Source: Desulfobacterales bacterium (GTDB taxonomy: Bacteria > Desulfobacterota > Desulfobacteria > Desulfobacterales > JAAELO01). From it: DNA of 52,295 nucleotides. Within the stretch, counting starts at the first letter, position 1. Every line of letters starts with the position of its first letter. Shown one piece after another: positions 1 through 52,295 of the stretch. The notes under the pieces were generated by a model, which saw nothing but the letters and a program-made list of their open reading frames with translations, did no database searches and was not told where the DNA came from. Both the position numbers and the translations under genes were made by a program. Where the stretch lies: NCBI GenBank assembly GCA_024226555.1, contig JAAELO010000700.1:1-52295 (forward strand). Reading direction: 5' to 3'.

Positions 1-544
1 TACAGATGGTACCAAAGCTTACAATGAGGAGGAGTTTAAACAGTCTATTGCCTCTTTTAAGAAACTTAAAGACTGGTATCCCTTCAGCAAACATGTAATT
101 GTTGCTGAGAGAAGAATAGCAGATGCAAATTTTATGTTGGAGAATTATCGTGAGGCTATTTTATCATATGAAGAGTTTGAAAAGCTTCATCCCAAAAATG
201 AACTTATTCCATATATAATTTATCAAAAAGGTCTTTGTCACTTTTTTCAGATAGACACAATTGACCGTGATCAAAGGAATGCTGCCAGCGCTTTAAAGAT
301 ATTCAACAGGCTTTTAAAAGAGTATCCTAAGGGTGAGTATGCTGAAAAAGCTTCCAAAAAAAGACAAAAATGCTTAAACAGTCTTGCAGGTCACGAATTT
401 TATGTTGGAGTTTTCTATTATAAATCAAAGCATTATAAAGGGGCTATAAAAAGGTTTGAGTTTCTAATGAATACTTATCCTGATACAGAGTATAAAGCCA
501 AAGCTGAGCATTACATAAAATTATGTCAAAAAAATATGAAATGA
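1..544 (+). CDS. bamD: Outer membrane assembly factor BamD, 5' end missing
   Basis: The reading frame is open from the first base of the window, so the gene starts outside it and about 180 C-terminal residues are seen. BamD is a lipoprotein of the BAM complex that inserts beta-barrel proteins into the outer membrane. The visible part is a run of tetratricopeptide repeats: FKKLKDWYPFSK, then a YREAILSYEEFEKLHP helix pair, a PYIIYQKGLCHF segment, and a last repeat near KHYKGAIKRFEFLMNTYP. This layout is the BamD/YfiO pattern. The lipobox and N-terminus lie outside the window. No terminator is obvious between this gene and rpmB. Confidence 0.88.
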   Translation, partial: TDGTKAYNEEEFKQSIASFKKLKDWYPFSKHVIVAERRIADANFMLENYREAILSYEEFEKLHPKNELIPYIIYQKGLCHFFQIDTIDRDQRNAASALKIFNRLLKEYPKGEYAEKASKKRQKCLNSLAGHEFYVGVFYYKSKHYKGAIKRFEFLMNTYPDTEYKAKAEHYIKLCQKNMK

Positions 545-706
545 AAAACAATTTAAATGCTTTACACCATTTGCAATTTAATATATAAAACCATGTTGCT
601 TTTTTTTGTTTCAATAGAGACGATCTAATTGATCATCATTTAGATAATCAAAAAATGATCTGATAAATATCGAGTTTATTTTTTTAAGTAAAAGGAGGGA
701 TGCATC

Positions 707-898
707 ATGGCAAAGATGTGTACAATATGCGGTAAAAAACCTATGGTAGGTAACAATGTGAGTCACGCTCATAATTTAACTAAGCGCCGCTTTAATCCAA
801 ATCTTCAGACTGTTAGAGCAGTACACAACGGTTCTGTTAAAAGAATTTCAGTATGTACAAGTTGTATCAAGTCAGGTTTTGTTGTAAAAGCACCTTAA
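707..898 (+). CDS. rpmB: Ribosomal protein bL28
   Basis: This is a 63-residue large-subunit ribosomal protein. It starts [12 protein letters not shown] and has [15 protein letters not shown] and a C-terminal VCTSCIKSG. The two CxxC pairs (CTIC and CTSC) make it the zinc-binding type of L28. A strong ribosome binding site, AGGAGG at 693-698, lies 8 bases before the ATG and fixes the start. It stands alone, with its own terminator directly after it, as rpmB often does when unlinked from rpmG. Confidence 0.96.
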
Positions 899-926
899 AA
901 AACCAGATAAAGCAGATTTGAAATAA

Positions 927-960
927 ATAAACGAAAGGTTTTTAAGCTTTCGTTTTTTTA
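927..960 (+). terminator. Rho-independent terminator after rpmB
   Basis: An ACGAAAG (931-937) / CTTTCGT (947-953) stem has a T-rich tail and lies about 30 bases after the rpmB stop. Confidence 0.75.
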
Positions 961-966
961 TTTTAT

Positions 967-1128
967 AGGAACCCTTAAAAACTGCCTTTTGTCTGAATTA
1001 CTTCGTTACGAGAAAAAAAAACGGTTATAAAATTGGCTCGTTACATTTTTCTCAAGCAGAGATTTTATAAAACTAAAAGCTTTTATAAACGCTGTAATTA
1101 AACAAAAAATCTAATTTTTAGAGGTTCT
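967..1128 (+). mobile_element. MITE-like family 1 element, copy 1 (degenerate)
   Basis: This element of about 162 bp lies between rpmB and the 3' end of rel. The left end AGGAACCCTTAAAAACTGCC aligns with the family left end AGGGAATCTCTAATAACTGCC. An internal core (ACGGTTATAAAATTGGC, then TCGTTAC) and a diverged right end (CTAATTTTTAGAGGTTCT) also match the other copies. It has no coding capacity. The ends are more mutated than in the other copies, so it is probably an older insertion. Confidence 0.6.
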
Positions 1129-1190
1129 AATAAGTATTTTAAAAAAATTGATGTTTGAGAGAGGTTGTTTTATTATTTTTAAATAATAGA

Positions 1191-3341
1191 TTAGTCTATC
1201 CTTTTAACACTCTTAACATTCTTTATTTTTTTGATTGAAGAGAATATTTTGCTTAGCTGTTCGATACTTTCAACGGACAGTGTGAAATAGGAATCAACGG
1301 TATTCATTTCACTGACTTCCATATTAGCGTTTAAAATATTTGCTCCAATTTTACTAATTCTTGATGTGATCTCAGCAAAAAGTCCAACCTTGTCTACAGA
1401 TTTTATAACAATCTTTACAGGATACATATTTTCTTCAATATTAAGATTCCAGGATACATCAATATGTCTGTCGGGGTTTATCTCAAGAGAATGCTTACAA
1501 TTCTTCCTGTGAATCGTTACTCCATGCCCCTGTGTTATGTATCCCACAATCTCATCTCCGGGAACCGGCTGACAGCATTTTCCAAAACGAATAAGAATAT
1601 CGTCAAGTCCCTTTACTAAAATTGCCTCATTGGGTTTTTTCTTTTTACGACCTATGAATTTACTGATAAGGCGACTGCTAGTCGTTCTTTTGGGGCTTGT
1701 TTTCGGAGCTATTCTTCCTATTAGTTGCCTGGGGGTAACTTTTCCATAACCAACATTTATTATTAACTCATCTAATGTTTTTAAACCAAAAGATGCGATT
1801 GCTCTATCAACCTCTTCAGGATTCTTTAGAAAAGAGTTAAAATTCATGGAACTTTTTCTAAAAGCTTTTTCACAAAGCTCTCTTCCTAAGGTCAAACTTC
1901 TTTCATTTTCGAGAGACTTAACCCATGATCGTATTTTGGAACGGGCTTTAACTGTTTTTACAAATCCAAGCCAGTCTTTACTGGGAGTATGGCCTTTTGT
2001 TGTTATTGCCTCAACAGTATCGCCATTCTTTAACTCTGTTTTTAAAGTCACCATACGGCCGTTAACTTTAGCACCAGTGCACTGATTACCAACTTCAGTA
2101 TGGATAATATAGGCAAAATCAACAGGTGTTGCACCCTTTGGCAGCGTTTTGATCTCACCAGTTGGAGTAAAAACCCTGACTTCATCAGGAAAAAGATCAA
2201 TTTTAACATTTTCCAGAAATTCACCGGGATTTGCTCTGTTTAACTGATTTTCAACAATATTCTGAATCCACGCAAAAGAGCTCCCTGTTTTTTCACTATA
2301 ATGCCCATTCTCCTTATATGCCCAGTGAGCTGCAATACCTGATTTAGCAACTCTATCCATCTTTTGGGTTCTTATTTGAATCTCAACTCTTTCACCAGAA
2401 GGGCCTATAACCGTTGTATGGAGAGATTGATACATATTTGGCTTGGGGCAACCAATATAATCTTTGAATTTTTTTGGAATGGGGTTCCATAGGGAATGAA
2501 CCAAGCCCAAAACTTCATAACACTGGGCTTCTGTTTCAAGAATAATCCTGAATGCTATAATGTCATAAACATCTTCAAACTCAAGGCTCTGCTCGATCAT
2601 TTTATCGTGAATACTTTTAAAATGTTTATAACGTCCAACAACTTCACACTTTATCCCAACTTTTTCAACCTTTTCAAGTATGCTCTTTTTAACTGTCTCT
2701 ATGAATTTTTCACGTTCATCACTGTCTTTATCAACAAGTATCTGTATATCCTGATAATCTTCTGGTTGAAGGTACATAAAGGAGATATCTTCAAGCTCTT
2801 TTTTTATCTTGTACAGACCAAGTCTTGATGCAATAGGAACGTATATATCATAAGTTTCCTGAGATATAGCAACTTTCTTAGACTCTTTTCTATGATATTT
2901 AAGAGTTCTCATATTATGAAGTCTGTCAACTAATTTAACCATAATTACTCTTATATCATCAGCCATTGCGAGAATCATTTTTCTAAGATTCTCAGCTTTT
3001 CTGACTTCAGTGCTATAAGCATCAAGTTCTGTTAGTTTAGTAACACCTTTAACGATATTACATACACCCTCACCAAATATCTCTGTGATCTCTTCATCTG
3101 TAGCATGTGTATCTTCAATAACATCGTGGAGAAGTCCAGCCGCAATGCTTTCAACATCGAGCTTTAGGTCCGCCAGCATTCCTGCAACCTCCATAGGATG
3201 AGACAGGTAAGGCTCTCCTGAAAGTCTCATCTGCCCATCATGTACCTTGGCAGAAAACACATATGCCCTTTCAACAAGATCAATATTTGAGTCCGGTTGA
3301 TAATCTAATATTTTATCTATAATATCGTTAATTCTAATCAT
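1191..3341 (-). CDS. rel: Bifunctional (p)ppGpp synthetase/hydrolase, RelA/SpoT family
   Basis: A 716-residue long RSH enzyme that makes and degrades the stringent-response alarmone (p)ppGpp. The N-terminal HD hydrolase domain has an intact HD pair (residues 72-73, in LLHDVIED), so hydrolase activity is expected. The synthetase domain follows, with GRYKHFKSIHDKM, a DIIAFRII strand and KPNMYQSLHTTV. Then come a TGS domain (about 385-445, VFTPTGEIKTLPKGATPVDFAY), the conserved-cysteine helical region (GKCCQPVPGD) and a C-terminal ACT domain. The length is typical. It is last in the ispG-proS-rel operon, 33 bases after proS. The HYD motif separates it from hydrolase-dead RelA. Confidence 0.94.
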   Translation of the reverse strand: MIRINDIIDKILDYQPDSNIDLVERAYVFSAKVHDGQMRLSGEPYLSHPMEVAGMLADLKLDVESIAAGLLHDVIEDTHATDEEITEIFGEGVCNIVKGVTKLTELDAYSTEVRKAENLRKMILAMADDIRVIMVKLVDRLHNMRTLKYHRKESKKVAISQETYDIYVPIASRLGLYKIKKELEDISFMYLQPEDYQDIQILVDKDSDEREKFIETVKKSILEKVEKVGIKCEVVGRYKHFKSIHDKMIEQSLEFEDVYDIIAFRIILETEAQCYEVLGLVHSLWNPIPKKFKDYIGCPKPNMYQSLHTTVIGPSGERVEIQIRTQKMDRVAKSGIAAHWAYKENGHYSEKTGSSFAWIQNIVENQLNRANPGEFLENVKIDLFPDEVRVFTPTGEIKTLPKGATPVDFAYIIHTEVGNQCTGAKVNGRMVTLKTELKNGDTVEAITTKGHTPSKDWLGFVKTVKARSKIRSWVKSLENERSLTLGRELCEKAFRKSSMNFNSFLKNPEEVDRAIASFGLKTLDELIINVGYGKVTPRQLIGRIAPKTSPKRTTSSRLISKFIGRKKKKPNEAILVKGLDDILIRFGKCCQPVPGDEIVGYITQGHGVTIHRKNCKHSLEINPDRHIDVSWNLNIEENMYPVKIVIKSVDKVGLFAEITSRISKIGANILNANMEVSEMNTVDSYFTLSVESIEQLSKIFSSIKKIKNVKSVKRID

Positions 3342-3374
3342 AAGTTAAAAACTACTTTCCTGAAAAGTATTGTT

Positions 3375-4889
3375 CTAATACGATTTAGCAAAAACAACTC
3401 TCTCGGAGCTCTTGTCGGAACAAACTATGCAATTACCTTCTTCTTTGACACCATCAAAAGGAATACATCTTATTGTTACACTTAAGTCCTTTTTAATTGT
3501 TTCTTCACAACCTTCACTGCCACACCAGTGTGACATTGCAAATCCACCATGGATTTCAGGGGTATTTTTATTTTCTGGTGTGAAAAATTTGTAGAATTCA
3601 TCAGTTCTATCTATATTTACAGTATTTTCTTCCCGATAAGCAACAGCCTTATCATAAAGATTTTTTTGCATATCATCTAAAATATCAGTTATTTCAGATA
3701 TAAACTGATCTTTTTTCATGGATTGTTTCTTGGGTTGATCACGCCTTGCCATAAAAACAGAGTCTTCTGCAATATCCCTAGGTCCTATTTCAACTCTTAA
3801 AGGAATTCCTTTTTTGACCCACTCCCAGACTCTTGAACCACCAATATTTCTATCATCAAGCTCAACTGTAATTTTTCTATGGTGGTAATAAACTGACTTT
3901 AACTCTTTCTCAAGAGCCTTGGTATACTCAAGAACCTTCTCTTTATCTTCATCACTTTTATATATAGGAAGAAGTACAACATGAGAAGAAGCAACTCTTG
4001 GTGGCATAATCATACCATCATCATCACCATGGGTCATTATAACCCCACCTATCATTCTTGTTGAAACACCCCAGGAAGTTGTCCAGGCATATTGCTCCTG
4101 CTCTTTATCGTTCTGAAATTTAATACCTGAACCCTTGGCAAAATTCTGTCCAAGAAAATGGGATGTTCCAGCCTGAAGGGCCTTTCTATCCTGCATCATA
4201 GATTCAATACACATAGTATCAACAGCACCTGGAAATCTTTCAGATTTGGACTTTCGCCCTCTTATAACTGGAAGAGCCAAATATTCCTCAGCAAATTTAG
4301 CATAAACTTCAAGCATCATCTCTGTTCTTTCAATAGCTTCCTCTTCTGTTGCATGAACAGTATGTCCTTCCTGCCACAGGAATTCACTTGTCCGAAGGAA
4401 AGTCCGTGTACGCATCTCCCATCTTACAACATTGGCCCACTGATTCAGTAAAATTGGAAGGTCTCTGTGTGAGTTCACCCATTTTGAAAAGGAATCACCA
4501 ATAATAGTTTCAGATGTTGGCCTTACCACTAAGGGTTCAGCAAGCTTTCCTGCTGGAACAAGGCCTCCATCAGGAGATGGTTCAAGTCTATGATGTGTGA
4601 CAACAGCACACTCTTTGGCAAATCCTTCCACATGCTCTGCTTCTTTTTCAAGGAAACTAAGTGGGATAAACAGCGGAAAATAAGCATTTTTAACACCTGT
4701 TTCTTTGAAAATATCATCCATCTCACGAACTATATTTTCCCAGAGAGCATAACCCCAGGGTTTAATAACCATACACCCTCTAACAGGTGAGTTTTCAGCC
4801 ATATCGGATGCTTTAACAACTTGCTGGTACCACTCTGGATAGTTTTCATCCCTTGTTGGTGTTATTGCGGTTCTTGCTTTTTTAGCCAT
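3375..4889 (-). CDS. proS: Prolyl-tRNA synthetase, archaeal/eukaryotic-like type (ProS3)
   Basis: A 504-residue class II aminoacyl-tRNA synthetase that charges tRNA-Pro. The short form without the bacterial editing insertion is indicated by the length and by the motifs: motif 1 region MVIKPWGYALWENI, a motif 2 region VVRWEMRTRTFLRTSEFLWQ with its GH following, and a motif 3 region near GGVIMTHGDDDGMIMPP. The C-terminal zinc-binding-like domain has GGFAMSHWCGSEGC and CIVCSD. The start is supported by AAAGGGAT shortly before the ATG, which overlaps the end of ispG. Downstream is rel. Confidence 0.95.
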   Translation of the reverse strand: MAKKARTAITPTRDENYPEWYQQVVKASDMAENSPVRGCMVIKPWGYALWENIVREMDDIFKETGVKNAYFPLFIPLSFLEKEAEHVEGFAKECAVVTHHRLEPSPDGGLVPAGKLAEPLVVRPTSETIIGDSFSKWVNSHRDLPILLNQWANVVRWEMRTRTFLRTSEFLWQEGHTVHATEEEAIERTEMMLEVYAKFAEEYLALPVIRGRKSKSERFPGAVDTMCIESMMQDRKALQAGTSHFLGQNFAKGSGIKFQNDKEQEQYAWTTSWGVSTRMIGGVIMTHGDDDGMIMPPRVASSHVVLLPIYKSDEDKEKVLEYTKALEKELKSVYYHHRKITVELDDRNIGGSRVWEWVKKGIPLRVEIGPRDIAEDSVFMARRDQPKKQSMKKDQFISEITDILDDMQKNLYDKAVAYREENTVNIDRTDEFYKFFTPENKNTPEIHGGFAMSHWCGSEGCEETIKKDLSVTIRCIPFDGVKEEGNCIVCSDKSSERVVFAKSY

Positions 4890-4903
4890 TTTTTATCCCT
4901 TTT

Positions 4904-5977
4904 CTATTTTTCTTTATCAAACTTTTCAACTTCTGATAACAATACTTCAACCAGTTTTTCCTGGGGGAATTTTTTTATAACCTTACCCTTTTTAAATAAA
5001 ATTCCTGTATCTAATCCTCCAGCAATTCCTAAATCAGCCTCTTTTGCTTCTCCAGGCCCATTTACAACACATCCCATAATAGCAATTTTAATTGAAACAG
5101 GATTTCCCAAAAGAGCTTTTTCGACAGTCTCTACAATGGAAAATAAATCAATATTACACCTGCCGCAAGTGGGGCATGATATTATTTCAGGACCATGCCT
5201 TCTTAAATCCAGAGCTTTTAATATTTCAAAACCAGCCCTTATCTCTTCAACAGGATCTCTGGTCAAAGAAACTCTTATGGTATCTCCTATTCCTTCGGAA
5301 AGAAGCATTCCAATCCCAAGTGATGATTTAACCAAACCTGGAAAAAGAGAACCTGCTTCAGTAATCCCCACATGAAGGGGGAAATCACACCTTTTTGAAA
5401 GTAGCCTGTAAGCTTCAACAGTCCTTGAAACATCTGATGCTTTTATTGAGATCTTTATATTATTAAATTCAAACTGATCTAAAAGTTCAACATTTCTGAT
5501 TGCACTTTCTACCATTGCTTCAGGAGTTACACCGTTATACTTATCTAACAAATCCTGCTCAAGAGAACCAGCATTAACACCAATTCTTATTGGTATATTA
5601 TGGTCTTTTGCACAATCAGAAACCTTTTGAATATACTCTTTTTTTCCAATATTGCCAGGATTTATCCTTAAACAATCAGCACCTCTTTTAGCAGCTTCGA
5701 TAGCTAATCTATGGTCAAAATGGATATCAGCTATGACTGGAATTGTAACATTCTCTTTAATAGATGTTAATGCTTTTGCTGAGTCCATGTCCGGCACAGC
5801 AAGGCGGACTATTTCACAACCAGCCTCTTCAAGGTTTTTAATCTGTTGAACTGTCTTTTTAATATCGACTGTTTTTGTGTTTGTCATTGATTGGACTGAA
5901 ATATTGGAAAAATCACCAATTTTAACATCTCCAACTTTCACACCGCGAGTTTGTTTTCTTTTTTTGACAATTGACAT
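4904..5977 (-). CDS. ispG: 4-hydroxy-3-methylbut-2-en-1-yl diphosphate synthase (IspG/GcpE)
   Basis: A 357-residue enzyme of the MEP isoprenoid pathway that reductively converts methylerythritol cyclodiphosphate to HMBPP. The TIM-barrel part carries SVQSMTNTKTVD and ADIHFDHRLA. The C-terminal iron-sulfur part has SCPTCGRCNIDLF and MGCVVNGPGEAKEADLG, holding the three cysteines and the glutamate that bind the 4Fe-4S cluster. It is first of the ispG-proS-rel operon, separated from proS by 14 bases. IspG and prolyl-tRNA synthetase genes are neighbours in many proteobacteria. Confidence 0.96.
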   Translation of the reverse strand: MSIVKKRKQTRGVKVGDVKIGDFSNISVQSMTNTKTVDIKKTVQQIKNLEEAGCEIVRLAVPDMDSAKALTSIKENVTIPVIADIHFDHRLAIEAAKRGADCLRINPGNIGKKEYIQKVSDCAKDHNIPIRIGVNAGSLEQDLLDKYNGVTPEAMVESAIRNVELLDQFEFNNIKISIKASDVSRTVEAYRLLSKRCDFPLHVGITEAGSLFPGLVKSSLGIGMLLSEGIGDTIRVSLTRDPVEEIRAGFEILKALDLRRHGPEIISCPTCGRCNIDLFSIVETVEKALLGNPVSIKIAIMGCVVNGPGEAKEADLGIAGGLDTGILFKKGKVIKKFPQEKLVEVLLSEVEKFDKEK

Positions 5978-6274
5978 ATATATTTAACTATTAGCCTTTG
6001 TAAGAATCTCTAAAACATTATGGTATTGATCTGCTATTATGCATAAAAGCTTACCAATAAATGATTTATTGTGAAATTTATAACAATACAGAAAATTAGT
6101 TTATCAAAGGGTTATTTTTTCTTCAAGATGTAAAAAAAAGGGTTTAAATTTAAAAAAAAGTGATTATATTGACACGTAAAACAAGTATTTTGTTGTAAAA
6201 ATTTAACTATTTAATATAAAATGTGCACAGTATTTTTAAAATTCAATTTGTTTATAAATACTTAGGTTGAGAAA

Positions 6275-7690
6275 ATGATACAAAAAATTAAGGCTGTTTT
6301 AAGAAAACCGGATAAGTTATCACCCGCTTTGTTGTTGCTTATTTTAACAGCTTTTTACATTTCATTCATGAACAGAACCATTGAGAATTACGCAACTCTG
6401 GATGATATTCTTAAAAAGGGTGAATTAACACTAATTACCAGCAGTAGTCGTGAAAATGTATCTACTGATCACACCGGACGATTTGGTGGATTTGAATATG
6501 ATCTTGCAAAAGCTTATGCAGAACACTTAGGTGTTAAGCTTAAAGTAAAAAAAGTTGATTTCAAGAATCAGGTAATATCTGAATTGTTAAGTGGGAAAGG
6601 TTCTTTTGGTGGCGCTGGTTTAACCAAACCGATCCAAAAAAAGAAGAAAAAGGTCAGTTATTCCGTAGGGTACCTACCTGTAAAGAAAATTTTGATTGGC
6701 CACAGGTCAAACGGATCTTACCCATCAATTAAAAAAATTGGTGAGGAAAATATATATGTAATATCGGGTTCACCCGAACATAATTTCCTTTTAAAATTAA
6801 AAAAAAATGAGGGGTACAAATTTAATGTTTCAACAATTGAAGGTGTAACCACTGAAAAACTAATTCAAAAAGTTGCTAACAACAAAATTAAGTACACCAT
6901 TGCTAACAGCAATATAGCTAAGAAAGCAAGAAGATATTCACCGCAGATCGTTATAGGAAGTATCTCTGAGGTTAAGGAAAACCTTGTTTGGGCAGTAAAT
7001 CCTAAATCTGTTAAACTGCTTTACTCTATAAACTCTTTTTTTAAGGATATTAAAGGTAGTGGTAAATATGCCAAGATTGTTTATGCAAACTATCCAGATA
7101 TAGAAGATTATAATTATTTTAATATATTAAGATTCCATAGACGTCTTGAATCAAGACTTGACAATTATGCGCCATTAATAAAGAAAGCTGCAAAAAGGCT
7201 CAATTTTGATTGGAAATTAATTGTAGCTCTAACATATCAGGAATCTCAACTTAACAGGTGGGCTAAAAGTAGTGCAAAAGCATATGGTTTAATGCAATTG
7301 GTTAAAAATACAGCCCGTTATCACGGTGTTGTTAATGTATACAATCCTTATCAAAATATAAATGCAGGCGTTAAACACCTTAGTGATATGTTTCATCTAA
7401 AAGATATTTCACATATTCAAAAAAATGATATGGATAGGCTTTATATAGCTTTAGCTGCATATAACGCAGGTCAGGGACATATTAGTGACGCCAGAATTCT
7501 TGCAAAAAGACTTAATCTAAATCCTGATAGCTGGTCTTCACTATCTAAAACATTAGTAATGCTTGAAAATAAGAAATTTTATAAAAAATCAAGATATGGA
7601 TACTGTAGAGGCAGTGAACCTGTTAATTATGTTAAGCAAATCATGATATATTATGATATATTAAAAAATAAAGATATACTTGATTCTTAA
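6275..7690 (+). CDS. mltF: MltF-like membrane-bound lytic transglycosylase
   Basis: A 471-residue two-domain envelope protein. An N-terminal membrane segment (about 17-32, ALLLLILTAFYISFM) is followed by a solute-binding-protein-3-like domain (about 45-270, GGFEYDLAKAYAEHLG). The C-terminal SLT goose-type lysozyme domain (about 300-465) has the catalytic glutamate E323 in ALTYQESQLN, then AYGLMQL and ALAAYNAGQGH. Such enzymes cleave peptidoglycan to 1,6-anhydro products, and the binding domain is thought to sense muropeptides. AGGTTGAG upstream serves as a ribosome binding site. A strong terminator follows, so it looks monocistronic. The membrane anchor is a helix, not a lipobox. Confidence 0.87.
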   Translation: MIQKIKAVLRKPDKLSPALLLLILTAFYISFMNRTIENYATLDDILKKGELTLITSSSRENVSTDHTGRFGGFEYDLAKAYAEHLGVKLKVKKVDFKNQVISELLSGKGSFGGAGLTKPIQKKKKKVSYSVGYLPVKKILIGHRSNGSYPSIKKIGEENIYVISGSPEHNFLLKLKKNEGYKFNVSTIEGVTTEKLIQKVANNKIKYTIANSNIAKKARRYSPQIVIGSISEVKENLVWAVNPKSVKLLYSINSFFKDIKGSGKYAKIVYANYPDIEDYNYFNILRFHRRLESRLDNYAPLIKKAAKRLNFDWKLIVALTYQESQLNRWAKSSAKAYGLMQLVKNTARYHGVVNVYNPYQNINAGVKHLSDMFHLKDISHIQKNDMDRLYIALAAYNAGQGHISDARILAKRLNLNPDSWSSLSKTLVMLENKKFYKKSRYGYCRGSEPVNYVKQIMIYYDILKNKDILDS

Positions 7691-7712
7691 TAGATAAATT
7701 AATAAATATATA

Positions 7713-7744
7713 AAAAGGCGGGTTAAAAAACCCGCCTTTTTAGT
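7713..7744 (+). terminator. Rho-independent terminator after mltF
   Basis: A near-perfect AAAAGGCGGGTT / AACCCGCCTTTT hairpin with an A-rich loop and trailing T residues. Confidence 0.93.
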
Positions 7745-7853
7745 TTTGAACTGAAGTTTTTCTTTCATGAACCGATATTTATATAAGACTTTACGAAAGT
7801 TGGAATAATAATTATAATTTTATAAAATCTAAGAACATTTTTGGAGTTGAAGA

Positions 7854-8249
7854 ATGAAGAACCTTAAAATAATATGTTTGTCTATTTTATTCTCACTTTT
7901 AATGATTTCACCAATATATGGAAGTGATACCGAGATCATTTTCTTTAATAATTCAGATCATTCTGTTTCGGATGCTAATGAAGTTGAGGTTGAGGTTGAT
8001 GGTGAAAAAGTATGCTCGCTAAAGAAAAAAGAGTACTATAAGATCACCTATACTGCAGGAAGGCACAGAATTGGAGTTCAGCAAAAAATTGACGGAAGAG
8101 CTGCATATGGATGGGCTGCAAATGTTCGTGTCAGAAAGGGCAGATTTTATATTCAGGTCGATGCAAAACCCACTGCAACTACATTTAAAGAGGTTTCACA
8201 TCTTCCACCATTTTTTGACAGTAATTATTCTACATCAAGTTGGTGGTAG
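7854..8249 (+). CDS. Small secreted protein, unknown function
   Basis: A 131-residue protein with a classic signal peptide (KNLKIICLSILFSLLMISPIYG, then SDTE), so it is exported to the periplasm. The mature part looks beta-rich: a VEVEVDGEKVCSLKKKEYY segment, then YTAGRHRIGVQQK and VRVRKGRFYIQVDA. This resembles the small carbohydrate-binding-like or PEGA/DUF2846-type sandwiches of envelope proteins, but I do not firmly recognise the family. There is no lipobox. Its last 15 bases overlap tail to tail with the deacetylase gene on the other strand (8235-8249). Start context: TTGGAGTTGAAG just before the ATG. Confidence 0.72.
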   Translation: MKNLKIICLSILFSLLMISPIYGSDTEIIFFNNSDHSVSDANEVEVEVDGEKVCSLKKKEYYKITYTAGRHRIGVQQKIDGRAAYGWAANVRVRKGRFYIQVDAKPTATTFKEVSHLPPFFDSNYSTSSWW

Positions 8250-9161
8250 TATCTTAGTAAGTTCTGATGCTTTCACAAACTGAACTTTCTGTTTCATGGA
8301 GATGAGTTTTTTTTCAAGTGTTCTTAAAGTGATACCATAGGGGTGCCCAATACCAATTGCCCATCCCTTTTTTTCTGCAATAATTATGAGCTGGTCTACC
8401 TGTTTCCCAACATTTTCCTCATCCTGAAAATGATCAAGAAAGATATCCCTTTTTGCAAATGGTACCTTAAGGCCTTTTGCAACCTTTACGCATACAGAAT
8501 GTTTTGTAGTTCTGCTATCAATAAAAAAAAGCTTCTTTTTTAAGATAAGAGACATTATTAAATCCATGGATTTTTCATCACTCGTGGTTTTTGAACCCAT
8601 GTGATTGTTAACTCCTTTAACATAAGGAACATCCAAAAGATTCATCTCAATTTTATCAATCATCTCCTCATCAGTCATTCCACTTAAAATGGCTCCTTTT
8701 CCTGGGTTAACCTTTGGATATTCAAATGGTTCCAGTGGAAGATGAAGCATTATTTCAATACCGGCATCTTTTGCTTTTTGAGCAATATTATCTCCAAAAG
8801 GGCTATATGGAAGTATGGAAAATGTAATAGGAATCCCAAGTTTGATTAGTTTTTCAGCAACAACTCTATTATAACCGATATCATCGATAATAATTGCAAC
8901 TTTTGGCAAACCATTTTCGAAAGCTTTATCGGGAAGATCTTTTGGGCTTTCTAATATATCTTTTTCCGGATATATCTCATAATGTTCAATTTCACTTGAT
9001 TTATCGTTGTTATCTGTTTTGGTTTCTTGTTTTTTTTCAAGGATTTTAAGGGGTTTGGTTTCATCAGGATAGAGTAGTGCAAATGATATAAAACCAACGA
9101 TAAAGAATATGGTAACAAAGCAACAGATAACAGTATAGTAATTGATAAGCCTGGTTTTTAT
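8235..9161 (-). CDS. Divergent polysaccharide deacetylase (YibQ/DUF610), apparent ATA start
   Basis: The protein would be 308 residues with a membrane anchor. The recognisable deacetylase fold starts VAIIIDDIGYN, then MLHLPLEP, VNNHMGSKTT, FFIDSRTT, FAKRDIFLDH and GIGHPYG, the pattern of the divergent NodB-like YibQ family. The frame stays open upstream to a stop at 9210-9212 and encodes a convincing signal anchor (YYTVICCFVTIFFIVGFIS). No ATG, GTG or TTG occurs in that stretch before a TTG at 8907-8909. GGGAGG at 9168-9173 sits 6 bases before an ATA codon at 9159-9161, which I take as the start. If initiation is instead at 8909, the protein would be 224 residues and cytosolic. It lies after ctpA and FtsEX/EnvC, and homologues are often linked to envC-ctpA. 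Confidence 0.8.
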   Translation of the reverse strand: MKTRLINYYTVICCFVTIFFIVGFISFALLYPDETKPLKILEKKQETKTDNNDKSSEIEHYEIYPEKDILESPKDLPDKAFENGLPKVAIIIDDIGYNRVVAEKLIKLGIPITFSILPYSPFGDNIAQKAKDAGIEIMLHLPLEPFEYPKVNPGKGAILSGMTDEEMIDKIEMNLLDVPYVKGVNNHMGSKTTSDEKSMDLIMSLILKKKLFFIDSRTTKHSVCVKVAKGLKVPFAKRDIFLDHFQDEENVGKQVDQLIIIAEKKGWAIGIGHPYGITLRTLEKKLISMKQKVQFVKASELTKILPPT

Positions 9162-9194
9162 GACCTGCCTCCCTTTATTAAACCTCCAAATACA

Positions 9195-9245
9195 AAAAGC
9201 TATGTATGTCTAAATTTTTACTGTTTAGAATACATAGCTTTTTTA
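9195..9245 (-). terminator. Strong hairpin between ctpA and the deacetylase gene
   Basis: AAAAGCTATGTAT (9195-9207) pairs with ATACATAGCTTTT (9230-9242), with an inner TCTAAA/TTTAGA extension. T-runs lie on both sides, so it could terminate in either direction. Because no promoter fits between it and the deacetylase start, partial read-through is likely. Confidence 0.6.
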
Positions 9246-9280
9246 CTGGACTATTTATTAAATATAAAGCTTTTTTTGCT

Positions 9281-10558
9281 TCATCTTTGCTGAAATATGC
9301 TTTGCCCTAAAAGAATTTCATAAGCACGACTTACCTGATTATCCCTCAACAGATTCTCTGTGCTTAAACCAAATCTGTTCTTTATTTTGGTTTTAACACT
9401 TGTTGGTTTTTTGGAAATAGCCTTCAGGTGGTTCTTGAGATCCCTTTCCCTCAAGCCATATTCCTCTCTTTCACTTTTCTTCAGGCGTTTATATGGAAGG
9501 TAAAGATCTGGCTCAATACCAAGAGCCTGTATAGAAGTTCCTTTTGGGGTATAATATCTTGCAATTGTATATTTTATGGCATAACCACCCCGTAATGGCT
9601 TAATTGTTTGAACGGAACCTTTTCCAAAAGACGTGGTTCCTAATATTAAAGCCCGCTTGTGATCCTTTAAGGCACCAGCTACAATTTCTGATGCGCTGGC
9701 ACTACCTCCGTTTATTAAAACCACTATAGGGTAATTTCCATTTGTTCTTTTATGTGCCTGCCAAACCTGATTGCTATTACCGGCATGATTTCTAATAGAT
9801 ACTATTATACCTCTATTTATAAAGAGATCAGATACTTTAATTGCCTGATTTAAAAGGCCTCCTGGGTTATTTCTCAGGTCCAGAACCAAACCCTTCAAAG
9901 GTTTTCTTTTTTGATTTATCTTTCTAAGGGCTTTTTCAAGATCTTCTGTGGTATTTTCATTAAAATTAGAGATACTAACATATCCAAAACCCTGTTTGAT
10001 ATATGCATATTTTACAGTATCATTGGGGATTTCATCTCGAACTAATCTAACATCAAAAGGTTCCGGTACTTCTTTTCTGATTATAGTAATTACAAGAGAA
10101 GTCCCTTTCTTGCCCTTAATTTTGTTTACGGCTTCTTCGGATGTCATAGTATCTGTTAAAATACCATCCACCTTAAAAATAATATCTCCAGCTTTTAAAC
10201 CAGCCTTGTCAGCAGGTGTATCCTCAATTGGAGAAACAATTATTAATTTCCCCTTACGCATTGTTATTTCTATTCCAATGCCTGTAAAACGCCCTTTAGT
10301 ATCATCCTGAAGAGCTTTAAATGCAGAAGGAGTCAGAAATGATGAATGGGGGTCCAGATTTTGAACCATTCCTGAGATAGCCATCTGAATTAATTTATCC
10401 GACTCAACCGGATCAACATAGTTTTTACTTATCTCATCAAGTACGTCTGTAAATATCTTAAGTTTCTTATAGGTCTTTTCCTGATCAGCATAACTACTTG
10501 TGGTAAAAAGAGTTATAGAAATTAATATTAAAAATATCTTTTTAAAGCTCAGATTCAT
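9281..10558 (-). CDS. ctpA: C-terminal processing peptidase, S41 family (CtpA)
   Basis: A 425-residue periplasmic protease. I use the ATG at 10558 (MNLSFKKIF) because AGGAG lies about 5 bases upstream; the longer reading would run into the upstream gene. A signal peptide (IFLILISITLFTTSSYA) is followed by an N-terminal helical part, a PDZ domain (about 85-170, GIGIEITMRKGKL, ADKAGLKAGDIIFKVDG) and the S41 protease core. The catalytic serine is in GGSASASEIV and the lysine in TTSFGKGSVQ. CtpA proteases process or degrade envelope proteins, including cell-wall hydrolases, which fits its place directly after envC. Confidence 0.93.
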   Translation of the reverse strand: MNLSFKKIFLILISITLFTTSSYADQEKTYKKLKIFTDVLDEISKNYVDPVESDKLIQMAISGMVQNLDPHSSFLTPSAFKALQDDTKGRFTGIGIEITMRKGKLIIVSPIEDTPADKAGLKAGDIIFKVDGILTDTMTSEEAVNKIKGKKGTSLVITIIRKEVPEPFDVRLVRDEIPNDTVKYAYIKQGFGYVSISNFNENTTEDLEKALRKINQKRKPLKGLVLDLRNNPGGLLNQAIKVSDLFINRGIIVSIRNHAGNSNQVWQAHKRTNGNYPIVVLINGGSASASEIVAGALKDHKRALILGTTSFGKGSVQTIKPLRGGYAIKYTIARYYTPKGTSIQALGIEPDLYLPYKRLKKSEREEYGLRERDLKNHLKAISKKPTSVKTKIKNRFGLSTENLLRDNQVSRAYEILLGQSIFQQR

Positions 10559-10568
10559 TAGGGCTCCT

Positions 10569-11957
10569 TTATCCATTTTTAAGCCATTTTATAGGATCAA
10601 TTGGTTTACCATGATGCCTGATTTCAAAATGAAGACCTGACCCGGAGATCGATCCTGTATCTCCTACAGTTGCAATCACATCACCTTTTTCTATTTTCTC
10701 TCCCTTGGATTTAAAAAGCTCTTCCATATGAGCATAGAGTGTATAGTAATGATTTCCATGGTTGATAATCATCATATTTCCGTAGCCTTTAAACCAGCTC
10801 GCAAACATAATTTCCCCCCCAAAAACTGCCTGGACAGGGTCCCCTCTTTGTGCTTTTATCTTAATTCCACTTTTGAATGTAACAATATTATATTTGCTAC
10901 TTCTGTTTGCACCATAAAAGGAGATAATTCGTCCCTTGACAGGCATTTCAAGCGTACCTTTTGAAAAACCGAAATTTGATTTTTTTGGGCTCTTCTTTTT
11001 CTTATAGATATCGATAGAGATAGATGATATTTTGTCATCAAGAGCAAGGCTTGCTTTCTCAAGAGCTTTAATAGCTTCAATTCTTGAGCTTTTCCTACTT
11101 CTTATTACAGAAAGAAACTTGCTCCTTTCCCTTCTTTCAATATTAAAGGAATCCTGTTTGCTTTCGTACTCCTGCTTAAGCGCACCAATTCTCTGGTTTT
11201 TATTAGCCAGGTTGTTTTGCAGGTTAAGTAGCTTTAACATATCCTTATTTCTCTTATTAAACAACGCAAGATCGCTTTTAACAAACCTTAAAATTGCTTT
11301 TTCCCTAATCATGAAGTCATATACTGAGTCAGCGGAGGCGAGAAAGTTCATTGTTCCAGCTCGCTTTAATTTATAAAAGGCTATTATTCTTTTGCTTATA
11401 TATACTTCGATTTTTTGTATTTCTGAAAGTAATTTTTTCTCTTTTCCTTCTATTAAGCGTATTTGCCTGTTGGTCTTTCGGAGTTTTTTTTTCAGGGTTG
11501 CTATCTTAAGTCTGTTTCTGTTTAAAGACTGATCAATATCACTTAATAAGTTTACAAGACCCTTCTCTTTATTCTTGTACTCTTTAATGAGTTTAAGGTT
11601 ATTCTGAATTTTATTATCAATTGTTTTGGCTCTTTCTCTGGCATTTCTGAGACGACCTGTTGTTGTTTTATCAAAAATCTTAACATATCGTTCATCGGAG
11701 TGAAGATAACCCTTCATACCTTTATATGAAATTTCTAGCCAACTTCCCTGATATCCATCAATAGTAAACCTACTGCCCTTTTTTAACATAAATTTATGGG
11801 GAGAGTTAACATTGGCTTTTGCTCTTACCCTAAGAGCCTTAACCAACACTAATCCATAGGGATCACCAGCATAAAGATTATCCATGAACAATAATAAAAT
11901 GGTGACAATAATAAATAGATTTATCCGGATTTTTAGATTTTTTTTAATAAAAAACAT
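10569..11957 (-). CDS. envC: EnvC-like murein hydrolase activator with SH3 domain and degenerate M23 domain
   Basis: The protein is 462 residues from the ATG at 11957, which lies 5 bases after the ftsX stop. A signal anchor (LFIIVTILLLFMDNLYAG) is followed by a bacterial SH3 domain (LRVRAKANV, GSWLEISYKGMKGYL), a long coiled coil (about 110-330, rich in K, E, L and R) and a C-terminal LytM/M23 domain (VKGRIISFYG to LHFEIRHHGKPIDP). The catalytic sites are eroded: the first motif reads FKSGIKI in place of HxGxD, and the HxH motif reads GLH. It is therefore probably an amidase activator like E. coli EnvC. The ftsE-ftsX-envC order means FtsEX would drive it at the septum. Confidence 0.9.
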   Translation of the reverse strand: MFFIKKNLKIRINLFIIVTILLLFMDNLYAGDPYGLVLVKALRVRAKANVNSPHKFMLKKGSRFTIDGYQGSWLEISYKGMKGYLHSDERYVKIFDKTTTGRLRNARERAKTIDNKIQNNLKLIKEYKNKEKGLVNLLSDIDQSLNRNRLKIATLKKKLRKTNRQIRLIEGKEKKLLSEIQKIEVYISKRIIAFYKLKRAGTMNFLASADSVYDFMIREKAILRFVKSDLALFNKRNKDMLKLLNLQNNLANKNQRIGALKQEYESKQDSFNIERRERSKFLSVIRSRKSSRIEAIKALEKASLALDDKISSISIDIYKKKKSPKKSNFGFSKGTLEMPVKGRIISFYGANRSSKYNIVTFKSGIKIKAQRGDPVQAVFGGEIMFASWFKGYGNMMIINHGNHYYTLYAHMEELFKSKGEKIEKGDVIATVGDTGSISGSGLHFEIRHHGKPIDPIKWLKNG

Positions 11958-11962
11958 ATGAA

Positions 11963-12844
11963 CTACTTTTTTAAAAATTGCCTTACTGAAATATAACACC
12001 CAAGCCATCCTGCAAAAACACTGCAAAACAGTATTTCCAATAAAACTTCAAGTGATAAAAAGTTGATCTGAATAAAGCCCTGAGATGAAAAATCAGCTTC
12101 AAAGTTTGAATTGAAAGTTAAAAACATGATAAACAGGAGCATAAGCCCAATGATACCACCTATGGTACCCTGAAAAACACCTTCATAGTAAAATGGCCTT
12201 TTAATGAACCAGTCTTCAGCCCCCACAAGTCTCATTATTTCAATCTCTTTTCTCCTTGAGTATAGTGACAACCTGATTGTATTTATAATTATAAAAATTG
12301 ATACCATAAAGAAAACACTTCCCATGCCGATACTTACAAAACGAAACAAGCTAATTAAACTTGAAAATTTTTCCAGCCAGGATTTGCCATACTCAACCTC
12401 ATCCACAGCTGAAAGTTTTTCAATCTTCAGAGCCAGCTTTTTTATTCCCTCCCAGTTATGGGATTTTTTTGTAAGATATATTTCAAATGAAGCAGGGAGA
12501 AGATTTTCCTTTAAGTCATCAAGATATGTCTGGTTTTTCATTTGGGTTTTTAATATCTCAAGAGCTTTGTTGCTTGAGATATAAACAACATCTGAAACAC
12601 CACCTAACTTTTCAATCTTTCTTCTTACATCATCTTTTTTTGTCTCGCTGATACCTTTGTCAAGGTAGGTGATTATTCTAATTTCATCCTTAAAAGATGT
12701 TATGATGTTATTCGCATTTTCAACAAACAGCAGAAGTGAACTTATAATAAGAACTGAAAAACAGATTGTAACTACCGTAACAGTGTTAAGAAATTTGTTG
12801 TTTTTGAAATCTCGTAGTGTCTGGTTTAAATAATAAAACATCAT
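11963..12844 (-). CDS. ftsX: Cell division ABC transporter-like permease FtsX
   Basis: A 293-residue inner-membrane protein with the FtsX topology. The first helix is near 20-45 (TVVTICFSVLIISSLLLFV). The large extracellular loop (about 46-165) has a DVVYISSNKAL segment, followed by three C-terminal helices (VSIGMGSVFFMVSIFIII, GGIIGLMLLFIMFL and the final VLLEILFCSVFAGWLGCYIS). FtsX couples FtsE ATP hydrolysis to activation of EnvC and amidases at the septum. It lies 10 bases after ftsE and abuts envC, so translation is probably coupled. Confidence 0.94.
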   Translation of the reverse strand: MMFYYLNQTLRDFKNNKFLNTVTVVTICFSVLIISSLLLFVENANNIITSFKDEIRIITYLDKGISETKKDDVRRKIEKLGGVSDVVYISSNKALEILKTQMKNQTYLDDLKENLLPASFEIYLTKKSHNWEGIKKLALKIEKLSAVDEVEYGKSWLEKFSSLISLFRFVSIGMGSVFFMVSIFIIINTIRLSLYSRRKEIEIMRLVGAEDWFIKRPFYYEGVFQGTIGGIIGLMLLFIMFLTFNSNFEADFSSQGFIQINFLSLEVLLEILFCSVFAGWLGCYISVRQFLKK

Positions 12845-12854
12845 TAATCCTATT

Positions 12855-13544
12855 TTACATTATAATTCTGCCATCTTTCAAATTAATTATTCGCCCGCCG
12901 GTTTTCTCAATCAGTCCAGAGTCGTGAGTTGCAACAATTACAGTAGCTCCCTTAATATGAAAACTTTTTAAAAGGTCCATTATGGTTTCTGCCGATTCAG
13001 AATCAAGGCTACCTGTGGGCTCATCAGCAAAAATAATTTGTGGTTCGCCAACAACAGCTCTTGCAACGGCAACTCTTTGTTGTTCCCCACCAGAAAGGCC
13101 TACCGGGTAAGAATCTTTTTTGCTCTCCAAACCAATAATCCTTAAAACAGATCTCACTTTTTTCTGTATGTATGATTTCTTTTTACCAGAAACTTCAAGC
13201 ACAAGTGCCACATTTTCAAAAACAGTTTTTGTTGGAATAAGTTTAAAATCCTGAAATACAACACCGATTTTTCTTCTTAAAAAAGGAACTTTCTTTTTTG
13301 ATAATCTTGAGTAGTTAATACCATCTACTAAAATCTGACCTTCTGAAGCATCTATTTTTTTGTAGAGTAATTCAAAAAGTGTTGATTTTCCAGCACCGGA
13401 CGGACCAATAAAATAAACGAACTCATTTCTTTTGATATCAAAGGATAGATCATATAAAGCACATTTTCCACCAAATCTTTTATAAAGGTGAAAAACTCTT
13501 ACTATGGAATCCTTCGAAATATCTTCAACTAATTTATCATCCAT
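12855..13544 (-). CDS. ftsE: Cell division ATP-binding protein FtsE
   Basis: A 229-residue ABC ATPase. Walker A is GPSGAGKS (residues 47-54), the Q-loop is VVFQDFKL, the signature LSGGEQQRVAVARA, Walker B IIFADEPTGSLD, and the switch histidine is in VATHDSG. About 14 extra N-terminal residues (MDDKLVEDISKDS) precede the usual start of FtsE. It is the first gene of a minus-strand operon ftsE-ftsX-envC-ctpA, with a divergent gap to pyrE on the other side. It energises septal amidase activation. Confidence 0.95.
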   Translation of the reverse strand: MDDKLVEDISKDSIVRVFHLYKRFGGKCALYDLSFDIKRNEFVYFIGPSGAGKSTLFELLYKKIDASEGQILVDGINYSRLSKKKVPFLRRKIGVVFQDFKLIPTKTVFENVALVLEVSGKKKSYIQKKVRSVLRIIGLESKKDSYPVGLSGGEQQRVAVARAVVGEPQIIFADEPTGSLDSESAETIMDLLKSFHIKGATVIVATHDSGLIEKTGGRIINLKDGRIIM

Positions 13545-13796
13545 AATCTTTGAAATTGACCCTGAGCTAATTTATTGATAAATAACTAAAAAAGTCAGGA
13601 AATGCCTCCCCTGGTTTTTCCTACTTAAAGTCTCTGCTGAGTGTAATAATATACCAATTTCCCATTCAGTAGGGGCTTTGAAGAAATATTAATTAAAAAA
13701 GCATCTATATATATATTACTGGTTGAGCAAAATATCAAATAAAGATGAAAAAATGATGTCATGGGGTTTAAAATTTTAAAAAGCCAAGGAAAAAAA

Positions 13797-14339
13797 ATGA
13801 AAAACGAACTGATCAGAATAATCAAAGAAAAATCATTTAAACACACAGATGAACCCACTTTTAAACTGGCATCAGGTCAAATGAGCAGATTTTATGTCAA
13901 CTGCAAGCCGACAATTCTTCATCCAAGGGGTATGTACCTTGTGGGAAATCTTGTTTTAGATGCTGTATCAAATATCGATATAGCTGCTGTAGGTGGCCTT
14001 ACTTTTGGAGCAGACCCGATATCTGTTGCTACTTCCTTTGCATCAGAACTACGTAAAACACCTTTAAAAGCTTTTTCCATTAGAAAAGAACAAAAAGACC
14101 ATGGAATTATTAAATGGGTTGAAGGAGATCTTGAAAAGGGCGATAAAGTTGCAATTTTAGAAGATGTTATTACCACTGGAGGATCCACAATAAAAGCGAT
14201 TGAAAGGGCACGAATCGAAGGCCTTGAAGTTGTCAAAGTTATAACTTTAATAGATAGAATGGAAGGTGGTATTGAAAAAATTAAGGAGTATGTCTCCGAT
14301 GTTTCTTCAATTATAACAAGGGAAGAGTTGATGAGGTAG
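13797..14339 (+). CDS. pyrE: Orotate phosphoribosyltransferase
   Basis: A 180-residue enzyme that joins orotate and PRPP to orotidine monophosphate in pyrimidine synthesis. The start at 13797 is preferred over the longer reading from 13761 because AAGGA lies 6 bases before it and [14 protein letters not shown] matches the family N-terminus. The PRPP-binding loop is [18 protein letters not shown]. Other family features are [14 protein letters not shown] and [11 protein letters not shown]. It is a single gene between ftsE (divergent) and queD (convergent). Confidence 0.94.
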
Positions 14340-14345
14340 GCTTAT

Positions 14346-14448
14346 AAAAAATCTTCATTTACGACGTTAAATTTTGTTTTCAGGCCTCGACGTATAACAC
14401 AACATACGCCTGCGTTAAAAAAATTATGCCTTGTAACTGAAGTTTTTT
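14346..14448. repeat. Family 2 palindromic intergenic element, copy A
   Basis: This element of about 103 bp lies just after pyrE. The ends are inverted copies (AAAAAATCTTCATTTA at 14346-14361, TAACTGAAGTTTTTT at 14434-14448). The middle, CCTCGACGTATAACACAACATACGCC, is the reverse complement of the centre of copies C and D and in the same sense as copy B. It may also act as a pyrE terminator. Confidence 0.6.
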
Positions 14449-14465
14449 CTGCGCCCCTGAAAACT

Positions 14466-14504
14466 GAATTACAAAGGCGGTTTAAAACCGTCTTTACAGA
14501 ATTC
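14466..14504. repeat. Hairpin in the pyrE-queD gap
   Basis: AAAGGCGGTTT (14473-14483) pairs with AAAACCGTCTTT (14484-14495). GAATT/AATTC flanks extend the symmetry. Only a short T-run follows on either strand, so a terminator role is uncertain. Confidence 0.5.
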
Positions 14505-14610
14505 TTCCCTTAAAATACCTACATCCGATTTCAAACAATTTTTTATCCTTATAGAAAACAGTAGTTCGAATTTTACAAATCGATTAATTTTTATTTTGGA
14601 GTCAACGGCT

Positions 14611-14700
14611 AAGGTGGGGTTGAACCCACCTTGAATAGAAAAGATTTGATAGCGCTGAAAAAAACAATAGCATAAAAAATGCTTTGCTTTTTTATTGCGC
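14611..14700. repeat. Two further hairpins in the pyrE-queD gap
   Basis: The first hairpin is AAGGTGGG (14611-14618) / CCCACCTT (14625-14632). The second is a 22-bp imperfect inverted repeat, 14652-14673 with 14679-14700, around an AAAAA loop, with GCGC at both outer ends. Neither is coding. The second abuts family 2 copy D and may be part of it, since copy B also carries an A/T-run hairpin beside its core. Confidence 0.5.
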
Positions 14701-14704
14701 TTCA

Positions 14705-14794
14705 CATTTTCAAGGCGCCAGCGTTCCATTATTTGTGAGTCGTACCCTTTTTGTACGTCGAAAAAATAATGTGGTTGCTGCAACACAGAAAATG
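14705..14794. repeat. Family 2 palindromic intergenic element, copy D
   Basis: A 90-bp element bounded by CATTTTC and GAAAATG. The interior, CAAGGCGCCAGCGTTC, then GTGAGTCGTAC, TTTTTGTACGTCGAA and GGTTGCTGCAACAC, aligns end to end with copy C. It lies just downstream of queD. Confidence 0.6.
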
Positions 14795-14809
14795 AAGGAA
14801 TTTTGCAAG

Positions 14810-15178
14810 CTACAATATGTAAGTTGCGCAGGCGTTATCTGATTCCCAAACCCTGATTCTTGAAACTCTTATATTTTTTTCTTTAATCAACTTATTCATC
14901 TCATCAGCAAGATAAACAGCTATATTTTCTGAAGAAGGTGGAACATTCTCAAAATATGGAAGTTCATTCAGATATTTATGATCAAGTCTTTCCATAAGTT
15001 CACGAACTGCAACTTTAATTTCACCAAAATCTATTAGAACACCTGCGTCATTAAGTTTTTCACCAATAACACTTGTTTCAATTTTCCAGTTGTGTCCATG
15101 AAGATTCTCACACTTCTGCGCCACCATTTGAAGTTTATGCGCCGCTGCAAAATCTGTAACTACCTTTAATTCAAACAT
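14810..15178 (-). CDS. queD: 6-carboxytetrahydropterin synthase QueD
   Basis: A 122-residue enzyme of the queuosine/7-deazaguanine pathway that converts dihydroneopterin triphosphate to 6-carboxytetrahydropterin. The start at 15178 is set by GGAGAT 7 bases upstream, dropping four residues from the longer reading. Zinc-binding histidines are in FAAAHKL and LHGHNW. The cysteine of QKCENLHGHN, the DHKYLN stretch and PSSENIA complete the signature. No other queuosine genes are nearby, so it is an isolated pathway gene flanked by repeat clusters on both sides. Confidence 0.93.
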   Translation of the reverse strand: MFELKVVTDFAAAHKLQMVAQKCENLHGHNWKIETSVIGEKLNDAGVLIDFGEIKVAVRELMERLDHKYLNELPYFENVPPSSENIAVYLADEMNKLIKEKNIRVSRIRVWESDNACATYIL

Positions 15179-15201
15179 GATTATCTCCAATCATATATTA
15201 G

Positions 15202-15383
15202 AGGGAATCTCTAATAACTGCCTTTTGATTGAACTACAGTGGCTCTCGTTAATCAGTGTATATGTTGTGAATGCTTCGCATTACACTGAGTTGTTCCCAA
15301 AAAATAACTGTTGTAAAAATCGGACCGTTATTTTTTTATCACCCTTGTATTTCAACCAAAATTATAGTTATTAGTGGCTCCCT
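15202..15383 (+). mobile_element. MITE-like family 1 element, copy 2
   Basis: A 182-bp element between queD and dnaJ. Left end AGGGAATCTCTAATAACTGC; right end GTTATTAGTGGCTCCCT; the two are inverted repeats. The core at 15303-15332 begins AATAACTG and ends CCGTTATT. Compared with the other copies it has an extra internal stretch near 15240-15295 containing ATGCTTCGCAT. The right end lies 6 bases from the dnaJ stop. Confidence 0.75.
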
Positions 15384-15388
15384 GGATC

Positions 15389-16495
15389 CTATTGATACTC
15401 ACCCTTTAAAAGGTTCTTCAATTTATTTGAAAATTTATTAGAGTCAATTTTTTCATACTCTTTTAATAGTTTTTCCTGCTTTTTATTAACTCTTGAAGGG
15501 ATCTTTACGCTAACCTGAATTATCTGATCACCAACAACCCCACTTCTTAAGGATTTAATCCCTTCTCCACGCAACCTGAAAGTTTCTCCATGTTGAGTTC
15601 CTTTAGGGATTTTTACTTCCTCTTTACCTCTTAATGTCTGAACTTTGATCTTATCCCCTAAAATAGCCTGGGTAAAAGATATTTCAATCAGACAGATTAC
15701 GTCCGTTTCACTTCTTTGAAAATTCTTATGGGGTCTGACATTTATAAAAATGTATAGATCTCCAGGAGGGCCTCCCTGGGCACCAGCTTCTCCTTCACCA
15801 GTCAGACGCAGTCTCTGTCCACTATCAACGCCAGCTGGGATCTTAACAGAAACTTTTTTTGAAACCTCTATTTTACCTTGTCCGCGACATTCAGAGCATG
15901 GATTTTTTATAACCCTTCCTCTTCCGCCACATTGTGAACAGGTTGTTTGAATAGTGAAAAAGCCCTGGGATTGATTTTGTTTTCCAGTCCCTCTGCAATA
16001 ACTACAAACCTCAGGCTGGTGACCTGAGGCACAACCATTTCCACCACATGTACCACAATTATCAAGCTTATCCACTGTGATCTCTTTTTCAAGACCATCT
16101 ACAGCATCCATAAAATCTACGGTCATATCATATCTGAGGTCATCACCCTGACGAACTGAACTTCGCCTTCGCCCGCCACCTCTTCCAAAACCAAAAAGGC
16201 CTTCAAAAATATCACCAAAATTTGAAAAGATATCATCAAACCCACCAGAACCAGAAAAACCCTGTCCTTGAAGACCTTTGTGCCCGTACTGATCATAAAT
16301 CTGTCTTTTTTCCGGGTCATGTAAAACATCATAGGCTTCAGCAGCTTCCTTAAATTTTTCCTCAGCTTCCTTATCCCCAGGATTTTTGTCCGGATGGTAT
16401 TTAATGGCAAGTTTTCTGTAGCTCTTCTTCATCTCATCTTCCCCGGCATTCCTTTCAACACCGAGTACTTCGTAATAATCACGTTTCTCTGTCAT
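15389..16495 (-). CDS. dnaJ: Chaperone DnaJ
   Basis: A 368-residue DnaK co-chaperone. The J domain (about 5-70) has [22 protein letters not shown] and the HPD motif. A glycine/phenylalanine-rich linker with [10 protein letters not shown] follows. The zinc domain has four CxxCxGxG-type repeats ([33 protein letters not shown]), then the C-terminal substrate-binding domains ([15 protein letters not shown]). All domains are intact. No dnaK or grpE is adjacent in this window. The divergent menG/ubiE shares the 107-base upstream region, which has a small TAACAACATTGTTA palindrome at 16533-16546. Confidence 0.96.
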
Positions 16496-16608
16496 TTATA
16501 TTCCCAATTTCTGGTTTTTTTTATACATTGTCTTAACAACATTGTTATGATAATTGGATTTTTATTAAAAACTAACCATAAAAAATAAGGTCAATTTAAA
16601 GGATGTCA

Positions 16609-17307
16609 ATGAAGAATAATGAACTTCCGTTTGTAAAAGATATGTTTGATACCATAGCTCCAAAGTACGATTTTCTTAATCGCAGCTTGAGTATGAGGAG
16701 GGATGTGTATTGGAGAAGAAAAATGGTAGAAGCAGCAAATATCCCGGATAATGGGAATGTTTTAGATGTTGCATGCGGAACCTGTGATGTCCCACTTGAA
16801 GTAATGAAACAGAAAGAAGGCCTTGCTACGGTTATTGGTGCAGATTTTTCACCAGGTATGCTTATTCTTGGAAAAGAGAAGATTCAAAAATTTAAAGAAA
16901 AAATTTCGATTTTAGCTGGTGATGCACTTTCTCTTCCATTTAAAGACAAAACTTTTAATTCTGTTACTATTGCCTTTGGTATCAGAAATATTATGGATAA
17001 GGAAAAAGCTATTTTATCTTTCCATTCCTGCCTGAAAGAGGATGGTACTCTTGCAGTATTGGAATTTTCTACACCATCCAACCGGTTATTAAATTACCTG
17101 TATATGCTATATTTTAAAAAGATACTTCCAAAAATAGGTGCTATTATTTCTAAAGATAAACATGCATATACCTATCTTCCGGATTCAGTAATAAATTTTC
17201 CATCCGCTGAAGATTTTGCAAAAGTAATAGAAAATTGCGGATTTAAAGATGTTAAGTTTAAAAAAATGACTTTTGGGATAGTAACGCTTTTTACAGGAAA
17301 GAAATAA
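16609..17307 (+). CDS. ubiE: Demethylmenaquinone/ubiquinone methyltransferase
   Basis: A 232-residue SAM-dependent methyltransferase that adds the last methyl group in quinone synthesis; in an anaerobe the product is menaquinone. The ATG at 16609 is preferred over one at 16603, since AAAGG precedes it by 6 bases. Signatures are MFDTIAPKYDFLNRSLS, the SAM loop VLDVACGTCDVPLEV (C where G is usual in GCGTG-type loops) and FGIRNIMDKEKA. It is monocistronic and convergent with nadB. Menaquinone would supply electrons to the DsrMKJOP complex. Confidence 0.92.
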   Translation: MKNNELPFVKDMFDTIAPKYDFLNRSLSMRRDVYWRRKMVEAANIPDNGNVLDVACGTCDVPLEVMKQKEGLATVIGADFSPGMLILGKEKIQKFKEKISILAGDALSLPFKDKTFNSVTIAFGIRNIMDKEKAILSFHSCLKEDGTLAVLEFSTPSNRLLNYLYMLYFKKILPKIGAIISKDKHAYTYLPDSVINFPSAEDFAKVIENCGFKDVKFKKMTFGIVTLFTGKK

Positions 17308-17412
17308 CGATCAAAAGTAGGTGATTGAGCTTTTGTACAAAGTTCAATCAAAAACTTTATGATTTTGAGAACGAAATAAATAACTATTAAAGTTTATAAA
17401 GATACCCAATAT

Positions 17413-19038
17413 TCATTTCCCTGACAGCGGTCTTTTTATAACAGTATCTCTTAGATACTCCTCTTTTTGCTCCGGATATTCAATATTATAGTGAAGACCG
17501 CGGCTTTCTTTTCTAAGCTGAGCACATTTAATAATTTGCTCTGCAACCGTTGCTATGTTTCTTAATTCAATGAGATCAAGAGTTATCCTAAAATCCCAGT
17601 AATATTCAGCTATTTCCCTTTGTATGTTTTCAATCCTTCTTCTTGCACGGGCAAGCCTTTTATCAGACCTTACAACGCCAACATAGTTCCACATACATCT
17701 TCTTATCTCATCCCAGTTATGGGAAACCATTATAGCTTCGTCACTATCAACAGATCCGGCTTCATCCCACACAGGAAGTTCTTTGACATATTTTATCTCT
17801 TTTATGTCTTCCAGGGCTTTGTCAGAGGCAACATCAGCATAAACAAGGGCTTCTAAAAGAGAGTTACTTGCAAGTCTGTTTGCTCCGTGAAGACCCGTAC
17901 AAGCAGCTTCACCTATTACAAAAAGTCTTTTTATATCAGTTTTTCCATTTATATCAGTTGCCACACCTCCACAAAAATAGTGTGCAGCTGGAACAACCGG
18001 GATTGGCTCTTTTGTCATATCGTAGCCAAATTTTTTACAGTTGGCATATAATGTTGGGAATCTTTTTTTCACAAAATCTGCATCTTTATGTGAAATATCA
18101 AGAAATACTGAGTCATCACCACTTTTCTTTAGTTCACAATCTATAGCTCTTGAAACAACATCACGGCAGGCAAGCTCCATTTTGCTGTCATATCTCTCCA
18201 TAAAACGTTCACCAGATGCGTTTACAAGGATACCGCCTTCACCCCTGACCGCTTCAGAGATCAAAAAATTCTTTGCTTCTGGATGGAAAAGGCATGTGGG
18301 ATGAAACTGAACAAACTCCATGTTTGCGATTGAAGCGCCTGCTCTGTAGGCCATGGCTATTCCATCACCTGTTGCTACATCAGGATTACTGGTATATGCA
18401 TATGCTTTACCAGCGCCACCTGTTGCAAGTAGGGTAATTTTAGCATTGAAGGTTTTCACCACATCATTTTTGATATCCAGAATATATGCTCCGCAGCATT
18501 GTGACTCATGCTCAGTAACAATAAGCCCACTTTTAAATCTTTTTGATCTTGTAATCAGATCAACCGCAATATGATCTTCAAGGAGAGTTATTTTCTCATG
18601 GTTTTTAACATGTTCAACCAAAACAGTTTCTATTTCACGGCCTGTCATATCAAGAGCATGGACTATTCTTTTTTGAGAGTGGCCTCCCTCCTGGCCCAGA
18701 TCTAACTTCAGATCTCCCTTTTTTGATTCGATCTGGTTGAACTTAACACCAAAGTCTATAAGTTCCCTGATTCTGTCAGGGCCATTTTTTACAACTTTTT
18801 CCACGACCTCAAGATTGCAAAGGTTAGACCCTGCTGCCATTGTATCATTAACATGGAGTTTAAACGAATCTAGCTTATCAAATACAGATGCCACACCACC
18901 CTGGGCATAGGTTGTATTGCTGTCCATTACTTCTTTTTTGGTTACTATCGTTACATCACCATGTTCTGCAACTTTAAGAGCAAACATTAAGCCAGCAACA
19001 CCACTTCCAATAATTAGAAAATCAGTTTTAATTTCCAT
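17413..19038 (-). CDS. nadB: L-aspartate oxidase
   Basis: A 541-residue flavoprotein for the first step of de novo NAD synthesis, oxidising L-aspartate to iminoaspartate. The FAD site is IIGSGVAGLMFAL. The substrate region has HSQKRIVHALDMTGREIE and the FAD site LATGGAGKAYAYTSNPDVATGDG, then GEAACTGLHGANRLASNSLLEA. In anaerobes the electron acceptor is usually fumarate. nadA and nadC are not in the window. The gene stands alone between convergent ubiE and an SH3-domain gene with its own terminator. Confidence 0.95.
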   Translation of the reverse strand: MEIKTDFLIIGSGVAGLMFALKVAEHGDVTIVTKKEVMDSNTTYAQGGVASVFDKLDSFKLHVNDTMAAGSNLCNLEVVEKVVKNGPDRIRELIDFGVKFNQIESKKGDLKLDLGQEGGHSQKRIVHALDMTGREIETVLVEHVKNHEKITLLEDHIAVDLITRSKRFKSGLIVTEHESQCCGAYILDIKNDVVKTFNAKITLLATGGAGKAYAYTSNPDVATGDGIAMAYRAGASIANMEFVQFHPTCLFHPEAKNFLISEAVRGEGGILVNASGERFMERYDSKMELACRDVVSRAIDCELKKSGDDSVFLDISHKDADFVKKRFPTLYANCKKFGYDMTKEPIPVVPAAHYFCGGVATDINGKTDIKRLFVIGEAACTGLHGANRLASNSLLEALVYADVASDKALEDIKEIKYVKELPVWDEAGSVDSDEAIMVSHNWDEIRRCMWNYVGVVRSDKRLARARRRIENIQREIAEYYWDFRITLDLIELRNIATVAEQIIKCAQLRKESRGLHYNIEYPEQKEEYLRDTVIKRPLSGK

Positions 19039-19061
19039 GTTTAAAATTCCATTTTGTTATA

Positions 19062-19098
19062 ATACAAAAAGGCAGGTTTATTAAAAAACCTGCCTTCC
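19062..19098 (-). terminator. Rho-independent terminator after the SH3 protein gene
   Basis: On the minus strand an AAGGCAGGTTT / AAACCTGCCTT stem (19069-19079 with 19086-19096) is followed by a run of T residues. It separates the SH3 gene from nadB. Confidence 0.88.
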
Positions 19099-19126
19099 TT
19101 AATAAACAATTATCTTTTTTTATTTT

Positions 19127-19759
19127 TTACAGTAATGAATTTCTTTTTCTCTTGGAAGTACTTCCAATAATCATACCAAGAAGTAGAATACCAGCTCCAA
19201 CACTAAACCAGATAAGATTTTTTTTAGTTACTTCATCACCAAGCTTTTCATTCTGAGCTTTAAGATCTTTATTCTCTGTGCTTAGTTTTTTAAAGTCGTT
19301 TTCAAGTTTAATATAATTAGATGAGTTCTTTTTCAGATTTTCATAATCAGTTTTTAGTTGTAGAACCTCTTTCTCAGAAGAACTAAAACTCTTTGACAAT
19401 CTTTGATTATCATCACGACTTTTAGCACTGTTCTTTTTAAGAGCGGCATACCTTTTATAAAGGCGGGTATACTTTCCTTCAAGAGATTTTAGAAGAAGCT
19501 CTTTTGGAACATCTGCTGATGTAAAGCGATTTAAAATCCAACCCTCTTCACCGCTTGGAATTTTGAATTTAGACCACACATCACTTGCTTCAATAAGCTC
19601 AAGCTTAACTCCTGGATTTAAACTCTTAATGATTTTGTGATCTGTTCCAGGCCCTGTTCTAAAGGTAATTCTCTGGATTCCATGAACATACATCGTTTCA
19701 GCAAATGATGTGGTTGATAATAAAACAGTAAAAAAACACAATAGTAACAAACGTTTCAT
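19127..19759 (-). CDS. SH3-domain, coiled-coil membrane protein (YgiM/TIGR04211-like)
   Basis: A 210-residue envelope protein. A signal peptide (LLLLCFFTVLLSTTSFA) leads to a bacterial SH3 domain (about 20-85, ITFRTGPGTDHKIIKSLNPG, then GEEGWILNRF). A long coiled coil (about 90-180) and a C-terminal membrane helix with a basic tail (WFSVGAGILLLGMIIGS, then KRKR) follow. This order is that of the SH3-and-anchor family (E. coli YgiM). The role is unknown; SH3 domains of this kind usually bind the cell wall. It has its own terminator. Confidence 0.85.
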   Translation of the reverse strand: MKRLLLLCFFTVLLSTTSFAETMYVHGIQRITFRTGPGTDHKIIKSLNPGVKLELIEASDVWSKFKIPSGEEGWILNRFTSADVPKELLLKSLEGKYTRLYKRYAALKKNSAKSRDDNQRLSKSFSSSEKEVLQLKTDYENLKKNSSNYIKLENDFKKLSTENKDLKAQNEKLGDEVTKKNLIWFSVGAGILLLGMIIGSTSKRKRNSLL

Positions 19760-19927
19760 TTTAAGAGTTCTCCAATAGTGATCTTTTCTATTTGGTTCAA
19801 TAAGTATTGGTTCGAAAGTGATACCAAAACAGTAATTAACTTAATCTGTGTGTTTATACACTTTCATTCGTGTAAATAAAAGGAAAATCTTATGGGTGGT
19901 ATATATTGTGGAGACTTTGAACTAATT

Positions 19928-20080
19928 CTATCGTTTCTCTAATCTTAAAAAGTTGTCCTTATTTTCTCTTAAAACAATTTTTGTCATCTTTTCAACCATG
20001 GATCTTCTAACTTCAATTGTCATCATCAAGTAACCAGGCATCTTTTTTAATTTGTTTTCAATAGCTTCAGAAATACTCAT
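19928..20080 (-). CDS. Small 50-residue protein, unknown
   Basis: A short ORF encoding 50 residues, beginning MSISEAIENKLKKMPG and ending FLRLEKR. AAGGGG lies 7 bases before the ATG. It is highly charged and probably helical, with a MMTIEVRRSMVEKMTKIVL stretch. It sits alone in the gap between the SH3 gene and recD2, in the same direction as both. I recognise no family. The good ribosome binding site and the amphipathic composition support it, but the short length leaves it uncertain. Confidence 0.55.
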   Translation of the reverse strand: MSISEAIENKLKKMPGYLMMTIEVRRSMVEKMTKIVLRENKDNFLRLEKR

Positions 20081-20233
20081 TTTTGACCCCTTTCTACTTA
20101 TTAATCCCTTTATTCAAATAATAATTCGGCATAACAAACCAAAATCTTTAAACTAAAATAGTCATCTCTGTAGAATCAAGCAAGGTCGTATTTTAACAAG
20201 AGCCGACTCCTGTATTGTTTTAAGTGAAAGGGA

Positions 20234-20265
20234 TCACATCATTTTTGTGCACTGATTCACATCAT
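20234..20265. repeat. Short direct repeat upstream of the small ORF
   Basis: TCACATCAT occurs twice (20234-20242 and 20257-20265), 23 bases apart. It lies upstream of the 50-residue ORF and downstream of recD2. Two turns of the helix would suit a regulator site, but no regulator is known. Confidence 0.35.
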
Positions 20266-20355
20266 GGTTTTCCAGGATCTGTGTAAATAAGCTAAAATTG
20301 AGGTGGTATTGCTTGAATTATTAAAAAAATGGAAATTTAATAAAAATTAAAAAAT

Positions 20356-22500
20356 TTATGGGTTTTTTAATTTTTCAACTAAACCAGTTACTCTTTTTCC
20401 AGGTTTGTCATTTGAGATGGCTATATCTATGGCATTTTTAGTTCCAACAATAACGACTAACTCTTTACCTCTTGTTATTGCGGTATATAGAAGGTTTCTT
20501 TGCAAAAGTGGAAAGTGCTGGGTGGTTAAAGGAATTATAACAGCAGGATATTCAGACCCTTGTGATTTATGAACCGAAATTGTATATGCCAGAGATAATT
20601 CTGAAAGATCATCACTATCATATTCAACTAATCTACCGTAATAATTAACAACCACTTTTTTTTCAGATGGAACAATCTCTTTAACAATACCGATATCACC
20701 ATTATAAACATCTTTCTGATAATTATTTTTAAGATGCATAACCTTATCAGCCTCTTTTAAACCACCAACAGTTAAACTGTTTTCATTGTTTAACTCTTTC
20801 TGCAGCATATGATTTAGGTTAATTGTTCCGGTTATTCCCTTATGCATTGGTGTAATTACCTGGATATCCTCAACAGGATCAAGACCAAACCTTTTAGGAA
20901 TATTATTTTTACATAAAGATGCTATGGTTCTAACGATCTGTTCATGATTTCCCTGTTCAATAAAATAGAAATCGGAAAGCTCACCATTGTTTTTGTGGGT
21001 CTCAATGCTTTCCCCATCCTTAATTCTATGAGCATTATAAACAATATCACTTTCACTCTCCTGTCTGAAGATCTCTGTTAAATAGAAAACATTAACTATT
21101 TCGGATCTGATAATATCTGAAAGAACATTTCCAGGACCAACAGAAGGAAGCTGAAAAACATCACCAACAAAAATAAGAACAGAATCTATAGTTATGGCAT
21201 CCATCAGATGGCTCATCAGCTCAATATCCACCATTGAAGCTTCATCAACTATTATTGCATAGGTATCAAGAGGATCGTCTCTGTTCTTATCAAAATAGTT
21301 ATCCGCAAAATTATAACCAAGCATCTTATGGATTGTCTGTGCCTTCATTCCGGTTACTTCAGTTAACCTTCTTGCAGCCCTTCCTGTGGGAGCGGATAGC
21401 ATAACTTTTTTACCAGCATATCTGAAAATGGAAGCAAGAGATCTTAAAAGAGTTGTTTTTCCAGTACCTGGTCCACCTGTAATAACAGACACTTTACATT
21501 TTATAACTTCCCTGACTATATCTAACTGATCTTCTGAAAGTTTAATTGCAAGTCTTGAAAGAACTTCCGCTTTTATTTCTGCTTCATCGATCTCTCTAAG
21601 CATTACAGGTAAGCTTAAAAGGACCTTAATTCTTTCAGATACCTTAATTTCAGCATCATAGAGGTGTTTTATAAATACTGCTTCAACACCACCACTTTCT
21701 ATTAAAACTATCTCATGATCCTGTTCAAGTAAAAGAAGATTCTCCCTTATCTGATTCTCATAAATACCAAATTCTCTCTCACATAAGTTGATCAGATTAT
21801 TAAGCTCAATAAACACACTTCCATCGGAGGCCCATTTATAGAGCACATGCATTATTGCGGCTTTAATCCTTACTGGATCATCATCATCCATCCCAATATT
21901 TCTGGCTATTTTGTCTGCAAGGAAAAAGCCATTTGCTGGCATTTCAGCAGCTAATATATATGGGTTTTCCTTCAAAACTGCCACAGAGTCACTACCAAAC
22001 TGTGAAAAGATCTTTCCTGAAAGGGATGGTTTTATACCATTTTCATTAAGAAATGAGAGAAGGTATCTTGCAGCATGGTGTTCTTTCCAACCTTTTTTGA
22101 TTACGGAAAGTCTTGATTTACCAAGTCCCGTAATCTCTTTCAATCTTTCCGGTGTTTCCTCGATAACTCTAAGAGTATCAATTCCAAAGTGATCCACAAG
22201 TTTTGATGCTGTTACAGGACCGACCCCTTTTATAACACCGGATTTCAGATATTCTCTTATACTGACCACCGTATCCGGAAGAGCAATAGCAAATGATTCA
22301 ACGCGAAATTGTGATCCATATTTTGGATGGGACTCCCATAAACCCCTTAAGATAAGAGAATCACCTGCTTTAATTCCTGGAAGTTCACCAACAATTGTTA
22401 TTACGTTTTTCTCTTTCTCAATATATATTTTTGCTATGGTGTAGAAATTTTCCTGATTGAAGTAGGTTTTCTTTCTGACCAGCCCTTTTAGTTTAATCAT
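20356..22500 (-). CDS. recD2: RecD2-type ATP-dependent DNA helicase
   Basis: A 714-residue superfamily 1B helicase that moves 5' to 3'. The N-terminal part has an OB-like region and helix-hairpin-helix motifs (GVGPVTASKL near 92, GLGKSRLSVI near 125). Walker A is GGPGTGKTT (342-350), Walker B is IIVDEASMVD, and later motifs include GDVFQLPSVGPG and VHKSQGSEYP. The HhH-bearing N-terminus and absence of RecB/RecC partners mark RecD2, a DNA repair helicase. It is 45 bases after gmhB. An AT-rich inverted repeat (20342-20375) at its stop could be a weak terminator. Confidence 0.93.
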   Translation of the reverse strand: MIKLKGLVRKKTYFNQENFYTIAKIYIEKEKNVITIVGELPGIKAGDSLILRGLWESHPKYGSQFRVESFAIALPDTVVSIREYLKSGVIKGVGPVTASKLVDHFGIDTLRVIEETPERLKEITGLGKSRLSVIKKGWKEHHAARYLLSFLNENGIKPSLSGKIFSQFGSDSVAVLKENPYILAAEMPANGFFLADKIARNIGMDDDDPVRIKAAIMHVLYKWASDGSVFIELNNLINLCEREFGIYENQIRENLLLLEQDHEIVLIESGGVEAVFIKHLYDAEIKVSERIKVLLSLPVMLREIDEAEIKAEVLSRLAIKLSEDQLDIVREVIKCKVSVITGGPGTGKTTLLRSLASIFRYAGKKVMLSAPTGRAARRLTEVTGMKAQTIHKMLGYNFADNYFDKNRDDPLDTYAIIVDEASMVDIELMSHLMDAITIDSVLIFVGDVFQLPSVGPGNVLSDIIRSEIVNVFYLTEIFRQESESDIVYNAHRIKDGESIETHKNNGELSDFYFIEQGNHEQIVRTIASLCKNNIPKRFGLDPVEDIQVITPMHKGITGTINLNHMLQKELNNENSLTVGGLKEADKVMHLKNNYQKDVYNGDIGIVKEIVPSEKKVVVNYYGRLVEYDSDDLSELSLAYTISVHKSQGSEYPAVIIPLTTQHFPLLQRNLLYTAITRGKELVVIVGTKNAIDIAISNDKPGKRVTGLVEKLKNP

Positions 22501-22545
22501 TAATTAAGGCCTTGAATGAAATCATCTGCTTTAATATGAGAATTT

Positions 22546-23103
22546 TTATTCATCTCTGTTTTTAATAATCCAGTTAGAGGCATCAAGGAGATTTTCAGCA
22601 ATATAATCAGGTCCAACACCTTTTTCATTCAACTCTTTAATAGCCTTTAAACCATTACCTGTTTTTACAAGTACAGTTTGCGAGCAACCAGCAGCCTTTC
22701 CTGCAAGGATATCTTTTGTACTATCACCAACCATAACTGAACTTGTAAGATCTATCCCATATTTTTCTTTTGCCTGATTAATTAATCCAGGTTTTGGTTT
22801 TCTGCAATCACAACCTTCATCTGGAGTGTGCTTACAGAAAAATATATCTTTTATATCTCCCGAACCTTTTCTAACACCATCTCTCATCTTATCAAATATA
22901 GAATCAAGAACCTCTTGTGTAACCATTCCTCTATTAATAACAGATTGATTAGTTATAATAATAACTTCAAGTCCACTTGATTTTAAATTCTCAAAAGCTT
23001 TTACGCTACCTTCTATAAAATGAAACTCATCTGGACTTTTTATATATAAAGGTGAATCCTGATTTATAACTCCATCTCTATCTAAAAATACTATGTTTTT
23101 CAT
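22546..23103 (-). CDS. gmhB: D-glycero-D-manno-heptose 1,7-bisphosphate 7-phosphatase
   Basis: A 185-residue HAD-superfamily phosphatase of lipopolysaccharide heptose synthesis. The start at 23103 (MKNIVFLDRDGVIN) is preferred, with AAGGAAC upstream. Catalytic aspartates are in FLDRDGVIN. The zinc-binding motif CKHTPDEGCDCRKPKPG is typical of GmhB and sets it apart from histidinol phosphatase. MVGDSTKDILAGKAAG carries the last HAD motif. It is likely co-transcribed with recD2 downstream. Other heptose genes are not visible here. Confidence 0.93.
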   Translation of the reverse strand: MKNIVFLDRDGVINQDSPLYIKSPDEFHFIEGSVKAFENLKSSGLEVIIITNQSVINRGMVTQEVLDSIFDKMRDGVRKGSGDIKDIFFCKHTPDEGCDCRKPKPGLINQAKEKYGIDLTSSVMVGDSTKDILAGKAAGCSQTVLVKTGNGLKAIKELNEKGVGPDYIAENLLDASNWIIKNRDE

Positions 23104-23237
23104 ATGTTCCTTCATTAAACTATCTATTTCTTAGGTTTGCTTAAGTTCTAACACCAGCTTTTTGTAAAAAGCTTAACCAAAGTTTATAGCTCGTAACGCA
23201 GGATATGCGTGAAAGTTGATCGGTTTATTTAATTTTC

Positions 23238-23930
23238 TTATTCACTAACAGCGAATGCATCTGGATATCCCATTCCCACTACTGTTTTTTCATACTCCAT
23301 TGCTTTATCGAGGGTTTTACTTCTTCCAACTCTGACTCTGTGAAAAGTATCCACACCATCGCTTGTTTTTTTTATACGCGCAAACCTGAAGGTCTTGTCA
23401 AGGAGATCTCTCATTGTAATAGCTTTACCTAAGTCTCTAAAAGAAGCTATCTGGATAGTGTAATACTCCTTCTGATATCGCCTTTTATAGTTTTGACCGG
23501 TTTTATAAAGCTTCTTATCTGAAACAACTTTTATCATAACTTTTGCAGTACCCGGACCATCAACACCTAATATTTTTGCTGCTTTATAGGAAAGATCAAT
23601 GATCCTGTTCTTTATAAAAGGTCCCCTGTCATTAACTCTGACTATACAGTTTTTACCATTTGAAACATTGAAAACCTCAACAAAAACACCTAGGGGGAGG
23701 GTTTTATGTGCTGCAGTCATTGCATGCATATTATAAACTTCACCATTAGCTGTTTTTCTGCCATGAAATTTCTTTCCATACCATGAAGCAAGACCACGCT
23801 GCTTGAAATTCCGAACAGTTTTTATGGGATAATACCACTTTCCCATCACTTTATATGGAGTTGTTCCTGAGTAGGCGGGATTTGATTCCAACAAAAAAAG
23901 GCAGGTTAAAATACAAAGAAATATTCTCAT
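23238..23930 (-). CDS. rlpA: RlpA-like septal lytic transglycosylase with SPOR domain
   Basis: A 230-residue exported protein. A signal peptide (ILTCLFLLESNPAYSG) leads to a double-psi beta-barrel domain (about 45-140) with GLASWYGKKFHGRKTANGE, an ALPLGV-like TLPLGVFVEV and RVNDRGPF holding the expected catalytic residues. The C-terminal SPOR domain (about 155-230, YYTIQIASFRDLGKA) binds denuded septal peptidoglycan. It is 12 bases after the MCP gene and probably co-transcribed with it. A cysteine near the signal peptide does not make a convincing lipobox. Confidence 0.92.
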   Translation of the reverse strand: MRIFLCILTCLFLLESNPAYSGTTPYKVMGKWYYPIKTVRNFKQRGLASWYGKKFHGRKTANGEVYNMHAMTAAHKTLPLGVFVEVFNVSNGKNCIVRVNDRGPFIKNRIIDLSYKAAKILGVDGPGTAKVMIKVVSDKKLYKTGQNYKRRYQKEYYTIQIASFRDLGKAITMRDLLDKTFRFARIKKTSDGVDTFHRVRVGRSKTLDKAMEYEKTVVGMGYPDAFAVSE

Positions 23931-23942
23931 TTAATCCATCAA

Positions 23943-25601
23943 TTACACTTTAAATTTATCAACAAGGCTTCTTAACTCTTCTGCCATTTTATTTAATTCA
24001 TCCGCATTTTTATGGACATCTTCATTACCCTTTGCAAGGTCATCAGCTGTTGAATGAACATCATAGATATCGTCAGCTATCTCTCTGATAACAACAGAAT
24101 TTGTTCCAACTTTTCCACTTATTTCCCCAATACCACCTGATGTTTGAGCAACATTTTCAGCAATCTCTTTTGTGGTTACAGATTGCTCTTCAATTGCGGC
24201 TGCTATTGAGGAAACTATATCATTTATTTGATTAATGATATCTGAAATACCCTCAATTTCATTTATGGTACCTTCTGTTTTCTGCTGTATATCATATATT
24301 TTGCCCCTAATCTCAAGAGTTGCTTCAACAGTTTGGTTTGCAAGATTTTTAACTTCATTTGCCACAACTGCAAATCCCCTGCCTGCAACCCCTGCTCTTG
24401 CAGCTTCTATTGTTGCATTTAGTGCAAGCAGATTGGTTTGTTCTGAGATTTCAGCTATATTTTCAGTTACCTTGTCGATCTCAAGGGCAGCTTTATTGAG
24501 TTCTAATACATTTGAAGATGCATTTTTTGCCTGGGTAACAGCTTTTGTCGAGATGCCATGGGCAACTTCTGTATTTGATGCAACTTCAGAAATTGTTGAA
24601 CTCATCTGTTCTGCTGCCGCTGCAATATTCGCAATATTTGATGATGCCTGTTTCATAGCTGCAGCTACCGCATTAATTCTTGTGCTTACTTTTTCAGAAG
24701 AAGAAGCTGCTTTATCCGATTTATCAAAAGTGCTTTCAACACCTTTTGAAAGATTACCAGCAACTCCAAAAAGATCTGAAGAGGACCTTTTAATATTTAC
24801 AGCATTTGTTGAAACATCTTTAAAAACAAGCTGCACCTTTTCAATAAAAACGTTAAACCAGCTTGAAAGCTCACCAATTTCATCTCCGTTAGTTACTTCT
24901 AATCTTTTGGTGAGATCACCCTCCCCTTCAGCAATATCTCTCAAGTGATCTGACGCCCTTTTAATTTTTTCTGATATACCACGGGACAGAAATGTACTGA
25001 TTCCAATAACCACAATCAGAAGAAAAACTGAAAGGGCAAAGAGCCAAATATATTGAGTTCTAATATCACTATCAAGTTTTTTTCGTCTGTTTAATAGAAT
25101 TTGTTCAAGTTTTTCAACAGGTTGTGCCACTGCAAAAACGTATTCCGGAAAATTGCTGTTTATATAATAGCCATGGCCTTCATAGCCTTTGTATGTATAA
25201 TTTACAAAACCACTTACACCCTGAAACATCTCAAAGCCGTTCCACCCTAAACATGAAAAATTCTGTCCATTACAATTTTGATTACTAAAAACAATTTTTC
25301 GATTAACTTTGTTTACAAGATATATATGCACGGATTCAACAGATTCCATTGTGTTTAATGTTTTTATAAGAGTATCTGAGTCTGTTGATAGTAAAGAAAT
25401 TTTATTAAGTAAAATTGAGGTTTGTTTAATCTGGTTTTTTTTCTCGCTTATTATAACTTTTTTTAAATTAGTGATCTCTTTGCTGTTTTTGCTGTTTAAG
25501 ATGAATACTGTGATGGAAAAGGCGATTAAAATAAATATAGTCAGAACCGAAATCATTAAAAGGTTAATTTTTTTAGTTATTGTCAGATTTCCATTCATCA
25601 T
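23943..25601 (-). CDS. Methyl-accepting chemotaxis protein
   Basis: A 552-residue transmembrane chemoreceptor. The ATG at 25601 is chosen since GGAG lies 9 bases upstream; an ATG at 25616 has no clear site. The first membrane helix ([20 protein letters not shown]) is followed by a periplasmic sensor of about 150 residues ([20 protein letters not shown], two close cysteine-bearing segments NCNGQNFSC). A second helix ([17 protein letters not shown]), a HAMP domain ([17 protein letters not shown]) and a cytoplasmic signalling hairpin with [18 protein letters not shown] complete it. The ligand is unknown. It is not next to the che operon at 46742. Confidence 0.94.
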
Positions 25602-25760
25602 GTAAGCAAACTCCATTGTATTTTAAAAACAGATCATTTTTAATAATCTGTACATTATATAAAAATATAAGCTTTTGAAAAGAAAATTTTAAGAGATATA
25701 CGAAATAAAGAGAGGTATTTTTATAATAAAGAGGGTTTTTGTTATATTTATACTTGATAA

Positions 25761-25803
25761 AAGAAGGTTTCCAAAGGATCAAAAAATCCTTTGGAAACCT
25801 TTT
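25761..25803 (-). terminator. Long perfect hairpin, probable terminator of the flavoprotein gene
   Basis: A 16-bp perfect stem (25764-25779 with 25786-25801, AAGGTTTCCAAAGGAT and its complement) with a 6-base loop. On the minus strand it lies after the enoate-reductase gene but is separated from its stop by a family 1 element. Confidence 0.7.
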
Positions 25804-25937
25804 AAAGGGAATCTCTAATAACGGGTCTTTTGGCGAAAGACTTCATTATCTCCAAAAAAACTGTAATCAAATCGGCTCGTTATTTTTTGTCATGCCTTGC
25901 ATTTCATCCAAAATATACAGCTATTAAAGGCTCCCTT
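25804..25937 (+). mobile_element. MITE-like family 1 element, copy 3
   Basis: A 134-bp element. Left end AAGGGAATCTCTAATAACGG; right end CTATTAAAGGCTCCCTT, its inverted repeat. The internal core AAAACTGTAATCAAATCGG, then CTCGTTATTTTTT matches the other copies. It separates the flavoprotein stop (25947) from its hairpin (25761-25803), as if it had been inserted between gene and terminator. Confidence 0.75.
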
Positions 25938-25946
25938 AGATACTAT

Positions 25947-27950
25947 CTAAATACTATTTCCAGCGGCAAAACCATCATGAACTGCGTCAAAAGCAAGCGC
26001 AATTTTATTCGCATCACCAATAACCTTACATGATATCGATTTTTCAGTTAAAATCTTTTCAAGTGGGTTGTAAGAAACAGATCCAGCTGCAAGCACCACT
26101 GTATCAGCTTGTATTTCCTCTGTATTACCATCTATTTCAATAACCAGGCTACCATCTTTAATCTCAACAGCCTTAGTGTTCGTTCTGGCATCAATCCCAA
26201 ACCTTGAAAGATCCTGTAACATGCTCCAGCGTGTTGACTTACCAATATCTTTTCCAATTTTGTCAATCATCTCAATAACTGTAACGTTTTTACTGCCTTT
26301 GATTGACATTTCATAAAGATCTTTTTCAGGTTCAGCCTTATTAACAAGAAGAAACTTCACCATATCTCCTGATAGAGTACCTTTTTCAGCAAGATAAAGG
26401 GATGTTTCAACACCAACGGCACCACCACCAATTACAACTACATTCTTTCCAACATATGCCTTACCGGATAAAACATCCCAGGCTTGAACAACATGATCTT
26501 TATCATAACCTGGAATTTTTGGAGTAAGACTCACAGCACCAGTTGTAAGAATAACCTCATCAGGTGATTCCTGCTCGATTGTTTTTTCATCAACCTCTTT
26601 ATTAAGGAATACCTTAACATCACTTACTTCAATCTGCTTTGAAAGATCATCAGCAAATACAGCAAACTCTTCACGTCCGGGAGGCGCTCCAGCAAGATGA
26701 AGCTGTCCACCAAGCCTGTTGTTTCTTTCGTATAGTGAGACGTCATGTCCTTTCTCACTTGCTGCGAGAGCTGCGCTCATACCCGCGGCACCACCTCCAA
26801 CAATAACAACTTTCCTGGGTGAATCAGTTTTTTCAATATTCAGTTCGTTTTCATAACCTGCTTTTGGATTACACAGACACTCAACGGGTTTAAGCTTAAA
26901 GAGATTGTCGAAACATCCCTGTGCACAGGCTGTACAATGAACTAACTCATCTTCTTTACCAGTCCTTGCCTTTTCAGGAAGATATGGATCAGCAATAAGA
27001 GATCTTCCCATTGCAACCATGTCACAAAGCCCATCCCCTATCACTTCTCTAACAAGAGCCGGATCATTAATTCTGTGACTTGCAATAACAGGAACATCAA
27101 CTATCTCTTTCATTCCCTTTGCAAGATAGGCAAATGCTCCCCTTGGAACACTTGTTACAATCTGTGGAACTCTGGCTTCATGCCAACCAACATTTATACA
27201 TAATGCGTCAACAAGGTTTTCTTTAACAAGAGCTTTTGCATATTCCTTAAGCTCTTCTCTTCCCTGTCCACCTTCCATAAAATCATTACCATTCATTCTA
27301 ACGATTATAGGATAGTTTCCCCCTGTTTTTTTCCTAACTTCTCTCATAACCTCAAGACCAAATCGCATTCTATTCTCATAGGATCCGCCATACTCATCTG
27401 TTCTCTGGTTTGTAAGGTGTGATAAAAACTCACTTATCAGGTATCCTGTTCCATTTAAAACTTCAACAGCATCAAAGCCTGCATTTTTTGATCTTAAAGC
27501 AGCTTCACCAAAGCTCTTAATGACCTCATCAATATCTTCTTTTGTCATCTCCCTTGGCTCTTCTCTTGTTAGCCTTGACGCTATTGGAGATGGGGCTACA
27601 GGTGTTTTCCCATTTGTAAAAAATGAGTAGTTGTAACGTCCTGAGTGGTTCAACTGAATTACAGATCTTGACCCACCCTCTTTAATTGCATCTGAAAGTT
27701 TTGTTAATCCGGGGATGAATTCGTCCTTGTGGGCACCAATGCATTGTGTATTTCCAGAAAGATCATCAACTGTTGCATAACCTACACAAATCGCACCAGC
27801 TCCTCCTATTGCTCTTTCTTTATAGAACGCTACTATCCTGTCATTTACCTGATAGTCCTCAGCCATTCCAAGATGCATTGCTGGCATATATATTCTGTTT
27901 TTTACTTCGAGTTCACCAATCATAATTGGTTCAAATACAGGATCTTTCAT
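25947..27950 (-). CDS. Enoate/2,4-dienoyl-CoA reductase-like flavoprotein
   Basis: A 667-residue multi-cofactor oxidoreductase of the FadH type. The N-terminal old-yellow-enzyme barrel (about 1-325) has RIYMPAMHLGM and FMEGGQGREE. An iron-sulfur motif CTACAQGC, then ECLCNP, holds the four cluster cysteines. A two-part FAD/NAD domain has VVIVGGGAAGMSAALAA and VVVIGGGAVGVETSLYLA. Such enzymes reduce activated C=C bonds, from dienoyl-CoAs to cinnamate-type enoates; the substrate here is unknown. A good promoter lies upstream. Confidence 0.9.
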   Translation of the reverse strand: MKDPVFEPIMIGELEVKNRIYMPAMHLGMAEDYQVNDRIVAFYKERAIGGAGAICVGYATVDDLSGNTQCIGAHKDEFIPGLTKLSDAIKEGGSRSVIQLNHSGRYNYSFFTNGKTPVAPSPIASRLTREEPREMTKEDIDEVIKSFGEAALRSKNAGFDAVEVLNGTGYLISEFLSHLTNQRTDEYGGSYENRMRFGLEVMREVRKKTGGNYPIIVRMNGNDFMEGGQGREELKEYAKALVKENLVDALCINVGWHEARVPQIVTSVPRGAFAYLAKGMKEIVDVPVIASHRINDPALVREVIGDGLCDMVAMGRSLIADPYLPEKARTGKEDELVHCTACAQGCFDNLFKLKPVECLCNPKAGYENELNIEKTDSPRKVVIVGGGAAGMSAALAASEKGHDVSLYERNNRLGGQLHLAGAPPGREEFAVFADDLSKQIEVSDVKVFLNKEVDEKTIEQESPDEVILTTGAVSLTPKIPGYDKDHVVQAWDVLSGKAYVGKNVVVIGGGAVGVETSLYLAEKGTLSGDMVKFLLVNKAEPEKDLYEMSIKGSKNVTVIEMIDKIGKDIGKSTRWSMLQDLSRFGIDARTNTKAVEIKDGSLVIEIDGNTEEIQADTVVLAAGSVSYNPLEKILTEKSISCKVIGDANKIALAFDAVHDGFAAGNSI

Positions 27951-28028
27951 TCTTATCTCCTTTATTTCATATTCTTAAGCTAACAAATCATAGCTTTTTA
28001 ATTTTTGATAAATATAGCTTGCGCACAA

Positions 28029-28056
28029 AGTATATTTGAAAAAACATTAAAGTCAA
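28029..28056 (-). promoter_or_regulatory. Sigma70-like promoter of the flavoprotein gene
   Basis: On the minus strand TTGACT (28051-28056), a 16-base spacer and TATACT (28029-28034), about 80 bases before the flavoprotein start codon. Confidence 0.6.
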
Positions 28057-28184
28057 GAAAATAACAGCTCTAACTCTTTATATTATATATAGATATTTAA
28101 CAATAACTACTAAAACTTCAGTAAAATTTTCTTTTCTACTGCAAAAAATCTGGAAATTAATAACTGGCTGCAATATAGTCATTC

Positions 28185-28318
28185 AGGGAAGCTTCTAATA
28201 ATTAGAATTTTGATTGAAATACAAGGCTGAGAAAAAAATAACGAATCGTTTTTTGCAACAGTTCTTTTTTTTGAAAACGCAGTATTTCGTTTAAAAGGCA
28301 ATTATTAGAGATTCCCTT
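28185..28318 (-). mobile_element. MITE-like family 1 element, copy 4 (reverse orientation)
   Basis: This element of about 134 bp lies in the 27951-28357 gap. The left end AGGGAAGCTTCTAATAATTAG and right end AATTATTAGAGATTCCCTT are inverted repeats. The core reads in the opposite sense to the other copies: the reverse complement carries AACTGTTGCAAAAAACGA then TCGTTATTTTTT. Apart from this element and the promoter at 28029-28056, that gap holds nothing else recognisable. Confidence 0.75.
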
Positions 28319-28357
28319 GAATAATATTTTCCCAATAAACCAACCAAGAGGAAAAAG

Positions 28358-28885
28358 ATGCCCGTATACAAACTCGAAAAAATGGTCCCGGAAATTGAAT
28401 CTTCTGTTTTTATTGCAGAAACAGCTCAGGTCATTGGAGATGTTAAGATAGGAAAAAAATCTTCGGTATGGTTTGGAAGTGTATTAAGGGGTGATATTGA
28501 GAAAATCACTGTTGGTGAGGGAACAAATATTCAGGATCTTTCTGTTTGCCATTCAGACCCGGGAATTCCTTGCATTATTGGTAATAATGTTACTGTTGGT
28601 CACAGATGTATTATCCATGGTTGCACAATTTCCGATAACTGTTTAATAGGTATGGGTGCAATTATTATGAATGGTGCAAAAATTGGCAAAGGCAGTATAA
28701 TAGCTGCTGGAAGTGTGGTACTTGAAAATCAGGAAATACCACCTTATTCACTGGTAACAGGTATTCCTGGAAAAATAAAGAAGACATTTGATAATAAGGA
28801 TGAGATGGAGGGTGTTATAAAAATTCCTGCTGATGTGTATCAGACTCGCTCTGTTAAATATATGGATTGTCTTGAAAAGATATAG
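28358..28885 (+). CDS. Gamma carbonic anhydrase family protein
   Basis: A 175-residue left-handed beta-helix protein. The hexapeptide repeats run from IGDVKIGKKSSVWFGSVLRG to KGSIIAAGSVVLEN. Putative zinc histidines are in the LSVCHSDPG turn and the VGHRCIIHGC turn, with the R and D of VLRGDIEKITVG, as in gamma-class carbonic anhydrases such as Cam and YrdA. Activity is likely but some family members are inactive. AGAGGAAAAAG upstream is the ribosome binding site. The downstream aminopeptidase follows by 12 bases, so they form an operon. Confidence 0.88.
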   Translation: MPVYKLEKMVPEIESSVFIAETAQVIGDVKIGKKSSVWFGSVLRGDIEKITVGEGTNIQDLSVCHSDPGIPCIIGNNVTVGHRCIIHGCTISDNCLIGMGAIIMNGAKIGKGSIIAAGSVVLENQEIPPYSLVTGIPGKIKKTFDNKDEMEGVIKIPADVYQTRSVKYMDCLEKI

Positions 28886-28897
28886 GAGAACGTTTAA

Positions 28898-30184
28898 ATG
28901 ACAGAAAATAAATTTAATAAGCAGTTGATCTCGTTTTTATCGAAGTCCGTTTCACCCTACCACTGCATTACAGAATCAAAGAAAATACTAAAAAAAGCAG
29001 GGTTCAAAGAACTAAAAGAGAAAGACAAATGGACACTTAAAGATGGAGAATCTTATTATGTGACTAAAAATAGTTCATCTCTAATAGCTTTTGTTTATAT
29101 AAAAGGTATGGAAAATAAAGGTTATAGAATAACAGGAGCACATACAGATAGCCCGTGTTTAAAGCTAAAACCGGTTCAGGATATGATTAAAGATTCATAT
29201 GTTCAGCTTGCAACTGAGGTTTATGGAGGACCCGTTCTAAGTACATGGTTTGACAGAGATCTTAGTATCGCTGGAAAAATATGTTACACAACAAACAAAG
29301 ATGAAATAAAAACTACTCTGATAGACTTTAAAGAACCTGTTGCTATAATTCCCAATCTTGCTATCCATCTTTCCCGAAGTGAAAAAAACAAAGAGGTTGG
29401 TAAACAAAAGGAGCTTCCTCCGGTACTTTTTCAATCCTCTGGTAAGGAGGATTTTAATAAGCTTTTAAAAAATGAGATTTCAAAGTCCGGTATTAAAAAT
29501 ATTAAAAAAATAATGGATCACGAACTTTTTCTGTATGATACACAAAAACCATCCATCAGTGGTTTAAAGAAAGAATTTATAACCGGTGGAAAACTGGATA
29601 ATCTTCTGAGCTGCTTTGCCGGGCTTCAAGCTATTTGTAATGGGAATAAAAAAGCAAGTTCCATATTGGTTTTAAATGATCATGAGGAGGTGGGCAACAC
29701 TTCAAATGTTGGAGCACAGGGTCCTTTTTTATTATCTGTACTTGAAAGAATTTCTAAAACCAGAGAGGATCTTTGGAGATCATTTGATAATTCAATGATC
29801 ATATCTTCTGATAATGCCCATGGAGTTCACCCAAATTATTCAGAAAAATTTGATCCATCACATAAACCCCTTTTAAACAGTGGACCAGTTATTAAGTATA
29901 ATGCAAATCAAAGATATGCTTCAAACTGTGAAACAACTTCCATCTTTAAAATGGCCTGTGACAAAGTAAAAGTTCCATATCAATCCTTTGTGATGAGAAG
30001 TGATATGCCCTGTGGAACCACAATAGGCCCCACTGCCTCTGCAAAAACCGGAATTAAAGCTATAGATATTGGTGTCCCTACATTTGGAATGCACTCAATA
30101 AGGGAAACAGCAGGGATAAAAGACTGTTACCTCATGTATAAAGCTATTCTTTCATTCAATAATATTGAAGTGCTCCCAATTTAG
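28898..30184 (+). CDS. M18 family aminopeptidase
   Basis: A 428-residue metallo-aminopeptidase of the aspartyl aminopeptidase (ApeB/DNPEP) family that removes N-terminal acidic or hydrophobic residues in the cytoplasm. Metal ligands and neighbours are in GAHTDSPCLKLKP, GGKLDNLLSCFAGL, NDHEEVGNTS, SSDNAHGVHPNYSEK and PTFGMHSIRETAG. The length is typical. Together with the carbonic anhydrase gene it forms a short operon that ends before family 1 copy 5. Confidence 0.92.
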   Translation: MTENKFNKQLISFLSKSVSPYHCITESKKILKKAGFKELKEKDKWTLKDGESYYVTKNSSSLIAFVYIKGMENKGYRITGAHTDSPCLKLKPVQDMIKDSYVQLATEVYGGPVLSTWFDRDLSIAGKICYTTNKDEIKTTLIDFKEPVAIIPNLAIHLSRSEKNKEVGKQKELPPVLFQSSGKEDFNKLLKNEISKSGIKNIKKIMDHELFLYDTQKPSISGLKKEFITGGKLDNLLSCFAGLQAICNGNKKASSILVLNDHEEVGNTSNVGAQGPFLLSVLERISKTREDLWRSFDNSMIISSDNAHGVHPNYSEKFDPSHKPLLNSGPVIKYNANQRYASNCETTSIFKMACDKVKVPYQSFVMRSDMPCGTTIGPTASAKTGIKAIDIGVPTFGMHSIRETAGIKDCYLMYKAILSFNNIEVLPI

Positions 30185-30204
30185 TCAATAAATTGAAATT
30201 TTGT

Positions 30205-30357
30205 AAGGGAATCTCTAAAAAGGCCTTTTGTCTTAATTACTGCGTGTTTTCTAAAATAAAGAACTGTTGCAAAAGCGGTTTGTTATTTTTATCCCATGCA
30301 GATATTTTACAAAGATAGAAAGCTTTTATAAAAGTTCTAATTATTAGAAACACCCTT
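30205..30357 (+). mobile_element. MITE-like family 1 element, copy 5
   Basis: A 153-bp element between the aminopeptidase gene and the dsr operon promoter. The left end AAGGGAATCTCTAAAAAGGCC and right end CTAATTATTAGAAACACCCTT are inverted repeats. The core AAAGAACTGTTGCAAAAGCGG, with TTTGTTATTTTT after it, matches the family. It ends 31 bases before the -35 box of the dsr operon promoter. Confidence 0.75.
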
Positions 30358-30387
30358 GAAACAAATGATCTATTCGAAAATCATATA

Positions 30388-30416
30388 TTGACATGAATTT
30401 GTGAAATTATTATATA
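30388..30416 (+). promoter_or_regulatory. Sigma70-like promoter of the RsbRD-dsrMKJOP operon
   Basis: TTGACA (30388-30393), a 17-base spacer and TATATA (30411-30416). A start about 50 bases before the RsbRD-N gene is expected. Confidence 0.65.
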
Positions 30417-30472
30417 GGTCAATTGGAATTATTGAATAAATAACAAATATTTTTTTATGGAGCTTGAGTTAA

Positions 30473-31039
30473 ATGGGCTTAATTACCCTTATAGAAGAGA
30501 AGCGCTCTAAAATTGTAAAAGAATGGTTTAAGTTAACCATTAAGACCTATCCAAAAGAGAAATCTGATTTCTTTAAAAAAAAAAAAGATTCAATGGCAAA
30601 TCCTGTAGGTAACACCTTGTCAAAATCCCTTGAGGACATACTTAAGGGGCTTACAGACGATGTCGAAAACAATGAGATGGCAAAAATACTTGATCCCTCT
30701 GTTAGATTAAGAGCTGTTCAGGAATTTGCACCATCTTCTGCAGTATCATACATTTTTTTTCTGAAGAACGTCATTCGGGATATTCTGAAAAAAGATTTAA
30801 CAAAAGAGATCGAAAAAGAGCTTCTTATTTTTGAATCAAAAATAGATAGAGTCTCTTTGATTGCTTTTGATATATACATGGGCTGCCGGGAACAGATTTT
30901 TACTTATAAAGCTAACCATGTTAAGGAAAGAACGTTAAAGTTACTGGAAAAAGCGGATTTACTATGTGAGGTTCCAGAAGTTGGAGCTGAAATCATTCCA
31001 CATAATGTTTATTTAAATGGGGGCTTTGACGATAAATAA
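30473..31039 (+). CDS. RsbRD N-terminal domain protein linked to dsrMKJOP
   Basis: A 188-residue soluble protein, all-alpha and charged, with the globin-like RsbRD N-terminal sensor fold: LITLIEEKRSKIVKEWFKL, then PVGNTLSKSLEDILKGL, AVQEFAPSSAVSYIFFLK, and IDRVSLIAFDIYMGCREQI. No catalytic residues are evident. Genes like this sit upstream of dsrMKJOP in many sulfate reducers, suggesting a sensory or regulatory role there, but the function is not known. GGAG upstream is the likely ribosome binding site. A run of 12 A's (30575-30586) encodes four lysines in FFKKKKDS and could allow transcriptional slippage. Confidence 0.82.
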   Translation: MGLITLIEEKRSKIVKEWFKLTIKTYPKEKSDFFKKKKDSMANPVGNTLSKSLEDILKGLTDDVENNEMAKILDPSVRLRAVQEFAPSSAVSYIFFLKNVIRDILKKDLTKEIEKELLIFESKIDRVSLIAFDIYMGCREQIFTYKANHVKERTLKLLEKADLLCEVPEVGAEIIPHNVYLNGGFDDK

Positions 31040-31173
31040 CATCGGGGTTAAATCATCATTTAAACTGAGATTCGTTTGCGAAGGGAAACTATTCCTGAAA
31101 ACAATCCTTTTTATATAATGATTTCCAGATGATATTAATCGAAAAAAAGTTCCAAACAGTGAGGTAAAGGTAA

Positions 31174-32196
31174 ATGAATTTAAATTTATTATTTTCCCTT
31201 GCAGCTATTTTAGTACTGGGATGCGTTGGTTATTTTGTACCAAACGCAGGACTTCAAATGTTTTTTGGAGTTATTCTTCCCTACATAGCTGTATTAACGT
31301 TTTTATGTGGGGTAATATGGCGAGTTATGAAATGGGCTAAGTCTCCTGTTCCATTTCGAATTCCGACTACATGTGGACAACAGCAGTCATTACCCTGGAT
31401 AAAGCAAAACAAGATTGATAACCCATCAACAACAACTGGAGTTATCATTCGAATGTTTTTTGAGATTTTTCTTTTCAGATCTCTATTCCGAAACACTAAA
31501 GCTGAAATTAAAGATGGTGATAAAATATCCTACGAATGGGAAATCTTCCTTTGGGTAGGAGCTCTTGCTTTTCATTACTCTTTCTTAACAGTTTTGGTTC
31601 GTCACTTAAGGTTCTTTTTTGAAGACACTCTTTTGAAAGAAAAACTTTTTTTCGTGGGGATCATAGAAACACTTGATGGTTTTTTCCAGATTGGCCTTCC
31701 AATAGTGCTTATATCTGGATTTGTTCTTCTTGCAGCAGTTCTTTTTCTGTTATCAAGAAGGGTTCTAAACCCACAAGTTAAGTACATCTCCCTTGCAGCT
31801 GATTATTTTCCACTTCTTTTAATAGCAGGAATCGCAGCTACAGGTCTTTGGATGAGATACATCGAAAGAGTTGATGTAACGGCTATTAAGCAGATCACCC
31901 TGGGTATAGTTTCTTTTAACTGGACAAGCATTGACGTTATGAAGTCTGTAAGTGGAACTTTCTATCTACACCTTTTCTTCATTTGTACACTGCTTATTTA
32001 CTTTCCATTCAGTAAACTTATGCATGCAGCAGGTGTTTTCCTAAGCCCAACAAGAAACCTTGCAAATAACAGCCGTATGGTAAGACATATCAACCCATGG
32101 AATCCTGAGGTTAAGGTACACTCATACGAATCTTATGAGAATGACTTTAGAGAAAAAATGATAGAAGCTGGGCTTCCAGTAGATAAGGAGTCATAA
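31174..32196 (+). CDS. dsrM: DsrM, cytochrome b subunit of the DsrMKJOP complex
   Basis: A 340-residue membrane subunit of the NarI-like cytochrome b type that oxidises menaquinol and passes electrons to DsrK. Membrane helices include LLFSLAAILVLGCVGYFV, FFGVILPYIAVLTFLCGVIW, IFLWVGALAFHYSF and LHLFFICTLLIYFPF. Conserved histidines in LAFHYSF, LVRHLRFF and FYLHLFF are likely heme ligands. The soluble C-terminal tail ends near VDKES. Its TAA stop overlaps the dsrK ATG by one base (TAATG). Confidence 0.93.
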   Translation: MNLNLLFSLAAILVLGCVGYFVPNAGLQMFFGVILPYIAVLTFLCGVIWRVMKWAKSPVPFRIPTTCGQQQSLPWIKQNKIDNPSTTTGVIIRMFFEIFLFRSLFRNTKAEIKDGDKISYEWEIFLWVGALAFHYSFLTVLVRHLRFFFEDTLLKEKLFFVGIIETLDGFFQIGLPIVLISGFVLLAAVLFLLSRRVLNPQVKYISLAADYFPLLLIAGIAATGLWMRYIERVDVTAIKQITLGIVSFNWTSIDVMKSVSGTFYLHLFFICTLLIYFPFSKLMHAAGVFLSPTRNLANNSRMVRHINPWNPEVKVHSYESYENDFREKMIEAGLPVDKES

Positions 32197-33812
32197 TGGT
32201 AGACGTCGTAAAACCAGAAGAAATGATAAAGATAGATCCAACTCCACCCAGTACTAACTGGATGGATGTTCCTCCGGATTTTTCTCCTGGAAAATTTCCC
32301 TATCCTTCACAGGCAAAATCCCTTGAAGCGGTGGGTTTTCCAAATGCCAGAGAGTGGTCTCCGGCTGATGAAGATTGGAAGCTTCCAGAAAACTGGCAAC
32401 AGATAATTCACGAAGGTTTTAAGGAGCGTCTTGATAAATACCGTTCTCTTAAAGTGTTCATGGATAGTTGTGTTAGATGTGGAGCTTGTGCAGATAAGTG
32501 TCACTTTTTTATAGGTACTGGTGATCCAAAAAACATGCCTGTATTAAGAGCTGAGCTTCTAAGATCTATATACAGAAACGATTTTACAACTATTGGAAAA
32601 ATGCTTGGTAAATTTGCTGGTGCAAGAAAACTAACACCTGCAGTTATTAAGGAATGGTTCTCATACTTCTACCAGTGCACAGAATGCAGAAGATGTTCTG
32701 TTTTCTGCCCATATGGAATAGATACTGCTGAAATTACCATGATGGCAAGAGAGCTGCTTCACCTTTTAGGTTTAAGTATCCACTGGATCATGGACCCTGT
32801 TTCCAACTGTAACAGAACAGGTAACCACCTGGGTATTCAGCCTCAAAACTTCAAGGAAATAATTGAATTTTTCTGTGAAGATATTGAAGAGATAACAGGG
32901 GTCACACTAAATCCTTCCTTTAATAGAAAGGGTGCTGAGGTTCTGTTTATAACTCCTTCGGGAGATGCTTTTGCTGATCCGGGTACATACTCATTTATGG
33001 GCTACCTGATGCTTTTTGAACATATTGGACTTGATTATACATTGAGTACTTATGCTTCAGAGGGTGGTAACTTTGGTCTTTTTACATCATCTGAGATGAT
33101 GAAAAGATTGAATGCAAAGATGTACAGAGAAGCTGAAAGACTTGGTGTTAAGTGGATTTTAGGTGGTGAGTGTGGTCACATGTGGCGTGTTATTAACCAA
33201 TACATGGGAACAATGAACGGACCAGCTAATTTTCTTGAAGCTCCTGTTTCTCCAATAACAGGAACAAAGTTTGAAAATGCCAGAGATACCAAAATGGTTC
33301 ACATAGCAGAATTTACTGCTGACCTTATAAAAAACAACAAACTTAATCTTGATCCAAGCAGAAATGATCATTTAAAAGTAACTTACCATGATTCATGTAA
33401 CCCTGCCCGTGGTATGGGTATGCTTGATGAACCAAGGTTTGTTCTTGAAAATGTTTGTAACAATTTCCACGATATGCCTGAAAGCACAATCCGTGAAAAT
33501 ACATTCTGTTGTGGTAGTGGTTCCGGTCTTAATACTGAAGAGATTATGGACTTAAGATTAAGGGGCGGACTTCCAAGAGCAAACGCTGTTAAATATGTTC
33601 ATGAAAAGCATGGTGTTAATATGCTTTCATGTGTTTGCGCAATCGATCGAGCTGTTCTTCCTCCATTAATGGATTACTGGGTACCAGGTGTTGATGTTTG
33701 CGGACTTCACGAGCTTGTGGGTAATGCACTTGTTATGGAAGGTGAGATTGAAAGAGAAATGGATTTAAGAATGGAAGACTTACCAGGAAAGGAGGGTGAT
33801 TCAGATGAATGA
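32196..33812 (+). CDS. dsrK: DsrK, HdrD-like iron-sulfur subunit
   Basis: A 538-residue cytoplasm-facing subunit. Two 4Fe-4S motifs, CVRCGACADKC and CTECRRCSVFC, are followed by two cysteine-rich CCG-type domains (GGECGHM, YHDSCNPARGMG and NTFCCGSGSGLN) resembling the heterodisulfide reductase catalytic centre that carries a special FeS cluster. It is proposed to reduce the DsrC trisulfide made by DsrAB during sulfite reduction. It is coupled to dsrM and overlaps dsrJ by 8 bases. dsrAB and dsrC are not in the window. Confidence 0.94.
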   Translation: MVDVVKPEEMIKIDPTPPSTNWMDVPPDFSPGKFPYPSQAKSLEAVGFPNAREWSPADEDWKLPENWQQIIHEGFKERLDKYRSLKVFMDSCVRCGACADKCHFFIGTGDPKNMPVLRAELLRSIYRNDFTTIGKMLGKFAGARKLTPAVIKEWFSYFYQCTECRRCSVFCPYGIDTAEITMMARELLHLLGLSIHWIMDPVSNCNRTGNHLGIQPQNFKEIIEFFCEDIEEITGVTLNPSFNRKGAEVLFITPSGDAFADPGTYSFMGYLMLFEHIGLDYTLSTYASEGGNFGLFTSSEMMKRLNAKMYREAERLGVKWILGGECGHMWRVINQYMGTMNGPANFLEAPVSPITGTKFENARDTKMVHIAEFTADLIKNNKLNLDPSRNDHLKVTYHDSCNPARGMGMLDEPRFVLENVCNNFHDMPESTIRENTFCCGSGSGLNTEEIMDLRLRGGLPRANAVKYVHEKHGVNMLSCVCAIDRAVLPPLMDYWVPGVDVCGLHELVGNALVMEGEIEREMDLRMEDLPGKEGDSDE

Positions 33813-34194
33813 TAAAATTAAAATCATCGCCGGTCTGATTATTTTTGTGGCTATTTGCCTCTCTCCTTTTTTCATGGGATTAGGATCAGATTCAAATAAG
33901 GGACCAGATCCTGTAATTTCTGAGACTGCTAAAAAGAAGGGCAAGTGCATTCTTGAAAAAACAGAAATGGCTAAACAGCACATGGTTATTCTTGACCAGT
34001 GGAGAAATTCTGTAGTCAGAGATGCGCAAAGAGTTTATACAACAAAAGATGGAAAACGTTTTGATATGAGTCTTTCCAACACATGTTTGGATTGTCACGA
34101 TAATAAGAAAGAGTTCTGTGACAGATGTCATGACTATGCTTCTGTAACTCCTTACTGCTGGGATTGTCACATAAATCCAAAGGAGGTTAAATAA
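33805..34194 (+). CDS. dsrJ: DsrJ, triheme cytochrome c
   Basis: A 129-residue periplasmic triheme cytochrome. The ATG at 33805 is preferred over a GTG at 33796 because GGAGGG lies 8 bases upstream; it gives an 8-base overlap with dsrK. A signal anchor (IIAGLIIFVAICLSPFFMG) is followed by three heme-binding motifs, CLDCH, CDRCH and CWDCH. A non-heme-motif cysteine (about C48, GKCILE) fits the unusual His/Cys heme ligation known for DsrJ. Its last base is the first base of the dsrO ATG. Confidence 0.93.
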   Translation: MNDKIKIIAGLIIFVAICLSPFFMGLGSDSNKGPDPVISETAKKKGKCILEKTEMAKQHMVILDQWRNSVVRDAQRVYTTKDGKRFDMSLSNTCLDCHDNKKEFCDRCHDYASVTPYCWDCHINPKEVK

Positions 34195-34997
34195 TGAAAA
34201 ATAACAGAAGAGATTTTCTAAAAATTGCTGGTGTTGCAGCCATTGGTGCTGCAGTAAAGCCTGCAACAAGTGCTTATGCAATAGGGGAGCAGTTTGTTCC
34301 TGAAGGGCAAGCAGAAAATAAATCCAGTGTAAAGAAAGCTACTAAGTGGGGTGTCGTAATAGATACCAACAAGCTTACAAAAGAGCTTATGCACAAAATA
34401 AGCAAAGCATGCCATCTGGAGCATAATGTTCCAGATGAAAAAAATATTGAAAATGAAGATCATCGTAACCCAAATCATGAAATTAAGTGGATATGGGGTG
34501 AAGAGTTCAAGCATGCCTTTACTGATAAAACAGATAGGTACCTTGCAGATAAATTTGAACATATAGAGATTCCAGTGCTCTGTAATCACTGCGTTAACCC
34601 ATCATGTGTTAAAGCATGCCCTACAAAGGCAACCTTTAGCAGAGAAGATGGAATCGTTTTGATGGACTTTCACAGATGTATCGGATGTCGGTTCTGTATG
34701 GCAGCATGTCCTTTTGGATCAAGAAGTTTTAACTTTAAAGATCCAAGACCAGGTATAAAAAAGCACAACAAAAAATTCCCTACAAGAATGAAGGGTGTTG
34801 TTGAAAAGTGTAATTTATGTGCTGAAAGACTAGCTGTTGGTAAAAACCCTGTCTGTATGGAAGTTTCTGAAGGTGCAATCACAATAGGTGACCTTGAGAA
34901 TGAAACCTCAGATTTTAGAAAACTTCTGAAGGATAACTACACAATTAGACGTAAACAGAGTCTCGGAACCGAGCCTTCAGTTTATTATATTGTATAA
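34194..34997 (+). CDS. dsrO: DsrO, periplasmic iron-sulfur subunit
   Basis: A 267-residue Tat-exported subunit. The twin-arginine signal is NRRDFLKIAGVAAIGA. Ferredoxin-like 4Fe-4S motifs are in CNHCVNPSCVKACPT, CIGCRFCMAACPFG and CNLCAERL, with a further cysteine group in NPVCMEV. This family (HybA/NrfC-like) pairs with the NrfD-like DsrP to form the periplasmic module. It follows dsrJ with a one-base overlap; dsrP follows by 12 bases. Confidence 0.94.
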   Translation: MKNNRRDFLKIAGVAAIGAAVKPATSAYAIGEQFVPEGQAENKSSVKKATKWGVVIDTNKLTKELMHKISKACHLEHNVPDEKNIENEDHRNPNHEIKWIWGEEFKHAFTDKTDRYLADKFEHIEIPVLCNHCVNPSCVKACPTKATFSREDGIVLMDFHRCIGCRFCMAACPFGSRSFNFKDPRPGIKKHNKKFPTRMKGVVEKCNLCAERLAVGKNPVCMEVSEGAITIGDLENETSDFRKLLKDNYTIRRKQSLGTEPSVYYIV

Positions 34998-35009
34998 GGA
35001 GAAGTGATT

Positions 35010-36164
35010 ATGCTTGAAAAGGCTCTTAAAGGAAGCAAAAATTACTGGCTATTGTTAGTGGCGCTCCTTGCAATTATTGGTATTGGTTTCGCCACATATA
35101 TGGACCAATTCACATTCGGCCTTGGTATTACGGGTATGAGTCGTGATGTGTCCTGGGGTTTTTATATTGCTCAGTTTACTTTCCTTGTTGGTGTTGCCGC
35201 AGGGGGTGTTATGCTTGTTTTACCATACTACCTTCATGATTTTAAAAAGTTTGGCAGAATCACAATTTTAGGTGAGTTTTTAGCTGTAGCGGCTTGCTCC
35301 ATGTGTATGCTTTTTATTGTAGCGGATATGGGTGTTCCAAATAGGGTTGGAAACGTTTTTTTAAACGCAACTCCTAACTCAGTTCTTTTATGGGATGCAA
35401 CTGTTCTTAACGTATACCTTATCCTTAATATTGTAATAGGGTGGAAGCTTCTTGAGGCTGAAAGAAACAACGTAAAACCAGCTGGCTGGTTAAAACCACT
35501 AATTTACCTATCAATACCATTTGCATTTGGTATTCATACAGTAACAGCTTTTTTATATGCAGGTCTGCCTGGAAGAGGATTCTGGTTAACAGCTGTTTTA
35601 GCGCCAAGGTTCCTGGCTTCAGCATTTGCGGCAGGACCATCGTTTCTTATATTATTATGCTTCATAGTAAGAAAGTTTACTAAGTTTGATCCGGGCATAG
35701 ATGCTATGAGAGCATTAATGAGAATCATAACTTATGCACTTATTGCTAATGTGTTCTTTTTCTTATGTGAAATATTCACTGTGTTTTACAGTGGAATTCC
35801 TAGTCACATGGATCATATTAAATATCTTTTCGTTGGGTATCATGGGCACGCAGCTCTTGTACCATGGATGTGGACATCAATGTTCCTCATGTTTAGTGCA
35901 ATTGGTCTTCTGCTTTTTCCAAAAATCAGAAACAACGAAAAAGCTATGCCATTTCTATGTATAATGGTATTTATAGGAACCTGGATAGATAAAGGGCTCG
36001 GTATGATGTCTGGTGGATTTGTTCCTAGTCCTATGCATAAGTACACAGAGTTTATACCAACTTTAAAAGAGATAATTATTTCAGTTGGAATCTATGGTGT
36101 TGGTTTTCTAATACTTGCAGTATTATATAAAATAGCAATATCCGTAAAAGTTGATGCGGAATAA
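35010..36164 (+). CDS. dsrP: DsrP, NrfD-like integral membrane subunit
   Basis: A 384-residue quinol-interacting membrane protein with about ten helices, among them WLLLVALLAIIGIGFA, IAQFTFLVGVAAGGVMLV, LAVAACSMCMLFIVADM and VGIYGVGFLILAVLY. It is of the NrfD/PsrC family and would link the DsrJO module to the menaquinone pool. The ATG at 35010 is chosen, with AAGGAG 8 bases upstream. It is last in the operon and followed by a strong terminator. Confidence 0.94.
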   Translation: MLEKALKGSKNYWLLLVALLAIIGIGFATYMDQFTFGLGITGMSRDVSWGFYIAQFTFLVGVAAGGVMLVLPYYLHDFKKFGRITILGEFLAVAACSMCMLFIVADMGVPNRVGNVFLNATPNSVLLWDATVLNVYLILNIVIGWKLLEAERNNVKPAGWLKPLIYLSIPFAFGIHTVTAFLYAGLPGRGFWLTAVLAPRFLASAFAAGPSFLILLCFIVRKFTKFDPGIDAMRALMRIITYALIANVFFFLCEIFTVFYSGIPSHMDHIKYLFVGYHGHAALVPWMWTSMFLMFSAIGLLLFPKIRNNEKAMPFLCIMVFIGTWIDKGLGMMSGGFVPSPMHKYTEFIPTLKEIIISVGIYGVGFLILAVLYKIAISVKVDAE

Positions 36165-36206
36165 ATATTTATTTATTAAAAAATAGCTATTTTATTTGAA
36201 AAATAA

Positions 36207-36250
36207 GAAAGGACTTACTTTATAAAGGTAAGTCCTTTTCTTTTTTTTAA
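36207..36250 (+). terminator. Rho-independent terminator of the dsr operon
   Basis: An AAAGGACTTAC / GTAAGTCCTTT hairpin followed by a run of T residues. The rest of the 36165-36479 gap holds the rplU promoter and otherwise AT-rich sequence. Confidence 0.92.
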
Positions 36251-36397
36251 ACTCTAAATATAATATTTTATCAAACATGATACACAACATATTGTTTAAG
36301 ATATAAAAAACTAAAATTTTGCTTTTGACAAAAAGTATTTGTTACGTTATTAATCGAGTTTATGGATTTAAAAAAGTTTATAAAACCAATTATTTAC

Positions 36398-36425
36398 TTG
36401 ACATCTGGATAGATAAGTCTATAAT
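36398..36425 (+). promoter_or_regulatory. Consensus sigma70 promoter of the rplU operon
   Basis: A perfect TTGACA (36398-36403), a 16-base spacer and a perfect TATAAT (36420-36425). The leader to rplU is about 48 bases. Confidence 0.85.
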
Positions 36426-36479
36426 TAGGAGTTTTTTATTTTGGAGTTTCTTGATTTATATTGAAAGGGAATAAATACT

Positions 36480-36791
36480 ATGTATGCTGTTGTAAAAACA
36501 GGCGGAAAGCAATATAAAGTTCAGGAAGGCGAGATTTTACGTATTGAAAAAATCGACGGAGAGGTTGGTTCTCCTGTTAAATTTGAAAATGTTCTCATGT
36601 ATTCAAATGAGGGAAATGTTTCAATCGGTCAGCCTGAATTGGACAATGTTGCTGTAAGCGGACAAATTGTTGAGCAGGGTAAAGGTAAGAAGATAATCGT
36701 TTTTAAGTATAAGCGAAGAAAAAGATATAGAAAGAAGCAAGGGCACAGACAGCAATTTACAGCTGTAAAAATCGATGCCATTAGTGCTTAA
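36480..36791 (+). CDS. rplU: Ribosomal protein bL21
   Basis: A 103-residue large-subunit ribosomal protein: MYAVVKTGGKQYKVQEGE, a GEVGSPVKFENVLM middle and the C-terminal FKYKRRKRYRKKQGHRQQFT. The order rplU-rpmA-obgE is near universal in bacteria. It is the first gene of an operon that reaches gpmI. Confidence 0.97.
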   Translation: MYAVVKTGGKQYKVQEGEILRIEKIDGEVGSPVKFENVLMYSNEGNVSIGQPELDNVAVSGQIVEQGKGKKIIVFKYKRRKRYRKKQGHRQQFTAVKIDAISA

Positions 36792-36825
36792 TCTTTGTAT
36801 AATACTATCTTAGGAGTTAAAAAAA

Positions 36826-37080
36826 ATGGCACACAAAAAAGCTGGTGGTAGTACCAGGAATGGCCGTGACAGTAACGGTCAAAGACGTGGTGTTAAGCGT
36901 TATAGCGGACAAGAAGTTAAAGCTGGTAACATTATCGTAAGGCAGGTTGGAACAAGCATTCATCCTGGTAACAACGTTGGTTGTGGAAAAGATTATACTC
37001 TTTTTGCAAAAATTGATGGTGTTGTTACATTCGAAAGATTAGGTCGCGACCGTAAAAAAGTTAGTGTTTATGCCGCGTGA
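36826..37080 (+). CDS. rpmA: Ribosomal protein bL27
   Basis: An 84-residue protein that begins [18 protein letters not shown], the intact bL27 N-terminus that reaches into the peptidyl transferase centre. It continues [14 protein letters not shown] and [13 protein letters not shown]. There is no N-terminal extension for Prp-type processing. AGGAG lies upstream. Its TGA overlaps the GTG start of obgE by three bases. Confidence 0.97.
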
Positions 37081-38087
37081 AGTTTGTAGATGAAGCCTCA
37101 ATTACCGTAGAGTCTGGAGATGGCGGAGAAGGTTGTGTCAGCTTCAGGCGTGAAAAGTTTATAGAGCGTGGTGGCCCTGATGGTGGGGATGGTGGTAAAG
37201 GTGGCAGTGTTACTTTTATTTCATCTTCACAGAAAAGAACCCTTTACAAATTCCGACATCAGAATATTGTTAAGGCAAGAAGGGGTGAAGCCGGTAAAGG
37301 TCAGCAAAAAAACGGTAAAGACGGAGATAGCATTACTTTGGAAGTTCCTGTCGGGACTATCATAAGTAATGCTGAAACCGGTGAAACTCTATTCGATTTT
37401 GAAAATCCCAATCAGGAATTTATAGTTGCAAGAGGTGGTATTGGTGGGAGAGGAAACAGAAGGTTTGTTTCTGCCACAAATAGAGCGCCGAGGTATGCTC
37501 AACCAGGTCTTCCTGGTGAGATGTTCAGTCTTAAGTTAGAGCTTAAATCCATGGCTGATATTGGTCTTTTGGGATTTCCAAATGCCGGAAAATCTACCCT
37601 TATAAGTACAATATCTTCTGCAAGACCTAAAATTGGAAGCTATCCTTTTACTACACTGACACCAAATATTGGTATGGTAACTCCTGATTATGGAGAACCA
37701 TATGCCGTAGCAGATATTCCAGGAATTATTGAAGGTGCTTCAAAAGGTGTAGGTCTCGGAATTCAGTTTCTAAAGCATGTTGAAAGAACAAAGTATCTTC
37801 TTCACCTTGTTGATACATCTGAAATTGATCCTGATGACCCTCTTTTAAAGCTAAACCAGATCAATAATGAGCTTAAAGAGTTTAGTACCAAATTATCTGA
37901 AAAAACCCAGATTATTGCTTTGACTAAACTTGATTTGACAGATAGTGAAGAGAAAGCAGATCTGTTTATCAATCTTTTAAAAGATGATATAAAGGTTTTC
38001 AAAATCTCAGCTGCAACTGGTAGAGGAATTGTTGATTTAAAAAATTATCTTTCTAATCTTGTGAACGAAGTTAATGATGAAAAATGA
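37077..38087 (+). CDS. obgE: GTPase Obg
   Basis: A 336-residue ribosome-assembly GTPase. It starts at a GTG (37077) four bases into the end of rpmA. The glycine-rich Obg fold ([12 protein letters not shown]) is followed by a G domain with [15 protein letters not shown] and the TKLD motif. No C-terminal OCT domain is present, as is common. Its stop overlaps the proB ATG (ATGA). Confidence 0.95.
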
Positions 38088-39217
38088 AATCTTTAACCGA
38101 AAAATATATAGATAATGCCAAAAGAATTATTGTTAAGATTGGTAGCGGTGTTCTTACCGAAGATAACGGTCTTAACAAAAAAGTCATAAAATCTATTAGT
38201 ACCCAAATCAATAAGATAAGTTCTGAAAGCTGTAAGGAGATCATACTTGTTTCATCAGGTGCCCAGGCATGTGGTGTAAAAAAAGTAGGGCTCAAAAAAA
38301 GACCTTCCCAAATTCCTGAAAGACAGGCTGTTTCAGCTATTGGTCAGGCAGGATTGATTCTTGAATATGAAAAAGCTTTTGCAAAATACGATAAAAACGT
38401 TGCACAGGTTCTTTTAACATCTGATGATCTTTCAAGCAGAAAAAGATATCTGAATGCCAGAAATACGCTGAATACTCTATTATCATGGAACATTATTCCA
38501 ATAATAAATGAAAATGATACTGTTGTTACTGATGAGATAAAGTTTGGAGACAATGATAACCTATCTGCAATGATCGCACTTCTACTTGATGCAGATCTCT
38601 TAGTTAATCTTACAGATATTGAAGGCGTATATACAAAAGATCCTCGTGTCCATAGCGATGCAGAACTTATTTCCCAGGTTAAAACAATATCTAAAAATAT
38701 TGAAAAAAATGCTGGAGAAACCCCAGGAGCTCTTGGAACTGGCGGAATGCTAAGTAAGATAAAAGCTGCAAAAAAAGTAAACTCAGCTGGAATTCCTATG
38801 ATAATAGCAATGGGCACTAAGAAAGATATTTTGCTTGATATTATTAATGGGAAAGAGCCCGGAACATTTTTCATACCTAAAAAAGATCGCTTAGCCAGTA
38901 GAAAATGCTGGATAGCGTTTAACCTGAAACCCCAGGGTAAAGTGATGCTTGATAGTGGTGCTGAAAAAGCCATTATTAAAAACGGTAAAAGCATCCTTGC
39001 AATTGGTATAACGGAAGTTGAGGGTGAGTTTGGAATTGGCGCTGCTGTTGAGTTTATTGGATCTGAAAAGAAAATTCTTGGTGTTGGTCTTGTGAATTAC
39101 AGTTCAAAAGATATTCGTAACATTAAACGTCTATCCTCATCACAAATCAAAGAAAGATTAGGTTACAAGCCCTATGATGAAGTTATCCACAGGGATAATA
39201 TGGCTGTGACTGTTTAA
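38084..39217 (+). CDS. proB: Glutamate 5-kinase
   Basis: A 377-residue first enzyme of proline synthesis. The amino acid kinase domain has IVKIGSGVLTEDNG, LVSSGAQACGVKK, PIINENDTVV and GTGGMLSKIKAA. A C-terminal PUA domain (about 280-370, GKVMLDSGAEKAI, GIGAAVEFIG) follows, making it the long form. It overlaps obgE, and proA follows after about 144 bases. Confidence 0.95.
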   Translation: MKSLTEKYIDNAKRIIVKIGSGVLTEDNGLNKKVIKSISTQINKISSESCKEIILVSSGAQACGVKKVGLKKRPSQIPERQAVSAIGQAGLILEYEKAFAKYDKNVAQVLLTSDDLSSRKRYLNARNTLNTLLSWNIIPIINENDTVVTDEIKFGDNDNLSAMIALLLDADLLVNLTDIEGVYTKDPRVHSDAELISQVKTISKNIEKNAGETPGALGTGGMLSKIKAAKKVNSAGIPMIIAMGTKKDILLDIINGKEPGTFFIPKKDRLASRKCWIAFNLKPQGKVMLDSGAEKAIIKNGKSILAIGITEVEGEFGIGAAVEFIGSEKKILGVGLVNYSSKDIRNIKRLSSSQIKERLGYKPYDEVIHRDNMAVTV

Positions 39218-39361
39218 ATCCCTCTATTAGATGTTCCATTTATTATTTAGTAGTTTTTTCCAGGCTAATATGTTTAAAGTAGATTTTTAGTTTTATCTAA
39301 AAATATTAAAACCTTAGCAATAAAGATTGTAAAATTAATACCTTATTAAGGAGAAGCACCA

Positions 39362-40615
39362 ATGTCAGTTGAATCTACAGTTGTAAAAATTGCAGAAGCT
39401 GCTAGAAAAGCTTCAATTAAGATTGCAAGATGCTCAACAGAAAAGAAAAATGAAGCTCTTCTTAAAATTGCACAAAAAATCGAGAACAGGGCCGACTTTC
39501 TAAAAAGAGAGAATGAAAAAGATCTGATCTTTGCAAAAGAGAAGGGTCTGACAAGTGCAATGATAGAGCGTCTTAAAATTACAGATGCAACTATTAAATC
39601 TATGGTAACAGGATTAAAAAATGTAGCTAAATTAGAAGATCCGGTTGGGGCTGTCACATCTACATGGAAAAGACCAAACAATCTCGAAATTTCAAAAATG
39701 CGAATACCTCTTGGAGTTATTGGTATTATATATGAATCAAGACCAAACGTTACAGCTGATGCAGCAGGTCTCTGTTTAAAATCAGGAAATGCAGTAATTT
39801 TAAGAGGTGGCTCAGAGTCAATTAACTCAAATCTTGCATTAGCTGGTTTGATTTCAGATGCGCTAATTAAAACAGGTCTTCCAAAAGAGGCTGTTCAGGT
39901 TATTCCTGTTCGTGACCGTGAAGCTGTAAATATTCTGTTAAAGCAGGAGGAACTCGTTGACCTTATCATTCCAAGGGGCGGAGAGGGTTTAATAAGATTT
40001 GTGGTTCAAAACTCTGATATACCTGTTCTAAAGCATTATAAAGGTGTTTGCCATGTTTATGTGGATGAGTTTGCAGATATTGAAACGGCTAAAAACATAT
40101 GCATAAACTCGAAAGTTCAAAGACCTGGAGTTTGCAATGCAATGGAAACAATGATTGTTCATGAAAATATTGCAAAAGATTTTTTTGAAGTGATGGTACC
40201 AGCCTTTAAAGAAACAGGTGTAGAGCTAAGGGGTTGTGAAAAAACCTGTGAACTTATTGATGCAATCCCTGCAACGGATGAAGATTTTCACGCTGAATAC
40301 CTTGAACTTATTCTTGCTGTCAAGATTGTAAAAGATATGGAAGAGGCATATGAACATATCGAAGAATATGGCTCCCTTCATACAGAAGTAATTGTAACAA
40401 AGGACTATGAGAAAGCTCGAAGATTTGTAAAAGATGTTGATGCCTCTGCTGTTATGGTTAATGCTTCCACAAGGTTTAATGACGGTGGTGAATTAGGACT
40501 GGGCGCTGAAATGGGCATCAGCACATCAAAGCTTCATGCTTACGGACCAATGGGTTTAACAGAACTTACCACAACAAAATTTGTTGTATTTGGTGATGGC
40601 CAAATCAGGCAATAG
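39362..40615 (+). CDS. proA: Gamma-glutamyl phosphate reductase
   Basis: A 417-residue NADPH-dependent enzyme of proline synthesis. Recognisable stretches are IPLGVIGIIYESRPNVTAD, AVILRGGSE, the catalytic cysteine in RPGVCNAMET and ASTRFNDGGELGLGAEMGI. AAGGAG lies upstream of the ATG. The 144-base gap after proB holds only a small ATTTTTAG/CTAAAAAT hairpin, so proBA are probably co-transcribed. nadD starts 11 bases after its stop. Confidence 0.95.
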   Translation: MSVESTVVKIAEAARKASIKIARCSTEKKNEALLKIAQKIENRADFLKRENEKDLIFAKEKGLTSAMIERLKITDATIKSMVTGLKNVAKLEDPVGAVTSTWKRPNNLEISKMRIPLGVIGIIYESRPNVTADAAGLCLKSGNAVILRGGSESINSNLALAGLISDALIKTGLPKEAVQVIPVRDREAVNILLKQEELVDLIIPRGGEGLIRFVVQNSDIPVLKHYKGVCHVYVDEFADIETAKNICINSKVQRPGVCNAMETMIVHENIAKDFFEVMVPAFKETGVELRGCEKTCELIDAIPATDEDFHAEYLELILAVKIVKDMEEAYEHIEEYGSLHTEVIVTKDYEKARRFVKDVDASAVMVNASTRFNDGGELGLGAEMGISTSKLHAYGPMGLTELTTTKFVVFGDGQIRQ

Positions 40616-40625
40616 GGAAAAACAG

Positions 40626-41264
40626 ATGCGGGTTGGACTCTTTGGGGGAACTTTTAATCCAGTTCATAATGCACACTTAAGAACAGCATTGGACGTGGTT
40701 GAAAAATTTAAACTGGATAAGCTGTTCCTTATACCTTCTTCTATTCCTCCACACAAAAGGAGTGAAGAAACTGAAAGTGCAAAATCCCGTTATGAAATGC
40801 TTAAGCTTGCATGTGAAGACGCACGGTTTATTGTTTCAGATGTGGAATTTAACAGGAGTGGTCCTTCATATACAGTAGATACAATAGATTATTTTCTGAA
40901 AAAAGATTATAATGAACTTTTTTTCCTTATAGGAACGGATGCTTTTCTTGAAATAGATCTGTGGAAAAATTACAAAAAGCTTCTAAAAAAGATATCTTTT
41001 ATCATTATGAAAAGGCCGGATGTTAAAGACGAAATCTCGATTTTAAAGAAATATATTCAGGATAAAATTGGAAAGTATAATTATTCGGAAGATAAAAAAT
41101 GCTTTTCCGGAGAAGAGAATAAAGAACTATTTTTAACCAATGTTACACAATTAAACATATCATCAACAAATATAAGAGATCTTATAAAAAAAGGTGATTC
41201 AATTAAACACCTTGTTTGCGAAAAGGTTGAAGATTACATAATAAGTAAAGGATTATATAGATGA
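40626..41264 (+). CDS. nadD: Nicotinate-nucleotide adenylyltransferase
   Basis: A 212-residue enzyme of NAD synthesis. The start at 40626 is chosen (MRVGLFGGTFNPVHNAHL), dropping 15 upstream codons that overlap proA. The nucleotidyl transferase HxGH-type motif is NPVHNAHL and the C-terminal signature is ISSTNIRDLIKKG. Its stop overlaps the rsfS ATG. It complements nadB elsewhere in the window. Confidence 0.92.
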   Translation: MRVGLFGGTFNPVHNAHLRTALDVVEKFKLDKLFLIPSSIPPHKRSEETESAKSRYEMLKLACEDARFIVSDVEFNRSGPSYTVDTIDYFLKKDYNELFFLIGTDAFLEIDLWKNYKKLLKKISFIIMKRPDVKDEISILKKYIQDKIGKYNYSEDKKCFSGEENKELFLTNVTQLNISSTNIRDLIKKGDSIKHLVCEKVEDYIISKGLYR

Positions 41265-41626
41265 CAGAAATGATAGATAAAGAGTTAGTGCCATTTATCA
41301 AAGCAGTAACTGGAAAAAAAGCTTTAGATATTGTTGTTCTTGATGTTCAACAACTTACTTCATATACAGATTACCTGATCGTAGCAACGGGTACATCTAC
41401 CAGACAGGTTTCTGCAATAGCTGAGCATATTAAGAAGGAAACCTCTGAAATAAAAATTAAACCATTGAGTATTGAAGGACTGAAAGAGGGCCAGTGGGTT
41501 CTTATGGATTATGGAGATATTATAATTCATCTTTTTGTTGAAGAAACCAGAATGTTCTATGACATTGAAGGACTTTGGGCTGATGCAGAAAATATATCAA
41601 TAGATTCATATATACAGGAAGATTAA
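41261..41626 (+). CDS. rsfS: Ribosomal silencing factor RsfS
   Basis: A 121-residue Iojap-type protein that binds bL14 and blocks subunit joining in starvation. Features are KKALDIVVLDVQQLTSYTDY, IVATGTSTRQV and EGQWVLMDYGDIIIHLFVEE. It overlaps nadD by four bases and its stop overlaps the gpmI ATG (TAATG). The nadD-rsfS pair is widely conserved. Confidence 0.95.
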   Translation: MTEMIDKELVPFIKAVTGKKALDIVVLDVQQLTSYTDYLIVATGTSTRQVSAIAEHIKKETSEIKIKPLSIEGLKEGQWVLMDYGDIIIHLFVEETRMFYDIEGLWADAENISIDSYIQED

Positions 41627-43143
41627 TGAGTAAACCTGCAACTCTAATAATACTTGATGGATGGGGAATTAATAAAAACAGTAGGGGCAATGCAATAGCA
41701 AAAGCCAAAACACCTTTTCTGGACAAAGCTCTTGAAGAGTATCCATCTTCAGAGCTTCTTTGTTCCGGTGAAGCAGTAGGGCTTCCTAAGAGTGTTATGG
41801 GAAATTCCGAGGTAGGCCATCTTAATATTGGTGCAGGCAAAGTTGTATATCAGGATCTTTTAAGAATTAATAATTCAATTACGGATGGTTCATTCAAAAC
41901 CAATTCTACCATTTGTGAACTTCTGGACAAATTAAAAAAGAAAAATTCATCTCTTCATTTAATGGGACTTCTTTCTGATGGAGGTGTTCATAGCCATATT
42001 AAACATCTCTTTGCAATTATCGATATTGCACAAACCTATGGAGTTACAACTTATATACACCCAATCCTGGATGGAAGAGACACACCTCCAAAAAGCGGAA
42101 TAAATTATCTTAAAGAGCTTTCGCAATATATTGAGGATAAAGAGGCTGTCGATATTGCAACGATCTGTGGCCGATACTATGCAATGGATAGAGATACAAG
42201 GTGGGAAAGAGTTGAAGAAGCTTATAAACTATATACAGAAGGCGCTGGCGTTATAAGTAATAACTATGATAGCGCTATCATAAGCTCCTATAATAGCGAT
42301 ATTACTGATGAATTTGTAAAACCTCATGTTTTGGAAATTGGCGGGCTTATAAAAGATAATGATGGGGTTTTCTTCTTTAACTACAGAGCTGACAGAGCAA
42401 GAGAGATAACTAAAGCCTTCGTTTTAGATGATTTTAATGGTTTCAAAAGGAGTAGGCGCCCCAACCTGTCTGGCTATATCTGCATGACATCCTATGAAGA
42501 TATGCTCGATACTCCAGTTGCATTTCCACCAGTAAAGCTTAAAGGCATTTTAGGTGAAGCTGTAAGCCAAGCAGGCTTAAACCAGTTCAGGCTTGCTGAA
42601 ACTGAAAAATACGCACATGTCACCTACTTTTTTAATGGCGGCGAAGAGCAGCCATTTGAAAATGAGGAAAGATGCCTTGTTGCTTCTCCAAGAGATATCT
42701 CAACATATGACCAAAAGCCAGAAATGAGCGCTGTTGAAGTTAAAGATAAGGCTATTGAAAGACTTAAGTTGAAGAAAGACGCTCTTACAGTAATAAATTT
42801 TGCAAATATGGATATGGTTGGACATACCGGAATTATAGATGCTGCGGTTACAGCTTGCGAAACTGTAGATCAATGTGTAAAAGAAGTTGTTGAAGCAGCC
42901 CTTGCAAACGGTAATAATGTTTTTCTAACAGCTGATCATGGTAACGCCGAAGAGATGATAGCAGAATCCGGATCACCCCACACAGCCCACACACTAAATC
43001 CAGTTCCATTTGTTTTTGTTTCAAATGATAAGAAAGATCTTAAAAATGGCGCACTCTGTGATATCGCTCCCACAATCTTAGATCTCATGGGACTTGAAAA
43101 ACCTAAAGAGATGGATGGTGTTTCGCTGTTTTTGGCGTCGTAA
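41626..43143 (+). CDS. gpmI: 2,3-bisphosphoglycerate-independent phosphoglycerate mutase
   Basis: A 505-residue metalloenzyme of glycolysis and gluconeogenesis. The metal and phosphoserine signatures are LIILDGWGIN and GNSEVGHLNIGAG. Other stretches are HPILDGRDTPP and the C-terminal FLTADHGNAEEM and HTAHTLNPVPF. The last gene of the rplU operon. A family 2 element with a trailing T-run follows it and could serve as terminator. Confidence 0.96.
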   Translation: MSKPATLIILDGWGINKNSRGNAIAKAKTPFLDKALEEYPSSELLCSGEAVGLPKSVMGNSEVGHLNIGAGKVVYQDLLRINNSITDGSFKTNSTICELLDKLKKKNSSLHLMGLLSDGGVHSHIKHLFAIIDIAQTYGVTTYIHPILDGRDTPPKSGINYLKELSQYIEDKEAVDIATICGRYYAMDRDTRWERVEEAYKLYTEGAGVISNNYDSAIISSYNSDITDEFVKPHVLEIGGLIKDNDGVFFFNYRADRAREITKAFVLDDFNGFKRSRRPNLSGYICMTSYEDMLDTPVAFPPVKLKGILGEAVSQAGLNQFRLAETEKYAHVTYFFNGGEEQPFENEERCLVASPRDISTYDQKPEMSAVEVKDKAIERLKLKKDALTVINFANMDMVGHTGIIDAAVTACETVDQCVKEVVEAALANGNNVFLTADHGNAEEMIAESGSPHTAHTLNPVPFVFVSNDKKDLKNGALCDIAPTILDLMGLEKPKEMDGVSLFLAS

Positions 43144-43148
43144 AAGCC

Positions 43149-43274
43149 CCTTATATGCTGCTAAAAAGAAAAAATAAAGCATTTTTCTTTCGATATAGCA
43201 ACCGATCAGACCCTCGACGTATTAAAAACATACGCCTTCGTGCCCGAACGAACGCTAATGCCTTGCCTATAAGG
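43149..43274. repeat. Family 2 palindromic intergenic element, copy B
   Basis: A 126-bp element bounded by CCTTATA and TATAAGG, directly after gpmI. Its reverse complement aligns with copy C: CAAGGCATTAGCGTTCG, then CGTATGTTTTTAATACGTC and GGTCTGATCGGTTGC. An extra A/T-run hairpin (AAAAAGAAAAA / TTTTTCTTT) lies on the left. The T-run following could make it act as a gpmI terminator. Confidence 0.6.
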
Positions 43275-44702
43275 TTTTTTACTTAGCCATTTGTTTAAGG
43301 TTTATCGTATCTTTTACTAAAACGCATTAATACTTCGTAGATGATCTTTTTGTAAGACTTAAGATGAAAAACTCTTAAAGCAAACAAAATAAGGCATTTT
43401 ATTTTAGTGAAGCTAAACAGACAAAGATAAAACTCCTGTAAAGCTTACAAACAAAGAACATTTTGTACTATTGGGAGCTAAACTTTTGAAAAGTATAATA
43501 AACAGATTTTTGAAAAAACTCACAACATAACAATGTATCATTCTGAGAATATTATGCATGGTTTTAAGTGAAATATGAGTCAGGAATCCATTGTTTTTTT
43601 GTTATCAAATACAGCTTTCAGGAAAATACAGGAGTAGTTGAATTAAGAATTAAATCCAACCACTCCCTTTTCTTTTACAGAACGCCTTTTCACGCCGATT
43701 TGCTATTAAGGACTATAAAAAAGATTTCGGGCAGAACAACCTCTTTCAAGTATCCAAAATAGCAAATGTTATGTAGTGTTGTTTATTGTAGCCAAACCTC
43801 AATCACGCAGAACCAGTGTATCACTTGAAAAAATTCTTCAACTAATAATTCCCCTACTATATAAATAAATTTCTTAAAGTTTTTACTGGTTCCAAATCAC
43901 ACAAAATAACAACAAACCAAATAGATTATACCAGCCTAAAAGTCGTAAATCCTGCATTTTTAATGCTCATGCAGCAATTCAAACAAGGTGTAATCCATTT
44001 TAAAAAATCAAATAGTTTTTTGTGTAAAATCTGCCCGGTGTGAAAGAGGCGTTGACGGAACTTCTGTTTCTCGATAAAAGAATGGATAGCCATTGCTCTT
44101 TGTTTCCTTTATGTGGTTAAGAGTTGTGGTCAGAGCTGGTTAGAGGGTACGACCTCTTTCCGGCTCGCTCAATAATAAAACTGCTTTTTACTACTTTTAA
44201 AAAGTCTATAATTTCCCTTTTTTTAATTCAAGGATAAAATAATATTTTTTTTAATAATTTTTGATTCGCCTTTCACTTTTTGAAAAATTATGAATTTTAT
44301 TTCATATTAAAATAACTCGAAATTGATATTTCAAACATAAATCACATTAAACACAATAATAAGAGCGTATTGCATAATTATGATTTTGTTTGTTGAATAA
44401 TAAGTAGTGATTTAAGTATAGATTTAAAGAAAAAAAAAGTATCAATTTAGGTTTTTCAAAAAAAGATCCAATTTTATTATACGTAATATTTACAAATAGA
44501 TATTTTGCTTACTAAAAAATAATTTTATTTTTAATCGCAAATTTTACAAGCAATAATTACAGGGACATTTGATATAAATGTATTTATTGGCATTATGGTT
44601 TTAGAGAATGTATTTAGTTGGGTTCTAAATCATTCTCTTGGAAATTGTTTTTCAGTAGAGTTTTTGACAATTTAAAAGTTAGCTTCAATTCTTTAGGGGG
44701 TT
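43275..44702. other. 1.4-kb AT-rich stretch with no convincing gene
   Basis: No ORF over 65 codons with a ribosome binding site is visible on either strand. It holds an inverted repeat GAACCAGT (43810-43817) / ACTGGTTC (43885-43892) that bounds an 83-bp segment. A hairpin at 44133-44166 is more GC-rich: GAGC, GG and AGAGG pair with CCTCT, CC and GCTC. A weak 55-residue ORF lies at 43926-44093 on the minus strand. It may be a decayed region or an insertion remnant. Confidence 0.6.
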
Positions 44703-45323
44703 CTATCTACTGAATTTTATGGAATTTAAAATTTTTAGCAATTCTTGTTTCTCGTCATAATCACTATAAGTTATAACAACACATATACAATAATCATCTT
44801 TTACTATTGCATAATACTTCTGTTTAACATCAACATCGTTATATATAACATTTGTATCCATTATGAAAAAATCCTGATTATTTATAGCAGTTTTTTTAAA
44901 GTTACTGCCTATGTAATCATATTTAAATTCAGCTTGTTTCATAGCTAAGCGAGCTTGGTAAAGAAAGTCTTTTCCAGTTTTTATTTTAGGTTGTTTTTTT
45001 CTAACCACAACAAGAATGGTCGGGTTAAAAGAAGTTCGTGAATTATATTTATAAACAGTCAATAAATTGCTATCATTTGCATCAATCGCTGCTTGCATAT
45101 TTTTATCTTTAGCAACAACAAGCTTTTTTCCTATTTCATATAAAAGTTTATTTTGTTTTATTGTCTGAGCAAACCAGCCTTGAGGTAAAGTTATATCAAA
45201 TCCAAGGAAAGTGTTTATATATTTATCGTTCTCTACTCTTCCAGAATCAAATTGGTTACTTTTATGGTTACTACAACCTGTTGAAACTAATAAAAATAAA
45301 GTAATTACTAAAAAATTTTTCAT
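44703..45323 (-). CDS. Lipoprotein with PsbP/DcrB-like domain, unknown function
   Basis: A 206-residue lipoprotein. The signal peptide and lipobox are KNFLVITLFLLVSTGC, so Cys17 would be lipidated. The mature part resembles the PsbP/DcrB fold: FLGFDITLPQGWFAQT, a TILVVVRKKQPK strand, a helix with FLYQARLAMKQAE, and paired strands YYAIVKDDYCICVVITYS before a final ELLKILNSIKF helix. The family call is from these patterns only. It is next to the gene-poor stretch and flanked by a gap of about 370 bases. Confidence 0.75.
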   Translation of the reverse strand: MKNFLVITLFLLVSTGCSNHKSNQFDSGRVENDKYINTFLGFDITLPQGWFAQTIKQNKLLYEIGKKLVVAKDKNMQAAIDANDSNLLTVYKYNSRTSFNPTILVVVRKKQPKIKTGKDFLYQARLAMKQAEFKYDYIGSNFKKTAINNQDFFIMDTNVIYNDVDVKQKYYAIVKDDYCICVVITYSDYDEKQELLKILNSIKFSR

Positions 45324-45511
45324 TATGAGTTTCCTAAAATATGTTAATTAAATATTGGGGAACTTATCATAGTATTATCCATTTTGAAATCTTTTATATA
45401 TAAAAAACAATATATTAGGTGTTGTTTATTAATTTAAGAGAATGGTTTGGTTGGTTCTAAAAATCTTTATAAATATCTGGTAATTTGGGATGATATTGGC
45501 TAAGTAAAAAG

Positions 45512-45606
45512 CTTTATATGCAAGGCATTAACGTTCGATCAGGCGTGAGACGTACGTTTTGTGTACTTCGAACGTCTGATCGGTTGTTATAACGTAGCAT
45601 ATAAAG
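45512..45606. repeat. Family 2 palindromic intergenic element, copy C
   Basis: A 95-bp element bounded by CTTTATATGC (45512-45521) and GCATATAAAG (45597-45606). The interior is CAAGGCATTAACGTTCG, GTGAGACGTACGTTTTGTGT and TCTGATCGGTTGTTAT. This is the cleanest copy and lies downstream of the zinc-ribbon gene. The rest of the 45324-45697 gap is AT-rich with no gene seen. Confidence 0.65.
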
Positions 45607-45712
45607 AAATTTTACAACGCCAATTATTTCAGGTCTTTCTTCGAACGTCTGACCGGTTGTTACAACACAGCATATAAAGAAATTTTACGACGCCATATTA
45701 TTTCAAGTCTTT
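45567..45712. repeat. 73-bp tandem duplication overlapping the end of the zinc-ribbon gene
   Basis: Bases 45567-45639 and 45640-45712 are near-identical copies, each starting TTCGAACGTCTGA and ending near the ATTATTTCA(A/G)GTCTTT stretch. Copy two includes the last five codons and stop of the zinc-ribbon gene. Copy one therefore carries a duplicate of the gene tail together with the right half of family 2 copy C. Confidence 0.85.
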
Positions 45713-46366
45713 GTTGCAGTGCTTGCAAAGGTTGGCCCTTTTCTTGACTATTTCTGCGCAATGTGGGCATTCCATAGTAAAACATCTTTTATGAATCTTA
45801 CTAATCGCCTGATCAACTGCTTCTGCAACTTTTGGTGCATACTTGTGGTATCTTAAAGGCTCAATAGCTTCTGTATCTGATACATCTCCAAGCATCTCTG
45901 CTGCTTTTAAGCGAACCTTTGGTGGTTCTACAGGATCAAGAAGCATGTTCAGCATTTGAACAGTATCTTTATTAACAAAGCAATCTGCTAAAATAGAGAA
46001 GCCTCTCTTTGTTGATTCTTTTAAAGCTTCTCTTTCAGCCATTACACCATCATCAATAACCTGACCTGTACCACCCATATGACTAAAAACGGGAAGAAGT
46101 TCAAACTGCTCTGTTCCAGGGTAACACATATTTCTATATGAAGAAGTCTGACCCATCTGCTCTAACATGGTCTCCCAACCTTCTTTGTAAACATGGCACT
46201 CATCATTAAAACATACAAACAAATAAGGAGTTCCCCAACCAAGTCCATCTCCTACAGCTAAATCCGGAACTTCCCAAAGACTCATCTCTTCATTACAATC
46301 CTTACACTTTGGTTTTTCCTGCGATAGAATTCGATCCAGTACGTCTGCTTTAGTCTCAATACTCAT
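45698..46366 (-). CDS. Zinc-ribbon protein with HEAT-like segment, unknown function
   Basis: A 222-residue cytoplasmic protein. An N-terminal zinc-binding part has KCKDCNEEM and CFNDEC, with GLGWGTPYLFVCF between. Conserved aromatic and glycine stretches follow (CYPGTEQFELLPVFSHMGGTG). A helical HEAT-like region (PKVRLKAAEMLGDVSDTEAIEPL) leads to a C-terminal ribbon CPHC-x9-CKHC. The pattern fits a conserved uncharacterised family of sulfate-reducing Desulfobacterota as I recall it. No enzyme motif is seen. A good promoter lies upstream. Confidence 0.8.
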   Translation of the reverse strand: MSIETKADVLDRILSQEKPKCKDCNEEMSLWEVPDLAVGDGLGWGTPYLFVCFNDECHVYKEGWETMLEQMGQTSSYRNMCYPGTEQFELLPVFSHMGGTGQVIDDGVMAEREALKESTKRGFSILADCFVNKDTVQMLNMLLDPVEPPKVRLKAAEMLGDVSDTEAIEPLRYHKYAPKVAEAVDQAISKIHKRCFTMECPHCAEIVKKRANLCKHCNKDLK

Positions 46367-46449
46367 TACATTTCTCCGTATTGTTATTAAAAAAATCCTT
46401 TTTCAGATTTATTTGCGATTATTTAAATTTACTTAAAATTGTACCTTAT

Positions 46450-46477
46450 ATATTAAGAATCAGCATCTATTTGTCAA
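46450..46477 (-). promoter_or_regulatory. Candidate promoter of the zinc-ribbon gene
   Basis: On the minus strand TTGACA (46472-46477), a 16-base spacer and TAATAT (46450-46455). It lies about 85 bases before the start codon. It shares the 46367-46741 gap with the cheA promoter; nothing else is seen there. Confidence 0.45.
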
Positions 46478-46560
46478 TGTTACAAAATTCAATAAATAAC
46501 CAATTTTATTAAAAAATTAAACGTTTACATTGTGCGGTTAAAATAAAACAGGTTGATTCT

Positions 46561-46590
46561 TTGACAAAAACATATTTTATAGTGTAGTAT
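46561..46590 (+). promoter_or_regulatory. Candidate promoter of the cheA operon
   Basis: A perfect TTGACA (46561-46566), an 18-base spacer and TAGTAT (46585-46590). The leader to cheA would be about 145 bases. Confidence 0.45.
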
Positions 46591-46741
46591 ATCTCAATAA
46601 ACAAGATTTCTTAGCCCTCATAAAAAATTAATTTTAAAGAAACAGATTAAATCAAACAATTTTTATAAGTAAACGCTGATAATTACGGTTTTTTGTGTTC
46701 TACCCATATTCTTAAATTATTGGAACTTCATAACCACTGCT

Positions 46742-48880
46742 ATGGAAAATTCAGCTACTAAAATAAAAGAAATTATTAACAGCGTATCAGAGAGCGCGGC
46801 CTCCCTTGACCCTACAGATATACCCACTCTTGGGATGATGATGAATGAATTAAACAATGTTATAGAGATCTCAGACAAAGAGGATAATCTATCTCTTCCG
46901 AGTAAAGTTTCTAAGGCGATCAATGGATACATTGAAAAGCTAATTCTTGACGAAACAGACGATGAAAAACCACTTTTGGATGGTATTTCATCTCTAAAGG
47001 GGCATATAGATGCAATTGTTGACGGTGGTGATCAGAGTTTTGATGAGACTGTTTTAAACAATTTGCTGGGGGAAAAGGCGAAAGAGAAAGAAACGGTTGT
47101 CGAAGATTCCGGGATTAGCGATGATGATATAGAGATTCTTAATGATTTTATTATTGAAGCAAACGAAAGCCTTGAATCTATAGAGCTGGATCTTATAAAC
47201 CTTGAGCAAAATCCTGATGATACTGAAATTTTAAACTCAATATTCAGACCATTCCATACTATTAAGGGAGTCTCTGGCTTTCTTAACCTTTCAAAAATAA
47301 ACAGCCTGTCGCACTCAACAGAAAACTTATTAGATAGTGCAAGGCTTGGAAAATTAGTTATTGATCAGGACATTACAGATATAATACTGGAATCTGTAGA
47401 TACCTTAAAGATTCTTCTTGATAGAGTCTCCGATGGGATCGCAAAAAAATCCATTGATGATGAAGATATCAATGTGGATAATTTGATTTCTCTAATAGCA
47501 AAATCTGAAAAAAAAGCTGTTATGTCTGAGGATACCCCTCTGGGCGAAATAATGGTTGAAAATGGGAGTCTTAGCGAGGAAGATCTTGTAAAAGGTCTTG
47601 AACTCCAAAAGAGTTCTGATGATAAAAGGCTCGGTGAAATTTTAATAGAGAGCAAAGCTGTTAAATCAAAAGAAGTTATTTCAGCTATAAGAGACCAGAA
47701 AAAACTTAAAAAAACTATCGGGTCTCAGGTTAAAGTAGATACAAGTAAACTTGATAATCTTGTTGATCTCACAGGTGAGCTTGTTATCGCTCAATCAATT
47801 CTTAAACAAAATGCTCTTTCCGAAGAACAGGATAAACAAGGTACATCCCAATCATTAAGCCAACTTGGTCAGATTGTGTCAAGTATTCAAAAGATAGCCA
47901 TGAGTATGAGAATGGTTCCTGTAAATAATACATTTCAAAAAATGGTTCGATTAATAAGGGATTTAGCCAACAACTCAGGTAAAAAAGTCGCATTAAAAAT
48001 GTCAGGTGAAGAAACAGAGATTGATCGAAATGTTGTAGAGGTTCTTTATGAACCAATGGTTCATATGATTAGAAACTCAGTTGATCATGGTATTGAATCT
48101 CCTTCTGAAAGACAGGCAAAAGGAAAACCTGAAAATGGGACTATCAACTTAAAAGCTTCCCATAGAGGTGGCAATATAATCATCAATATAGAGGATGATG
48201 GTAAGGGGTTAAGCAAAGAGAAAATATATAATAAAGCTGTAAAAACAGGAGTAATACCCGAAAATGCAAAACTGACAGATTCTGAAACCTTTGAGCTTAT
48301 AATGAAACCTGGTTTCTCAACTGCTGATAAGATTACAGATATTTCAGGCCGTGGTGTTGGAATGGATGTGGTTAAAAAAGCTATTGAAAACTTAAGGGGA
48401 AAGATTGACATAGCTAGTAAAGAAAATGAAGGTTCTGTGTTTACTATAACTCTTCCATTAACCCTTGCTATTATTGAGGGAATGCTGGTTAGAGTATCCG
48501 GTGACAGATTTATAATTCCAACCCTTGCGATTCTGGAAACTTTTAAATTAGAGAAAAAAGATTTTTACACTGTTGAGGGTAAGGGGGAGATGATAATGTT
48601 TAGAAACTCACTTGTTCCCCTTATCAGAATTGACTCCATGTTTTGCAGTGTTAAAGAACCAGTCACTCCATGGGATGGAATAATCGTAGTAACTGAAAAC
48701 AAAGAGCAGCAAAGAGCCCTTTTAATTAATGAACTTTTAGGTAAAGAAGAATTTGTTATAAAAAGTCTTGGCGAAACCTTGCAGGATATAAAAGGATTCG
48801 CTGGTGGTACAATTTTAAGTGATGGTCAAATTGGTTTAATTTTTGACATATCTGAACTATTCGAAATAGCATTAGCTTAA
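46742..48880 (+). CDS. cheA: Chemotaxis histidine kinase CheA with extra N-terminal and MshEN-like regions
   Basis: A 712-residue CheA. An unfamiliar acidic N-terminal segment (1-125) precedes the Hpt domain with the phosphorylated histidine H172 in FHTIKGVSGF. Between Hpt and the dimerisation domain is a segment of about 60 residues (about 265-325, LGEIMVENGSLSEEDLVKGL and LGEILIESKAVKSKEV) with two repeats like the GspE/MshE N-terminal domain, a known c-di-GMP-binding fold. The dimerisation (LTGELVIAQ), ATPase (EPMVHMIRNSVDHGIE, GRGVGMDVV) and CheW-like domains follow. It leads the cheA-cheD-HDOD-cheY-cheX-cheB operon. Confidence 0.92.
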   Translation: MENSATKIKEIINSVSESAASLDPTDIPTLGMMMNELNNVIEISDKEDNLSLPSKVSKAINGYIEKLILDETDDEKPLLDGISSLKGHIDAIVDGGDQSFDETVLNNLLGEKAKEKETVVEDSGISDDDIEILNDFIIEANESLESIELDLINLEQNPDDTEILNSIFRPFHTIKGVSGFLNLSKINSLSHSTENLLDSARLGKLVIDQDITDIILESVDTLKILLDRVSDGIAKKSIDDEDINVDNLISLIAKSEKKAVMSEDTPLGEIMVENGSLSEEDLVKGLELQKSSDDKRLGEILIESKAVKSKEVISAIRDQKKLKKTIGSQVKVDTSKLDNLVDLTGELVIAQSILKQNALSEEQDKQGTSQSLSQLGQIVSSIQKIAMSMRMVPVNNTFQKMVRLIRDLANNSGKKVALKMSGEETEIDRNVVEVLYEPMVHMIRNSVDHGIESPSERQAKGKPENGTINLKASHRGGNIIINIEDDGKGLSKEKIYNKAVKTGVIPENAKLTDSETFELIMKPGFSTADKITDISGRGVGMDVVKKAIENLRGKIDIASKENEGSVFTITLPLTLAIIEGMLVRVSGDRFIIPTLAILETFKLEKKDFYTVEGKGEMIMFRNSLVPLIRIDSMFCSVKEPVTPWDGIIVVTENKEQQRALLINELLGKEEFVIKSLGETLQDIKGFAGGTILSDGQIGLIFDISELFEIALA

Positions 48881-48978
48881 CAGGCTTACATTTCTTTTTA
48901 GAACTTGTCGCAGATTTTATTGGCAATAAAAAATAATCAATGATCTTCATTAGATCCATTCTTTGTAAGGAGTTTTTC

Positions 48979-49458
48979 GTGAAAGTAATTATCGGAGTCT
49001 CAGATATGAAAGTCAGTGATAATCCGGATGAAACCCTGATAACATACTCCCTTGGATCATGTATTGGGGTTATAGTTTATGATCCTGAAGCAAAAGCTGG
49101 TGGAATGTTACATTATATGCTTCCAGATTCAACTATAGATAAAGTAAAAGCTGAGAAAAATCCATTTATGTTCGCAGATACAGGAATCCCAAACCTTTTC
49201 AAGTCAACATATAAATTAGGAGCCAAGAAAAACAGGATGAGGGTTGTTATTGCAGGTGGCTCTCAAATTCTGGATCAAAAAGGTTTTTTCAATATTGGAA
49301 AAAGAAATCATACGTCATTAAGAAAAATGTTCTTTAAAAATAATGTAATAACAGACTACGAAGACATTGGTGGAAACGTTAACAGAACCATTCGTCTTGA
49401 TATAGCAACTGGTGATGTTTACATAAAAACATCAGGTAAGGGGGAAGCAAAAGTATGA
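48979..49458 (+). CDS. cheD: Chemoreceptor glutamine deamidase CheD
   Basis: A 159-residue enzyme that deamidates receptor glutamines. The start is a GTG at 48979, set by AAGGAG 6 bases upstream; an ATG at 48940 would add 13 residues without a good site. The catalytic cysteine is in YSLGSCIGVIVYD and the histidine in GGMLHYMLPDS. RVVIAGGSQIL follows. It overlaps the next gene by four bases. Confidence 0.93.
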   Translation: MKVIIGVSDMKVSDNPDETLITYSLGSCIGVIVYDPEAKAGGMLHYMLPDSTIDKVKAEKNPFMFADTGIPNLFKSTYKLGAKKNRMRVVIAGGSQILDQKGFFNIGKRNHTSLRKMFFKNNVITDYEDIGGNVNRTIRLDIATGDVYIKTSGKGEAKV

Positions 49459-50300
49459 GTATTTATGAAAAAATACTTAATGAGATAGATAACCTGAAGC
49501 CTATACCAGCTATTGTTAACCAGATTCTTGAAATAATAGAAGAGGATAACTTCAATATGGAGGATTTAAGTGAAGTTATCCAGTTTGATCCACTTATTAC
49601 TGGAAAACTCCTTAAGGTCTGTAACTCTGCATATTACAGTTTAAACAGGACGGTAGAGTCTGTTCAGGACGCTATTTCTGTTCTTGGTTTGGATGAAATT
49701 ATAAATATAGTTCTATTAAAATCCGGGGCTGCAAACCTACAGAAAAATCAGGCCGGATACGATCTAAATGAAGGTGAACTTTGGAAGCATGCAGTATCAT
49801 CTGCAATTATCGCAAAAAATCTGGCAGATAAAAAAGAGATAGATAATAAGCAGATGATTTTTACAGCTGCCCTTCTCAAGGATATTGGGAAAATTATTTT
49901 AAATCAGTTTGTGGGAGAATCTTTTACAAAAATAATGTATCTGGTTGATAATAAAGGGTTCTCTTTTATGGAGGCTGAGAAAAAAATAATTGGTGTCAAT
50001 CATGCTGAACTTGGAGAAAAAGTTGCAAAAATATGGGGTTTTAGCAGTAAAATGATCGAAGTAATAGGTAATCATCATCTTTCAAAACCCTCAAAAGAGG
50101 CAGAGATTGAAACATATATTGTATATATAGCTGATAATATTTGTATGATGATGGGGATCGGCATAGGTGCTGATGGCCTTGCATATAGATTTCACGAAAA
50201 AGCACTAAAAGCATTGGATATTTCTTCAATAGAGCTTCAGGGAATAATCGCTGACTTTGGAGAAAATTACCAACAGGTGGAAAACCTTTTAAAGATTTAG
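49455..50300 (+). CDS. HDOD domain protein
   Basis: A 281-residue HDOD protein: LKPIPAIVNQILEIIEEDN, VIQFDPLITGKLLKVCNSAYY, VQDAISVLGLDEI, and the later LKDIGKIIL and VNHAELGEKVAKIWGF. HDOD domains are related to HD hydrolases but usually lack full metal sites; here the HD dyad is replaced by KD in ALLKDIG. Such proteins link to signalling and chemotaxis. No output domain follows. It overlaps cheD by four bases and cheY starts 9 bases after. Confidence 0.88.
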   Translation: MSIYEKILNEIDNLKPIPAIVNQILEIIEEDNFNMEDLSEVIQFDPLITGKLLKVCNSAYYSLNRTVESVQDAISVLGLDEIINIVLLKSGAANLQKNQAGYDLNEGELWKHAVSSAIIAKNLADKKEIDNKQMIFTAALLKDIGKIILNQFVGESFTKIMYLVDNKGFSFMEAEKKIIGVNHAELGEKVAKIWGFSSKMIEVIGNHHLSKPSKEAEIETYIVYIADNICMMMGIGIGADGLAYRFHEKALKALDISSIELQGIIADFGENYQQVENLLKI

Positions 50301-50691
50301 TGAGGAAACATGAGTTATAATATTTTAATTGTTGATGATTCTTTTCCCATGAGATCCGTTATAATAAAAACAATTAAAGCCTCTGGATTTGGATCATCCA
50401 CATATTTCCAGGCAGGTAACGGAATTGAAGCTCTCAAAGTTCTAAAAGAAGAGTGGCTTGATATCGTCATTACAGACTATAATATGCCTGAAATGGATGG
50501 AATTGAGCTTATAAAACAGATGAAAAAGGATGACGTATTTAGCAAAATCCCTGTCCTTTTTATCACCACAGAAGGCAATATTTTTAAAATTGAAGAGTTC
50601 AAGAAAAGCGGTGCGACCGGATACATTAAAAAACCATTTACTCCTGAAGAGATAAAACAAAAATTAACAGAAATACTGGGAGAACCAACAT

Positions 50692-52179
<1,488 letters not shown>

Positions 52180-52181
<2 letters not shown>

Positions 52182-52295
52182 GGGAACCTCTAATAACTCC
52201 TCTTTTGCAAAATACATATAGCTGTTTGTAAAAAACCAAAACAACTGAATTATTTCTAAAAAAAACTGTAATAAAATCGGTTCGTTATTTTCAGA
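52180..52295 (+). mobile_element. MITE-like family 1 element, copy 6, cut by window end
   Basis: Begins AAGGGAACCTCTAATAACTCC and reaches the core AAACTGTAATAAAATCGGTTC and CGTTATTTT before the window ends. It overlaps the last two bases of cheB. Confidence 0.75.

Follow-up and report, generated by a model that had tools for sequence, protein, structure and literature searches.

The last electron-transfer step of sulfate respiration is carried out by the membrane complex DsrMKJOP. Excerpts of published reports describe a single dsrTMKJOP operon as the usual arrangement of its genes in sulfate reducers (PMC13047784) and state that dsrT adjoins dsrM in several lineages and is co-distributed with DsrMKJOP in bacterial reducers (PMC10504309). 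For four Nitrospirae genomes and others, a further excerpt gives dsrT as the gene between dsrC and dsrM (PMC5812927). DsrT is needed for sulfur-compound metabolism in green sulfur bacteria, according to passages that give this finding as a secondary citation (PMC8359478, naming Holkenbrink et al. 2011; PMC6018796).

The function of DsrT is called unknown in a passage which adds that the protein was not found in Pseudomonadota (PMC11406059). On the basis of homology, DsrT "may regulate" DsrMKJOP in the wording of one excerpt (PMC10504309), a suggestion that is repeated in a second (PMC13047784), and a third states flatly that DsrT regulates DsrMKJOP expression (PMC12948486). The RsbRD_N domain is described by Pfam as the N-terminal domain of the RsbT co-antagonist. 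Nothing on DsrT appears in excerpts of a D. vulgaris interaction paper (PMC3125180), and neither a description of DsrT as a globin nor a paper naming RsbRD together with dsrM was found in the open-licence literature.

We analyzed a stretch of 52,295 nucleotides from a Desulfobacterales bacterium (contig JAAELO010000700.1 of assembly GCA_024226555.1), termed the window hereafter. The gene at 30473-31039 of the window is almost certainly dsrT, and its identity is ordinary: It is the orthologue of an already named gene in the usual place. An earlier note on this DNA had described the product as an RsbRD-N domain protein that lacks a STAS output domain, and had called the gene unassigned. The first statement agrees with Pfam, which gives RsbRD_N alone. 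The second does not hold, since the name dsrT was already in the literature along with the requirement reported for green sulfur bacteria. The features of the locus are as follows.

30388..30416, plus strand: predicted promoter of the dsrTMKJOP unit, sigma-70-type TTGACA-17-TATATA, from sequence and conservation in relatives
30473..31039, plus strand: dsrT, ATG start, 188 amino acids, RsbRD_N without STAS
31174..32196, plus strand: dsrM, Nitrate_red_gam / NarI-like membrane subunit (NF038037, 509.7 bits; PF02665)
32196..33812, plus strand: dsrK, 4Fe-4S protein (NF045796, 744.3 bits)
33796..34194, plus strand: dsrJ, cytochrome c subunit (NF038038, 168.6 bits)
34194..34997, plus strand: dsrO, 4Fe-4S protein with TAT signal (NF045797, 291.6 bits; PF10518)
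35004..36164, plus strand: dsrP, NrfD-like membrane protein (NF045798, 471 bits; PF03916)
36207..36239, plus strand: intrinsic-terminator-like hairpin after dsrP, 15 pairs and a T-run

The five genes after dsrT exceed the cut-offs of the NCBIfam equivalogs DsrM, DsrK, DsrJ, DsrO, and DsrP, and dsrJ overlaps dsrK by 17 nucleotides, provided that the GTG start of dsrJ is correct. The window gene shares its place directly before dsrM with the known dsrT genes of sulfate reducers and of green sulfur bacteria, and nothing essential differs from the published protein. However, dsrT is not preceded by dsrC in the window, and the gap between dsrT and dsrM is long (134 nucleotides, compared with a median of 29.5 nucleotides over 156 loci). 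On the contigs of the four Nitrospirae genomes (L117, L129, L147, and L102), a DsrC-like open reading frame precedes the homologue and dsrM follows it. The window protein is 38%–40% identical in the alignment to these four proteins, which were matched by position rather than by published locus tags, and is 42% identical by BLASTP to the L117 protein over 168 amino acids.

The transcription unit headed by dsrT

The predicted promoter matches the sigma-70 consensus at 10 of 12 bases, with TTGACA beginning at 30388, a spacer of 17 nucleotides, and TATATA ending at 30416. A consensus scan did not list this site because the scan demands T at the last position of the -10 element. On the window alone the promoter is marginal, since an exact TTGACA with at least 10 of 12 matches arises in 32 of 1000 sequences when the 288-nucleotide intergenic region is dinucleotide-shuffled, and any site with at least 10 of 12 arises in 198 of 1000. 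An origin by chance, possible if the window alone is considered, is excluded by comparison with relatives.

The window and 19 relatives were compared over 300 nucleotides upstream of dsrT. Of these 20 loci, 18 have sites with at least 10 of 12 matches, each with an exact TTGACA. Such sites are absent from this region in L247 and L264, of which L247 is the closest relative (56% identical). Conservation was also assessed in 163 distinct loci, with the pattern defined as an exact TTGACA, 16 to 18 nucleotides, and at least four of the six bases of TATAAT within 250 nucleotides upstream of dsrT. Of the 16 order relatives, 14 carry this pattern (shuffles predict 0.28), as do 28 of 57 phylum-sample loci (0.56 expected) and 13 of 76 genome-contig loci taken from the best 80 of 489 relatives (0.73 expected). 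None of 14 Clostridia-type loci carries it (0.20 expected). In total, 55 of the 163 loci have the pattern, whereas each of five permuted hexamers gives 1 to 5. This conservation across relatives indicates that the site at 30388-30416 is not a chance occurrence.

For the 156 loci in which dsrM or dsrK follows dsrT, the pattern occurs within 250 nucleotides before dsrT in 51 and before the next gene in 2, and a second promoter ahead of dsrM was rejected on this basis. In a scan of positions 28000–38000, no terminator-like site on the plus strand was found between dsrT and dsrP, and the hairpin at 36207-36239 is the first such site downstream of dsrT. A conserved promoter before dsrT, together with the lack of a terminator until after dsrP, argues that dsrT heads the unit. 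Co-transcription of the genes from dsrT to dsrP is a well-supported prediction from the sequence.

Judged by eye, a recurrent string (aagttgtt or alike) commonly closes the promoter spacer ahead of the TATA, as is seen upstream of dsrT in L045, L058, L249, L255, L259–L261, and L265. The string is possibly an extended promoter element or a regulator site. Behind the dsrP terminator, a perfect 12/12 sigma-70 promoter (TTGACA-16-TATAAT) is present at 36398-36425 of the window, and the open reading frame downstream of it at 36480 was judged by eye to encode ribosomal protein L21.

Association of dsrT with dsrMKJOP

The phylum sample consists of 296 genomes of the phylum of the window, 141 of which carry dsrM over the cut-off. 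In at least 132 of these 141 genomes, dsrT is directly upstream of dsrM. Among the matches listed, which include 150 RsbRD_N rows, RsbRD_N is on the same strand and no more than 3 kb upstream of dsrM in 128 of the 141, and the distance from the end of the RsbRD_N domain to the start of the DsrM profile in these loci is 208–603 nucleotides. The other 13 genomes can be accounted for individually. Four of them (G274, G291, G058, and G021) carry a divergent DsrT immediately before dsrM. Contig ends account for G081 and G065, and G236 is a one-contig genome whose ends explain its case. DsrT is located elsewhere than before dsrM in three (G153, G193, and G253), and the DsrT profile gives no match in the last three (G027, G063, and G198).

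A Clostridia-type sample of 119 genomes represents the phylum of G296, which is taken to be a Clostridia bacterium from the title of its record; phylum names in general were deduced from such titles. All 15 genomes of this sample that carry dsrM over the cut-off have DsrT. The gene order is T-K-J-O-P-M in 11 of them (L209–L218 and L101, the last being G296), such that dsrM is last and dsrT is still at the head of the cluster. Three have the order T-M-K-J-O-P, and in G378 dsrM is on a separate contig. DsrT without dsrM over the cut-off is found in G413, where a short contig carries T-K-J-O-P, and G346 of the Clostridia-type sample gives a weak DsrT match of the RsbRD type, likewise without dsrM over the cut-off.

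Genome contigs were scanned with patterns containing Q83 and C138, and the best 80 of 489 relatives were kept. The gene after dsrT is dsrM or dsrK in 77 of these 80 loci, and in the other three (L091, L140, and L150) the contig ends there. A DsrC-like open reading frame is present no more than 600 nucleotides upstream of dsrT in 53 of the 75 loci from this set that have at least 500 nucleotides upstream.

In the sampled genomes, DsrT occurs almost only with dsrMKJOP. The earlier note had placed a consensus promoter at 30388-30416, had the gene lead a dsrMKJOP operon from that shared promoter, and raised the possibility of a protein dedicated to the complex. These proposals are borne out: A full dsrMKJOP set follows, the promoter is conserved before dsrT in order relatives even though it is weak by itself, and the phylogenetic profile against dsrMKJOP, which the earlier note had named as a check, is strongly positive in both the phylum sample and the Clostridia-type genomes.

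The three genomes with no DsrT match belong to one family, are 99%–100% complete, and contain a full MKJOP set (L226, L227, and L228). Weak PF14361 matches are present in them (1.0e-6 to 1.7e-4, among the matches listed), and these were not confirmed by the DsrT profile. The gene order in all three is DsrC, membrane protein, DsrK-like protein, and then M-K-J-O-P. In G213 (L233), the order is DsrC, membrane protein, DsrK-like protein, T, and then M-K-J-O-P. These layouts indicate that a second DsrC/DsrK-like module can occupy the usual place of DsrT.

Such genomes bear on the possibility that DsrT assists in the assembly or maturation of DsrMKJOP. It would then act transiently, in docking of DsrK on DsrM or in cluster or heme insertion, and would not be a sensor. 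An almost obligatory linkage and the leading position of dsrT in the cluster are compatible with this role, as are the best rate correlation being that with DsrM (see below) and the requirement in green sulfur bacteria stated in a passage of PMC8359478. However, the three near-complete genomes indicate that MKJOP can exist without DsrT, which argues against a general assembly factor. DsrT is also located away from MKJOP in G153, G193, and G253, and the RsbRD_N family is one of sensor proteins. We therefore consider an assembly factor possible but doubtful.

The existence of MKJOP without DsrT likewise lowers the expectation that DsrT is a stoichiometric sixth subunit on the cytoplasmic side of the complex. 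Cluster membership and co-occurrence are what a subunit would exhibit, and the 50-residue C-terminal helix of the model described below could dock. Against this, both the name and the description of the complex comprise five subunits, and clusters without DsrT exist. It is very unlikely that DsrT is a sixth subunit.

Two further arrangements were observed. In G193 and G253 (L079:4355-5733 and L080:4617-5988, respectively), the DsrT gene located away from MKJOP is directly followed by an NADPH-dependent FMN reductase-like gene. The FMN reductase-like Pfam match was obtained for L079 only, and a DsrK-like gene is present a few kb upstream in L079 and L080. G002, a Syntrophaceae MAG by record title, has two dsrT copies on two short contigs (L075/L082 and L084), one in the order T-K-DsrC and the other T-M at the contig end; a mixed bin is possible.

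The RsbRD_N domain and the stressosome link

The sole Pfam match of the 188-amino-acid window protein at E ≤ 0.001 is PF14361 (RsbRD_N) at residues 4–105, with an E value of 2.6e-18 and a score of 67.1 bits against a cut-off of 24.3. Pfam recognizes no STAS, kinase, or DNA-binding domain in the protein, and there is no NCBIfam match. The same Pfam library recognizes STAS in the relatives L073, L074, and L078. The window DsrT is the only RsbRD_N match in its own genome at E ≤ 0.001 (7.69 Mb in 904 contigs, 98% complete). Viral relatives were not found by tblastn among 19 pattern matches, and a sequence search for relatives with solved structures gave one match, which is at chance level (E 0.32).

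RsbS was sought with one query at E ≤ 1e-15, and a divergent partner could be missed by such a search. By this measure, RsbS is present in 7 of the 296 phylum-sample genomes. Three of these (G090, G158, and G294) are among the 141 genomes with dsrM, and the other 138 have no match. The genome of the window (98% complete, 904 contigs) also gave no match, and 6 of 6 control genomes were matched, one of which is the query's own. Weak STAS-like matches in the order relatives G118 (3.4e-4) and G162 (1.2e-6) were not counted as RsbS.

All five STAS-bearing loci that were read (G158, G015, G294, G194, and G234) have RsbS adjoining the RsbRD_N gene. Among the matches listed, RsbRD_N is also found in open frames of 470–546 amino acids in seven genomes that have no RsbS match (G082, G005, G042, G074, G160, G278, and G207), with E values of about 1e-9 to 5e-10. 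These longer frames indicate that RsbRD_N proteins of other make-up exist in the phylum.

PF14361 is common to DsrT and to RsbRD, in which RsbRD_N is combined with STAS. At the residue level, D125 is present in six of six RsbRD-type rows, K98 in five of six, and E140 in all five rows of this type that have a residue there. Unlike RsbRD, DsrT lacks STAS, has no RsbS match in the genome, and carries N43-P44, Q83, and in most cases C138. DsrT resembles a small sensor protein akin to a stress-signaling system whose partner seems to be mostly absent from these bacteria. Two candidate assignments were rejected. DsrT is not taken to be an RsbR/RsbRD stressosome protein, since RsbRD_N is present without a C-terminal STAS domain and without an RsbS match in the genome. 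Stressosome signaling was likewise discarded as its main role because, with the one query used, an RsbS match is absent from 138 of the 141 dsrM genomes.

These findings also bear on the proposal that DsrT regulates transcription of dsrMKJOP. The proposal appears in print, in excerpts of three papers (PMC10504309, PMC13047784, PMC12948486), and both the Pfam description of RsbRD_N and the position of dsrT as the first gene of the cluster are in keeping with it. However, Pfam detects no STAS, DNA-binding, or kinase domain, the single RsbS query finds a match in 3 of 141 dsrM genomes, 7 of 296 overall, and none in the genome of the window, and the dsrT promoter is a plain near-consensus site of the sigma-70 type. 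Since 138 of the 141 genomes give no match to this query, stressosome-type signaling is disfavored and, with it, the regulator idea that was based on homology. Given a protein with none of these domains and no RsbS match, the regulation claimed in the passage from PMC12948486 is left with no visible route. Transcriptional regulation by DsrT is quite improbable.

Predicted fold, conserved residues, and a proposed role

An AF2 model of DsrT was built with 80 sequences (the best 80 of 489 relatives). It has seven helices, with a mean pLDDT of 85.6 and a pTM of 0.75. The model is all-helical to residue 160 and its last, C-terminal helix spans the 50 residues 111–160, whereas residues 168–188 are of low confidence (pLDDT < 50). 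The first-ranked match by VIA-align is 3pmc (Z 12.5, rmsd 2.8 over 125 residues, 14% identity), which we take to be a stand-alone non-heme globin sensor domain, judging by how Stranzl et al. 2011 is titled. The second is 2bnl, the RsbR N-domain (Z 12.3, rmsd 3.0 over 125 residues, 7% identity). Tied at Z 12.3 are the heme-globin domain of DosC (4zva) and a designed protein, with ranks 1–5 spanning Z 12.3–12.5, and globins and phycobiliproteins come next.

The N-domain of RsbR is a heme-free globin, and DsrT likely has the fold of a globin-like sensor domain without heme, as judged from the model. The likeness to 3pmc and 2bnl is one of predicted fold; identity to either is only 14% or 7%, and no sensor kinase is seen beside dsrT. 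For helical models, a VIA-align Z below ∼13 may mean merely a common arrangement, and Foldseek gives no match to the model at E ≤ 0.001 (best 0.079). For these reasons we grade the globin-like fold as likely only. It gains in likelihood from the kinship with RsbRD seen by Pfam. No column has histidine in more than 30% of rows in alignments A1 (45 rows) and A3 (80 rows, the best 80 of 489 relatives), and so heme binding via a conserved histidine is not a property of the DsrT family. The heme globin reading was rejected, since no conserved proximal histidine is seen in these rows.

Stand-alone non-heme globin domains have been proposed to compete with a sensor kinase for ligand. DsrT could be a ligand sink of this type, and 3pmc, to which its model aligns best, belongs to these proteins. 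However, there is no sensor kinase among the dsrMKJOP genes, and the tie of DsrT to dsrMKJOP is strict. There is little chance that DsrT serves as a ligand sink.

Residue conservation was counted in rows above 90 bits, namely, 57 from the phylum sample (including one STAS-bearing row, L003) and 16 of the Clostridia type; the counts for C138 come from rows that were not selected by the Q83/C138 patterns. N43 is kept in 56 of 57 and 16 of 16 DsrT rows, as is P44, and Q83 is kept in 54 of 57 and 15 of 16. C138 is kept in 48 of 57 and 12 of 16 rows and is not invariant. None of the six RsbRD-type rows below 90 bits has the N-P pair, Q83, or C138; two of these rows have gaps at 43–44 and one at 138. 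Alignment A3 overstates the Q83 and C138 columns because the scan patterns contained both residues. A mostly conserved Cys138 in a cytoplasmic protein of the DsrC-trisulfide pathway is no more than suggestive.

We favor a sensing accessory over an assembly factor, a transcriptional regulator, a subunit, or a ligand sink. DsrT would be a post-translational ligand- or thiol-sensing cytoplasmic accessory of DsrMKJOP that tunes electron flow, a tentative reading that may well be correct even if the chances are somewhat against it. As a dedicated cytoplasmic accessory acting after translation, DsrT would sense a small ligand or the thiol/sulfane-sulfur state via its globin-like core or the mostly conserved Cys138. 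It may dock on the DsrM/DsrK side of the complex and, once docked, could tune electron flow to DsrC-trisulfide. A more specific version, which is unlikely, holds that a STAS-less stressosome-type globin sensor was recruited as a post-translational gate that would read a hydrophobic ligand or the sulfane-sulfur/thiol state (Cys138) and set the activity of DsrMK toward DsrC-trisulfide.

The name and position of the gene were already known. Added here are the globin-like predicted fold, the lack of STAS and of a conserved histidine, the RsbS profile, and the occurrence of MKJOP without DsrT. DsrT is a very constant companion of DsrMKJOP, and the printed statement that it is a regulator rests on domain homology. 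By the single RsbS query, nearly all of these genomes seem to lack the stressosome route that this homology offers, so that the role of DsrT should be sought at the protein level. Genomes with MKJOP and without DsrT, as well as the DsrT-specific residues, provide direct handles for tests.

A possible partner is indicated by a mirror-tree analysis. With trimmed sequences from 74 loci (five loci were dropped for coverage < 0.8), the partial correlation of DsrT is 0.38 (sd 0.10) with DsrM, 0.23 with DsrP, 0.12 with DsrO, 0.12 with DsrJ, and -0.11 with DsrK. The corresponding values for untrimmed open reading frames from 79 loci are 0.50, 0.21, 0.34, -0.12, and -0.20. DsrM and DsrK are known to be in contact, and this pair scores only 0.16, so the pointer to DsrM is weak and DsrM as the partner of DsrT is a lead only. 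The DsrT rate also correlates best with that of DsrM in two subsets. One is made up of 58 genome-contig loci, from the best 80 of 489 relatives, that begin with T followed by M (0.58, sd 0.05); the other consists of the 11 loci in which dsrM is last (0.62, sd 0.25).
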